In this document: in pieces, positions 1 through 64,000 of the stretch | Numbering within the stretch: position 1 is the first letter of the stretch | Layout: every line of letters begins with the position of its first letter | Source: Ostrinia nubilalis | Taxonomy: Eukaryota > Arthropoda > Insecta > Lepidoptera > Crambidae | DNA length: 64,000 nt | Direction: 5' to 3' | NCBI RefSeq assembly: GCF_963855985.1 | Contig: NC_087107.1 | Location: forward strand, 1,550,001-1,614,000 | Position numbers and translations under genes: made by a program | Notes under the pieces: generated by a model | Databases searched by the model: none | Told to the model about the DNA's origin: nothing | The model's input: only the letters and a program-made list of their open reading frames with translations

Positions 1-3000
1 AATCAACAAGGTACATTTACAACCAACAATAAATACAGTTTTAATCTAGATTGTAATCCAAAAAAGTGTTTCTGACATGTTCAACAAGGTATGTTTAATA
101 AAATTGGATTTTAATAAAATTGCATACTTTGTACAATTGGTGCGGACAAGGCATAGATACTTACATAGTGCATCAGATTTAGAAGAGTTTATGATAATTA
201 CATTGCAATTTTATTGTAAAGCTTTCAAATGTGGATGACTATAATGAAAGTTTGGTGAAAATTGACCAAACGACGGATTTAAATTAAGATCAGCAAAACT
301 CGTTGTTCAAAAGGAACCAAAAAGTTATCTGATCTGAATTTAAACTCAAGGAAGAAAAACGACGCTCCATGAAAGTAAACACTGTCGCTATAAATATAAG
401 TAAATACTATATAGCAACCAAAATTAAAAATCTGATGGGCTGTAGATATACATCAAATCAAATTTAGGTAAAAATATCTCTGAATAGTGTAAGAAACGTC
501 ACGTAATATCAAATCACAAGATCATAAACACAGCCACAAAATCACTCGGCTCTCACGACGCCAGACTGTCTGCCTGGAATCCAGCCTTGTGGTATCGATT
601 CAGGCTAGAATTAGCTTAGAATGCTGAGACATGATAGTGGCTATGCGACATTGAAATAACAATGCAGTTTACCTAGATATCGAGTCTCTAATTATGTAAC
701 CGTGAAAGGTACGAGTTTATGAATTTGGCACCGATACAAATAGGTCAAGTTTTAAAATGAGATTTTCAGACCTGAATACCTATATCGTGATGTATTTTTA
801 TTGAATAAAATTATGTTTTTAATGAAATAAACTAATTAGTAATCTTTGTTTTTAAAAACTTTGTGAAATTGTTTTTACAAAAATGTTCTTTTTAATGGCC
901 TAAAAACAACTGTTGTTTTTATACAATGTTTTTTCCCACTTGACTGCTTCAATGTAAGTAGATTTATCATTTGAAAAGTCATGCATTCTTTTTTTTTTTG
1001 CCTTTTCTGATCAGTTTTTGGCAACAACAACCACATTAATTTTGAATGATCGCAAAAATCTAGTAGTTGCCATAAACCGAGAGCATTTTAAATTGAATAC
1101 TGTTTATTCATACAACGGGCTTGTGCCGGCAAATGTAGAATGCATGAAATGGAGCACACTGGCGAACAACGCCTTATGCCTTGGGTATAAGGGTCAAAAT
1201 AGAAAGCATGGCGACTGACACAAAACAATGTGGGGGAATACAGCTGTGGACGCATTTGTTTGCAATGCTGAATAGAAAATTGAATAACATGGATGTTTTT
1301 TCTATCAATGAAAATGGACTCTACCTGCTTTAAAATAAAGGTCTAAGAAGTGTGTGTATATTAAGTATAAATGGTATAGGTATTTTAATATGAAAAAGTT
1401 TGGGAACAAAGATTTATATGAAATTTTATAACGTGAACCTCGTACGCCAAAATTTGAGGCAACTTTTAATCAAAATTTAACCTAAATGGAAACAACTATG
1501 AGTAAAACACACACTAAAATGAGTTAAACGGACTAATTCTGCTGGCATTTCAATTAAACTAACTCATACATTTTTGTTACCAATCAATTATTTTTTACCT
1601 TGACCTATTTGTACAAACGATAATAACTTTATTGATGGTACTTTATGAAAAAGTTCAATTTATTTAATTAATTTCAATTTAATCTTTCATTTTGTCGCTG
1701 TTATCTTGACTTATTATTTTTAACTTTTAATTTTCAGTAGGTACAATTTTATGAAATTTTGTATTAATAAATAGAAATAATAATGTAAAATTAAATAATA
1801 ATACTAAGTTATTTGAATAGTCAACATGTTATGAAAATCAATGAAAAATTACGGAATATTTATTTTGAGTAGGTAAGTAAGTAGATACTTATCTACCTAC
1901 CCACTATTGATAAATTATGTATAATTTAATACATACTTATAATGGATGCGCTTAGGCGTAATATCTCAAGGGACACAATAATAAACATTTTACACGGAAC
2001 ATAAACATACTTGTACCTACTATACGAAGGATATATTTTTTATGGTGCAGGTACTCAAAGCTGAATTGTCACTATAAACAGACATGTTTAATGGCCAAGT
2101 TGCTTCTAGAAATGTAAATAAAAATTAAATATTTCAGCAAGTTTTATAAAACAGTTAAACAGTGTTTATGAATACCAAAACCATAGTGCACAATTGTATA
2201 TAAAATTTTGTTTACAATATACAAACTTTTTTGTGTAAAAATGAAAAGTAGAGTCACCGAAAAAATATTGATAACATTGTATTTTAAAGAAATAATAACA
2301 AAATAAATTAATAAAATACGTAACAACACACACCGTTAACTTTAGGGACTTATTTTTAAAGGTTATTTTTTTATGAAAGAAGAATAAACTTGATAGATGT
2401 ATTATTATGAATGTTAAATATTTTCGGGAGATGAATAATTTAATTCTCAGATATTAAATCAGTTTCAACTTGGACCTTTTAAGGGTGCGTGACAAAGTTT
2501 TTCTCTGCAACGCCATCTATTATAATTATGATACAACATTGTGAAATCGGTGTGCTTTCCACTTACATATTTTCAGAAAGGTGTAGATGGATATTTAACT
2601 AGCTTTGCATTTAGGGATTTAAATCATGAAAAAGTAGTTTACTAACTTGAGTCACATAATAACCTAATAAAATGTTACTTATGAACAAAACCAAAGTATT
2701 TTACTATAATTAATCTTAAACAAAGTTGTTTATTTACTATGCAATGTGCAAAAGTGAATGAGTTTTAAAGAAAACCAATATCCAGCCCTATATCTATTTA
2801 AATAGATCGCAATTCCCTTTAATCGACTTGATATAAGCTTCAAGTAAGCTCATTCAATCAAATTGCTATAAATCGATTCGCTTATAAAATTAAAATGATC
2901 TTGCTTGAAATAACTGTATAGTTATTCAATTAACGATATTATGTTAAGCTATTGTTTACTAATCTTGATAAAAACAAACAATCCCTGACATGGTTCAAAC

Positions 3001-3450
3001 ATCAAACCTTCAGTTATTTCTACTTATTATTGAAATTTCAAGCAACATTTCAAAATTGATTAAAAATAGACGTTAAAGCTTTCCAACGAAATTTCTTTCA
3101 GCAAAGCTCTGGGAAGCTTAGCCCAAAGCTCTACGGGTCAATATTCCCGTTTTCATGCTTTTACATTAACTTACTATTACATAACCTAACCCCGAAGAAA
3201 GAACCTTTTGACGTCATTGTTTAAAGTTATTAGCACAAAATCTCATATCAGATATACATAACATTCACGTTAATATTATATAAACATGCCACTTCTAAGG
3301 TTTAACCCTAACCTTCCACGAAAAAACCACACACACGTAAAATAATACGCGAAAAACACAAAAACATTTTAGGGTTATATAATTTAGTATCGCATATCCA
3401 ATCGATATTAACCCGTAAATATTGACAACGCAAATGCCGTTTTTCTAGCT
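1..3450. other. AT-rich intergenic sequence, no gene seen
   Basis: Mostly A+T with frequent stops in all frames. Only short open stretches are present, none with a recognisable domain or convincing splice context. I see no repeat family that recurs elsewhere in the window. Confidence 0.6.
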
Positions 3451-3480
3451 ACAGCTATCAATTTAATCAAAGGCAAAATA

Positions 3481-4320
3481 GTGGCAGTTAATACCACTAA
3501 GTGGCGAGTAAAGAACGGTTACAAATGTGTAGACCAAAATAGAAGGCTAAGGTACACCAGCTCTAAATTGAAGCACCACTGTTACCTACGCGGAGGTTGT
3601 ATTGCACATGCAGTGATACACTTTACTATTCACAACTGGACCATTATGTCGCAATTTCAAACGTCTTTGGTTTCTTTTTCGACGGCGAACGGGGACGCGT
3701 CGTGACTGCGCGGCTACTCTCTCACTACTGGGCGCAGGGTGCCTCGTATTGGCTGTATTGGCACTTCAAAAACCTGAATGTATTTGCTTGGAACCTCTTT
3801 TCGAAAACTAAAGAGTTCGAAAATTGAATTTAAAAAACAAAAATCATTCTGTTCCACTTTTGAAACTTCAAAAACTGAAAATGGAATCGTATTTCAAATT
3901 TAAAGCTGCAATTAAAAAGAAAAATACATTTTTTTGAATTTAGAATGATTTATAAATAAACAAAGAAGAGTTAGAAAGAGCATTTGAATTTGGAATTGGA
4001 ATTTGCAATTGAACAAAATTGGCAAACATTCGTTTATTTGAGTGCGCGCGTCGCCCGCTCCGGTCGATACAGCCCATGTCATGCGAGAGTCTTTGTACGG
4101 CGACAGACAGTCTTACTTGTTTTACAATTCTGGGGTTTCACAGCCAGCTTTTATTGGGATTATTTTCGCTTGCGCTTTTTAAACGATGCGCGTAGAATAT
4201 TCATGGGATATTGTGTTTTGGTGCACGCGAAAAGGGGCGTTAACGTAATGGCGGATGACGTTTCACTGGCGAGTGCCCGTTACGTAGTTTGGGGTAGGTT
4301 GGCTTAGGTGAGGATGTCAA
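3481..4320. other. GC-elevated block, possible distal promoter or noncoding exon
   Basis: Two stretches (about 3590-3780 and 4035-4320) are clearly richer in G+C and CpG than the flanks, with words such as GCGCGCGTCGCCCGC. They contain short open frames without recognisable protein features. A donor-like GCTTAG|GTGAGG lies near 4308. This could be a promoter or 5' exon of a gene outside the window, or an old repeat. I cannot decide which. Confidence 0.25.
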
Positions 4321-4603
4321 ATTGATTAGCGCTGTTAAAGTAGTTAAGTACTGCTGCGGCTATTAATAGTCTCGGGAAAGAGGCCTATCAATAAGGTTTA
4401 GGTACAAAAATCTTTCGTATTGTACAAAAAAATAAATAGATTTGCAACAGCAATTCTTAGTATTGATGTGATTTTAGTTGTACTAAATAAGCACAGTATA
4501 TTTTAAAGCCTATAAACATTTAGCTAAGGAAATTGTCTACCTACTTCCGCAAAAATACTGAAAGTCTCTTTTACAGTCTGCTGAATGCAGGAAAAATAAA
4601 ACT

Positions 4604-4782
4604 ATTTTAATTTTTTTTTATCCAAAACGAGGAAGCTTTTGGTCTGTATCTCACCTGATGGTAAGTGACGATCAGGCCGAAGGTGGAAGCGTGCTTCACC
4701 CGGAATCCTCAACCACGGAGGAACTGGTTAAGAGCGTTTACGTCTAGCGTGGCATGTCAAGTTTAGGTAATTTCGATGCTAG
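4604..4782 (-). repeat. tRNA-derived SINE, 3' part
   Basis: Reverse-orientation copy of the 3' half of the SINE seen in full at 12090-12418 and 33066-33388. Shared words include AACGAGGAAGCT, TATCTCACCTGATGGTAAGTGA and the segment ending in CCTCAACCACGGAGGAACT. The A-rich tail appears as the T run at its left edge. The tRNA-like head is missing. Confidence 0.75.
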
Positions 4783-5150
4783 TTTTATTCACACTAAAAT
4801 AATTATGACTGTGTGCGTGTTCTCACGCTCTATAGTTAAACCAAAATACTTTGATCCACCATCGTAAAAGTGTGCCAGGCCGTCAAGTGACAGCTCAAGG
4901 AAACTATAAAATCTTCAAATCTTCCAACACCGACTCCATAATTATAAATAATGGTATACATTAGTCCTAATCAATAATAAATACGTAAATTCTTTATCAA
5001 ATAGTAAATTATCAAAGGTTTTATACTATTTTGAGAATATTTTATACAGCCTATGTTCAGCAGAAAAAAAATTGAATTTTAATGGTGAGAGATTTTTTCA
5101 AATCGGTTCTATTCAAAACAAACTTTTCCTGTTAACTATTCTTTTTTATC
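4783..5150. other. AT-rich spacer, nothing recognised
   Basis: No coding potential, and no repeat shared with the rest of the window. Confidence 0.5.
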
Positions 5151-5156
5151 CGGAAA

Positions 5157-5530
5157 ATGCATAACATTTCATACCCACCAGCTGCGGGGGCAGCTAGTGG
5201 GTTATGTGGGGTTCTTCCTACTAGAAGGTGGGTAGCCCCTACACCCACTAAAAACCTGACTGTTTCTGCCATTATCCATATGAGTGATATGAGGGAACAC
5301 GGGACATCGCCATTGGCTGTTGCCTGTAGCATTCGTTCTTAGCCGCCACCAGACACCTCCATGTCTAGCGACCGAGGCCTGTTAGGAAGGGACAGTTGGA
5401 GACCATAAGCTGTCCTCTTGCGCCCAGGGTGTCGGCGGCGGATAACCGGAGTGTCGGCTGAGGCCTCTCGCTCCCCCTTTCCACTGCTTCTTTCTGTGAA
5501 AGAACACTTTCACAGAAAGTAAGCACGCTA
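5157..5530. repeat. GC-rich block of unknown origin ending in a hairpin
   Basis: A 370-bp island with abrupt GC elevation in AT-rich DNA. It has short open frames on both strands and no recognisable domain. At its right edge, TTTCTGTGAAAG (5491-5502) and CTTTCACAGAAA (5507-5518) form a 12-bp perfect stem with a 4-nt loop. The sharp edges suggest an inserted element fragment, but I recognise no family. Confidence 0.35.
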
Positions 5531-5974
5531 TACCATAAGATTATTTGTCTCATCATATATTTTATACTAATGTAGATATTGTTTCCGAAAGCAAGCGGGT
5601 TCATTCCGTACCTGTACGCTTCATGCGTTCTCTAGCAAAAGCTGAAAATCAGTGTTCTGCCCTTTTGAGGGTAATGTTTATACTGAGCTCTTTGCTTTTT
5701 GCATCGCTGCGGCACACATCACTCTGACGCAGGGAACTATTTGAAACGCTAGTAATCTTTATCTTATGTTGTTTTGTCACTTTTGTTATGTTGCAACTGT
5801 TGAAATTATTACTAACCTGTGTAAAAAAATACCAGTGGTGTCACCTACTGTGTTTCTTGACTAACTAACTTTATTTCGATATTGAATTGAATTTCAATAG
5901 CAACTATACATAATGTGTGTGTTAAAAGCATTAAAAAAAAGTGTGTTACAACAAATAAACAATTTATCTATCTA

Positions 5975-6540
5975 TCTCACGCCTCTTCCCGATTGGTAGG
6001 GAGAGGTCATTTCCAACCGCTGCTCGTTCGCTTAGGCTGGGCACTGTTGGAGCGTGTCAGTCTGCTGCGGTGACTCACGTGCCAAGACTGCAGTGTTAAC
6101 TGACAACCATCTACAGGCTCTCGGCCTATACGGTGGAGGAATGGCCCGAAGCACCCATGGCCCGGTAGAACCTGGGTCGCCCTTTGTGTGAGGCGATCAT
6201 ACCGTCGCACCCACTCCTCTAATACAGGCAGAACTGCCTCTATGGTGCGACGTAAAATTTGGCTGACGGCCAGGCGTACCCTTCAGCACTCTAAGGCCTA
6301 GATCCTCAAGCCTCTACCTTTTGGTTTCCACCTCTCGTGGTGCACGTACACGTACATTTCCCCTTGGGACCTATGGTCACCTCGCAACTGGCGTCTATTC
6401 TCGGTTGTCGACACTAGCTTTGTCGCCACTGAGGATAAATGATATAAATAATATCGATTGTCACCAGTGGTGACACATACTTTCCCAGTTGTAGCTACAG
6501 GCTTTCTCACAACTTATGACAAATTAGAAAAATACATCCC
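5975..6540. repeat. GC-elevated block, probably a transposon remnant
   Basis: GC-richer than its surroundings and preceded by a short (ATCT)n run near 5962. No intact open frame is present. Its right part (6300-6520) has no family resemblance that I can name. Abrupt composition change is the only support for foreign origin. Confidence 0.3.
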
Positions 6541-6904
6541 AATTATGCCTAGTGGGGACGTACACAAATATTGACACAAATGTCATCGTGCATGACATAC
6601 GTAAAGTAAAAGTCATTGAATGTAAGACCAGATGAATACAAATATTATTAATTTTATTAATAATTCGTACGCGTGGACCTCCTTTTACTCCTTAGTTCGT
6701 AAAATCTGTTGTTTGATATCATGTTGATAGATGGCGTTTCACGGCTTCCCCCGCATGAATATTTACGAACGTCAAAAACAGTAGTTTGTCCAGCGCTGTA
6801 GATTTTAACCAATGACGATAGATTGCGCTTTTTAGACACGTCTTATTTATTTATTGAAATTTATTTGTCACATCGTCATAAATTATAGCCTATAATTATG
6901 TTAA

Positions 6905-7035
6905 TCTGGTTTATAAACAATAATACTGTAAAGTTTCAACAAAATCCGTTCAGTAGTTTTTGAGTGAAAGAGTAACAAACATCCAGACATCCAAACTTTC
7001 GCATTTATAATACGTTTATTAGTAGGATTGTTATA
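6905..7035. repeat. Lepidopteran dispersed repeat tail
   Basis: Contains the phrase TTTCAACAAAATCCGTTCAG followed by an ACTTTCGCATTTATAAT end. The 54786-55015 copy shows a similar ATTTCATCAAAATCAG phrase and TTTCGCATTTAGAATATTAG end. I read these as 3' parts of one nonautonomous family (SINE- or Helitron-like). Class is uncertain. Confidence 0.5.
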
Positions 7036-7430
7036 CGTCGCAACTAATGACAATATTTTTTTCCCATTTATCCTCAGTAGGGACATAGTCAGTGTCCACA
7101 ACCGGGAATAGACGGACTGCGGATACTATGCGGTATCCACGAATTACCTCAGCCTGTGCCTCAGTGATATCATGCGTTGCGCTTTTTTGAACAGTAGGAT
7201 GCTCCACGACTACACAGCACTGTGCCATACTTGAGCCCCATATAGGACCATATTATAACGCGCGACGCAAAAGTATAGTCAGCGACTCAGTGCAGCCGGG
7301 CCTCCGAGATTAGGCATCAACCGGCTTAGTGCGCCGGCGGTAGCCAAAAGCTTAGGGGTGAGACGATTCAAGTGGCCGTCAAATGACCACTGTCCAACTA
7401 ACTACAATCCGAGGTACCTACCGCAAAGAT
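7036..7430. other. GC-elevated segment, origin unknown
   Basis: Composition differs from the flanks. Reverse-strand open frames of about 65 codons exist but show no domain and no acceptable Met/splice context. Possibly an old LINE fragment. Confidence 0.25.
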
Positions 7431-7764
7431 TTTCCGACTGTAATATGTTGTGTATGTTCCCCCTACAACTAGGTGGGACTCTGCTGGCAGAGCATTCCTA
7501 TTAACTATTCTGTAACCACCTATTTATGGCAAATAAAATATTAGTATTATTCCTCTTTATAATATTAGTAGGTATACATACATAACTTGCTGTTCCAAAT
7601 TTTCGTCATTCGTTTTCGTTTCATCGCTAAAAATAACTTAATTTTATTTTTCATTACGTCTGAAATAGAATTAGTAGTAAAAATAGACTGTAATAAAAAT
7701 ATCAATAAAATATTTTAATTACCACGTGATCGCAAAATCTACCACCAAGATTTTGCGGATACAC

Positions 7765-7772
7765 TATAAAAG
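7765..7772 (+). promoter_or_regulatory. Orphan TATA-box candidate
   Basis: TATAAAAG is followed about 25-35 bp downstream by ATCAACGT and a GC-richer stretch to about 7900. The surrounding spacer (7431-8480) is AT-rich. No coding exon follows, so this is either a decayed promoter, for instance of an LTR or MITE, or chance. Confidence 0.2.
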
Positions 7773-8486
7773 CCCAGCTACCTGTCAAAGATCAACGTAC
7801 GCGTGACACATGTCAGCAGAGCACCGAGCGACGTGACCTCACTCTGGAACGCCTCGAGGCGGACTGAATTTGAACGATTCGTGCGCGGCGATTTATAGTA
7901 GTTTTCAAATACTCATAGAAAAAAAATTACAATGAATTATTTTAAATTTCAAAGTAAATATTTTAGATAAGATATTCTTCTATTAAATTAAGCTATTTTT
8001 GTGTTGAATAAAGGAAGAATATTGGTGAAAAAATCACTTTGATTTTTGGGTATTTCACGTTCTTTTAATTTGTGATTTCTTATTGTAAAATGGTTAAATC
8101 TAAAAATTTTCTCAGATAACTATTTGCCCAAGGATCTATGCTATAGGATATAAATGTTTGTTAAATCGTTTTCACAGCATTTTTATAAAAATTTCAGCTT
8201 GTAAACTGACGCTAAAGTGGAAATTTACAAAACCTGTGTGGACTTATCTTGATAGAATTCTTAAATGCTAAAGTAATCGCAATATTTTCTCAATTAACTA
8301 TTTAGACGATGAAATTGCCCAACTATTTATGCCTATAACATATTTGTAGTATTACTGGTTAATGATTGTAACGAGTTGAAAAAGTACTGTTTTTGCGCCA
8401 AACGGCGTAAACGCTCTTAACTAAATTGTTATTTATAAAGCTAGTTTAGTCGACAAGGTACGTGGGACACTATTTAAGTTGTGAGC

Positions 8487-9700
8487 CTAACTATGAAAAC
8501 AAAGTAGTATATTATTAAAATGGTATTGATTGCGTTTATTGGTATTGTCTTTCATGATTAATGTACTTTTTAATGTGTCCGAAACACTTTTCATAGCATT
8601 TTTTCCACTCAGCTTGAGGCACCTCCAAAGCATGGTTTTTGACCGCACCGACAGTTGCTTCTGGCTACATAAATCGCTGTTCACGCATTTAATTTTAATA
8701 TAATGGGTACCTAAAGAAGTGTTTAGATTCTAAGCAAGAATTTTGTAGCGTTGGACCTGTTTATTTCATATTTTAAGTGTTCAAATAGTCAGTTGTTTGA
8801 CGAGACGTGTAAAAGCTCACATTTTCGTCACGAATGGCAATTCGACTATGCTGGCCAGTTTCCCTTATTAAACTGAAGACTTTTGGAAAAAAAGTGGCTG
8901 TTTACTATTAAGAATTAACCATTCTAAATTTCTCTAGTGACGTTTCTGTCATATAATCGGATATTTCGGAAAAATAGGCGACCGTAAGTTTCAAAGTGTT
9001 CCGAGCGCATGGGACTTTTGTTGGAATTGGTTCATCTTAAAACACCTCCATAGTCGATAGCTGTTTATTTTTAGGGTCATTATGCATAGATCCTTAATTC
9101 GTCAACTGTCACAATTTTAGAAACGGCTTTTAAAGCTTTTTTAACGTATTTATCAAACATTTCCAAGAACTAAACGACACAAGCGTCCTATTGAGCGTTT
9201 GAAAAATTTTGTGACATCCAGCGAGAAAAAACGTATTAACCATAATATGGTCATACAATATTTTATTACTGCTAGTGGAATTAATGCCTAGGATTATCTC
9301 AATCCTACGATATATCACATGACGAGGTTTCTCTTCTATTTTTCTGACAACATCAATGTTTTCCGCCACTATTAGTAATTTTGGACGACTTTCGCAAAGT
9401 TCACTGGTGAGCCAATGACATACAATATTATACTTATTAAACTAGCGTTTTACAATGGTAAAGGACAGATCTTTATCACCAAAAGTGAAATTTAGCTGAC
9501 CGCTTCAGTTTTGTATTGATTAACCACGTCTAAAGTCATAATAAATCTTCGCGCGAAAATTTCCGCAAGTCAATTCCATGTTTTTGTAGTCAAGATAATT
9601 TTCAATTCAATGTTAATAATACAAAACGTGCTCAAATGATAAAAAGTTTTGAATAAGGTTGTAGTCAAAAATGTCAAACTTTTCATTAAAAGTATCAGAT
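8487..9700 (-). mobile_element. Decayed mariner-like transposon (Tc1/mariner superfamily)
   Basis: Minus-strand reading in several frames recovers a broken mariner transposase in the expected order. About 9369-9130 encodes a segment starting AENIDVVRKI that includes RHVIYRRIEIILGI, which is typical of the second helix-turn-helix. About 8860-8790 encodes SFYTSRQTTDYLNT, which corresponds to the block after the second catalytic Asp. About 8640-8580 encodes EVPQAEWKKCYEKCF, which corresponds to the conserved C-terminus. Stops and frameshifts occur throughout, so it is long dead. Terminal inverted repeats were not resolved, so both ends are approximate. Confidence 0.75.
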
Positions 9701-10139
9701 GTCGTCTAACAACACGTTATGTTGTCGAGGCTCACAACTTAAATAGTGCCCTAGTAAATAAAGCAGTCGTTCAAATACAAAATCTAATCCCAAAAACCAG
9801 AGGCATCACAATCACATTACGAAAACATTGAAAAAATCGGCTTAATAACTAGGACGCCGTTCTACAATTTCAACTAGCACTGCCTCTGTCACGAATCCGA
9901 ACTGAAATTTTAATAAAAGCTTGCAATTTGCGCCAGCTGCACTGTCGAAAGAAACTTAAAAACAGGAAAGTTATGCGCAGCGATACGAGTATTAACTTTG
10001 TCAAGTTGAATTTATTCTGTTTTTCGAAGAGATAAATAAGTTACTTACTCGATTATACAATATTTATTCTACAATGGTGTTTGTTACGTCAAACGTCAGC
10101 AAGACTTCAGTAATTCTTTTGATATTATTATGTTTACAC

Positions 10140-10335
10140 CAGCAGCCGCCCGCGACTTCGTACGCGTGGGTCCCGTTTTACCCCCTTAGGGGTGCAGTTT
10201 CGTAAAATCCTTTCTTAGCGGATGCCTACGTCATAACATCTACCTGCATGCCAAATTTCAACCCGATCCGTCCAGTGGTTTGGGCTGTGCGTTGATAGAT
10301 CACTATGTCAGTCAGTCACCTTTGAAATATATTTA
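10140..10335 (-). mobile_element. Nonautonomous Helitron-like element
   Basis: Starts with GCCGCCCGCGACTTCGTACG and runs through the shared words CCTTTCTTAGCGGATGCCTACG and CCGATCCGTCCAGTGG, ending in a CAGTCAGTCACCTTTGA region. The same sequence is at 14482-14700 and, in opposite orientation, within 13498-14432. Those better copies end in CTAG next to a T, as Helitron 3' ends do. The exact CTAG is lost here. Confidence 0.6.
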
Positions 10336-10549
10336 GATTTACTCTACAGTTAACTACAGGCGTAATACAATTATGCTTAGTTGAGTTGGATCCTTCATAT
10401 AGTGGTGCGGGTTTTTGTTAAGTCAAATGTCAGCAAGAATTTCAGCTGTGCTTTTGATTATGTTTACATACTGAAATGAGCTGTCATGTCACCACATTTG
10501 CACCGCTCCACTACCGCACAATCCTACAAAGCACTATGCTATGTGTGTT

Positions 10550-10692
10550 ACACCCGTATTCACAAACGACGCTTGCTTAAGTAAAGAAGCAAATCGAACG
10601 CAAAACGTTGAATAGAGCTCTGTGATTGGTTCATGTGTGACCCTGTGCGTCCACGCGCACTGTGAGACCTCATATTAATGTTTGTGAATAGT
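10550..10692. mobile_element. MITE, family with ACGCCCGTATTCACAAAC ends
   Basis: About 140 bp, with terminal inverted repeats around CCCGTATTCACAAAC on the left and TTTGTGAATA on the right. The interior has the family words CTCTGTGATTGGTTC and GCGCACTGTGAG. Other copies are at 15641-15784, 30402-30500, 49161-49308 and 49314-49466. Confidence 0.7.
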
Positions 10693-10695
10693 AGC

Positions 10696-11380
10696 ACAAA
10701 ATAATAATAAGTACTAGTAGTCTTAAGAACAGTGAAGGGTATTTTAGTTTTGAGGATTGAGGCATCCGTGTAGTAGTTAATTACAATACTGATATTTCCA
10801 AAACCTATAGAGCTACATTTAAACTACACCTACAATATAGCTTATTTGACTACCTATAGTGCAATTACTATCGTACTTAAATATTGCTGTAGTTGATACT
10901 TTGTAAATAACTATATTGGCAAGGTATTCCCAAGCGTAATGAGTTAATGCTACGTGACTGGGGTCTGAAACAAGGCGATTGCAAATTGCAATATCATAAT
11001 TGCAATAAAATTACCTGACGAATATGAAAATTGATAATCAATAAATTGAAGAGTTCAACTTGGAATTTGAAGACAGGAGAGTCTTTTGCTATGCTCCCAA
11101 GCACTCCATATTGAATGACTGGCAAGTGAAATCCTCTGAATCCTCTTTTTCATTCCCATAAAATTTTGCTGTCAGCCAAAATAATATCGTGTCGTTCTTT
11201 CATCGTCGAACGCAGTTTAGGTGTGAAAACATACCAAATATTGAATGTAAAGTTGACTTTCTCATATTAAATATTAAAATTGTTCTAAATGCCGTAAATG
11301 TATGTCGTAGGACGCAACTAAGGGGCGAATAATGCGAAAATTAAAGCTCATCTGGTAAGAACCAGTATGGGAATTTTTAG
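10696..11380. other. Intergenic spacer, nothing recognised
   Basis: AT-rich, no coding potential, and no repeat shared with the rest of the window. Confidence 0.5.
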
Positions 11381-11382
11381 GC

Positions 11383-11565
11383 CGAATCATCCACTAGCTT
11401 AGCTCAGTGGAAACTAAATTATCTGATGATGATGAATATCATTTTAGACCACCACTAAAAATCATCATTTCAGTCAATGATTTCCAGATTGCCCCATTGT
11501 AAGTGGTCTGCATCTAGCGCCTTCTTGCTGCCTCGAGGTCGTCTGTCCACCTTACCACTAAATAG
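11383..11565. repeat. Two RTE LINE 3'-end remnants in opposite orientation
   Basis: Bases 11383-11436 (plus) end in a degenerate GATGATGATG tail. Bases 11461-11565 (minus) begin with CATCATTTCAG and carry diverged forms of the words found at 34651-34800 (GATTTCCAGATT, GTCCACCTT). Both are heavily truncated. Confidence 0.5.
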
Positions 11566-12089
11566 GTCTATCAAATCACCTGCGACCGCGCACTCGGCCA
11601 AATGCACGCAATTACCCTGACTGCATGCAGTAATGTGAATACCCGGTAATTAAGGCGCTGACCCAGTTAAGCTCCTAGATTTTATGAACCATATTGAAAA
11701 TTTAATATTTCAAAATCACGGAACAAAAATTAAAGTTTAGGTGTTTCTCCAATGAACGCACGTTTATCCTCATGCTATAATGTAATAAAATATTATGTTC
11801 ATTTGTTTTTCTAGAAAGCGTCTCATCACATCATATCATTTGCACAAAATTAAATATTTACAAGACTGACATTGGGAATTATAAAAACCTATAAGTGTGA
11901 TAAAAGATTGATTACTACTTAGCGGTGCCCGTATCTTTGTAACATTTATACTAATAGTACTCACGCGTTAAAAATGTTCGTACACTGAACAGTAGAGATA
12001 GAGAGTTCAGCAGCTCTTTCACTTATACCCAGTGCTAGATATTGGGTGATAATAACTAACTCAACCACTCAACAACTACTCCATCAACA

Positions 12090-12418
12090 TAACCGCCTCT
12101 GTGATCTAGTGGTAAGACCACCTGCTTCAGACGCAGAGGTCCCGGGTTCGATTCCCAGTGGGGGCAGATTTTTCTGTTCGGTTTGGTTGGTGATAGGGCT
12201 TGTTCTAAGTCCGCCTGGCTAGCTACCACCATCTTACCTAAGTCTGTCGCCATAACAACAATGTTAACAGCATTGTTGTGTTCCGGCAGTTAGAGGTAAG
12301 ATAGCCAGTTCCTCCGTGTTTGAGGATTCCGGGTGAAGCTCGCTTCCACCTTCGGCCTGATCGGCACTTACCATCAGGTGAGATACAGGCCAAGAGCTTC
12401 CTCGTTGTGGATAAAAAA
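12090..12418 (+). mobile_element. tRNA-derived SINE, full-length copy
   Basis: The head resembles a tRNA with A box-like TGATCTAGTGGTAAGACC and a canonical B box GGTTCGATTCC. An unrelated body and an A-rich tail follow at 12410-12420. A close copy lies in an OBP intron at 33066-33388, and 3' fragments are at 4604-4782 and 41605-41725. The tRNA-like head does not close into a standard acceptor stem, so this is not called a tRNA gene. Confidence 0.85.
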
Positions 12419-12569
12419 AAATCAAACAGAAAAATGGAAGTACCTTACTAAAGTAGAAGTTGAAAAAAAAATACTTTTAAAAATTACTGTCGTTTATAAT
12501 TTTGATAACATTATTTTCAGTTTTCAGCACCATCCAACTTATTCCTACAATGTACGGGATAGTCATTAA

Positions 12570-13000
12570 TTCTGTACTGACATCAAACAAAGGTTACCGA
12601 GCATCGTATAGCCTTACAGTATCGTCCTAGATACACTCGACACGTGTAGCTAACTTTGTTTCAGGTGGTTTAACGTCCACTTTCATAGTTGCAAGAGCTT
12701 CCCGTGCCATACAGGGTGGTAAATAACGGACACGTTAGTTTAATAGCTGTTATAAGTTAATGCGTTGTCGTGAAGGTAGCTTTTGCCATAAGAACATAAA
12801 ATTGATAAATAGGTGCTTATTTTTCCAGGTGTAAACGTAAAAGGTGCAAGGATGGATATTAGTAACTCCTTCCTGCAAAAAGTACTGGGCGGATTTAGCA
12901 GGACAGGCTTAACACAATCAAAGTCTCGGGAAAAAACTACTCAAATTAAAATGAAAGTTCGAAAGGCAGACATTACCAGCTAATATCACTTTAAAACTTA
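12570..13000. other. Intergenic spacer, nothing recognised
   Basis: No coding potential or family repeat seen. Confidence 0.5.
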
Positions 13001-13002
13001 GG

Positions 13003-13112
13003 CTGAGTGAGTTGTACCGCCTAACTTTGACTGTAACTTTAACGATAACCGGTGCTTTTTGTATGGAGTTTGACAGATTTTTGACGTTAGCCGTTAACCC
13101 AGCCTTAAAGAT
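13003..13112. mobile_element. Lepidopteran MITE fragment (GTATGGAGTTTGACAG family)
   Basis: Contains ACCGGTGCTTTTTGTATGG and AGTTTGACAGATTTTTGACG between GGCTGAGT-like and CCAGCC-like ends. The same words recur, often reversed, at 50584-50860, 52484-52558 and 52755-52822. Confidence 0.6.
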
Positions 13113-13776
13113 ACATTGTTTTCTTAAAAATAGAGCACCTTGTCATAAAGAAGAACGTAACTCGTTGAGCAGCCAGCCTGTATATCCCGCTGTAAAATAA
13201 AATGCACTAATAGCACGTGTAAGTTGTGGTGGTTACATGTTGCAAGCGCTTACAGAGGTAGATTTTAAAGCTGTTGAATAAAATGTTCGCAGCACGTGTA
13301 ACAAGTGTGTTACAATTTAAGCTGCTGAATTGAGTAAGTTGTTAGGTAACTCACAATGTACATAAAGATACACTCTACAAGGAATGTATTTTAAATGCAA
13401 TACAGACGGTGTACCTACTTAGTACCCTTAAAAATCAAAAGAAAACATTACAATACCTAAATAACCCGTTGCACCTGCCTGGCCAGGTAGTTAATATAAA
13501 TATACATATATAACTCAAAGGTGACTGACTGACATAGTGATCTATCAACGCACAGCCCAAACCACTGGACGGATCGGGCTGAAATTTGGCATGCAGGTTA
13601 TGACGTAGGCATCCACTAAGAAAGGATTTTACGAAACTCCACCCCGGTTTTAAGTAATCTATACTTATAATAAATCTGTAGAGAGGTCAATTCTGTACAT
13701 GAAATATATTTTCAAAATAACTATCAGGGGGTGATTAGTGATCGATACTGATGCCAAAAATGCAATCAGTAAAATT

Positions 13777-13779
<3 letters not shown>

Positions 13780-13812
<33 letters not shown>
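13780..13812 (+). repeat. (GTCT)n microsatellite
   Basis: About eight uninterrupted TGTC/GTCT units inside the Helitron-like element. The 54952-54975 repeat of the window has the complementary (CAGA)n tract, which supports an element-borne microsatellite. Confidence 0.9.
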
Positions 13813-13813
<1 letters not shown>

Positions 13814-13904
13814 ATGTTCCTTATAGAAACAAAAACCACTTGACGGATTTTAACGAAACTTGGTACAATTATTCATACTCCTGGGCAGGTTATAGGATAC
13901 TTAG

Positions 13905-14385
13905 GAATTCCCACGGGAACGGGAATTAGCGGGAAAATCCTTTTGTACGAAAAATCTTAACCGCTTAAGTTAGACGCTTGAAATTTGGCATGCAGGTACC
14001 TTAGTAAACTTAAAGCTTAGTTACAACAGGATATTGCAAAATTCCCATGGCAACGGGAGTTAGTGGGAAAAAACATTTGTATGAAACAATCTAAACCGCG
14101 TAAGATAGACTCTTGAAATTTGGCATGCAGGTACCTTAGTAAACTTAAAGCTTAGTTACAACAGGATATTGCAAAATTCCCACGGGAACGGGAGTTAGCG
14201 GGAAAAAACATTTGTATGAAAAAATCTAAACCGCGTAAGATAGACTCTTGAAATTTGGCATGCAGGTACCTTAGTAAACTTAAAGCTTAGTTACAACAGG
14301 ATATTGCAAAATTCTCACGGGAACGGGAGTTAGCGGGAAAAAACATTTGTATGAAAAAATCTGAACCGCGTAAGATAGATGAAGG
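13905..14385 (+). repeat. 135-bp minisatellite, about 3.5 copies
   Basis: The word GAAATTTGGCATGCAGG recurs at 13980, 14115 and 14250, exactly 135 bp apart. Units are nearly identical across the ACGGGAACGGGAGTTAGCGG segment. The tandem copies sit between the microsatellite and the CTAG end of the Helitron-like element. Confidence 0.9.
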
Positions 14386-14481
14386 GGGGGTAAAACGAGA
14401 TCCACGCGCACGAAGTCGCGGGCGGCCGCTAGTACCTAAATAAAAAAATAAAAGTTACAGGAGGTTATACATTTTTTTTTA

Positions 14482-14700
14482 CTAGCGGCCGCCCGTGACT
14501 TCGTACGTGTGGATCCCGTTTAATCCCCTTAGGGGTGGAGTTTTGTAAAATCCTTTCTTAGCGGATGCCTACGTCATAACATCTACCTGCATGCCAAATT
14601 TCAGCCCGATCCGTCCAGTGGTTTGGGTTGTGCGTTCATAGATCCCTATGTCAGTCAGTCAGTCACCTTTGAGTTATATTATATTTATGTAGATTAGATT
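14482..14700 (-). mobile_element. Nonautonomous Helitron-like element, inverted copy
   Basis: On the minus strand its 3' end is CTAG (14485-14482) next to A at 14481 (T on the element strand). The plus-strand text begins CTAGCGGCCGCCCGTGACTT. It is tail to tail with the 13498-14432 element, with only 49 bp between the two CTAG ends. Confidence 0.65.
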
Positions 14701-14936
14701 TTAACTACTACTATTTAACTTATTTTCTGTTATAAACCTTTTATTTATTTTATCACATCTATCTCTTGTGCCCTTCTGTGTTAAGACAACACTTAAGCTG
14801 AAGTACTTGAGTGGCTCTTACCATCTCTACTGAACGACTATCGACTTCCCGATCCAATAAACAGATTGTCGAAGTTAATTTTTAGAATATGAGTAAATAA
14901 TAAAGAATAAAATAACTTGGGGAAGCTTATTTTAAG

Positions 14937-14975
14937 CGGACGTCCTGTGGCTGAAATGATGATGATGATGATAGA
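14937..14975 (+). repeat. RTE LINE 3' tail
   Basis: GACGTCCTGTGGCTGAAATG followed by (ATG)n is the plus-strand form of the 3' terminus seen at 34651. It is truncated to the last 30-40 bp. Confidence 0.6.
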
Positions 14976-15530
14976 ATAGCAATCGTATTTTGTATTATTT
15001 AGATATAAAACATACCCTATCTTGATTATAATAATTTCATTGTAATGAGACATAGATAAATACTTTTATACTTTTATCACGTTGGGGAAGAAACTGTGGT
15101 CTATGATATAAGTACAAGTCTCTAGAGATGTTGTTTTCAGTTAATACAGAAAAAATTATAAGACTTATTTCAAGTATTCAGTAGCCATGTTTGTTCCAAG
15201 CTATAAACAACCCGTAGCTCCACGGTCAGAGACGTGTTTGACCCCACCTACCCCAAAACCTCGTCTACAACTAAGAAATCGCTTCAAAAGATACGTCAAA
15301 TAGTGCAAAATCCTATCACCATTGAGCCAGAGGTGTTTGACGCGAACCATAAACGAGGTAGAGTTTATACGGCAATGCAGAGAAACGCAACTTGCCGTGC
15401 CGTCCGGGTCAAAGAACCCTTTTTAAACACTCGCAATTCTTCCGAAGGGGTCGTTCATAGTTATGGCAGTAGCGATTTTGTGACGGCAAAGGTACTTCAA
15501 AGAAATTTTGTGAGGCAACACTTCAAAGAA

Positions 15531-15600
15531 ATTTCATCATCATCGTTTTAGCCATAGGAAGTCCACTTCAGAATAAATTTCAGATTGGCCGGTTGATAGT
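15531..15600 (-). repeat. RTE LINE 3' end, short
   Basis: CATCATCATCGTTTTAGCC, AGGAAGTCCACTTC and CAGATTGGCCGGTTG match the RTE 3' region in reverse orientation, with substitutions. Confidence 0.55.
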
Positions 15601-15640
15601 GAAGTGAAGATAAACAGAAGAGCTCGATTACTATATTGTA

Positions 15641-15845
15641 CCTATTCATAAACATTACTATGAGATCTCAAAGTGCGCGTGGGTGCTCAGGCTAACACAC
15701 GAACCAATCACAGAGCTCTATTCAGCGCTGTGCGTTCGATTTGTTCCTTCACTTAAGCAAGTACCGTCTGTGAATACGGGCGTAAGATAACAAACATAGC
15801 TTTGACTGTGTTAAATAGGGACGCCTATTTAACACGGTCAAAGCT
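15641..15845. mobile_element. MITE copy plus adjacent 22-bp hairpin
   Basis: Bases 15641-15784 are a reversed copy of the ACGCCCGTATTCACAAAC MITE, ending GTGAATACGGGCGTAA. Just beyond lie two 22-bp arms (15798-15819 and 15824-15845) with one mismatch and a 4-nt loop, beginning AGCTTTGACTGTG. This is a compact palindrome, probably the remnant of another MITE. Confidence 0.6.
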
Positions 15846-16711
15846 TATCTTTTATCATGACATGCAAGTCTTGTCAGTCAAGACAATGATTTCCTCGGAT
15901 ACCTATTATTAGCGTTGCATAAAAAGAGACAGTGACTTCTTACGTAAGATAGTCTGAACTGAAACTAAAGTCCCACCAAAAACATTTTCATGTAAAACGT
16001 TGTCAAGACGAAACCTTATGGCTCGCACTGTTAAAATGTTATCAGATCTCATGTGCAGCTTTTACCATACACGATCTTTCGTAATGACCAAAATCGCTAC
16101 AGCTTATCGCTCCGTTTATGGTCTGCGTGCTACCGAACATCAATGTTAAATTATTAGCTAGTATTGATCGCCTAGTAGTTTTATGCCTAGTGCTAGCTAC
16201 CAGGAACTGAAACTTTATACTAATAACAGTAATAAGTAATTTAGTTGGTCTACGGGGGCCAAATAACGACTGAAAACATGACTGTCATTATTTTATTAAC
16301 GAACTAAAATGCTATATAGCTATAAAAGCTACTGACTCATTCATCGCGAAATCTCAGAAACTACAAGTTTCAAATTTCAAAGCTTCAGTGATAACTACTT
16401 GGCGCCACTGTCTTCGCCACTAGTAAGCAACAGTGACCTTACTCTAGAGTGGCGCCATCTGATAAGTTCTAATACGAGAGCTCTCGTTAGCCTACGCGCA
16501 GACGGTGCACTCGGGCGATGACGGCACGCCGCAGAGGTTTTACTGGGTATACCAAGTTCTTTTCAGAACGGAGCAGCGCCCTTTCCAGGGCGCCGGGAGT
16601 CCCACACACCACCCTGTCCCTCGGCAGTGGTGAAGGTGCGCAAAGCAATTCCTCCGCGACAAAAAAAAGGCTCAAATCTATGGTTTGATTGTCTGAGCTT
16701 TAGTTAAAGAC

Positions 16712-16869
16712 CCATTACACTGAACTGTCCAACCAAACACATTGACAGGGGGGCGCCACCATCGTTCAACTATTTAGATTCCAACGTGTCAAAAATCGGA
16801 ACCAGCGATCCGGTATTGACGGTGGCGCCCCCCTGTCAGTGTCGCAGGTGGGACAGTTCGTTGTAGTGG
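16712..16869. mobile_element. Palindromic MITE with about 49-bp terminal inverted repeats
   Basis: The left arm starts CCATTACACTGAACTGTCC and ends GACAGGGGGGCGCCACC (16712-16760). The right arm (16821-16869) is its reverse complement with a few mismatches. The GC-rich inner arm is identical over 17 bp. No target duplication was established. Confidence 0.75.
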
Positions 16870-16904
16870 AAATACAATAAATGCCAAGGCTTCAGTTTCT
16901 TAGG

Positions 16905-17270
16905 GCTTGTTTGCACGGGAACATTCCGTTTTTTGCAGAAACTGTATTTTGCAGGATCTTATTCATTAGTATACGGTTTTGATAATAACATTCACACGGA
17001 TATCCCGTTTGCAGTGTCCCATAAAAAACCGATCATCATCATCATCATCATTTCAGCCATAGGACGTCCACTGCTGAACATAGACCTCCCCCAATGCTTT
17101 CCATGTTGATCGATTGGTAGCGGCCTGCGTCCAGCGCTTCACTGCTTTATGATGTCGTCGGTCCACCTTGTGGGTGGACAAAAACCGATCCGTTATTCAA
17201 AGCAAACACACATTCGCACGACAGTCCAGTTTAACGGAATCTTGTATTACTGGATTGTTGTGGGAACGAG
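16905..17270. mobile_element. MITE-like repeat split by an RTE insertion
   Basis: The left part begins GGGCTTGTTTGCACGGGAAC, with ATTCCGTTTTTTGCAG downstream. A related repeat at 53147-53475 carries CATCCTGTTTTTTGCAGGATC. The right part resumes after the RTE fragment with ACCGATCCGTTATTC. Target duplication around AAAACCGATC shows that the RTE entered this older element. Confidence 0.55.
17036..17177 (-). mobile_element. 5'-truncated RTE LINE with target-site duplication
   Basis: About 140 bp of RTE 3' end in reverse orientation: the (ATC)n tail, CATTTCAGCCATAGG, and words through GTCCACCTTGTGGGTGGAC. It matches the 3' end of the longer copy at 34651-36054 closely. AAAACCGATC occurs directly on both sides, a target duplication expected of LINE integration. 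Confidence 0.8.
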
Positions 17271-19000
17271 GTTTTATTTATTTGCAAATTATTTAAAAAT
17301 AAAACAATTTTACAAAATAAGCTTTATTTGTCATAACAATTTGTGTCGTCTTGCGCTTCAGATGCTGTTGCGTAAACTTACAAATAAAACTATCCTTATG
17401 TAAATAATTTATATAACTTTGAAAATTATATTATTTACATTTGTTTCACAGCATATTTAAAGTACAATTTTCATTATGTACAAAATATATTGGTTACATA
17501 TTAATTTATACAAATTAAGTGAAAAAGCAAAACACATTCTACGTACAGACAATAAAACTACGTACAAATAGAGAAAGGCTCACATACTAAATTTTGATCT
17601 TCAAAAGAATTAAAATAGAAAATAATTGACTATCTACATCATACCCAATTACTTTCAAAATGTAGTAGTGATTTTCTTACGTTTATAAAAAAATGCTCTC
17701 CTCCGGTGCAAAATTAAATGAAAGTTACGCAATATAACCTTTTTCAAAATCAAACAAAACCAATATTTAACTTTCACAAAATTATAACGTATCCTCCAAT
17801 AATAATATTAATTAAAATTAATTTTTGCAATTTTTAAATCATTATTTTTTACTTTAAAATATTATTTGTTTATTTGTAATGAGTTGCATTCTATTTTGTT
17901 ATAAGAGAAACAAAATTACAAAATAGTCTTTTGTGATTTTGCTCCCACTTAATTTTTTGTACGATCGAATAATTATATTTTATGTTTTGGTGATATGATT
18001 GGTACAATTTGTTATATTTTTATTAAGTTTATTTTAGCATGTTTTAATTATTTTTCTATGTGTGCAATGTACATTACACGATAAGCACTAATATCACAAA
18101 AACATGGCAGATACATTAAAATTATTGAAGGCAGTATATTATAATTTTATATTATTTAGTTGTACTTTGAAATATAAATAATAATATTTTTTTTATTTTA
18201 TACTAAAATAGCATTTTTAAGATAAATGACAAACTTATAACGTAAATAATTTCATGTAACAATTATTACACAAAATATTATTTTGAAGATTTACTTAAAT
18301 TATATCTATAAGTGAATATAATTCATCTACATTTTGTTTGAATCTACAACTAAAACGTTGCATAATATTTTAATTATAATTAATTTTAAGATTTTAGTAC
18401 AAAAACTAAGTTGCATTTACAATAATTTTATAAAGCGAAAAACTTTATTTCACTTTTGTTTCTCATATTTATATTTTTCTGATAAAAACTGAATTATTTA
18501 CGATATCTCAAAAATTCAAACCGTTATTGAAACTGAAATTATGATTTTCACAAATAAATCCACTTAACTATTTTTGTATTTCAATAATTATTATCATTTG
18601 CCTTAATATTTTTGCACTATTCAATAGGAATTATTCTATCTAGGTATACTTATTAGCTAGTTTATACAGAACACAATATTAAAGTCACGCGTTTCCGGAA
18701 GCAAAAAAGATCAAAGAAAACTTATACAACTATAATATCCGGCATAGCTCAATTTTATAACAAAGAGACGCTCAATTTTTTATGTTATCATTTTTCTCAA
18801 AACATTATTTATACAAATATCAAGCAAAAGCCCTGCTGCCCGCCAAAATCGTTATAATACTGCTCATTTTCATATACCACCCCAAAAGTTTGCGTTTGCG
18901 TCAAAATATGTCATAGAAACAAACACTATTTTATGTGTGAAAAACCACAGTATTGGAAATATTTGTGTTGTCACTACTTAAGCTTCGAATAGTAAAATTC
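17240..19000 (-). other. Very AT-rich tract, possibly distal 3'UTR of the TEH gene
   Basis: Low-complexity A+T DNA free of the transposon fragments that fill its flanks. It has several TTTATT words on the plus strand (AATAAA on the minus strand), for example at 17318-17323 and 19001-19006. It lies downstream of the minus-strand gene ending at 20133, so a long neuronal-type 3'UTR is possible. There is no direct evidence for transcription. Confidence 0.25.
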
Positions 19001-19259
19001 TTTATTTCATTTCATTATTGCCATTAATCGTTATTGTAAAATGTACCTCAGTTTTCATAATACGCATTCGCAATATTGATGTAACGCTTTTAACTAGCTT
19101 TGCGATGAAGTAACGTGTGTGACGTCGTAGTTCATAATAGCACCGTAAAGTGACCTCGAACCAAAGTTCTTTAGTAAATTATCTTAAAGTTATGTACCGT
19201 TTAACACGACAAATTTAAGGTGGTACCATACAAACATGTCGCCCGTATTTCTGTAGTCA

Positions 19260-20030
19260 CTTTACTCGTAGTAGCTACGAGGCGTAACACTGGCCGTCTA
19301 CGAAAAACAAAGGCTACGACGTAGTAGAGAAAGTTCTTCAGTGATTCCATATGTCACGAGGCTATGAAAATTCGAAGTGTTATACAAGACGTATTTCTTG
19401 GTTAGAATAAATACGGCTACAGTGGACACGACGTAGTCAGTGCTACGGAACTTTAGGGTTAGCTACGCCTCAATTAGTGCTACGAACCTTAGAAGTGATC
19501 ACTCGAAGTCAATGTTACGTACAAAACAGTAGCCACATACGTAGTAAGTGTTACAGACTTCAGATGGCTACATACGTAGTCAATGCTACAGATTTTAACA
19601 GTAGCTACATACGTAGTAAGTGCTACGGATTTCAGAAATGGCTACATAACGTAGTCAATGCTACAACTTTAACAGTAGCCACATACGTAGTAAGTGCTAC
19701 GAATTTCAGAAATGGCTACATACGTAGGCAATGCTACAGACTTTGATAGTAGCTATAATAGGCGTAGTAAGTGCCACAGACTTCAGATGGCTACATACGT
19801 AGTCAAAGCTACAGCTTTAACAGTAGCTACAGACGTAGTAAGTGCTACAGACTTCAGAAATGGCTACATACGTAGTCAATGCTACAGACTTTAACGGTAG
19901 CTACAAACGTAGTAAGTGCTACAGACTTCAGAAATGGCTATTACGTATGTAATATACGTAGCGTTACAGGCTTTAAAAGTGGCTACGTAATAGTCAGTGA
20001 TACGAACTTTAGCAGTGGCTACCAGTCACC
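19260..20030. repeat. 37-bp tandem repeat array (74-bp dimers) rich in TACGTA
   Basis: TACGTAGT-type cores recur at 19538, 19573, 19610, 19647, 19684 and 19721 and then on to about 19906, a spacing of 37 bp (35-37). Odd and even units differ: one type has GTAGTAAGTGCTAC and ATTTCAGAAATGG, the other GTAGTCAATGCTAC and TTTAACAGTAGC. This makes a 74-bp higher-order unit. More diverged copies extend left to about 19260. Each unit has inverted GTAGC/GCTAC words. It starts about 100 bp past the stop codon of the minus-strand TEH gene, so it is probably in its 3'UTR. Confidence 0.85.
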
Positions 20031-20132
20031 ACATCACACAAATGACGTCATCGCAAGATTAGCCAATCGGCGTCTTTAAAGCTGCGTATAGTTGCGGGGG
20101 GAGGTGCGGCGGCGGGCGGCGGAAGCGCGGCG

Positions 20133-22047
20133 TCAGAACACTTCGTCACTCGGATCGTCATCCAACTCGCAGAGGAGTTTGCTGCTGTAAATAGAGAAAA
20201 ACTTAATTTAAATACAAATATTTGGGCATGATACAAAGATATTTTGTAATAAAAACAATAGCACATCAACCGTAACAAGTTGAACTTAAAACTGCGCTTA
20301 TTATTGATATAATAAGAGCGCTTTTGCGTTGCAACTGTTTCACTTGATGTGCCGTTCTCGTTAGCACTTATGTTACTTATTTATTAGAAATGTCACTCAA
20401 CAGATTCTGATAGTTAATATTTTTGAACTGTTGCAAACATAAGCGGTATTATTATTCAAATTAGAATTGGTGGTCTGGTTAGTTAAGAAGACCGATAGAT
20501 AGAAATTTAGAGAAAAATATACCAATTGAAAAAATTAAGCTTATTTAATAAACTACACTAAGGTTTAGTACTTTGTTCAAGAAAAGTGCTTGTTCTAATG
20601 ATGACTAGATAGTTCAGCAGTTGACATTTTAGAAATAAATCCGTGCAGTCTAATCTAGGTCTTAATGTAGTGTTTTTGAAGACTATTTTTCTACTTTACT
20701 TTCGCAATTAAAGATCAATGAAATAAGTAAGACTTAAAAAATATATTAAAGGTTAATTCCAAAAGCCAATTTGAATAGTTATTTTTATTTCAAAATTGTG
20801 AATTATAGCATCTACAACTACTATTAAATTGTAATTTAGAATTTTTAAGCGTTGAAGCCAATTTAAAATTTAGATAAAATTGTGTATAAAGTTGTTGCGA
20901 ACATAAAGTAGAAAAGGAAATTATAGTTTGACTGACGGATACAGTGATTTTACTGAAGTTTTTTGAGTCAAAAGATTGAGTACTTCACTCTTTACAGTGC
21001 ATCAACATGAAACGTACTTGTGAAGTAAATTATTCCAACAATAATAATATCCACTACGATGTTCCATCGCCAAACTTGAAATCGCTATCGGACCTGAAAG
21101 TCCAGTATTTAGAATCATCAATAAACTAAAAAGTTCTCCTTTCGCAAGCACTGACACCGATATAACTCCCAAAAAATTAAAACTGCATTGAGATGAAGAG
21201 GAAGATTTTCAGTCATCAGTGCTCGTGAAGGCTGTCAAAAACAATCACTACAGAAATTAAAAGATAAAATAGATACTTACTCCTCTTTACTCGCATACGA
21301 TTCGGCGTGAACTCGCCTATTGCATGCTCTGTCGCAGCAGCGGCAGTGCCAATAAGCGAGCACACTTAGACTGAACACGAAAACAGTCGTGGGTAGCACC
21401 AGGGCCAATATTAAGCCCCTAACTGTTGACTCCCATGAATACCTCGCGACCACCAGATCTGGCCTCGTCAGGCTATAGTAACATGGAAATATCTTCGGGG
21501 CTTTAGGCCCTGCATACTCGCTTGCGAATATAGAACAGTTCACTCTCGGTGGATATCCGCAACCCTCAGGGTTGATTAGGAATTTCAAGTCAGTTTCGTC
21601 CCATTCCTTTGGTACTTTTGCGCCTTCCTCATAAGGTCTTCTTGCTAGATTGACGCGGATCTTGTGGCATTTTGTGTGGGCAGTTGTGCAGCCCTCCCGA
21701 CATGATGCCCATGTGCAGTTGGTTAAAGTATTCGCTTGGACGTGTTCGGAAACCGCACAGATGCCAGCTTCTGGGACGAATTCTGCTAGGATGGTTTGGA
21801 TCGCGGGCTCCACGACAAAGGGTATTAAGAATAGGAAGGCGAAGACTGCGAGTATAGCTGACGTGCCGAGGCAAAGTGATGTGTAGAATTTGAATCGCTC
21901 GAAAAAGTGCGTTAGCAACTGCTCTCTGGTCGGTTCTAGTGGCTTGAACTCCGGGCTGCCTGGTTCGGCTGAAGCTCCCATGGGGAGCGTGGATCTCTCG
22001 GAGGCGGCTGGGGAGAGGCTCCCCCGGGATCTGCTCATCGAAGACAT
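20133..22047 (-). CDS. TipE-family sodium-channel auxiliary subunit (TEH1-like), two coding exons
   Basis: Predicted 272-residue membrane protein of the TipE/TEH family, auxiliary subunits that raise surface expression and tune gating of the insect Para sodium channel. Coding exons are 22047-21281 and 20184-20133. The open frame appears to stop at 21277, but a strong donor (GA|GTAAGTAT) precedes that stop. The acceptor TTTACAG at 20185 joins in phase and adds an acidic tail ending DDDPSDEVF. Topology: cytoplasmic N-terminus, membrane segment about residues 55-79, extracellular loop with NCTWASCREGC (110-120), EGCGYPPRVNCS (161-172) and FPCYYS (187-192), second membrane segment about 211-233, then a Cys-rich cytoplasmic tail. 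N-glycosylation sites are N110 and N170. The start is the first in-frame ATG after an in-frame stop. Its Kozak context is weak, and ATG at residue 4 is an alternative. The TEH1 assignment is by impression; family membership is firm. Confidence 0.88.
21000..21262 (+). pseudogene. Possible retrocopy fragment inside the TEH intron
   Basis: From ATG at 21007 the plus strand reads MKRTCEVNYSNNNN and continues 40 codons to TAA. After a frame change it reads KSSPFASTDTDITPKKLKLH, a stop, then DEEEDFQSSVLVKAVKN, and an A-rich stretch follows. The protein-like, polar composition and disabled frame suggest a processed pseudogene. I do not recognise the parent gene. It lies antisense in the intron of the TEH gene. 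Confidence 0.35.
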
Positions 22048-22131
22048 GAGGAGTTCAGCCAGTAGAAAGCATTGCAAGCGTTTAGTCGTCTCTTAGTGAA
22101 CCAGCCGGACCCTCGCAGAGGAGGGGAACGC
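22048..22131 (-). other. 5'UTR part of the TEH exon, with acceptor and uORF
   Basis: On the minus strand, TACTATTTCTCATTCCAG is an excellent acceptor ending at 22132, so the coding exon starts at 22131 and an upstream noncoding exon must exist. The leader has an in-frame TAA and a five-codon upstream ORF (22072-22055, ATG CTT TCT ACT GGC TGA) just before the main ATG at 22047. This may dampen translation. Confidence 0.6.
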
Positions 22132-22179
22132 CTGGAATGAGAAATAGTAAACGACATTACCAACAAAGTTGGTCACATA

Positions 22180-22840
22180 AAACTTAACTTAATACAGCTT
22201 GTTTGCGTGACAACAGCTCATTTAAATACCCCTATGACGTCATCTTACTGACGCTTGCTTTCTTATTATTTTTACTTTCATACACATAAAGAAATGGTTT
22301 AGGTACAGTTCACAACATGTAAATTATAGGTAAATATAATATTTAAAATTATGATTGTGTATTTGTAAATAAATAGTAACAAGTAACTTGCGATTGTTTC
22401 TACAATTGTACATTATGTCATCAGTTAAAAATAGCCAAGTAAATAATCCTGTTGGCAATCTACTCGTAAAATTATGACTTTATCAAATTGGCTAAGCACC
22501 TAGAGACAATCATGTAATCAAATTCAATTACTACAAACTGCTGTAATTACTCCACTTACTCTGTTAATAGGGTATGCATTAGTAACTAGGTTAAACTGAA
22601 TCCTAAGTAGAGTTCCTTTCGTGTGTAGGAGAGGCCTTAAAATAAAATATTCAATGTACGCAAACTCCTTCCAGTCACGACACATTTATATCAAGGACAA
22701 ACATGTTAACTGGCTTGAATTGAAATACCACTGTTTGGATTTCAAATAAGGGTAATAATTACCTGTATTTTGTTTGTATTTTTAATATATTTTATGGGCA
22801 ATAAATTATTGTTTGTTTGAAAAAAATCTTACGTGACTGA
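22180..22840. other. Spacer between the two TEH genes
   Basis: About 0.7 kb of AT-rich DNA between the acceptor of the downstream TEH gene and the stop codon of the upstream one. It has no transposon signature. It may hold the upstream gene's 3'UTR and a promoter or first exon for the downstream gene, but no clear TATA or poly(A) signal was picked out. Confidence 0.4.
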
Positions 22841-22842
22841 TC

Positions 22843-24147
22843 TCAGAGTGGAGAAACAGGATCATTTGGAGATAGCTGCATTTCAGCTTGACCGCTGGTG
22901 CAGCCCTTGAAACGCATCTTTGCGTCATCACCTACTTCCACAGTCTTTTGACACAACATCAAAGTTATACACGACACAACCACCAACACTGTGGGTAGTA
23001 CTAGAGCTACCAGAAACTGGCGATACGTGGTTTCCAGATCAAATCTGGCTACAACAGTATCTGGACTGTTTTCCATGTAGAAGCAAGGGAATCTTGCTTT
23101 GGCATTATGGTCAGCGCCATCTCGACCGTAATCTTTGAGGAACTCTTTGCATTCATCAGCTAGAGTATTGACGCAGCCTTCCAGATTGATCATTAAGCGG
23201 CTGTCATTAGCCAATGTCAATTCTACTTCTGATGGAGCGATCATTCGATTCGGTGCTGCTCGTACGGTATACAAATACTGTAGGTACGTGAAATTGGTCA
23301 AATCTGTCAGCTCAGTTCTTGGCAACAAAGCAGCGTTTATGCAATCAACAGCCACAACACCCGACGTGCCATTATGCACAGCATGACAGGAAATCATTAG
23401 CACTTCTTCACCAGAATCGTTCCACACTATCACACCGCCTTCTTCTTGAGCTAGTTTTGCACATTTTGCGAGAAAAACCCTGTCACCACTGAGCACTATG
23501 ACGTTTTTGTTGCGGGTCGGGATGTCGACGCAGCGGCGATCGCAGTTGTACGGCGTTCGTATTTTTCTACAAGTTCCTCTGTTACACGAGAACAATCCAT
23601 GAACGTCTATACAAGTTATCTTCCCTCTTCTCCCAGAACATTTCAAGGGCGGATCTGTTTCTCTGAATGCGCATTCAAAAGCGTCTGTTATGTTGATGCA
23701 CTTTCCTTCTGTACAGTTGAACGTTCCTGTCAAATTTTTGCATTCATCTCGAATGCAGTGATACTTCCTGGCGTTTTCTTGGTCGATGCCGTAGCAAGTT
23801 TTGTTGGCTGCACTGCCGCATTCTGACAGGAGTAAAGACGTGCCGTTCTTTCTGACGTTGACATAGATTTGGATGCAGGCTCCCGATGTCTTGCTGAGGC
23901 ACCATTCTCCACACGATCCCCAGTCGCAGTTGTCTTTGTTGACGGCCCTTGTTGTGGTGCACATGATCGGTGTGGGGTCAATCCCGGAAGCGATGGCTCT
24001 TGTGTAAGGCATGTAAATAGCTACTGTTAGATAGACGATCGCGACAGCGCTGAGCACTGCTGTCATTTGGCAGACGCATATTGTCCCGCATATCTTTTGG
24101 TCTTGTGGTGGTATTATCAGGTCCTCCACGGGCGTCGGTTTCGGCAT
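22843..24147 (-). CDS. TipE/TEH-family subunit with cysteine-rich extracellular repeats
   Basis: Predicted 434-residue, two-pass membrane protein of the same family as its neighbour, in one coding exon. The start chosen is the first Met (24147; ACAACATGCC is a good Kozak context). The frame stays open about 200 nt further upstream without an ATG. Membrane segments lie near residues 20-46 and 386-409. The loop keeps family marks: NCDWGSCGEWC (73-83), NLEGCVN (331-337) and ARFPCFYMENSPDTVVARF (361-379). Between about residues 128 and 216 it carries an insert of repeated units of the form C-x-(N/D)-x-x-(G/A)-x-F-x-C with GxC partners (KNLTGTFNC, INITDAFEC, IDVHGLFSC, RKIRTPYNC), EGF-like in spacing. 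Several NxS/T sites are present. Which TEH paralogue it is cannot be fixed by eye. Confidence 0.85.
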   Translation of the reverse strand: MPKPTPVEDLIIPPQDQKICGTICVCQMTAVLSAVAIVYLTVAIYMPYTRAIASGIDPTPIMCTTTRAVNKDNCDWGSCGEWCLSKTSGACIQIYVNVRKNGTSLLLSECGSAANKTCYGIDQENARKYHCIRDECKNLTGTFNCTEGKCINITDAFECAFRETDPPLKCSGRRGKITCIDVHGLFSCNRGTCRKIRTPYNCDRRCVDIPTRNKNVIVLSGDRVFLAKCAKLAQEEGGVIVWNDSGEEVLMISCHAVHNGTSGVVAVDCINAALLPRTELTDLTNFTYLQYLYTVRAAPNRMIAPSEVELTLANDSRLMINLEGCVNTLADECKEFLKDYGRDGADHNAKARFPCFYMENSPDTVVARFDLETTYRQFLVALVLPTVLVVVSCITLMLCQKTVEVGDDAKMRFKGCTSGQAEMQLSPNDPVSPL

Positions 24148-25011
24148 GTTGTACCCTCGGTACCCCGGTCGCGTAGCCACTGGCTCGGGTGTAGCGGCGT
24201 GCGCCTGCGTGGCGCTGCAATCGATACGGCGCAGTGCGGGCAACCCCGCTTGTGCTATTTTTTTAATACACCCCGATGTCAACGTCCTGACGTCGAACAA
24301 TAATAACGGACCGTATGGAATGACATTAGAAATTAATTGTATGAGTTTGTTTAAACGATAATGCAGTTGACAATATTAATCACTTTAGACACTAGAATAA
24401 TTTTAAATTCTTGCTAGAATTGATATGAACACGACCTTTGTCGTGTGAAACAAGCGATAAATAATTCGGTTACTAATGCAGTATACACAAAAATTATCTC
24501 AGTGTATGTAATTGATAACAAACATTGAGCTGGACGAGAACTATAAATTACACCTACTGTACAGTCAACATTAACGTCAAATCATATTTGCTTACAACAA
24601 TGATTATAATATAAAAAAATATGGGGAACCACAAACCCTAAACAAAAGAAAATCTATTTCGTTTAAGCATTTTAGACTAGATTTTATTACCTTTATTTAT
24701 ATTTTAAATGTCAAAATTTTTTTCAAGGAGTTTAGTAAGCTAGTACATACTTGTTTTTACTTTTTTTATTATGTATTTTGTGCATGTCTCTCATTATGTT
24801 ATTATAATAAAAAATAAAGGACAATGCAACCGATTATTTCATACAAATAAAATTTTGACATGCCAAAACACATAAGTAAAAAAATTCAGTATTTTCCCTA
24901 TCTCCGCAAAAAATACGTTTATGAAAATACCTACCTATTCTAGACACGATACAATTAGACCATACATTTTAATTTATGCCGTACAGTGACGTATAAGGAC
25001 TAGTGACTTAC

Positions 25012-25240
25012 CGAAACAGATGTTTGTGTAACTTCCCAATTCTCACAATTATTAATAATCCAATCCTCAATAATAAAACCAATGTATATTCCGTGAACTG
25101 TACCAAATTTTTGGTCCAATATTTGGTGTATTTTCACAGTTTTTGTTGATTTATCTGTCGTGTATGCGTTTTGTGGGTTTTGGACAACTATTCTGAAGTT
25201 GGCAACGATTGGGCATGCGCAATGCGGACTTGTGCAGACG
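25012..25240 (-). promoter_or_regulatory. Candidate noncoding first exon and promoter, proximal
   Basis: A strong minus-strand donor TTCG|GTAAGTCAC ends an exon at 25012. About 200 bp upstream is GCATGCGC (25213-25220), close to the NRF-1/Ewg recognition core. The intervening sequence would be a leader. It points toward the TEH genes (24147 and 22047), whose coding exons both need upstream leaders. Transcription is inferred, not seen. Confidence 0.4.
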
Positions 25241-25249
25241 AGAGTCCAT

Positions 25250-26000
25250 CAAACTATATTTTTTTTGTTTTAAAATCGCCTTTATTACAACTGCATAAGA
25301 TAACAAGGTGTCAAGCTTGATATGCAGTTGTCTGTGCCACTGTGAAGTTGTCTTGGATAGGTTTAGTTTACCGCAACATTATGGACAAACTATGAATCTT
25401 ACAGAACGCCTAAGTATTTCTCATTAGAGGGAAAGAGAGAGTTATTGTGGCAATTTGAAATTATTAGGGTTTATGGACTCTCCCGAGCAAAAAAAATATT
25501 GTCATGAAGCTTACTATGAACTTATTCTAACTACTTATTTACGAGTATGTTATACAGTCCGATAACAAGTTGTTAAAATTGAATGTAATTTATTAAATAA
25601 TGATATCTACTGAAAGTATGAGACAGTCACAACTTGAAAATTCTTAGCACCTGAAAGTTTTCTGACAATGGCACATCAAACTCAACATTGTTCTACGTAT
25701 TATGCAGATATTATAGCTTCTACTTATTTTGCAACAATAAATGTGTCGTGGACTGTACCATTTTTTTTACATTATTATGTTTTTGTAAAACGCAATTTAT
25801 TATTTTAAACTTTGGACATTGATAAGAAGACCGCTACTTTACGCAAAATATGTTTTATTTTTAATAACGACAGCGTGCGCTGGGCAAGTTAAAACTTTTT
25901 TCGTGGAAAAGTACAATTTTGATTTATGACAGTCTTCAATGCGATTAAATTACTAATTTAAATTAACAGATAATTTCTACTTTAAAATATCAAAACTGCT
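25250..26000. other. AT-rich intronic or intergenic sequence
   Basis: Nothing recognised between the two candidate first exons. Confidence 0.4.
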
Positions 26001-26003
26001 TAC

Positions 26004-26170
26004 CTTTAAGTCTCCTCGGTCTTTCGTCCATTTTACTTCACATTTCTTCTGCTCTTTCAAGTTTGCTCACTTTGTTTATGTTTACATTAACACGTTCGAG
26101 CCTACGTTCAGTGCAGACTCGTTTAAACGGTGCCAGGTTAACCCCGTGACAGCGCATGCGCGGTTTGGTG
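26004..26170 (-). promoter_or_regulatory. Candidate first exon and promoter, distal
   Basis: A second minus-strand donor, CTTAAAG|GTAAGC, ends an exon at 26004. That exon has an ATG at 26031 reading MDERPRRLK up to the junction. Upstream is the palindrome GCGCATGCGC (26152-26161), an NRF-1/Ewg-type site. The ATG would enter the next exon in phase 1. No good acceptor in the 24.1-24.4 kb region clearly preserves that frame, so this may be a leader exon or belong to another transcript. Confidence 0.35.
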
Positions 26171-26470
26171 CCAGTTTATGTCATATTTACTATGTTTGCA
26201 GCGTTTTCATCGACGTTTGCAGATGTATTGCAGTGGTTTATGAATTGTAAAGAAATAAAACGAATGAAAAAATGGTGAATAATTAAGAATCTCATGAGAA
26301 TTTCTGGACTCTCCGCAATGGCAGAGTCGTATACCTACGGCTTTGATTTACAAATTAACTGTTTTTTATAACGATATTTTTTTAAATCACACTACTAAAT
26401 TAATAAACAGTGGGTATTTATGCAGAATTTGTAATATAATCATCAGGTAACATATTAGTATCAATAAATA

Positions 26471-28101
26471 CAGTGTGAGTCACGTTAAAGTGTACATATG
26501 AAAATAGATGAAACAAGACCTATTTTTATCGACAAAAAATAGGTCAAAAAATTTTTGAGATTTTTTTAAAAATTTTTATAGATTTTTTTTCTTCCAATTA
26601 CTTATTGTAAAGAAAACGTAATAACTTTTAAACTAAGCGGTATATCCTGATAAAATAAAAACAGTAATAATGCTAAATAACAGGCAATAAAACAATACAT
26701 CAAATACACAAAAAATGCCAACAAATAATAAAAAATTATACTTTTTGAAAAAAATCTGCTTAAAAATTCGTATTTTTTTGGTTATTTGATAAATTTCTCC
26801 AAAAAATGCCCCTATAACAAATGGTTTTTATTACTTTTTATTATTCTCTATCGTATTACTTTTGTAAAACTAAAAATCGCATGTCTCTATCCCTATCACA
26901 ACATTTGCTATGATCGTTTGAACAAAGGCCTGCCACCACATTTTTCTCCGCTACAGGTAGAGACAATTTTAATTTTAACTAAAATGTTTATTATACTTCG
27001 AAATCTTTTGTTTTTATTTGAAATCTAACTTGTCTTTATCAAAATTACAAATCTAGAGTCACTTTCAGTTTCGTTGTTAACGAAGCGTTGAATGGCGCGC
27101 CCGTAGATGCTTAGTTCAAACGATCATTGCAAACGTTGTGATAGGGATAGAGACATACGATTTTTCGTTTTACAAAAGTAATACGATAGAGAATAATAAA
27201 AAGTAATAAAAACCACATGTTATAGGGGCATTTTTTGGAGAAAAGACAATGCCGGAAATTGGCGTCTTTTTTTTTTCGCGCGGCCATCGACCAAACTTTG
27301 TTTTTTGATTACAAAATAGTGTAATAAACCAAACTTACTATGACATGTATACCTCTAAACTCAGTCTGAACTGAGTTACGAGCATTAGAAGTTTGATGAT
27401 TTTCATACTAGATTTGCTTTTTTCGCGCAAAGTTTTGTAAGAAATTGCAACAAAATAGTGAGATTGTATGTGTAAACAAACAATACCATCCATTAAAGGC
27501 TCCAGACATCAGTATGGAGCAGAATCAGCGCAATAAAAAAATAGCGCAATATTTTGTTGCATTTTCTTACAAAACTTGCGCACAAAAAGCAAATCTAGTA
27601 TGAAAATCATCAAACTTCTAATACTCGTAACTCAGTTCAGACTGAGTTTAGAGGTATACATGCCATAGTAAGTTTGGTTTATTACACTATTTTGTAATCA
27701 AAAAACAAAGTTTGGTCGATGGCCGCGCGAAAAAAAAAAGACGCCACTTTCCATACAAAATCTGGCATTGCCATTTATCAAATAACCAAAAAAATATGAA
27801 TTTTTAAGCAGATTTTTTTCAAAAAGTATCATTTTTTATTATTTGTTGGCATTTTCTGGGTATTTCATGTATTTTTTTAGTATCGCCTGTGATTTAGCAT
27901 TATTACTGTTTTTCTTTTATCAGGATATACCGCTTAGTTTAAAAGTTATTACGTTTTCTTTACAACAAGTAATTGGAAGAAAAAAAAATCAATAAAAATT
28001 AAAAAAAAAATCTCAAAAAATTTTTTGACTTCTTTTTTATCGATAAAAATAGGTCTAGTTTCATATATTTTCATATGTACACTTTAACGTGACTCACACT
28101 G
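26471..28101. mobile_element. TA-flanked palindromic element with two nested hairpin elements
   Basis: Outer arms: 26471-26794 starts CAGTGTGAGTCACGTTAAAG, and 27773-28101 is its reverse complement, giving about 325-bp inverted repeats. TA lies on both sides (26469-26470 and 28102-28103), the Tc1/mariner-type target duplication. Without the middle, the arms would abut as a 650-bp near-perfect palindrome. The middle holds two more inverted repeats side by side. One has arms 26795-26924 and 27114-27242 (TTCTCCAAAAAATGCCCC start). The other has arms about 27248-27455 and 27545-27768 (AATGCC ends). No transposase is visible. Short open frames here are by-products of the hairpins. Confidence 0.85.
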
Positions 28102-28610
28102 TATACTCTAAAATCTCCATTTTCTTGTTGTAATTTAGGTAGGTACATAATACGGTTATTAAGTAAGTTAAGTACGGCAAACGTAGGTACATAATACCCA
28201 TTTTTTACTTTCGAACATAATATTATTAAAAAACTAACATAAAAATAGTCAAAAAGGAGTAAAAACTACACTAAAAAGTATCATAAAAAAGGGTTTACTC
28301 GTGGACAATGACAGATGACTGTTCCAACATCACCCCTTTTGCCCAGTAACATCGACCCACGCGCATCCAATCGTTACTAAAGTGCCATCTTCCTTGCATC
28401 TTTATGGCTTGATCAATCGTGATGAGGCGCACGGCACCGGAACGCCAAGGTCGGGAACTGGTTTGAAGGGACACAAACTAGAGTTTTATTGAGAGGGATT
28501 TAATGTAGTGAATTCAATTACGTGGGAAGATTGTCATAGGTACCTACGTGACTCTTTGTACAGTGTAATTCTTGTGTAGGTATTGCATGAGTCATTAAGC
28601 AGCAAATCTA

Positions 28611-28930
28611 GATAGAATAGAATAGAATAGAAAAGGTTTATTGACACAGTAAAAAAAGACACAATACAAAAGAACAACAAAAACACAAAATATGTAGGCT
28701 ATTAAAACAAGTGGTGAGAAAAAACTGTGCCAATAGGCACCCGCTCAGCATTTATCGTGACATGCTCAAAAGGGCAAGTCACGAAGCTGGTCTTCCGCGG
28801 ACGCCCTTGCTTATTGCGCAACCCTTGGAGAAGACACCGTCTAAAAATAATGTAACCGTAAATTATAATTAGTGAAAGTTCGATGTCTCTCCAAGGGGCA
28901 CGCAACGCAGGGTTGTGTGTATAATTCGGT
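28611..28930 (-). mobile_element. 3' end of a LINE related to the one at 60.6-62.9 kb
   Basis: On the minus strand the element ends in an AATAAA-containing tail and (TTCTA)n, seen as (TAGAA)n at 28612-28635. Words CGCTCAGCAT and CACGAAGCTGGTCTTCCGCGGAC parallel CACTCAGCAT and CACGACGCTGGTCTTCCGTG at 60676-60740. Only the 3' untranslated part and perhaps the last codons remain. Confidence 0.55.
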
Positions 28931-29735
28931 TACAGTACGCATCAAGAATAAAAAAAAATACATGTAACTTATCAAAACAACACAAGAGAAGATCAGATCT
29001 TTCCATTTATGTCGACCATTTTATTTCCTATATTTCTCTCTATCTAACATCTCTGAATAAATTACGTTAGTTTAAGATTTTGGTATTTATTGTCTTGCTC
29101 AAACTTACATTGTTTTGGTGAGAAAGACGAAAAGTAAATAAGATCGTCACATGAAGATTTGTAAACACAGATCAGAAAAGTAAGTCTAAAAATAACTTAA
29201 AAATCGTTATTGTCTATCAATATAAAAACATTTTGTATCAGTATTTTTTACGTGTGTAATTATTTATTTGGAGTGTCTTACCCCTCTAGTAAAAATATAA
29301 TGTGCACACATTATAAATAGGATGTACCTAAACTTGGTCGTTTTTTTTTCATAAACTGCTGTATCTTTCCATTGAATTGGTAGGTATATACATATAAAAA
29401 TCGCAGAGGCCGTCCGGGTCAACGGACAACAATAAATCAATGATCGGAGCTGCCCGCTCATTGTGCTCTGCAATTTAGCTATTAGACCTGCGCGCGCGCA
29501 CACGGGGGCTTATTTTTAACCGATTTAAAACAAATAGGTTCTCAATTCGAATAGACGTCTATTTTACATTTCGTGTCTAAAATGTATATGACCTGATCCC
29601 GCGTATATGAGGTCAAATTTTTATCATTACATTTTGGTCATTATGACAAGGATGTCATAATGTCAAAGAAGGTGGACTTCTTTGAATAGTCGGTTGAATT
29701 TTTAGAAAGATCGTCTCTATACATAAATTATTTTG
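28931..29735. other. Intergenic spacer, nothing recognised
   Basis: AT-rich. A short GC-richer patch at 29400-29510 has no recognisable feature. Confidence 0.5.
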
Positions 29736-29737
29736 TC

Positions 29738-29830
29738 AACATCATTGCCCATAAGGTGGACAAACGATCTATAAGTTAGGTAAAGGTTGCAGGAAGGCAC
29801 TGGATGAAGCCATTGGACTTATATTCACGT
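29738..29830 (+). repeat. RTE LINE fragment
   Basis: AAGGTGGACAAACGATCTATAA, GGTTGCAGGAAGGCACTGGATG and the following bases parallel the coding 3' end of the RTE elements (R-W-T-D-D ... R-x-W), in plus orientation and degenerate. Confidence 0.5.
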
Positions 29831-30401
29831 TTGGGAATATAAAGTTAGGTTTAGTGAGATACTAAAATTTGTAAGTAGGCATTCAGTGAAAACATGGCTA
29901 TTTTTTACTACTATCTTTATGACGAAATACCTTTAAGTTTTATTTGACCTAGGTACTTCATCTTATGACCTATTCAATAAGATGTGTTTGAGAAAAAATT
30001 AACGTATACAAATACAGAAACATGTGAACAATTTTTTAATATTTATTCACTTTTGATTTTTGTTCGTTTACTTAGGTATGAATGCAAAATAACCCATCTC
30101 CAGTTTTACTGCCCTAATAAAATAGCAAAACTAGATACTCAGTATTAATACTCAATAAACGAGTCCAGGACTGGGACTGGTTTCGCATCATTAATAATAA
30201 AAATACAATTACAACAATTATAGTAAATATCGAGTAGTGTGCGCCGAAGACATCAGTTGAGATGTGACACAGGCTAATCCCAGATCATTCCAGACCGGCC
30301 TGTATTGGGCAGGGGTGCGCAACATTTTGTCAGATAATAATATTCTATACAGAACTTTATTTAAGGTCTTAACTATTCATCATATCATCATTGACTTATT
30401 T

Positions 30402-30500
30402 ACGCCGGTATTTACATACGATAATTTTTGAATAGAGTTCTGTGATTGGTTCGTGTGTCACGCGCAATGTGAGACCTCATAGTTTGTGTAACGCCCGTAG
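30402..30500. mobile_element. MITE copy (ACGCCCGTATTCACAAAC family), internally deleted
   Basis: Left end ACGCCGGTATTTACATACG, interior CTCTGTGATTGGTTCGTGTG, right end TTTGTGTAACGCCCGTAG. It is shorter than the 140-150 bp copies. Confidence 0.6.
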
Positions 30501-31020
30501 CGTTTACCAGAGGCAAGTGGAAGATTTGGTCTAAACTCCTCGTGCTGGTCAAATGGATTTAGAGAAAAATAATCTACATCACATACCTACTCGTACAATT
30601 TTTCTAGTAGCCAACCAGTTCCTATGGATTAGTTAGGAAATTGAGTGAACCCTTAAGAATAAAAGTAGAATTTTGTGTAGCCATTTCTTAGCCATGACCT
30701 ATAAATCTAACGTTACCTACTTCTCGCCTCGACACTCGCGAGATATTCATGGTCTCAAAAATATTGTTTTCTACTATAACGTAATCTTATGAGTAGTATA
30801 AAACATGTACCTATATCTCTTAGAAAAATATTGATTCAACAACTTACTACATCCCCTTTTTCGTCTGATTAATTTCGTTGCGGGTCCAATGACAGTTTAA
30901 CTTTCCCCCGGGACAAATTTAATCTTCTCTGATTGGGTCTTTATTGGCGGTCAAGCTGTAGATCCTAGCTACACAGGAGTTGCAGCGGTGGGAAAGAGAG
31001 GTGGAAATAGTCCCGTTACT
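30498..31020 (+). repeat. Dispersed repeat, copy 1
   Basis: The left phrase ACCAGAGGCAAGTGGAAGAT and the right block from CTGATTAATTTCGTTGCGGG to GAGGTGGAAATAGTCCCGT match, with changes, 63376-63785. It includes ATTGGCGGTCAAGCTGTA in both copies. No coding was recognised. It lies about 500 bp upstream of the first OBP promoter. Confidence 0.65.
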
Positions 31021-31514
31021 ACTTTTTGTTCGTCTGCAAAACTTCAAGATACAGTCTGTCTTTAAACAAAAAATCTTTAATATAGGTCAAATTGTCTAGA
31101 CATCCAATTATTTATGAAAAGGTCACAGACAGAGCTCGTATAAATAATTAATATGAATATCGCTCAAGGAAATATGAATATTACCGTGAAGTTATAATAA
31201 CAATAGTTTTATGCTAAATTATACTAATTAGTAATTATTCAAACTTCTAACTCTAAATACCGTATTATTATTCAACTACACATAAGAATATTCATAATAA
31301 TTATAGTATGTTGGCTCTTTTCAGGACGCATACACGTCACAAATATCTTGCTCTACCACTTTGAGACAATATATCGACTGGTACTGACAAGAAATGCGAT
31401 CACCCGTTTTTTTTAATTAAAAATTAAAAAATATTCCATTTTAATTTTGAATAAACAATTCACCACCCCTGAACGTCCTGCGTAAACGGATCGACTCCTG
31501 CGCACGCCCCGGGC

Positions 31515-31521
31515 TATATAA
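31515..31521 (+). promoter_or_regulatory. TATA box of the first OBP gene
   Basis: TATATAA in a GC-rich core promoter. A start site about 30 bp downstream would be near GCATCATTCC (31545-31552), which leaves a leader of only about 10 nt before the ATG at 31557. Confidence 0.7.
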
Positions 31522-31556
31522 AGCTGCGTCTGCCCACGGGTACGCATCATTCCACC

Positions 31557-34500
31557 ATGAAGACCTTAGTCGTGCTCGTTGTCTGCTTCGTTGTGGCCCA
31601 GGTGAGTTTTATCACTATCAATATAGCCATCTGTTCTGCCCTTTATAGACTTTTGCGTTGGTTTTTTGTCTGCTATAGAGTTACTCGTAAAAATCATTGG
31701 TGTTTATCAAGATAGGATAAGGGATAGGTCTTCCCTTTACAGCCTTTTGGGTTAATCTTTATGTTTGCAATAAAGTTATAATTAAAAATTTTGCTGAGCA
31801 TCGGTTCTGTGGGCATTTAAACAGGTTCATTGTAAAGAATATTCACATTAATAGTGTCCCTTGCCAGGTGTTTTGTTTGTATTTTAATTTGCTATAATAC
31901 TCATACCTAGAATTTAAATTTTTGAACCTTAGAACTCACTGAAAAGCAATTAACCCTAGAGTGAGCTCGTCTTTTTTCGTAACGCCAGTGGGCTTGTGGG
32001 GAGCATTTTGCCGCTCCTTTGTACAGCAATTATGTTTCGGCAATATAGACTTCACATAGGTGTGTGCAGTGCAATGTTCATATTTTATGTTCAGAAATAG
32101 ACTTCCTATGTCTGAAATGATGATGATGATGAAGTAAATAAAATCTTAAATAATGTCACAAGATCTGTTATTTTTTTATTTTTCCATATAATCACGTGAT
32201 ACTTTTAAATTCTTTGATTTAAATATTTTTTTAGCCTTTACAATAAATAAAAAAATAAATACACTACAAAGTAAGGTCTAATTTATGAGACAAATTTTTA
32301 CTTACATGAGTGGGCGTACGGTGAGAAAATTGCCGCGTGGCGTAACCTGACGGTAAGAAACTCATCCTCAAAAGGCCATTCATGCACTGATTGTTGATGC
32401 AATTGTTTAATGATAAATGTAAATGTTATTTTTTATGTTTTTGCAACGCCTTCACTGGGTGTCTCATGTGCAAAATTATGCTCTACCAACCCTTACCCAT
32501 GTGAGATGCAATAAATAATTTGAATTTAATGACGTTAAGCTTTTCAGAATGAGTTAGGAACGAACGCAGGGGCAGCTACCAAAAGCTCACACTTAGAGGG
32601 CAATTTATTGCTTTACGAATTATTAACACTTTTTTGCAAAGGGCGGCAAAATGCTCATAGCGCGCGCACTCTAGGGCTAACCTACTTACTACTACTACCT
32701 AATCAGCCACTCTACTTTTACAAAATAAAGTAATTAATTACAGAACTAACACAAAATTACTGTCGCTAGCTCGATTATTAATTTCATTGATTGTAATTGC
32801 GGATTAATACCACCAGAACTTAAATGTCCGGAGCTCATTTTAACCTAAACTTGAAATAAAATAAATTGAATTTAAATGTAACTTGACATTATTATTTTAT
32901 TCAGTCCTTCACCGATGAGCAAAAGGAGAAGCTGAAGAAGCACAAGTCAGAATGTCTGTCGGAGACGAAGGTGGAAGAGGCGTTGGTGAACAAGGTGAAG
33001 ACTGGTGATTACAAGGTACGACAATATTACAGACGCGCACATTTTCTGTAACTGTAAGTCTAGGCGCTGTGGTCTAGTAGTAAGACCACCTGCTTCAGAC
33101 GCAGAGGTCCCGGGTTCGATTCCCAGTGGGGGCAGATTTTTCTGTTCGGTTTGGTAGGTGATAGGGCTTGTTCTAAGTCCGCCTGGCAAGCTACCACCAT
33201 CTTACCTAAGTCTGTCGCAATAACAACAATGTTAACAGCATTATTGTGTTCCGGCAGTTAGAGGTAAGATAGCCAGTTCCTCCGTGGTTGAGGATTCCGG
33301 GTGAAGCTCGCTTCCACCTTAGGCCTGATCATTACTTACCATTAGGTGAGATACAGGCCAAGAGCTTCCTCGTTGTGCATAAAAAAAAGACCATCGTTTT
33401 TTTGTTGGCCGATAGTTGGGCCCGATTTTAATTTGTATGAAGAATCACCCAAATCAAATCGGTGTAATGTGCGCACTTCCATACATGCCCATACTGATCA
33501 ACTGCCCGACTAAACTATGGGCCGACGAATTGATGGTCTGCGCATAGGCTAAAAACCTGTTTCTATAATATTAGTCTCTGTTCGCGTATGATAGAGTGTA
33601 CTTATGCTTGCGGCTTACACAGTTTTCGTATAGGTACTGCTTTAATTCCTTCTATAACGATAGAAATTGAAACGTAAGAAAATACATTTAGGTAAGTAAC
33701 TCTTTAATGGTGGTTGGATTCAGGCCACTGCCAATCGGCCAATTTGGAGATTACTGGGGGATGCCTGTGGCTGATATGATGATGATGAACACTGTTTGTT
33801 GCAGACCGAAAACGATGCCCTGAAGAAGTACGCCCTCTGCATGATGATCAAGTCGGAGCTGATGACCAAGGAGGGCAAGTTCAAGAAGGACGTCGCTCTG
33901 GCTAAAGTTCCTAACCCAGGTATGTATTTATCTAATACTTTAAGGGCTCGTTCCTACGGCAATCCAGTTTTGCATGATGCATTAAAGCAGGATCTCGCAA
34001 AACTTGACTGTTGTGTGAAAACACATTATGTGTGTTTGAAATTCGAATTACAAGTTCGAAGGGATCGGGACGTCTCCATACGTTGGCCTCAACGTTGGTC
34101 ACACGGCACTCGTCCAATGTGTGGAATTAGAAAATAGCTTGTTCCAAAGTGCCAATAGCTTTGTATTAATGTAATTTCACTACCCTGTAAAGCATTTGGT
34201 CCACTACATTCGATACGAATACGATTCGACATCAGAGCTTGATGATGATACAACTCTAAATCTTAGTAGCATAAGGCTCAATATCTTTGAACATACTTTG
34301 AATATGATCATGATACGATAATGATTGTCATATTGTGGCTCGTAATCGATGCAAAGCACAATCGCCATTTTTATCCTGTTAGATAAACAATTTAACAGTT
34401 GAATGTTGCAGACATGATCTTTTTTTCACTTCGTTATCAAGGAAAAAACAAGCAAAATAGGTACCTATTTTAAAGTAAATTATTATGAACCCAAAAATGT

Positions 34501-36234
34501 TTGGTAACACTTATTTTTTATTTTGCAACTGGTATCTTAAGTCATTGACTGCCAAGACACTAGACACATTGTTCGAAGTTCACTAGTAAGGCGCACGGCG
34601 TCCAACGTATTAACTAAGAGAATCATTGAAAAATTGAATTTAATATTATTCATCATCATCATCATCATTTCAGCCATAGGACGTCCACTGCTGAACATAG
34701 GCCTCCCCCAATGCTTTCCATGTTGATCGATTGGTAGCGGCCTGCGTCCAGCGCTTCCCTGCTACCTTTACGATGTCGTCGGTCCACCTTGTAGGTGGAC
34801 GTCCCACGCTGCGTTTTCCGGTACGCGGCCTCCATTCCAGAACCTTTCTGCCCCATCGGCCATCAGTTCTGCGTACTATGTGCCCTGCCCATTGCCACTT
34901 CAGTTTGCTAATCCGTCGGGCTATGTCAGCGACTTTGGTTCGTTTACGGATCTCCTCATTTCTGATTCGATCTCGCAAAGAAACACCAAGCATAGCCCTC
35001 TCCATAGCACGCTGTGCAACTTTGAGCTTCTGTATAAGGCCTATAGTGAGAGGCCACGTTTCCGAGCCATAAGTTATCACTGGTAACACACATTGGTTAT
35101 ACACTCTAGTCTTCAGGCATTGAGGTAATTTGGACGAAGAGATGTTGCGTAGTTTCCCGAACGCTGCCCAGCCGAGTTGGATTCGACGATTGACCTCCTT
35201 CTCGAAATTGGACCTACCTAGCTGGATCGTTTGTCCGAGGTAGACATACTTGTCGACAATCTCGAGAATTGAGCTCCCAACTGAAACTGGGTAGGGCGTA
35301 ACATGGACATTCGACATAAGCTTCGTTTTGTCCATGTTCATCCTCAGGCCTACCTGTTGGGAAACTCGATTAAGGTCTTCGAGCATTGTGCCAAGATCTT
35401 CCAACGATTCTGCCATGACCACAATATCGTCGGCAAACCGAAGGTGAGTGATGTACTCGCCATTAATGTTTATGCCGAATCCTTTCCATTCCAGGAGTTT
35501 GAAAGCGTCTTCCAATGCAGCGGTGAACAGTTTCGGAGATATAACATCTCCCTGCCTAACGCCTCGCTGCAGTGGAATCGCCCTCGTGCTCTGCTCCTGT
35601 ACTCGGACCGACATGGTGGCGTTTTTGTACAAGCACTTCAGTACCTCGATATACCGATAGTCAATACGGCACCGCTGGAGAGATTGTAACACTGCCCAAG
35701 TCTCAATCGAATCGAAGGCCTTCTCATAGTCCACGAACGCCAAGCATAGTGGCAAGTTATACTCCTCAGTCTTCTGTATAACCTGCCGCAGCGTATGGAT
35801 GTGGTCTATGGTACTATAGCCTTTTCGGAATCCGGCTTGTTCGGGAGGCTGGAAGTCATCGAACCTACGCGCGAGACGGTTCGTGATGACTCTCGAAAAC
35901 AGTTTGTAGACATGACTCAGAAGCGAGATGGGTCTGTAATTCTTCAGCAAGGTCTTATCACCTTTCTTGAAGAAGAGCACCACCACGCTTCTGTTCCATG
36001 CCTCTGGCGTAGTTCCCTGGAGTAGGACAACAACAACGGGTTCGTCGTTCAACATTAATATTATTGAATGTCAATAACTCACGTACAAAATTGTCCACAG
36101 CTGACAAGCCAGCGGTAGAGAAGGTGATCGACGCCTGCCTAGCCAACAAAGGGAACACCCCCCACCAGACAGCCTGGAACTACGTCAAGTGCTACTACGA
36201 AAAGGACCCCAAACACGCCATTTTGACCCAATAA
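31557..36234 (+). CDS. Odorant-binding protein, minus-C type, four exons
   Basis: Predicted 134-residue secreted carrier of small hydrophobic ligands (PBP/GOBP fold). Coding exons: 31557-31601, 32905-33015, 33805-33919 and 36101-36234, all with GT/AG ends and phases 0,0,1. Exon 1 encodes the signal peptide MKTLVVLVVCFVVAQ. Mature residues begin SFTDEQKEKLKKHKSEC. Cysteines of the mature protein are at 32, 64, 103 and 121 (spacings 31, 38, 17), so C2 and C5 of classic six-Cys OBPs are absent; this is the minus-C class. The C-terminus WNYVKCYYEKDPK is typical. AATAAA at 36639-36644 is a likely poly(A) signal. Intron 1 has an RTE tail (32089-32135), intron 2 a SINE within a MITE, and intron 3 a 1.4-kb RTE copy. 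Ligand and tissue are unknown; minus-C OBPs also serve outside antennae. Confidence 0.93.
32089..32135 (+). repeat. RTE LINE 3' tail in OBP intron 1
   Basis: AGACTTCCTATGTCTGAAATG followed by (ATG)n. It is the last 40 bp of an RTE element in the sense orientation of the gene. Confidence 0.6.
33059..33553. mobile_element. MITE (GCGCAGACC family) interrupted by a SINE
   Basis: The right part (33388-33553) starts AGACCATCG, has GTTGGCCGATAGTTGGGCCCG, and ends TGATGGTCTGCGCATAGGC. The other copy at 37050-37229 shares this layout. Its missing left tip TCTAGGCGC lies at 33059-33067, just before the SINE (33066-33388). This implies that the SINE inserted within the MITE's left inverted repeat. Confidence 0.6.
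33066..33388 (+). mobile_element. tRNA-derived SINE in OBP intron 2
   Basis: Near-identical to 12090-12418: GTGGTCTAGTAGTAAGACC (A-box region), GGTTCGATTCC (B box), a body with GTTCCGGCAGTTAGAGGTAA and an A tail. It is in the sense orientation of the OBP gene and starts 50 bp after the exon 2 donor. Confidence 0.85.
33745..33790 (+). repeat. RTE LINE 3' tail in OBP intron 2
   Basis: GGGGGATGCCTGTGGCTGATATGATGATGATG, just upstream of the exon 3 acceptor. Confidence 0.5.
34651..36054 (-). mobile_element. 5'-truncated RTE-clade LINE in OBP intron 3, with 11-bp TSD
   Basis: The minus strand encodes the C-terminal about 460 residues of a reverse transcriptase, open to its stop at 34670. It has LAFVDYEKAFDSIE (motif A), RGVRQGDVISPKLF (motif B), HLRFADDIVVM (catalytic FADD), then the RTE-like tail RWTDDIVKVAGKRW and AYVQQWTSYG. 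The 3' end is CTATGGCTGAA(ATG)n. TTAATATTATT occurs at 34640-34650 and 36055-36065 as the target duplication. The endonuclease domain is lost by 5' truncation. It lies antisense to the OBP gene. The long open frame implies a young insertion. Confidence 0.92.
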
Positions 36235-36656
36235 GAGCTCCAAATAGAGTATCTTTTTGCTCAAGCTGCCTTTAAGATTGGTGATCCATGGCCAATGTCA
36301 TTTGTTCCTATACTAGTCAGTTGATAGTGAGATCAACAGTGACCTACGAATCGGTCAAGTCAGTTATGACCCCAAACTGACACTTAGCTTGAGCAATTGA
36401 GATAACCTGTTTATTGAAAGGCAAATACTTTAGTTCATCATCATTGGCTTTAGTTATCGAAGTATCAACATCATCTAAAAACATCAATTTGTAACCGTTA
36501 TTTTCAAAAACCATGTCATAATAATTACATGTTCTATTACTACTAAATTCATCCAAGTGAAATTAAATACAGGGAACAATTTGGTTGTAAAATATTTAAC
36601 AATACGGTGACTGCCCAAGCGAATTTATTAATTAAAGAAATAAACAGTGGAATTAA

Positions 36657-36735
36657 AATATTGGTTTTTATTTCCCCATTTATGACAAAATTAATAAGAA
36701 GAAGAATATTGGTTTTTATTTCCCCCATTTATAGA
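36657..36735 (+). repeat. 50-bp direct repeat near the OBP 3' end
   Basis: ATATTGGTTTTTATTTCCCC followed by ATTTAT occurs at about 36658 and again about 50 bp further on, downstream of the AATAAA at 36639. This is a local duplication at or beyond the cleavage region. Confidence 0.6.
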
Positions 36736-36855
36736 AAAAGACCGAGTTTTGATTAACTAATTCTTAAATGAAGATACTACCTAAATACACGATACACGTC
36801 ACATCGACAATAAATTATTATTTGAAGTCACTATTAGGCCATACCTACACATTAA

Positions 36856-37043
36856 GGGCTATATTTCACTGGGACACCATGGCGGCATTGGCGGCGCAAC
36901 CAGTCGCCGGTTACCAACAAAATGTATACAGCTCTATAGAGAGTTACTCACCTGGTGTCCGTTTGGTTGCGCAAAGCTGTATACATTTTGTTGGTAGCCG
37001 GCGACTGGTTGCGCCGCCATGGTGTCCCGGTGAAATATAGCCC
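36856..37043. mobile_element. Palindromic MITE, Harbinger-like, TAA target duplication
   Basis: Inverted arms start GGGCTATATTTCAC and continue GGGACACCATGGCGGC and then the GTCGCCGG and ACAAAATGTATACAGCT segments, pairing over about 80 bp. TAA flanks both ends (36853-36855 and 37044-37046), the 3-bp target preferred by PIF/Harbinger elements. Confidence 0.75.
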
Positions 37044-37049
37044 TAAGCC

Positions 37050-37229
37050 TTAGCGTAGACCACCAACTTTTAGTTGGCCGATAGTTGGGTCGGGCTGTTA
37101 ATCACTATGGAAATGTATGAAAGTGCGCACACTATACCGATTTATTATCGGCCAATTCTTCATATAAATTAGAATCGGGCCCAACTGTTACTATCGGTCA
37201 ACTAAAAATCCTTGGTCTGCGCCTAGTCT
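37050..37229. mobile_element. MITE (GCGCAGACC family), intact copy
   Basis: The left arm TAGCGTAGACC...TTTTAGTTGGCCGATAG pairs with the right arm CTATCGGTCAACTAAAAAT...GGTCTGCGCCTAG. It directly follows the Harbinger-like MITE. The interrupted copy at 33059-33553 shares GTTGGCCGATAGTTGGG. Confidence 0.7.
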
Positions 37230-37234
37230 AAATA

Positions 37235-38080
37235 CTGGATTGCTTCTACTCGTAGAACTTACGCAGCTAGACTAGAATGCAGCGGAAACGTTACGGAAAG
37301 TTAAACTCGTGTATTTCATTGAGAACGAAAGAACATAAATTATTTCATCTAATCATAGTAAGTCTATAACAACTCCTGCTACCTATAGACTCACATTTAA
37401 TCACTGCGTTTAAAGTAAAATCGTAATTTTAAAGAACGTTAAAATAATACTTTAATGAACGTCAGTCACCCTTTAGGTACATTCTTCAAATGCCGGCTAA
37501 ACCCAGCGATTTTTCTATTTATCTATATTTCATATGAAAACACTATTGTGAGGAGAATTTAAGATTTGGTAAACAAACGCTCTTTGCTCTAACCTTTTGA
37601 ATTAAAACAATGATCCTGACGTAATTATTAGATAAACACACAATAATAGGCTTCTCGCACAGTGAACGACAAATCGTCAAGCATTATAATTCTAAAGAAA
37701 ACTCAATGAAATAAGCAAAAAGAAGTTTTTCTGCTTGATTTCAGCGTCCCTTAAAAGTGAATTTTGGTAGAGTCACAAAATACAATAACATCAACAAAAT
37801 ATTAGTTATAAACAGGACATAAGCTTTTTTCAAATGAGTAGGTTGATAACGACATTAAAATAAATAGAGTTAAAAAAATACGCATAAAATACAAGTACCT
37901 GAGATATTACTGGATATGAACTAATCAACTACTATCTTTTTCAAACAGTGTAAGAATTTGAGAGCAAAAAACTGCTATTACTGCCAGTGAAAAGACGACA
38001 AAAAGTTCAGTGTGTGAATGCCCTTATCCTCTTTTTGCATGGAATATTCTTCTTCAGATCAAAATAATAACATCGGATTG
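37235..38080. other. Spacer between the two OBP genes
   Basis: AT-rich, no repeat family or gene recognised. It should contain upstream control sequence for the second OBP gene. Confidence 0.4.
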
Positions 38081-38089
38081 AACTAACAG

Positions 38090-38097
38090 TATAAATA
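38090..38097 (+). promoter_or_regulatory. TATA box of the second OBP gene
   Basis: TATAAATA, 117 bp before the ATG at 38207. A start site near 38120-38135 would give a leader of about 75-90 nt. Confidence 0.55.
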
Positions 38098-38206
38098 GGA
38101 AAGGTTGAGGATTTACGGTCATAAAACCTTAATCAGGGGAGAAAGTGGGTTAGAACAAGAATTTAATAAAGTAATTGTGTGTTGACAAAAGTTCACGGTC
38201 TTTAAT

Positions 38207-39581
38207 ATGAAGCTTGCTGCGGTAGTTTTATTTACTGTGTTTACTCATACTCAGGTAAGACGTTTTAGAATTTAGCAAAGGCTTTTGAAGACAGTGGCCT
38301 AAGTCGTAAAGTTGGCCTATTACGAGAACTGATTAATACCAATTTGGAAAACAGTTCTTCAGTAGAGGACTATGTAAACAGCAAAAAAAGCTTAATATGA
38401 AGACTTTATATTTTATAGTAAAATATATGAGAACATTCTGTCAACGCGACAAGGACGAGAGTGCCCATAGACAATATTAGTAAGGAGTTTCTCTTATGCG
38501 TCCATAAATCCAACAGATCTAGTATCGCTCGTTTCAGCCAAATGACTTCCACTGCTGGACAAAGGCCTCCCCCAAGGATTTCGACAACGACCGGTCCTGC
38601 GCCACCCGTATCCAGGCACCTCTCGCGACCTTTACCAGATCATCGGTCCACTTAGTGGGGGGCCTGACCACACTACGTTTTCCGATGGTGTGGTCGTTAC
38701 TCGCGAATTGATTTATTACGTGCCAAGTGTTATATTATAGGGAATGCATCACATTTGGTTAATGCATTACTTCCAAAACACCTTGACAGGTTTCAGATCA
38801 GATTGTTTTGTATTTTGAATTCGATTTCAAAGAAATTAATTAATTTCTAGTGTCTGAGTGATGAACAAAAGGAACTGCTGAAGAAATGGCACATGGAGTG
38901 TTTTGAAGAAACGAAAGTGAGCCCTGACCTGGTGTTGAAGCTGAAGACTGGGGATTGGCGAGTAAGTTGAACACAAGTTTAATAAAATCCTCTTTCATTA
39001 ACAAAACAAATGACGGCTTAAAATATTGATAAACCGTTCACTAGATAAAATCAATGAATTTTACAATCTGAAAAGCGATGACAGTGGAACTGGGACAATG
39101 CAAAGGCATCTGACATGGGCTTGGGTTCTCAAAACCAAGTCGTTGCCAAAATAAAAGAAGAAGACATGGGTTTGATTTAGGCACCTCAATATGATGCTTG
39201 GTTGATTTAAGTTCAAGTCGTAATGTAGACTGGAGGCATCATTGGGTGTGTCACTCCTAAAAATCCTCCTTCAATCCAAGAGTTTCACCTCCATAGCACT
39301 GTCCAGTGTCCATAGAGAAATTAGTGATGGAAGACAATTTTGTTTTGTTTGAGCGGCGAAAACGTTCAAGAATAAGGTTCATCCTTGGTAAAAGTTATAA
39401 TTCAGTGCCATAGAGATCTAGACTTCTAGAGAGATGAGAAGTATCAGTACTCAACGTGCGAATAATCTTTAATATACGCAAGCAATGTAAACTGTTTATA
39501 CTTAAAACCTCAACTTGGCACATTGCTGTCGCGAGCAATGTGTTCTGTTTTGGGCAAATTGCTGCGACACTGCCTCCTATC

Positions 39582-39617
<36 letters not shown>

Positions 39618-42600
39618 ACTGGCTAAGCCCCCTTTTCATATCTCCCTTTAGTTTTTGTGATCTGTGTTCAGTGCTATACGTTACACTGCACGATGTCCAC
39701 TAAAAACCTTTTCCAAATAGTCCATCAATTCTTTCTGCTTAGCGATAATTTTAAATCTTATTAATTTCCAGCTTGATAACAAACTTCTGAAAAAATGGAC
39801 GCTGTGTATCTTGAGGAAATACGACCTGATGAGCGATGAAGGGGTGTTCCGTCTCGACAACGCTCTTGCAATGGTGCCTGATAGAGGTTTGTGAATATAA
39901 ACGTCTTTGATGGGTTTATGGAAGGGCATTTAGGGCAGGCTTAACTGGTGTCGTTTTTGAACCATGTTCATGGGGTTTCATTAAAAGTTTTGAACAGCTC
40001 TCAGATTTTGAAAAGACGGAAATAATCTAAAAGTTCGGGATTATATTTTAAGAAAAGTTTCAAATTTTCTTGAACTGTACTACGTAATAATTTATGTATA
40101 GCATTGGTTTACTTGCCCTTACTGCCCTCCATAAATCTATCCTAAAAGTATTGAATTTTGTGACTAAAATCTCTACATTACACAAGATCTTCGCTTTCTA
40201 TTTTGCTCTCAGAAACTTCAGCTAGTTTCTTTATCTATTAATTCTAGATTTGCTTCAAAACAAAACAGACTATGTTAGTAAAATTCTTTTAAGCTTCAAC
40301 CACACCAACGCGTGCAGATCGCCCTCGCCGGCGCGATCAAAGGCCTATGACAAGTCGTGACCTCTCATTTCCATATGATCGCGCCGTGATCGCGCCGGCT
40401 ATGGCGATCTGAACGCATTGGTGTGGTTGAAGCTTTACTATCACTAGAATACTCTCTTCCTCACTAAACACAATCATATACAAGGTTATTTTTTGTATAT
40501 ACGAAAGCCGAAAAACGTGTCACGTATTTTAATCTTTAGAATCAGTATAAAAAAATGATACCTTAAAAACTCACGAAGTTCCAAGCTTTATTTGTTGTCC
40601 CATTATCCGCACGCAAGTGTAGACATCGTACAGCGCGCGGCACTTTCGTTGTTGACAACGCAATGTTTGTTAAGCTTTGACAACATTTTCCATACGCGCA
40701 GAACATTTTAGTAAGTTGTCCGTAAATTATGGATTTGTATATATTATTTAGTCAAAATGTAACATGATATAAAAAATATTGCGATGCATTCTATTACTGA
40801 TTCTGAACAAATAGTTTTAAGGTTTCGTATATTTATACTAAAAATAACCTTGTATAACTTGTGCCAAAAAGCTGGGAATGGCTACTTACAATTTTCATTT
40901 TCTTCATTTTCCTGTAAATTAGCACAAGCACTTCAATTTCAGTTACTAAACCTCTAAACTCGCACGTGAGAGTGAAGAGAAATAAGAATAAAAACAAGAA
41001 AGGCAAGAAGGGCAAGAAGGGCGACGACGACGATAAGGACAAAGATGAAACGATTTGGATTGTGTTGTTCATAGCTTCCTTTTTCGTTTTGATTTAATAT
41101 TTTAAGGCCCGATTCGACCAAACTTGTATCCGAGAATAAGTCCTGCCCCCCTAGACAAAACGCACTTTTTGATCGAATCGAAAATCGAATCCGTCAAAAC
41201 TCCATACAAAAAAGGGGCTTTTCGACCACTTTTCGACTGGTTTGCGATTATAATTTGCACTTTGTCTAGACCCACTGGTATAACTGGCACATTGACAGTT
41301 TCAGTTTGGGAATTATGTCAAAATGACAAGTTTATTCTTAGATTAAAATGACTCTTGTTTGGTCGAATCCACCCTAAAATGGATAGTAAGCTCTAAAAAG
41401 TGAAGCACTACAAACTAGAGCACTGGATAGTTTTCGCATACATTTCAACAGTTGACAAAGTCGAACACCATTGAATTCTTAGATAATAACACCAAAATGT
41501 CTTCATTCTTCATACAAGTACCTCGTCTAAAGTGAGACCAAAATCATTAATGTTATCCAATGTCATTTTACGTACGTTTTCACTTTAAACCACGGGCTTA
41601 TTTTGAAGTTTTTTTATCCACAACGAGGAAGCTCTTGGCCTGTATCTCACCTGATGGTAAGTGATGATCAGGCCGAAGATGGAAGCGAGTTTCACTCGGA
41701 ATCCTCAACCACGGAGGAACTCACTTTTCTTGCGCTTACTATCCATGGATCGGCTTGCTTTGGATATGCATCTAGGCTTGAAAACGTGTGTAAGGTGACA
41801 TAATATTTTTTGCCATACTTTAGGTAAACCTCTTGTTGTATGAAAACTATCCATCTCCATCTAGATGTTATCAATCTAAGTTTAATACTTCTTAGGTCAA
41901 GTGTTAAATTAAGTATGTAGAAGACATTTCTTTAGAGCCTATCCACTTCAAGCACTTCTATTTCAGCATCTGAATCTCCAAATGTGGGTATCAAGAGAGG
42001 AATTGTAGATGACGAAGAACTGAAGAATTATGAAGAAAACGATGAACTTGGCATGGCAATTTTTTTATTGTCTTTTGCCATTTTTTATAATTAACTCCAT
42101 GCAAATGACAAAAAACTATCATAATTAAAGTAATAAGGGATTTAATTGTTACAGTATTAATTTGGAACTGTTTTTCTTCACGACATATTTTGATGAATCC
42201 ATGAAAATTTATTCACATCTACTTTAATGCCATTGTGATGTTTGTTTTACACTTTTAAAAGTTCTGTTGTAGTCTTATTTAATACTACTTATAATCATCT
42301 TTTTATTGCAACCTCTACCACAGTTTACTAATAATTTTTCGACTATAATAATATTTTTTAGAAATTTTGTGTTTCTATTTCTATTTTATTTGTCTTGTTA
42401 CTTGTTTCTGTAATATAATTTTACTTATAAATTTAAATAATCGCTATATTATTATTATGTAAATTATTTATGTATTGTTACAATATTTTCACACTTGTAC
42501 TCATACTTACTAAGTAAAATAGTATTGTAAATTACTAAAGTGTATAAAGTTGAAAACTGTGATTTAATGAGTTAACGAGTAATAATAATTTACTGCTAAA

Positions 42601-43339
42601 CTTATTTATTTTATTGGCTAAATTATTACTTTTTACAGTCTAAGACAATGACTTTTTTATTTTGTCTCGTCCCTTAAATTTCAGTGACGAATTCAAGCTT
42701 TGAAAATAAATACAAGAGAGAAATGATGAGTTTAAGTGAAAAAAGGAAGAAATGGCTAAAATTTTTACTGTTGCGGTTGTTACTCCTATAAAATTACACA
42801 ACATATTTTGTAACAAAAGATGGCCAGTTTCGAATAGGTATTAAATAATTTATTGGTATAAAATAATTTATTGGATAGTTACTTTTATATAAAGTAAAAT
42901 TAAATATTGTTTAAAATTTTCTGCAGTGCGATTAAATTCGTCATCTTTAAAGATATTTAATAGCTAAAATAAGACATAAAATTCTAAATCTTGGACACGA
43001 ATAATAACATTTTATCTTGGACACGAATGATATTACTGTTTAGTGTTTATCTTATTTGCAACAAATGGTAGAGTCTGAAGCACTATAGACAAAAACCTCA
43101 ATGTTACAAATAAATATTACCTATTCCATTATTTCTTTGAATTACACGAGTTACTATAAATCTGCACGTTTTTTATTTCAGACAAGGAAATGATCGAAGA
43201 CTTCATAGACGAGTGCTTGCCGAAGAAAGCCAGCGCCCCCTACGAGATCGCTTGGGACTACACTAAGTGCTACCACACTATGGCCAAAAAACCTAAAAAC
43301 AAGGACAAAAGATTGCATTACCTCAACATTTTTTACTAA
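38207..43339 (+). CDS. Odorant-binding protein, minus-C type, canonical secreted isoform
   Basis: Predicted 143-residue OBP, tandem paralogue of the gene at 31557-36234. Coding exons: 38207-38254, 38851-38961, 39772-39886 and 43182-43339. Exons 2 and 3 have the same lengths (111, 115 nt) and phases as the paralogue. Exon 1 encodes the signal peptide MKLAAVVLFTVFTHTQ. Conserved cysteines are at 33, 65, 103 and 121 (spacings 31, 37, 17), with C2 and C5 missing. An extra Cys is at 17, the first mature residue. The C-terminus is longer and basic (KKPKNKDKR), ending YLNIFY. AATAAA at about 43365 is the likely poly(A) signal. Intron 3 is 3.3 kb and contains three alternative terminal-exon candidates (40943-41097, 41967-42094, 42685-42791). 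Intron 1 holds an RTE fragment, and intron 2 a 30-A tract. Confidence 0.92.
38537..38700 (-). repeat. RTE-like LINE 3' fragment in intron 1
   Basis: Reverse-orientation text GTTTCAGCCAAATGACTTCC, ACTGCTGGACAAAGGCCTCCC and CGGTCCACTTAGTGG belongs to the same subfamily as 59470-59712, whose tail is GAAACGAACGAAC rather than (ATG)n. Confidence 0.65.
39555..39616 (+). repeat. SINE tail with about 30 A residues in intron 2
   Basis: GCCTCCTATCACAT followed by an uninterrupted A run at about 39587-39616. The same phrase GCCTCCTGTCACAT(A)n is at 50626-50650 and, reversed, near 55097. This suggests the 3' terminus of a SINE family. Confidence 0.5.
40292..40434. mobile_element. Palindromic MITE, Harbinger-like, TTA target duplication
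   Basis: Arms AGCTTCAACCACACCAACGC...CAGATCGCC and the reverse complement at the right end pair over about 33 bp. TTA flanks both sides (40289-40291, 40435-40437). It lies in intron 3 of the second OBP gene. Confidence 0.75.
40481..40852. mobile_element. 372-bp MITE with CAAGGTTATTTTT ends, TA target duplication
   Basis: Terminal inverted repeats CAAGGTTATTTTT (40481) and AAAAATAACCTTG (to 40852) extend imperfectly through TATATACGAAA. TA flanks both ends, as for Tc1/mariner-type elements. There is no coding. It ends 90 bp before the first alternative terminal exon. Confidence 0.75.
40943..41097 (+). CDS. Alternative terminal exon A of the second OBP gene: Lys/Asp linker plus hydrophobic tail
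   Basis: Acceptor CTTCAATTTCAG at 40942. Exon 3 ends with one base (G), and joining here keeps frame for 51 residues to TAA at 41095: VTKPLNSHVRVKRNKNK, GKKGKKGDDDDKDKDE, then TIWIVLFIASFFVLI-stop. The charged spacer followed by about 15 hydrophobic residues at the extreme C-terminus resembles a GPI-anchor signal or tail anchor. The full isoform would be 142 residues and would lack the last two OBP cysteines. Exon B at 41967 shares the acceptor neighbourhood, which indicates duplication. ATTAAA at 41342-41347, inside a MITE, could serve as poly(A) signal. Use is inferred from sequence only. Confidence 0.6.
41102..41377. mobile_element. MITE with GATTCGACCAAAC inverted ends
   Basis: Left arm AAGGCCCGATTCGACCAAAC, right arm GTTTGGTCGAATCCACCCT; the inner 13 bp are perfect. 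It begins 5 bp after the stop codon of alternative exon A, so it would form most of that isoform's 3'UTR. Confidence 0.65.
41605..41725 (-). mobile_element. SINE 3' part in OBP intron 3
   Basis: T run, then CCACAACGAGGAAGCTCTTGG, TATCTCACCTGATGGTAAGTGA and ACCACGGAGGAACT, a reversed copy of the 12090-12418 SINE without its tRNA head. It has split an older imperfect palindrome: GGATAGT and GTTTTCGCATACA on the left, and TGTATGAAAACTATCC on the right. Confidence 0.75.
41967..42094 (+). CDS. Alternative terminal exon B of the second OBP gene: acidic linker plus hydrophobic tail
   Basis: Acceptor CAAGCACTTCTATTTCAG at 41966 matches the exon A acceptor at 17 of 18 positions, and similarity continues into the first coding bases. 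It joins exon 3 in frame for 42 residues: ASESPNVGIKRGIVDDEEL, KNYEENDELG, then MAIFLLSFAIFYN-stop. The isoform would be 133 residues. The layout is the same as exon A (charged spacer, short hydrophobic end) with a different sequence, as expected for diverged duplicates. ATTAAA near 42124 could act as poly(A) signal. Confidence 0.6.
42685..42791 (+). CDS. Alternative terminal exon C candidate of the second OBP gene
   Basis: Acceptor CCCTTAAATTTCAG at 42684. It joins exon 3 in frame for 35 residues: VTNSSFENKYKREMMSLSEK, then RKKWLKFLLLRLLLL-stop. Again a charged segment with a hydrophobic, Leu-rich end. It is weaker than A and B: shorter, in AT-rich DNA, and without visible nucleotide similarity to the other two. 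ATTAAA at 42840-42845 is a possible poly(A) signal. Confidence 0.4.
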
Positions 43340-43384
43340 AATAATTACTAAAAATATCTTCTTACTAATAAAAGTTGAATTTAA

Positions 43385-45590
43385 TACTTTTATGCCTAAA
43401 ATTTTTATTAATGTGGAATAAGCGCCATCTGTTGCGTTTAATCCGAACTGCTTCAAACTCGCTGTCATTAATATGTTTTGTTGTGTTCTCGGTTGTTGTT
43501 GTGTAACTTGTCGAGAAGTAGTACAAACGAAATGTGATAGATGGCGCAAATTCGGAATTTTATGATGGTAGAGCTGCATCATACAAATCAGTATTGTTCT
43601 ACATATTTATTATGTAATTTTAAATAATTATATTATTGATACTTACAACTAATTTCTCAATAAAATTTATGAACTAAATTTGTTTTTTTTCTTCTAATTT
43701 GTAACTACCTATCGTTAATTAAACCTTTAATTTAAAAATTCTAAATAATGCAAATTGGGTAACATTACAAAAATTGCGCTCACAATGCTATCAGAAACCC
43801 ACACACGTAGTTTTATCATGAAAAATGATTGCAAATAATGATAGATAGAGCGCGAATAGCGCATGGCATAGTAAAGAATTGTTCACACTGAGCTATTTCT
43901 GGCTTATGATATAAATAAATAACCAAAAGAAAAGATTAAAATTATTTTATTTTATAAATTGCTATTAATGACCACGCCTGAAAAATGATTGCAACTGTAT
44001 TATTTCACAAAACTATCTTCAGATATTTATTTATCTCACTAAAGATAAAAATATTTTCAATATCTAGTTTTTGGTATAATCTTCTTGGTGATCTTTTTAA
44101 ATAAAATAATAAACATGAAACGGCATTTCATTTACTTTTTTTTTCAATCAATGTTTTTTGGGCAGTAGGTTTTGTCTTATCTTACAGTATTATCTATTCT
44201 ATAAGTGTAGTGTATCTATTGTATAAGTACCCCACGTACTCGTAGCTCTATCAGTATTCAATTTAATCCCAAGAGTATTTTACTTTGAACTGTAGAATTT
44301 AAATATTTTAGAGAGACATCAATAGCATAAGTTTGAATCTAGTTTTGACCAGTCTTATGCCCGTTTTCACCATCAATCCCTAATTTTTAAAGGAATTTTG
44401 TTTTCATATGGGTCACTTAAAAATAGCCTTTATGAACATCCCTTAATCCGAGATGGAGACAGCGTGTGTGTTGCCATAATTGCGTATAATTTCATTCAAT
44501 TACCCATCTTACTTGTAGGAATTCTGAAAAACATAGACATTTAGACAATGCACCTAAAAAGCAGTTTCAATCAACTTTATGGCCGATTCTTGAACACCTC
44601 CTGTAATTATAGTGCCGATAAGCAAAAACTGTAACACTGTAAACCTAACAATGGAAATTAAGCTAATTGTAAATTGAACTTAACACTGAAGATGTTAAGG
44701 TATGTTTTGTTTATTTGGAATGTCAAGACTTCCGAGAATTTGAGAATTTAAAGCGATTATAGTGATTCAAAGAAGACCGATTATAATATAAGCGTAATCG
44801 GTTTGTACGTTGTTTGTGAGGAAAGTGGATTTCTCAGGTTAAAAGGTAAAGTTGAATAGATATTTCATAGTTAACGTTCCTTCCTTCCTATACTCGGCTC
44901 AAAGACTCGTGGCAAGCGGTGTAATAGTAAAACAGTGCATATCACGTTTTCTCTCGCACTCACACTGGTTATGAGTGAGGTTACACAGAGGCAGGCAAAG
45001 CGTTGCCTATATTACTTAATTTAATAATCAATAAAATATTGGCAATTGTGCACACTGTGCATACTGTGCATCTCTGTTTAAAAAAATACAGTAAAGTAAT
45101 AATTAATTAGGCGTTTGTAGTTTAATGCAGTAGAGTTTACTGACGATCACCAAAGTCAAACAACTGACGCCTTCGGCCCTTCGCCTTCGTGACCTGGATA
45201 TTCCGACTACGATTTTGTGCTTCAGAACACCGTGCTTCGGAAAGCATCAATAAAGCGTAAAGTGAGACACAATAAAGCACGGAATAATATAATAGGTAAG
45301 TAAGTCACAACCCTGCAATGGACTTATGACCAACCGTAGTTGTCTGATATGGTTCAATCGAACCAACGACTTTACCTGTCCTTCGAATCGGGTTTGTAAT
45401 ATCTCAAAAATGATGAGAATACCTACGCCTAAAGACTGGAAGATTTACCTTGGAAACTAACACAGAATTTCTGATTTGAGAGACTCGGAAACTCTAAAGA
45501 AGAACAATCATGAATAAAATGGAATAAACTCATGTAGTACCCCATTTTGCCATTTATTTCTTCTAAATCACCTCGAAATAAAAGTAAGGT
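43385..45590. other. Intergenic, no gene seen
   Basis: AT-rich throughout. A block at about 45150-45300 contains GC-richer text without coding or family signature. Confidence 0.5.
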
Positions 45591-45597
45591 GATTATC

Positions 45598-45778
45598 ATC
45601 ATCATCTATCTATACCACGCATATTTCAGCCACAGGACGTCGATTGTGCAACAACATTCCCCATTCCCCCAATGATTTGAAATTATTTCCAGATTGGCCG
45701 GTTGGCAGCGGCCTGCATCCAGCACCTTCCTGCAACCTTTATGAGGTCATCCGTCCACCTTGTGGGTAAACATCCCTC
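45598..45778 (-). repeat. RTE LINE 3' end, diverged
   Basis: ATCATCATC, then CATATTTCAGCCACAGGACG, CCCCCAATGATTTG, CAGATTGGCCGGTTGGCAGC and CCGTCCACCTTGTGGG. It is the reverse-oriented RTE terminus with a small internal insertion. Confidence 0.65.
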
Positions 45779-45779
45779 G

Positions 45780-46915
45780 TGACTGTGCATAAATATTATA
45801 AAAGCGGATTACTTTTACTCAAGTTAATTTAAAAAGCTAATACACATCTGCATAAAAAAACCTGTGGTATTCTGCGTTGGAACAATTATGTATCGCTATC
45901 TAAGCCACAATCTATGTACCTATTTGACATGTTTATTGTGTTAGTACATACATAGTATACAACAGTCGCGTGAGCACGCCTATATGATGTCGTTGATAAA
46001 AACTGCTAATACATCTAGGATATAAAGTTAAACTTATCATTTTATCTTTGGATTTATGACAGTTGGTTTTTACTGAAGGCTATTAGGCGACTTAGTTAAT
46101 TATGGTTATTGGGTTTAATTTTAAGCTTCTATTGCTGCCGCCTTTTATTATTTCATAATTTAACAGTAACTTATATTAAAAATATAGGTACCTACCATAT
46201 CCGTATACAGTTTTTACGTGCTTCTGTTTACTCGTAGGCATCTTATTTTAAATTAAACAAATAAGAACGATTTTAGTAACTTTATCTTAAAATGATTTAG
46301 TGATTGAGCATTAGGTACATTCATAACTTTAATGATTTAAGTCTCATCTTTCTTATTCACTGCTTTATACCTTTTTTATATGTTTTTTATTTGCATCTTT
46401 TTCACCTTATGAAGACCATATTTATTTAATTTAAAGTTTTTAAGTATTTGAAACTAATTGAAAACTAGACTCTAAAATAAGACGAATCTATATATTAAAC
46501 ATTACCTGTAGGTACTTGTTTGAAGATTTAGGTATTTGAGGAGTAGTTTAGTTTGTCAGGTACATACAGTATTGGAGTGGTAAACCTAATAGAGTAAGAT
46601 TGGTAAATGTAGAGTTTAAGGGGTTTGAATTTACCTACTATGGCAACTACTTTAATTTGGGTTATTTTGCGAGTACTTCCAACCATTAGTTAAGTTTTAT
46701 CACAAAATACTTTTTAAACTGATTACACCATGGTATTAACTAAGGTCAGTTTGTAGACATTTTAAAAACCGTACAAATACAGTACAATGTAAAGAGCCAT
46801 GACTCTAGGTTTAGTTTAGGCTCGTGCTAACCCTACTAGCATTTGCCCCTAACGGGATTCGAAATTACAGGATTGGCTACTGTCAAATGCATCCTGCATC
46901 TTATGGATTTTATAG
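45780..46915. other. Intergenic, nothing recognised
   Basis: AT-rich without coding potential. Confidence 0.5.
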
Positions 46916-46916
46916 T

Positions 46917-47050
46917 CTAGTTGTTTGTTTGAATTGAATTGGCTCCAAAACTATTGGACCGATTTAAAAAATTCTTTCACCATTAGAGTCCTACCTACCC
47001 TTGATGAACATAGGCTTTAGAACTTTCATTAGTTGTACAAAGTTCGCCGA
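46917..47050 (+). repeat. Lepidopteran dispersed repeat fragment
   Basis: TAGTTGTTTGTTTGAATTG, CCAAAACTATTGGACCGATTT and AAAAATTCTTTCACCATTAG form the typical phrase of a common lepidopteran repeat in which a TTTGTTTG start is followed by a CCGATTTAAAAAATTCTTTC motif. The family name is uncertain. Confidence 0.45.
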
Positions 47051-48580
47051 GTCAGCTAGTAGAACTTAAATTCCTTCGCAAAAACAAAAGACGTTCTTTG
47101 AATATTTAAAAAACGTGTGAATTGTTCTTATTTTAAAACTTATCCCAACGAACGCAAACTACGCAACAAACGGCCACAGTAAACCGATTTCAAACTTCAA
47201 ACCTATTCCAATTTAAATACAGAAGCGGCGGAAACGCCCATGGCTCGATAGCCATTGGCTACCCGCAACAATGTTAGAAATACACACAGAGACCTATACT
47301 TGTCCTTGTCACGCGTATTGAATTTCAGCGGCAACAACTCGGAAGTCTCGCTCGCACACGCTTATTACAGATTACAAACTGTTAAACAGTTAATACTCTT
47401 TTCCTACTTGTATTTGAATTGTAATTTTAGGACATTCTAATATTTGACTCTACTTTTCAACTTTGAGACTTATTGGAGCGTGTTTGAGTTGGAATTGGAG
47501 TGGAATCGTTAAGGTAGTTTGGTCCGTGTGAAATAAAAAGTGTTGGGTATAATTTTTACACGGAGTTTTTTTGCTAAATACCATTATGGTTATAGCAAGT
47601 CGTTATGATGGCGGGTGGTTTTTTTACATACGTTAAAACCTTTGAGCGTGTGCTGTTGTTCATAATTATGGTTTATCTTGATTTTAGATAAAGGTTTTTA
47701 CATAGTATGTTGGATGTCCTTCCGCCGGTAGATATTGAAATTGCTACAATTTCGCGTATAAATGTTTGATGCGACGTTGTTATGGTGTATTTTGTATGCA
47801 TTGTGTGTGTATCTAATGCCGTGAATGTATTATAATTGGTATAGCAAGCAATTAATTTTAATAGAATAAAGCGAATCTACATACAAGATGTATGGAAATA
47901 TTTCAAGGTAGTCTTTCTCCTTAGAAAGATTCAGAAAATTTAATGATTGGCTTAAAGTGCTTTAATAGAAACGAGAAATTTACCTACCATAAGGCAAAAG
48001 ATCTTATTTACGAGATGAAAATGTATGAATTTGAAATTTTACTTAGGTACCCACAGCTCTCAGCAGTAAGTATTGCTCAAAAAATAAACTTCTGTCTAAT
48101 GATTGTAAGAATTGATTAATGCTTATTGTTTTCAGCACAGTGTCCATAGGTATTATTGTCCCGAAACATTAGTGGGATTATTGGAAATAAGCCTTCTTTT
48201 CTTTTCTTTTCGGGCCAAATGCTTCATTACTATGAACCGGTGCTGAGAAGAAGCAGCACTGTTTTGTTTTTTTTTCATACCATTAATTTGAAAGTAAAGA
48301 AACCAAGTTAGATTTAAGAACAATGCCAATTAAACTTAATTGTTACGCACAAAAACTATTGTTTACAACTATACTCATTACAAACAAGCTAACACTTAAG
48401 TAAACGCATATAACTGTCAGTATTGAGTTATAGCAAATTGATGTACGCAGTATCGCGAAAAAAACATACTATAACTGTTGTTACCCATGCTTCATCAGCT
48501 ATGGACGTGATGTATATGGAAAATACAGAGAAGTGTGTTGGTTAAATAGAAAACGGTTCCGTACAAAAAACGTTTTCTTT
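47051..48580. other. Intergenic, no gene seen
   Basis: Nothing coding recognised. A mildly GC-richer patch at 47220-47350 with short open frames has no splice or domain support. Confidence 0.45.
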
Positions 48581-48586
48581 ATACTT

Positions 48587-48718
48587 TATCATCATCATCA
48601 TCATTTTCACTGCTGAACATAGGCCTCCCCCAATGATTTCCACAATCGCTGGTGGCGGCCTGCATCCAACGCCTTCCCGCTACCTTTATGATGTCGCCGG
48701 TCCATTTTGTGTCTTGGG
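48587..48718 (-). repeat. RTE LINE 3' fragment
   Basis: The minus strand reads KWTGDIIKVAGRRWMQAA and then (ATG)n, matching RWTDDIVKVAGKRWTQAA of the 34651-36054 copy. The plus-strand text is ATCATCATCATCATTTTCACTG and ATAGGCCTCCCCCAATGATTT. It is truncated and frameshifted. Confidence 0.75.
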
Positions 48719-49160
48719 TCTTTATACTTAATAGGAATAAAACTAAAAAAAATTGGCTTTGACTCACAAACGCGTGAAGCTATATGAGTGTTATTTTGAT
48801 GCAACTTGACATTGTAGTACTTTATTTTGACATGCCAAGATGCGTGCGTGTGTAGCGTAGTCTGGAATGGTGTGAAGACTGTCAAATTATGAAAACGTAC
48901 CGTTGCGTTCGAGTCATGTCGCACTTTCGTGAGCGCCTAATTCATAATTGGGCCTGACTTTGACATGAATTAAAATGTTATTACACTACCAAATAATATA
49001 TTAGAATATCAAAAAACGCTATCGTAAACTTCAGGTATCTGACAAAGCTTGATGAATATTATTTCTTTATGAAGAACGGTCTCATAGATAAAAATAAAGA
49101 AAGAGGAACTTAAATTTCACTTTATTCTTACTAAGCTCAGAACCAGGTAGAGACAAAGTA

Positions 49161-49466
49161 ACGCCCGTATTCACAAACATTACTATGAGGTTTCACAGTG
49201 CGCGTGGACGCACAGGGTGACACATGAACCAATCACAGAGCTTTATTCAACGCTGTGCGTTCGATTTGCTGTTTCATTTAAGCAAGTATCGTTTGTCAAT
49301 ACAGGCGTTTAAAACGCCCGTATTCACAAACATTACTATGAGGTCTCACAGTGCGCGTGGACGCACAAGATGACACACGAACCAATCACAGAGATTTACC
49401 TATTCAACGCTGTGCGTTCAATTTGCTGCTTCACTTAAGCAAGCATCGTTTTTGAATATAGGCATA
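49161..49466. mobile_element. Two MITE copies in head-to-tail tandem (ACGCCCGTATTCACAAAC family)
   Basis: Copy 1 is 49161-49308 and copy 2 is 49314-49466, same orientation, 5 bp apart. Both share ACATTACTATGAGGT, CACAGTGCGCGTGGACGCAC and AACCAATCACAGAG. Each starts with ACGCCCGTATTCACAAAC, and copy 1 ends with the inverted GTTTGTCAATACAGGCGT. Confidence 0.8.
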
Positions 49467-49479
49467 AGTCCCTAACTAC

Positions 49480-50580
49480 TAAACCAGTAATTACTTTCAT
49501 AATAACAGACAATAACAGATCCATGAATGAGAAAGTCAATTACAGTAGTTACATTTAATTCTTACAAAACAAAGTGAAAAATGTTGCGCCTTTTCGAAAA
49601 ATACACAAAGAAAAATGTATACAACTTTATTTGAAGTAATTATCAGACCCACTGAACCCCAAAGCAGTGTTGCCAGTCCACTGACGCAAAAAACGACCGA
49701 GGAATTTCTCCTTATCGTCAAAAAACTGTATTTTACCATTTGCATACGCTACGTCAATAATTATTCGCAATTCAGGTTAATTTATAATTAAAATCGTGTA
49801 CCATTTAGATTCTTGTGATCGCATCTAACGTAACGGCAAGTAATGGTCTGTGGATACTTTTTGCGTGGCCATCTTGTTTTTTCTGTGGCGCCAGTTTCGA
49901 AATTGGAACATAGTTTATGGTCTATTAGAGACTGTGGACTCATAGCAAAAATAAGAGGAAAAATTTATGATTTAGATGTTTAAACTCGGTCACATACCTA
50001 CGAGTACCTACCTACAGTTTGTTTGAAGAATAAGTTCATCTCAATAAAACTCTTTCCACATTACTTAATTTATACAAAGTTATGTTATGTTTTATGCTTG
50101 TTTTATGAAATTATAAAACCTCTATCATCAATATCGACTCTAACTACTTAATTGATGTCGTTTAGTCAGACCCTTGCATAGACAATGAAATAAATAATGC
50201 AAATTAATTTTGTCGTTTTTATTGACTTAGCATTGAATTTCATAGAGTTATGAATTATTTCCTCTACTGATATTAGATAAAGAGCGAGTTTAATTTGTTT
50301 ACGTCTGATTGTTTTTTTTTTCAATTGTAAGCTTCATTAAACTTACATGGTGAAACATTATTTACATGATCACCTTTATGTCAAAATTGATCTTGCAAAA
50401 AGTTGTTGTTTACAATTGTAAGTATGATTGCAAATGTATAATTTTGGTATAGAAGAAAATAAACCATAGATGCTCGCATGTTACAGTGTCAATAGATTAT
50501 TATTACAAGCTTTTATTTTATTTAGAAAAGTGAAAAAAATTGGGATCGCTGAGATAGTTCAGTCTCGTTTTTTATTAACT
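49480..50580. other. Intergenic, nothing recognised
   Basis: No coding potential or recurring repeat seen. Confidence 0.5.
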
Positions 50581-50583
50581 CTA

Positions 50584-50860
50584 AGGCTGGATTGGACCAT
50601 CTTACTTTAACTTTGACAAACGTTTGCCTCCTGTCACATAAAAAAAAACGTCAAAAATCTCTCAAACTCCATTTTCCAAAGTCTATTGCGGTGCTTACAA
50701 CACTTCAATAAAAATTTATACCACTAAGACTGGGTTGCATCATCTTACTTCTAACAAACGTGAATGAAAATCTGTCAAACTCCATACAAAAAGCATCGGT
50801 TATCGTCACAGTTACGGTGAAAGTTAGCTGATGTAACTCATCCTAAAGATGTAAACCAGC
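50584..50860. mobile_element. MITE pair of the GTTTGACAGATTTT family
   Basis: Two adjacent, partly inverted segments. The first has GGCTGGATTGGACCATCTTACTTT and the SINE-tail-like phrase GCCTCCTGTCACATAAAA. The second has GACTGGGTTGCATCATCTTACTT, CTGTCAAACTCCATAC and ends TGATGTAACTCATCCTAA. They are related to 13003-13112. Confidence 0.55.
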
Positions 50861-52480
50861 AAACGCAGCTGGGCATTAACTACGGTAGGTACATGAACTA
50901 TTTACTAGACCAGCCGACCATCTATTAGCCCCACTTTAATCCAAAACTGCAACGTTTAATTTAAAATAACGCAGAAAGCAATCACCATTTTTCTATTAAA
51001 CGACAAGCTTTATTGTGACTGCATTAATTACACATTTCTTTAATTAGTCCTATCTCTGCTATAAATTGTTCCGTATTTACGACACACATTTTTACATTAT
51101 TACTAATTGTATTCTAGTTTATCTAAAAGCTAAATTATGGCTTCTAAATCGAGCAATGCTAGGGCAGGTGACAAATAATTAGAGCTTAATGCGAGCTTTC
51201 AAGTCGGTATTTGATGAATAGTAATTGGATCATATGTGTAGGGTGACTAGGGAATAGTAGAACTTATGGATTTTATTTTAATTAGACCAAATTAATTAGA
51301 CTTTACGAAAAACTGACTGAAAATAGACCGACAATTTTAAGAATTAGAAGCTTTAGCTGTATGAATAAAGTGAAATATGAGGTCGTGTTTTAAAAACCCT
51401 TTACTTGTATGAATAAAAAATCTTAAAATCATTATCATTAGTTCCGAGACGCTTACAACCTGATTTGGACAGACCATAGACTAATAGTGTGAATGATTTA
51501 AGTTATAAAGAATAGGGTTATTTTCAAATTAAAGGTGGTGAGGCAAGCTATATTGGGAACGTGTACCTGTACAAGTGGAAAGGCCTTACTGAAAAAAGTT
51601 TTGAATTTTAATTTTAATTTCCCACTTTATTAGTATTTTGAGATTTACATAACTAAAAGCCACTTTAAGCTGTCAACTGGTTTACGAAAGACATTATGGG
51701 ATAAATGCAAAATAAGCATGACAATTGTACAGCAATATTGTCAAAAGTATCTTGTAAGAACAAGAAAGAAATTAATTTATACGTAATAATTCTAAAATAT
51801 ACTCACCCAATCCTTTCAAAGTAGACGGATGCTAAAACTGACACTCAATTTGTCATAGTCTTGCGACCAATAGAGCTATAAATAGTATAAACGTCAAGTT
51901 TGACATTTGACAGGTCTAACAATGACTGTATTAATAATGAGAGACGCGACGGTTGCTTATTAAATTATCTATGCAAAATTTTAATGTTAACAAATGAAAA
52001 TTTAATTTAGTATATAAAATAACATGGAGCAAGCTTTTTGACATTCTCGTTTAAGCTGAATAATGCCTTGGGAATGGATCGACAAGGTGTTAATTAACGT
52101 ATTGTTTTATATTATTATCCATCATAATTCGTACTCAATTAAAAACAATAATTAAGACCTGGGTATCTTTAAGATGAGAATGAAAGAAAAGGCAAACATC
52201 ATTTAGGCAGGCATGTACCATACTTAACTATAGGTCCTACCTCACATCTTCTGGATTGTAGTAATTATCTGCTTTTGCCAAAGAAGTAGGTAAATAAAAA
52301 AAATGCATGAAATAAACAGTTTTCAAGTTTTACACCTTAGATATTTAGCATAAAGTAAACTGCCTACGTAGGCAGATTCTGTTTATAAAAGAGCCCATAA
52401 AAGGGATATTTTTCAAGGCTAGGTACTTAAGAGGAAACTGTTTTGAACGTCCTATTATAATACATACTACATACTTACTT
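50861..52480. other. Intergenic, nothing recognised
   Basis: AT-rich without coding signals. Confidence 0.5.
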
Positions 52481-52483
52481 TAA

Positions 52484-52822
52484 CTTTGACAAACGTCGAA
52501 AATCTGCCAAACTCTTTAAAAAAGTTAGGTGGTGCAACTCAGCCTAAATTTCTTTTAAAACTCTACAAAGTTACACTTGATGTGCCATTCTCATTCGAGT
52601 AATTTAGGTTTCCAATACCACATCCATAATTACCACAATTCATGCATCAACTGCACTTATTCTTATTAATGAAATAATAAGCCGGTGTGGCTTTGTCTAT
52701 TTGACTTCCACTGTTGGGTTAGCCTTCCACTTATGAAGACCCTTCCTCCTTACATTTTACCTTGACTTTACAACTTTTGTATAGAGTTTGAGGGATCAAG
52801 TTAAACTGGGCTTTATTATAGT
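52484..52822. repeat. Two fragments of the GTTTGACAGATTTT MITE family
   Basis: 52484-52558 (TTACTTTAACTTTGACAAACG to GGTGCAACTCAGCCTAA) and 52755-52822 (CCTTGACTTTACAACTTTTG, AGAGTTTGAGGGATC, ACTGGGC). Both are truncated. Confidence 0.5.
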
Positions 52823-53146
52823 GGTTTAATATTACTAAACGAGCGCGACGAATCGTTCAGGGCGGTTCCTTTGATGTGGCGGCCGCGGTTTAAAGACTTT
52901 GTAATTAGAAGTAAACTTTTTGGGGTACAGAGTCAAGTTCAAATGAAATGATTAGAAGGTTCTGTACATTCTTCGAATGAACTAATCGTAATACAGTGTT
53001 GAAAGTTGTTTTAATGAGAAATATTGTACTAAATGGGGCTATAGAGTTGTTTTTTAATATCAATTTGAAATTGCAATGTCTCGTGGAGATTTTACGCTAA
53101 CTAAGTGAATGTTGTAGGTACCGTCTGGGTTCCATTAGGGGCTCTT

Positions 53147-53475
53147 TCCTTCGGAAACATCCTGTTTTTTGCAGGATCCGGTTTAGTAGCAGGACAGAAC
53201 ATTCTATTTAAAAAAAAACCAATCCGTGTGAATTTGTAATTCGGTTTAAGCAGTAACCTGGACCAGTAAAAAACAGGATCCCGTTTAATTAAAAGTATTG
53301 TTTAACAGAAGTCTTAGTGTTCCCACTAGAAGCTTCCTGCAATTTTTTTGCAAACACTCTTACTTACCTGCAAAAACGTAATACTGCCGAGTGAGAACGT
53401 AAGTAAGTAATACAGTTTTACGGGATACAGTAACGCAAAAACTGGATTGCAATGGGAATTTAAAGGGCCCTTATA
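53147..53475. mobile_element. MITE-like repeat (TTCCGTTTTTTGCAG family)
   Basis: GGGGCTCTTTCCTTCGGAAAC, CCTGTTTTTTGCAGGATCC and the inverted-looking GGGAATTTAAAGGGCCC end. It resembles the split element at 16905-17270. Internal GTAAGTAAG and ACAGTTTTACGGGATACAG words also point inward, suggesting two stacked elements. Confidence 0.45.
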
Positions 53476-53479
53476 CCCA

Positions 53480-54780
53480 TTGACACTTTAGATTAAACTC
53501 TACATTTTCGTATACAATTGAGTTTTTTGATGAACGATACGAGTACAACTTCATTTTACTTTTACATTTTGTCACTTTTATTCATTCTGTTATTGATAAA
53601 AATATCATACCTCATTATGTCAATAATCCTTACATATTTTTTGCGAAACCATTTAATTTTATCGATTCATCGAAAACTCGCGTGAGCTTTCGATTGCGGC
53701 GGCCGGAGTAAAAAACCTGCTATCTTCCAAATCAAACATTTCGCGGCAAGCTGACAATGCGACGAAATTGCCAGTTATTTGAATTCAATATGTTGTATCG
53801 TTGTTGTTGCATCGCTTACAAGGAAGAGGCGGGTTTTTTCCGATGTTTAAAGACGGCAATAAAATGTTGCGATAAAAAATAGAAATTGTACGCCATTAGG
53901 CTCGTTACAATTTCAAAGACTGATATAATTTCCTTTTCTTGTATCATTTCATTTTGATTACACATTTCTTTTTCCGAAATGGTTTATTAAGCAGGGGCGT
54001 GCATTGCATTAAAAATAGTTACCTAATTTACAAATAAAGGTGATTCGAACGAAATTGAAAACGACAGGTCTCAAAGTGTAAAATAGAGAAAGTTTGCTTA
54101 CACAAAAAACGTTGTTTTTCTAGAAAACGAAAGATACCTAAGAAGAACGAAAGATATTACTGATCGATAATTACATTAAGTTATACCCACTTATAGTTTC
54201 ATTATTTGACTTATTGAACTCGCACCAATTACGTATTATTAAAACAATTTACAATTAAAACGAGCGTTACCCGCCATTCGCAAGGTGCATCTAATAAGGA
54301 TGGACAATACACTGGGCTTATTAATCCAGAAATTACATGCCACAGATAACCCAATGATTAGTGCGTAGAAGCCAACGTGCGCGGGCGCAACGTGGCGCAA
54401 TTAATGTGTTTACACACTTATTGGATGAGTTTGAATTAGCAGTTGAACTTTTATTAGAAGGAAGTTGAATGTAAAATCGGAACTTGTGAGCTTAAAGCTC
54501 ATAATATTACATATTTTGGTAGGTAAAAGATATTTTCATTTTGGTAGGTACAAGAGCAAAACTTCCCTATCAAAATAGCGTAACTCTCTAAACTTTCCAT
54601 AAATATCTGTCTCACCAATGATTGCCTGTTAGGGGATGATTATTTTAATTTGTGATTTTTGGAAAAGGTATTATATTTTTGTTTCAAAATAGCAACTATT
54701 ACAAATGTTAAAAGTGCCACAATGCTGAGCTCAATGTGTTGTTGCCAGTGGATTTATATTAATACTATGATTTGATATTT
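53480..54780. other. Intergenic, nothing recognised
   Basis: A small GC-rich patch at 53680-53720 (GCGGCGGCCGG) lacks any coding or promoter context that I can support. Confidence 0.45.
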
Positions 54781-54785
54781 TGTCT

Positions 54786-55015
54786 GTCACAGAAAAACCC
54801 TATCGCGCGCGTCCCTGTTTCAAAAACCGGGATAAAAACTATTTTGTGTCCTTTCCCGTGACTCAAACTATCTCTATGCCAAATTTCATCAAAATCAGTA
54901 CAGTGGTTTAGGCGTGAAAGCAAGACAGACAGTCAGATAAACAGACAGAAAGTCAGACAGACAGACAGACAGACAGAGTTACTTTCGCATTTAGAATATT
55001 AGTATAGATAATAAT
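54786..55015 (+). repeat. Lepidopteran dispersed repeat with (CAGA)n tract
   Basis: TATCGCGCGCGTCCCTGTTTC, ATGCCAAATTTCATCAAAATC, a (CAGA)n tract around 54952-54975, and the end TTTCGCATTTAGAATATTAG. The tail is shared with 6905-7035. Nonautonomous; class uncertain. Confidence 0.6.
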
Positions 55016-55096
55016 ATTAAATAGGGCAAACATCCTAGACTGCATCTCACTCAACATCAGGCCCCAAAAATCAAATACCTACATTTTTCAGCATTT

Positions 55097-55196
55097 TTTT
55101 TATGTGACACGAGGCAAACGGGCAGACGGATCACCTGAAGGTAAGCGATTACCGTCGCCCATCGACACCCGCAGTCCCAGAGGCTGCATAAAAAAA
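55097..55196 (-). mobile_element. SINE 3' part, second family
   Basis: T run then TATGTGACACGAGGCAAACG, GCAGACGGATCACCTGAAGG, TAAGCGATTACCG and CGACACCCGCAGTCCCAGAGG, a common lepidopteran SINE tail. GCCTC..GTCACAT(A)n at 39555 and 50626 are shorter remnants of the same tail. Confidence 0.6.
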
Positions 55197-55199
55197 CCA

Positions 55200-57180
55200 T
55201 TCAAAAACGAAGGAGTCTCAATGTTTGTCTTACTTTTTAATTCAAACCAATGTAACCCAAGCTAGAGCGAAATAACGAGACCAATCTGATACTAAACTTA
55301 AGTTGCAGTCATCAACCTAATTTATAACGACATAAAACTTGTATTCTTTTATTAATTCTTCATCATACGCCACTGGTCATTAAGCCAAAGGTGCAAAACT
55401 GTAACCACTCGCGTGCTGCGCTTCTGCGAAACGTTCTTGAGATGTATATCGCGATATTAAATGTAACCAAACGTATTTAATACTATATTGTGTTTAATTC
55501 GATCGGTTTATGCAAAGTAGAGCGAGTAAAAATTGCGTTTTTTTACTTAGTCACTTTTGCGTCGAGGCGTTTTTATGGGCAGTTTAGTAGTTTAGTTTAA
55601 GTTGTGTGTAATTGAAATATGGATAATTAGGGTACTTATCATGCAAGAAATAGTCTGATGGTGTAGCGATGATCTAATGATGAAATACTATGTCATAAAA
55701 CTATCTTTATAATATTTAAGCCATGTTATCTGTTCGTGTTATGGGGACGGTTAAATGGCTACATAATCTACTAATAATAATATTAAAATAACCTATTTAA
55801 GATTCTGAAAAAAAGTTCTACAAAATACTCGTATCTATTGAAGAAGTTCTACAAAAATACTTGAAGTAACCTCTTACTTCAAGTCTTAATTTTTCTTCTT
55901 GATAAGATAATTATCTTTATTGACTTTACATACTTACAAGTGACAAAAACTAACGCATTAGAATGTTATCTTTGCATGGTTTGACGTTTACACTTCACAC
56001 AGGTGTGTAAAACCTTAAATTGTTTTTCCTACATTCTCAAATTCTGGCAAACCAAAAAAAGTTTATTAATTCCAGACAAAGAAAAACGTTGATTCAGTTC
56101 GAATACATTGTATGTTGAATTGTTACTTATCAAAAATAACAACGCGCGTGCGATCGTCCAACACTGGGCACTTACTGCATGAACCGTCTGTACACCGAGG
56201 CAGGAAATCGGTCCGGTTTGCTGTATTATTGTACGGTCTGCAGAATATGAGGATTTATGGCCGAATTATATTATGAAACAATAAAAAGTAGAGTTGAAAT
56301 TTACAGTTGTGTTGCAAAATACAGCAACTTATAACTAAGAAAACACGAAGCAAGCGATGTACCTATAGATTTCGTTAAAAGTTAATCTTTAGAAATTATA
56401 AACCATGACAAATTATATCAATGTCAGAGGCTACAAAATAAAATAAAACCTATTTAGTGCCAATAGATTTGATTCTGGAAGTTTGACCAATCAGCTACTT
56501 ATGAGGATGTTTCCGTTTTCGTTTCGTCAAAGAATTCGTTTCTTGAGATTTTGATGTTAGTTTCATTAAAAAAGTATTTTATTTAGTCAGCTGGCTTTGC
56601 ATCATACAGTTTTTTCATCTCTTTTTAATCAACAGACCATGTTAAAAGTTGAAAATTGGGGACTTATTACCTTTTAATATTTTTCCTGGAATTTATTTGC
56701 TGGCCCTACCCGTTATTAAGTTAGGCGGTATTATTTCACAAGTTCGCAATGTTTAAGCACTAATTCCTCGCCGCGATAAGCTTCCGTTTTTTGCGGACGC
56801 TATAATTTTTTAATGTCTTTGACGCAAGTTTAGTTTCACCTGTTTCGGACGGTTTCGGATCATTTTGGACACACCTTCGACGAATTTAGGACCATTATCA
56901 ACTGCCCGCTCCGGTTACAGTTAATTTTGGCGTATTGAGGTCTCTGTTACGTAATTTCGTGACGTTAACTACAAAGATGTATCGGTACAATTATAAAGTG
57001 AGTAAAAAATTGCGCAAGTTGGTTGAACTTAACTTGTAATTTCGGCTGAATTTGGGGCTGAGCCTTTATAGGTAAATTATTGTGTAATTTCTAGTCGAAA
57101 TGGACAGTTGAGAACCGCGTATGAATATGAGATGGAGAGGTAAGAGGTAAAACTTTCCCGAGACTTATAATCCGGGCTTC
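55200..57180. other. Intergenic, nothing recognised
   Basis: AT-rich, no gene or recurring repeat identified. Confidence 0.5.
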
Positions 57181-57184
57181 TTCA

Positions 57185-57270
57185 AGGCGAGAGTGAATAG
57201 GCAGGTATGTACCATCTTAGACTGCATCTAATTTAACATCAGGTGCGATTGCATTTAAATACCTGATTTG
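57185..57270 (+). repeat. LINE 3' terminal repeat, copy 1
   Basis: GAGAGTGAATAGGCAGGTATG, TACCATCTTAGACTGCATC and AACATCAGGTGCGATTG match 58908-59005. A shorter piece is at 55022-55064. This is probably the 3' end of a non-LTR element. Confidence 0.5.
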
Positions 57271-57440
57271 TCCCAACGGCTACCGTTTCTATGGGCTATG
57301 TGCCCTGCCCACTGCCACTTGATTTTAGCAATTCTGCGAGCTGTGTCGGTCACTTTGGTTCTCTTGCGGATCTCCTCATTTCTGATTCGATCACGCAGGG
57401 AAACTCCGAGCATAACCCGCTCCATACCATCAACCATCCA
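57264..57440 (-). repeat. RTE LINE coding fragment
   Basis: The minus strand reads ERVMLGVSLRDRIRNEEI, RKRTKVTDTARRIAK and KWQWAGHIAHR, close to the C-terminal region of the 34651-36054 copy (ERAMLGVSLRDRIRNEEIRK). It is internal, with no 3' tail. Confidence 0.8.
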
Positions 57441-57557
57441 TCTTCTAAAGGTCAACTACCAACATAATTAGTGGTATGTTATAATAAATAAATTACTAAC
57501 ATAGTTGTATAAGGCACTCATTTACTAACCATGTGGATCACTGTTATCTCTAAATGA

Positions 57558-57582
57558 ATAAATTGAATTGAATTGAATTTGC
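57558..57582 (+). repeat. (TTGAA)n microsatellite
   Basis: Four to five consecutive TTGAA units (AAATTGAATTGAATTGAATTT). Confidence 0.7.
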
Positions 57583-57584
57583 TG

Positions 57585-58900
57585 CAACGTAGAGTCCATC
57601 ATAAATTAGAACCTATGGATTTCCTCGAAAAACTAGTACTTATAACCTGCCACTGTTAAGTGGTGTTAGTTTGACAGTTACACGTAAATACATCCTGGTA
57701 CTGTCATTCAAAAAGTGACAGCTTTCTACGAAGTGGAACTGGCAAGCATTTGTTACTTAGTTGAAGCGAAAAAATGCAATTCTTTTTCAATTTTAGGCGC
57801 CACCACAATTTCCATGGAACTCACTGTATCGCATGTAATTTAATAAATAACTTTGCAACTAACTGTACTAAGTAACCGTCATTACCTAACAGTGTTTCCT
57901 ATTTCTAGGAAAAAGCATTTTAAAAACGTTATTTTGTATGCGCTACATTAAATATTTCTATTGAATGCTTTTTTCTGTTGAAATTTTGCACCTGATGTAC
58001 AGGATGTTTTAGTTTTAAAAGTGAAATGAATAGACTATTGTTCTAATACATTTGTGTAAGTCTTTATTATGGTTTATTTATGGTAAGTATGTGTCGTTTT
58101 ATGTCCCATACAAATCAATCAACGGGGTGAGCTTAGGTATGACTGTGTATGTGAAATTAATACAGGTGACGACTGCAGCTGCATTTGCGGGATTGATTCT
58201 TGCTGGAAGCTATATTATATGAAATGTGATAAGCACAAGAATTTATACCCAGCTTTATGGAAGTTTATAACATATTACTCGTCCTTTTAATACAAGTAGG
58301 TATACCTTAGTTAATTGTGTGTGGTTCAAGCTCAGCTTCCATTGCGATTAAGCGTAATACACTCAACATCAAATAAACCGCACCTTCCGCGACGCGAACT
58401 TTAAAGATTTTCTTCTGACACAATCATGGTATCCCAACAATATTGGTGTTATTTGAAAGCACAATAAATATCCTTAAAGAAAAATACATTTCAATTCTAA
58501 ATAAATGATTAACATATACCATAAATGTGACTTGAAAATAGACCTCACTTTGGGCTCACCTCTGGGATGAATTAGACCAATTTTTATGGTTATAAAACCA
58601 AATAAAGATCTCACGTGTCCTCTTTAACAGATGGATAGCGATTAATCCCAACTTAACAGTTTTATAGTCATAAAAAATGGCTATAGCGTAACTACCTATT
58701 TTTTGAAGAAGTGACTCTGGGTCCTTGTAAAGACACATTTTTGGGGTAAAAACCTTTCCTTTAATGAAATTAAGTTTAGAACTAGGCTTTCAAATGGTAC
58801 CAATGTGGTGGGAAGTGGGGATGCATACGTTTGATAAGTGCTTGTCGCGGGAGGTGCGATTTATTTGATGCCGAGTGTAAGATGTGATTGTCGAAAACAA
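57585..58900. other. Intergenic, nothing recognised
   Basis: AT-rich without supported features. Confidence 0.5.
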
Positions 58901-58907
58901 ACATTTC

Positions 58908-59005
58908 CAAGTGAGAGTAAATAGGCACTTACAGGGCAGATATGTACCATCCTAGATTGCACCTCACTTAACACCAGGTCAAATACCTGCCTTGTCATTT
59001 ATTAA
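58908..59005 (+). repeat. LINE 3' terminal repeat, copy 2
   Basis: AGTGAGAGTAAATAGGCAC, GGCAGATATGTACCATCC, TAGATTGCACCTCACTTAAC and CCAGGTCAAATACCTGCC. It is the better copy of the repeat at 57185-57270. Confidence 0.5.
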
Positions 59006-59469
59006 AAAACAAACATAATAATTTATTATTTTTCGGACACATTATCTCAACTGAATCACAACAAAATAAATCTGCGCAAAATTTCAGTTATTAAAGGATT
59101 AACCACAAACCACTAAAATATCATATCTTTTTTCATCACAGCTTTTTCACGGTACTTACAATCAATAGTTAATACCTGACAAAAGGTGCAAACGCAAAAA
59201 ATTACTCCACAAAGAGGTGTAGAGTCCGACGGAGATAATATCTAGCATTAATGAGTGCCGAAGTAATGCGAAGTGACAATTAGGTCGAATACGATCATTA
59301 ATAGCGGTTATTAAAGGGTACTTATCAAAGAAACTAAAGTTGTTATGTTGACTATACTTTGACATGACGTGTTAGACAGTTCGCTTTTTTTAAACGGGAC
59401 GTCCCAGAAACATAGAAAATTAAAAATCTCTATGTAAGTAGGTAGGTAGGTTTTTCATTTCACTTGATC

Positions 59470-59712
59470 AAAAGATTGAGGTGGGCGGGGCACATAGCTC
59501 GTAGAGACGATGGCCGTTGGGGCAGAAAAGTTCTCGAGTGGCGACCACGGGCTGGAAGACGTAGCGTGAGCAGGCCTCCTACTAGGTGGACCGACGATCT
59601 GGTGTAGGTCGCGGGAAGAGCCTGGATGCGGGCAGCGCAGGACCGTTCATTGTGGAAAATCTTGGAAGAGGCCTTTGTCCAGCAGTGGACGTCATTCGGC
59701 TGAAACGAACGA
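59470..59712 (+). mobile_element. 5'-truncated RTE-like LINE with 8-bp TSD
   Basis: The plus strand reads IKRLRWAGHIARRDDGRWGR, KVLEWRPRAGRRSVSRPPTR and WTDDLV, then an in-frame TAG, then VAGRAWMRAAQDRSLW and EEAFVQQWTSFG-stop. The tail is GAAACGAACGA. ACTTGATC at 59462-59469 and 59713-59720 is the target duplication. It is a second subfamily, shared with the fragment at 38537-38700. Confidence 0.85.
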
Positions 59713-59720
59713 ACTTGATC

Positions 59721-60565
59721 GTATGATTGGGACATTACTTCATATTTTGGTCTAGCTGTAGATCTGTTTTTTATGTTACTACTTTTAACTTCATGCTAAA
59801 AATGGATTCTCTAGTCGTATAGAGAACGTTTTGACTGAGTCGTTGCATAATTATGCTTGTTTTTGAAGGTTGGAAATTTCTCAAAAAATAAGATCAAAGT
59901 TGGAATTTTAATTAAGCTTTTCGTAATTAATAAATGGTTGAATGTCTCTTATTTTAGCGTAATTTTAGGATACGATGTTGGTGTAGAGTTACCTAAATTA
60001 TGTGAATAATTGTAATAAGTAGGTGTAGATATTGCTAAATTAAAATTTAAAGGCTCGTGAATAGATCGTATTAACACTGAACCGTCGCTACTCACGAATT
60101 ATAGTAAAAGTAAAATGACTTTTAATTCATAGTTGCGTGTTCATTACACTACTTATCGTCACATACAGCTGATATTTAATGTCCGAATCCCGTACAAAAA
60201 TAAGAAATGCCGGGCAGATGTATGGAAGGCCTTAAATTGAAAAATGTGACATAAATACGTTATTTATTTCAATATTGATAAATTTACGAGCGTGTAGAAG
60301 CAACTTTGTAATTATTAAATGCCGTAAGTATTTCGATTAAACCGCCGTGAAGTGTTTATGAGATGTATGACGATCGCCTTTTAAATTCCTTCTGGAATTA
60401 TATTTTAGTTTGCCTATAAGTTATTACACCAATGGCTGTGTTTACATTATCAATACTTTTGATTAAAGTTACAATCTTATTTCACACGAGGTGTATGGTT
60501 GAAGAAGCTTATAATATTAGCATATTATGCGACTGAAAAAATTTGAAAAATAAATTGGAAAACTT
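59721..60565. other. Intergenic, nothing recognised
   Basis: AT-rich, no gene identified. Confidence 0.5.
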
Positions 60566-60570
60566 CTAGA

Positions 60571-62860
60571 AAGAAAGAAAGAAAGAAAAAATGTTTATTC
60601 AGTATCATCGACAATACACTTGCAATACTTAACATTATTTAATGAGAAGGTAATTACAATGATACTGAAAAGGTATCCACTCAGCATGGTGTCGTAGCAT
60701 CTCAGTAGATAATGCCACGACGCTGGTCTTCCGTGGACACCCAAACAGGGAGAGCACTACTGAGCACAACAATTGCTTATGAATCATGATACATAATAAT
60801 ATAAATACCTCATAAATACGTTACATATTGTACACCTTATATATAACTCTTTACATAATTATAAGAAAGTTGGCACACAGTTACCATAACAACCATAGCA
60901 ATACATGTTACTGATGAAACGTGGAACTTGAAGTGAGTGTATTTTAATTTACATTAATTTCAGTTTGCTGTCCTATAATGAGTCTTTTTGCAAATTTAAA
61001 AGGAAACCTTTGTATTTATATTTAAAAGAAAACAATGAGAAACATTTTTTAAGGGGTGGAGGGATGTTGTTCCAACATTTCGTGGCTGAGTATCGAAAAC
61101 TTCCACGAAATGCAGCTGTACTGTGGCTAGGACAACATAGAAGAGAAGCAGTTCTGATACGATTAGAAAATAACAATTTGTCATATAAATATGAGGGCGA
61201 TTTATTTTGAATTACACCAAATAAAAGACATGCATAATGCAGTGAACGTCGAGATTGCATATTAATTAAATTATTGTGATTTAGAAACGGAGTAATATGA
61301 GACCTGGGAGGAATGGTAAAACAAAATCGTGCACACGAATTTTGAACTCTCTGTATTAACTTTTTGGTATAACCAGAGGCACTCGCCCATAACAGTATCA
61401 GCATAATTTAGTTTTGATAATATAAGCGCTTCACAAAGCTTAATTCTTATATTAACATCCAAGAACATTCTAATCTTATATAACACGCTAAGCCTGTAGT
61501 AACAATTTCTTACTATTTCCAAGACATGGTTATGAAACCGTAGCCTATTATCCATGAGAACTCCTAAGTTGCGGGCTTCAGTTACTTTCTCGACATCTGT
61601 GTCTCCTATCTTAATTGCAGGATTTAACTTTTCTATGCTGCTAATCTGAGTCGCAGAACCCAGCACGAGAAACTTAGATTTAAGCGGGTTCAGAACTAAA
61701 CCATTTCTATTTGCCCATTTGTCAATCCGCTCTAAATCTTCATTGATTTTATTGACAGCAGTTAAGGTTTCACTAGGCTTGAATTGGAGATAAATTTGCA
61801 AATCATCTGCATACAAATGATAATTACAGTCTTTGATAGAACCAATCAAATCAGTGCTATATAAAATAAATAAAATTGGGCCCAATATGGATCCCTGCGG
61901 TACTCCACGACTTATTGGGGATGGCTTCGAACAAGAGCTAGTACCATCCACACCAACCACCTCCACCCTCTGCGATCGTCCATCAAGATAGCTGGCAAAC
62001 CATCTAAGTGACCAACTGTCAAACCCATAAAATGACAATTTAGACAGTAAAAGATTGTGGTTTATAGTGTCAAACGCCCGCGAAAAATCAAGAAGGGTTA
62101 GTATAGATCCGTGTCCTATATCCTGTCCTGCTAAAATATCATCTACTACATCCAATAAGGCCGTGGCTGTGCTTCGACCGGCACGAAATCCAGACTGTTT
62201 AGAGGGCAAGATGTTGTTTGCATTCAAATAATCAGTTAACTGCTGACAGACTACTTTCTCAATTATTTTGGACAAAAAAGGGAGGATACTGATCGGTCTA
62301 AGGTCTTTTAGTTCGCTTGGGGTGGTGGTTTTTGGTATAGGCTTGACAAGAGCCTCCTTCCAGATATCAGGAAAAATGCCAGTTCGAATAGACATATTGA
62401 TCATTGTAGTGATTACTTTGAGTGTCCTTGGCATCGTTAAGATGATCATATCGCGGGAGATCCCGTCGACACCCATTGCATTAGTTGATATACTAGTGAC
62501 TATTTTTAATATGTATGATTCATCAACTGTGTGAAGGCTGAATGAAGAGGAACCAAACCGATGGTATTCAAAATATGTAAGATCCGAAATGGTGGCGTTA
62601 TCATTACCAGGTACCAGGAGAAAATGCCTATTGATAATATCTGGGTCGCTAATGTGAGAAGGTATTACAGATTGTTTACTTTTAAAGTCCACAATATTTC
62701 TTTTAATATTATTCCAAAGCAACTTGGGATCCTTAGTGTGCTGGTTAATATTTTTGCGGAAAAATCCTGCCTTTTCGCTGTACATGGCCTTATTTACAAT
62801 TGATTTCAACACTTCTGAATTATTTGTTAACTTTTCTTTTTTTCTATCACTTTTTCATCT
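60571..62860 (-). mobile_element. 5'-truncated LINE of the Jockey/CR1-like group, frameshifted
   Basis: The minus strand encodes a non-LTR reverse transcriptase without its endonuclease. From about 62812 it has SELKDLRPISILPFLSKIIE, SGFRAGRSTATALLDVVDD, LLDFSRAFDTINHNLL (motif A), SRGVPQGSILGPILF (motif B), YHLYADDLQIY (catalytic YADD) and LNYADTV. A frameshift near 61390 moves the C-terminal domain (SGYTKKLIQRVQNSCARFC to KGFLLNLQKDSL) into another frame, which ends at 60973. The 3'UTR and a (TTTC)n tail, seen as (GAAA)n at 60571-60590, complete it. A related 3' end lies at 28611-28930. Dead copy; clade assignment is tentative. Confidence 0.88.
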
Positions 62861-62897
62861 TCAAAAAGTACCACATGGTAATATCATAGGTTAATCT

Positions 62898-62929
62898 GAT
62901 ATAATCATTGACACTTCAATGATTATATC
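62898..62929. repeat. 14-bp perfect hairpin
   Basis: GATATAATCATTGA (62898-62911) and TCAATGATTATATC (62916-62929) with loop CACT. It lies just beyond the truncated 5' end of the LINE, with no obvious transcript. Confidence 0.7.
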
Positions 62930-63370
62930 ACTTTCGAGATAGGTACCTTTCTGCCTTCATTTTTTTTTAAATATGAACATCAACTTTTCTCATCTTCTTT
63001 ACAAAAGAACATGCACTCGATGACTTTATATGTATAATTTACAACTATTGCGAAATGCACCATCACTCAACATTATCACAAACAAACACTATACACTATC
63101 AGCAAACCGCACAGAGGTCGTTAGCGTCACAATTTAAATATGGAACTGGTTTCGCGCGTGGCGCGCACATCTGCGCACGAGTCGCTCGCCTGTCATTTTG
63201 ACACTTCAATACTAAATGCTCAGGAGCATTGTCGTTTTTGCGAGTCCTGCATCCAGTGAAAGCGTTGATATACGAAAAAGAGACTTGTTAAAATTCCCTG
63301 CATACAGAGTGGTTGGTTTTTTATATCGAGATAAATTTTTTTCTGCAATTTTTGGACTGGAGCAAAACCC
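62930..63370. other. Spacer with GC-richer patch
   Basis: Bases 63100-63210 include GCGCGTGGCGCGCACATCTG and are GC-rich in an AT-rich context. This is possibly a promoter patch, but no exon could be supported. Confidence 0.3.
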
Positions 63371-63375
63371 TTAGT

Positions 63376-63785
63376 AATTTACCAGCGGCAAATGGAGGAT
63401 TTGGCCTAATATTTTTTACGTTGTCCAAAAAATTATGACATTTGTTTTTGCCACGGGAGTAGATATACTATGCCACACATTTTGACAAAGGTGTAGAGTT
63501 TATCTAACTAAGGTTTGTAGAGTTAGAAAGTGTACGCCTACAGAAGCTGGCTACACGATTGATAACTTTTTCACAATGCGAAAGTGGACTGGAGAAGTCG
63601 AACCTTAACTTCAAACTTCTCATAAGTTCTTCTGATTAATTTCGTTTCGGGTCCAATAACAGTCTCACTTTCCTCCGGGGAAAACTTGACCTTCACTGGT
63701 TGAGTTTTTATTGGCGGTCAAGCTGTAAGTAGATTGTGGCTACACAGGATTGCAGCGGTAAGAAAGAGAGGTGGGAATAGTCCCG
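63376..63785 (+). repeat. Dispersed repeat, copy 2
   Basis: ACCAGCGGCAAATGGAGGAT at the left and CTGATTAATTTCGTTTCGGG to GAGGTGGGAATAGTCCCGTA at the right parallel 30498-31020, with different spacer lengths in the middle. Confidence 0.65.
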
Positions 63786-64000
63786 TATTTTTCACAATAC
63801 GAGTCAAAAAGTGACCATAATGATCATAGCAACGCTTTACATGTTTTTTTTTTGATGAGCTTTATCTTTCACTGTGCAAAAGCTTTAACCAAGTATTATT
63901 TCACCTGAATAATTCATTTTTGACCATTTGCTCAACGAAGATACCACGTGTCAGATAAGTCAAAAAACATGTTTGAAGGAACATTCGTTTCTTATTCCTT

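What the first reader, a model, noticed from the sequence alone, without database searches (positions are those of the whole stretch)
39887..43181. OBP intron 3 carries up to three in-frame alternative terminal exons with hydrophobic C-termini
Seen: after exon 3 (ends at 39886 in phase 1), acceptors at 40942, 41966 and 42684 each open a frame that fits that phase and runs 51, 42 and 35 residues to a stop. All three encode a charged linker and end in a hydrophobic stretch (TIWIVLFIASFFVLI, MAIFLLSFAIFYN, KFLLLRLLLL). The canonical last exon at 43182 also fits. A and B share a near-identical 18-nt acceptor context, so they look like exon duplicates. Known: OBPs are normally soluble and secreted. 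Inference: one gene may make a soluble OBP and several short isoforms anchored by GPI or a tail segment, with helices 5-6 and the last two cysteines replaced. I know of no described OBP with this arrangement.
Basis: partly seen in the sequence, partly recalled or inferred. Interest (0 to 1): 0.88.

Follow-up and report, generated by a model that had tools for sequence, protein, structure and literature searches.

The report
Moth OBP with candidate membrane-tail exons
A corn-borer moth odorant-binding-protein gene holds, inside its last intron, three open frames that fit its splice phase, and at least two of them are likely alternative last exons that would swap the end of the soluble carrier for a hydrophobic, possibly membrane-anchoring tail, though no transcript could be examined here.

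Summary
A Minus-C odorant-binding-protein (OBP) gene of an Ostrinia moth (protein identical to O. nubilalis LOC135081813) has a 3.3-kb intron 3 with three phase-1 tails: A 40943-41097 (51 aa), B 41967-42094 (42 aa), C 42685-42791 (35 aa). With an acceptor filter they are the only hydrophobic-ended frames on the intron's + strand; other phases give none, and 0 of 1000 simulated introns hold three. A and B share a 34-nt block (0 of 500 controls). The tails would replace helices 5-6 and cysteines 103 and 121. A and B end in 15 uncharged residues, as GPI signals do; C ends in 4 and is doubtful. Against: no protein found carries a tail, although public annotation lists an isoform of the sister OBP; codon use supports neither B nor C, and A only through its repeat linker; the shared 'acceptor' block is also open frame. 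I favour real alternative last exons for A and B (0.4), level with non-function (0.4). Expression, anchoring and conservation are untested.

The parts
38207..38254 (+). OBP exon 1, signal peptide (MKLAAVVLFTVFTHTQ; signal function inferred, no predictor run)
   Evidence: identical to start of P0001; donor 11.6 bits
38851..38961 (+). OBP exon 2, holds C33 (first conserved Cys)
39772..39886 (+). OBP exon 3, holds C65, ends in phase 1 after residue 91; donor GAG|GTTTGT is the weakest of the six OBP donors scored (6.0 bits)
40925..40958 (+). 34-nt block shared with 41949-41982 (79%), spans acceptor and start of exon A
40943..41097 (+). candidate alternative last exon A: 51-aa tail with RVKR, Lys/Gly/Asp linker (9-nt tandem repeat 40995-41022), 15 uncharged residues to stop
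41949..41982 (+). 34-nt block shared with exon A region
41967..42094 (+). candidate alternative last exon B: 42-aa tail with IKR, acidic linker, 15 uncharged residues to stop; ATTAAA 30 nt after stop
42685..42791 (+). doubtful candidate last exon C: 35-aa tail, hydrophobic end broken by charges; ATTAAA 49 nt after stop
43182..43339 (+). canonical last exon D: helix 90-103 (from residue 92) and helix 111-126, C103 and C121; AATAAA 28 nt after stop
   Evidence: conserved in P0002, P0028, P0043

Best explanation
Intron 3 of this Minus-C OBP gene holds two related, phase-compatible open frames, A and B, that are likely alternative last exons, each of which would replace the C-terminal third of the OBP with a charged linker and a 15-residue uncharged hydrophobic end predicted to act as a GPI-attachment or membrane-tail signal. 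Mechanism, step by step. Shown: exon 3 ends in phase 1 at a poor donor; A, B and C have plausible acceptors and open frames in that phase; A and B share a 34-nt block; two of the four conserved cysteines, helix 6 and nearly all of helix 5 lie only in exon D. Inferred: the slow donor lets the splicing machinery choose between the nearer terminal exons (B with a poly(A) hexamer close by, A without) and the distal exon D; the short forms enter the secretory pathway through the shared signal peptide; the hydrophobic end is exchanged for GPI or holds the protein in the membrane; the dibasic site before the linker (RVKR in A, IKR in B, YKR in C) could let a proprotein convertase release the OBP part. 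C is more likely a chance frame or a decayed copy.
For: Phase, frames and ends. Three hydrophobic-ended frames with good acceptors on the + strand, all in the right phase; 0 of 78 segment-phase controls and 0 of 1000 simulated introns have three. A-B relatedness, 0 of 500 controls, in frame. Acceptors A and C score in the top 4.7% and B in the top 1.5% of + strand AGs of the window, above the verified acceptors of exon 2 (14.6%) and of the sister gene's last exon (17.9%) (matrix from memory). ATTAAA 30 nt after the stop of B and 49 nt after that of C, against 28 nt for AATAAA in D; background about 1 hexamer per 236 nt. Codon score of A in the top 2% of 300 background tails, and frame-specific (but see against). 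Exon D alone carries C103, C121 and helix 111-126. No second strong match to any tail in the window.
Against: No isoform with a tail among the proteins found: all 42 homologues have the canonical end, and so has the extra one, P0043. The O. nubilalis name carries no 'isoform' label (the second source's name is cut short in the output), whereas the O. furnacalis sister OBP does, and its extra exon is found in this window, so that annotation does report OBP isoforms. B and C have background codon scores, and A without its repeat linker scores -0.01. Tail amino-acid alignments are not significant. Among 351 pairs of ATTTCAG sites in the window 9, A/B included, match by the criterion used, A/B being one of the weakest; the other 8 are probably repeat copies, so short duplications are common here. 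Nearest poly(A) hexamer after A is 245 nt away, and a 279-nt inverted-repeat stretch starts 4 nt after A's stop. The 15 best phase-1 frames listed for the sister gene's intron 3 include no A- or B-like tail. The truncated half-OBP would probably not form the usual pocket (inference).
Confidence: 0.4

Rival explanations
1. The tails are non-functional: chance open frames in an AT-rich intron plus a small local duplication (A/B), and the gene makes only the canonical soluble OBP.
For: No tail isoform among the proteins found; codon scores of B and C at background, A's score due to its repeat-bearing linker; other hydrophobic-ended frames exist in the intron if the acceptor filter is loose; eight other pairs of ATTTCAG sites in the window match as well as A/B; inverted-repeat stretches, which look like transposon remnants, suggest that this intron takes up foreign DNA.
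Against: Excess of acceptor-preceded, right-phase, hydrophobic-ended frames over window and simulated controls; the A/B block straddles an acceptor and continues in frame.
Confidence: 0.4
2. A and B are last exons of a different gene, nested in the intron or dead, or are entered from elsewhere (for B an upstream AG at 41936 in phase 0, which fits the exon 2 donor), and are not joined to OBP exon 3.
For: The 18-nt A/B block is open in the tail's own frame (S-T-S-I-S) with one synonymous change; the B frame opens right after TTTCTTTAG at 41936. One ATG frame with a hydrophobic start at 41840 has a weak phase-1 donor (exon end 41912, 4.1 bits).
Against: That is the only one of the 7 hydrophobic-start frames listed in 39887-42680 that has a donor above 4 bits; the CAG acceptor of A (6.5 bits) beats A's upstream AG (2.6 bits) (B's upstream AG was scored one base off and is not usable); the search with isoform A found no homologue of its tail.
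Confidence: 0.15

Closest known systems
Alternatively spliced OBP genes DponObp6 and DponObp7 of Dendroctonus ponderosae (PMC6720082, passages read)
   Same: One OBP gene, a Minus-C one in the case of DponObp7, yields two proteins by exchange of a terminal exon.
   Different: There the exchanged exon is N-terminal and encodes the signal peptide, and transcripts support it; here it would be C-terminal, would remove part of the fold, and has no transcript support.
Minus-C OBPs of Lepidoptera (ten in Bombyx, PMC2722677 passages; Chilo suppressalis OBP5, P0028)
   Same: Canonical isoform: PBP/GOBP domain, cysteines at the C1, C3, C4 and C6 places, OBP fold.
   Different: None of the 42 homologues has a hydrophobic tail.
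Secreted/GPI-anchored isoform pairs made by alternative last exons (recalled class, no call)
   Same: Choice of last exon would decide between a soluble and a hydrophobic-tailed form.
   Different: Not shown here; the anchored form would also lose a third of its domain.

Membership tests
Minus-C OBP (canonical isoform, exon D) | PBP/GOBP domain | tested here: met
   PF01395 E 6.4e-20, 71.8 bits against cut-off 22
Minus-C OBP (canonical isoform, exon D) | C2 and C5 missing, four conserved cysteines | tested here: met
   C33, C65, C103, C121 invariant in 33 sequences; an extra C17 is the first residue of exon 2
Minus-C OBP (canonical isoform, exon D) | Helical OBP fold | tested here: met
   AlphaFold2 pLDDT 85.8; five PDB matches with E <= 0.001, all bee pheromone-binding protein entries, E 2.1e-4 to 7.0e-4, TMt 0.73-0.76
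OBP fold, tail isoforms A-C | Helices 5-6 and both conserved C-terminal cysteines | tested here: not met
   Residue 92 onward is replaced; helix 111-126, nearly all of helix 90-103, C103 and C121 are in exon D only
GPI-anchored protein, tails A and B | Uncharged hydrophobic C-terminal run of about 12-20 residues to the stop (rule recalled) | tested here: met
   15 residues in A and in B
GPI-anchored protein, tail C | Uncharged hydrophobic C-terminal run of about 12-20 residues to the stop (rule recalled) | tested here: not met
   4 residues
GPI-anchored protein, tails | Omega site and spacer by a trained predictor | not testable with these tools
   No GPI predictor here; A's spacer is unusually acidic
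Alternative last exon | Acceptor and phase-compatible frame with stop | tested here: met
   A, B and C
Alternative last exon | Poly(A) signal near the stop | tested here: inconclusive
   ATTAAA at 30 nt (B) and 49 nt (C), first hexamer at 245 nt for A; hexamers only
Alternative last exon | Spliced transcripts | not testable with these tools
   No RNA data; no annotated isoform found
Alternative last exon | Conservation of the exon in relatives | not testable with these tools
   No moth genomic DNA reached; the genome search gave no answer

The most novel reading that the evidence does not exclude
One odorant-binding-protein gene makes both a soluble carrier and surface-tethered half-carriers through a small array of duplicated, fast-diverging last exons, each with a convertase site and a membrane tail: an OBP that can be anchored at, and shed from, a cell surface.
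Probability: 0.2. Interest if true: 0.82.

Novelty: new variant of a known kind. Interest (0 to 1): 0.5.

Why it matters
OBPs are treated as soluble carriers, and in the passages I read OBP alternative splicing is documented only for signal-peptide exons (PMC6720082). A membrane-tailed form would give a direct handle on how ligand or carrier is held near receptor membranes, or point to non-olfactory roles. The claim is cheap to test with corn-borer RNA data.

Tried and rejected
Sister OBP (31557-36234): phase-1 frames of 20 aa or more in its intron 3 were ranked by terminal hydrophobicity and the best 15 printed; none resembles A or B, and the most hydrophobic-ended is a 23-aa frame inside the reverse-transcriptase element.

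Homology of C to A or B: unproven. Amino-acid homology of the tails: not significant. The 34-nt block alone supports A-B.

Codon evidence for A: first looked good, then traced to the repeat-bearing linker.

First chance test of the A/B block among 27 ATTTCAG sites: 9 of 351 pairs matched by the criterion, A/B among them; some of the other 8 match well beyond the block and look like repeat copies. So a duplication is in itself no proof of an exon.

Nested gene: one weak first-exon candidate. Viral-contig scan for P0001: 2 loci with short matches, not followed. Phage scan of exon A: no match, uninformative.

Literature: ten searches, of which I saw the listings (partly capped) and opened six papers in part: PMC6720082, PMC2722677, PMC4463852, PMC9645227 and PMC9960318 (passages only) and PMC12734357 (abstract, passages, reference list). 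None of what I saw reports an OBP with an alternative C-terminal hydrophobic exon. [quoted passage not shown] furnacalis diapause (title seen only). PMC4463852 found a single Minus-C OBP in O. furnacalis antennae and compared contigs all against all because splice variants tended to split genes.
Full report
What the window is. The canonical protein spliced from this window is identical to O. nubilalis LOC135081813 (P0001, 143 aa). The sister OBP differs from the O. furnacalis entry P0010 at one residue of the signal peptide, apart from that entry's 14 extra residues, so the window comes from an Ostrinia moth, not certainly O. nubilalis. Two Minus-C OBP genes lie in tandem: the sister at 31557-36234 and the gene of interest at 38207-43339.

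The gene. Exons of 48, 111, 115 and 158 nt; introns in phase 0, 0 and 1. Pfam PBP_GOBP E 6.4e-20. AlphaFold2 on 33 sequences gives pLDDT 85.8 with helices 20-37, 41-48, 57-69, 81-85, 90-103, 111-126 and 136-139; Foldseek places it with bee pheromone-binding proteins. The relatives closest in sequence are P0002 (Loxostege, 79%), P0028 (Chilo OBP5, 61%) and P0043 (Achroia, 50%): all Pyraloidea (Loxostege; Chilo and Achroia recalled).

The tails. All three fit phase 1 after exon 3. A: VTKPLNSHVRVKR + Lys/Gly/Asp linker + TIWIVLFIASFFVLI. B: ASESPNVGIKR + acidic linker + LGMAIFLLSFAIFYN. C: VTNSSFENKYKR + linker + WLKFLLLRLLLL. A and B both end in 15 uncharged residues, C in 4. All three have a Lys-Arg pair within positions 10 to 13; with such Lys-rich tails this may be chance and was not tested.

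Chance. See the observation check: the excess is clear for the set, but thresholds were chosen after the fact, the background is one 64-kb window, and the matrices are from memory. The phase specificity is the strongest single result: 3 of 3 + strand hits are in the one phase that fits exon 3. A and B being related, they count as less than two independent cases for phase.

A and B. The 34-nt shared block covers 18 nt up to the acceptor AG and 16 nt after it. Both halves are open in the tail frame: T-S-T-S-I-S-V-T-K-P-L-N in A and S-S-T-S-I-S-A-S-E-S-P-N in B. So the block may be kept as acceptor, as coding sequence, or simply be young. The first 18 nt differ at 1 place, the next 16 at 6. A and C share a 19-nt stretch at 84% across the acceptor, but the regional alignment is not significant.

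Signals. Donor of exon 3 is GAG|GTTTGT, 6.0 bits against 7.6-13.1 for the five other OBP donors. Acceptors of A (6.5), B (7.9) and C (6.5) are weaker than D (9.8). Poly(A) hexamers: B 30 nt, C 49 nt, A 245 nt, D 28 nt after the stop.

Annotation and homologues. Isoform A as query found 2 proteins of 22 candidates, both canonical. The mixed alignment found 42 of 1159 candidates, all with the canonical end. The ortholog alignment found 4 of 382 candidates, again canonical. A tail isoform annotated in Ostrinia shares 91 residues with the query and should have been found. That a name without 'isoform' means a single product is recalled knowledge. The sister gene is an instructive control: its O. 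furnacalis 'isoform X1' has 14 extra residues, and that 42-nt exon is present here at 32311-32352 followed by GTAAGA. So OBP isoforms are reported there, and their absence here counts against the tails.

Codons. A scores 0.231 in frame (0.034 and -0.013 off frame), top 2% of 300 background tails; B and C lie near the middle (52% and 64% of background tails score as high or higher). Without its repeat-bearing linker A falls to -0.01, while held-out exon D scores 0.299.

Judgement. Real last exons for at least A and B: about 0.4; non-functional: about 0.4; other gene: about 0.15. If real, a soluble-versus-tailed choice is the natural reading, since a signal peptide plus an uncharged hydrophobic C-terminus without a cytosolic part is the GPI pattern (recalled rule). 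The ten literature searches showed no such OBP; they cover open-licence papers only and most hits were seen as listings.

Noticed in passing
32311-32352: A 42-nt cassette exon (WAYGEKIAAWRNLT) in intron 1 of the sister OBP, present in the O. furnacalis 'isoform X1' (P0010); its acceptor would be a non-YAG one (CATGAG|TGG).
   Followed up: partly
41101-41379: 279-nt inverted-repeat stretch beginning 4 nt after the stop of exon A; looks like a small transposon.
   Followed up: no
40291-40435 and 40477-40856: Two further inverted-repeat stretches in intron 3 upstream of exon A.
   Followed up: no
34670-36070 and 61271-62854: Reverse transcriptase frames (RVT_1) on the - strand; the first sits in intron 3 of the sister OBP.
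   Followed up: partly
21277-24375: Two TipE-like sodium-channel auxiliary subunit frames in tandem on the - strand; the second only just passes the family cut-off.
   Followed up: partly
12095-12166: tRNA-Leu (cag) predicted by ARAGORN.
   Followed up: no
41936: An AG in phase 0 opens the B frame ten codons earlier and would fit the exon 2 donor, which would give a form skipping exon 3.
   Followed up: partly
P0014 and P0039: Moth-like OBP proteins filed under Klebsiella pneumoniae and Halopseudomonas pelagia on contigs of at most 827 and 421 bases; likely insect contamination of bacterial assemblies.
   Followed up: no
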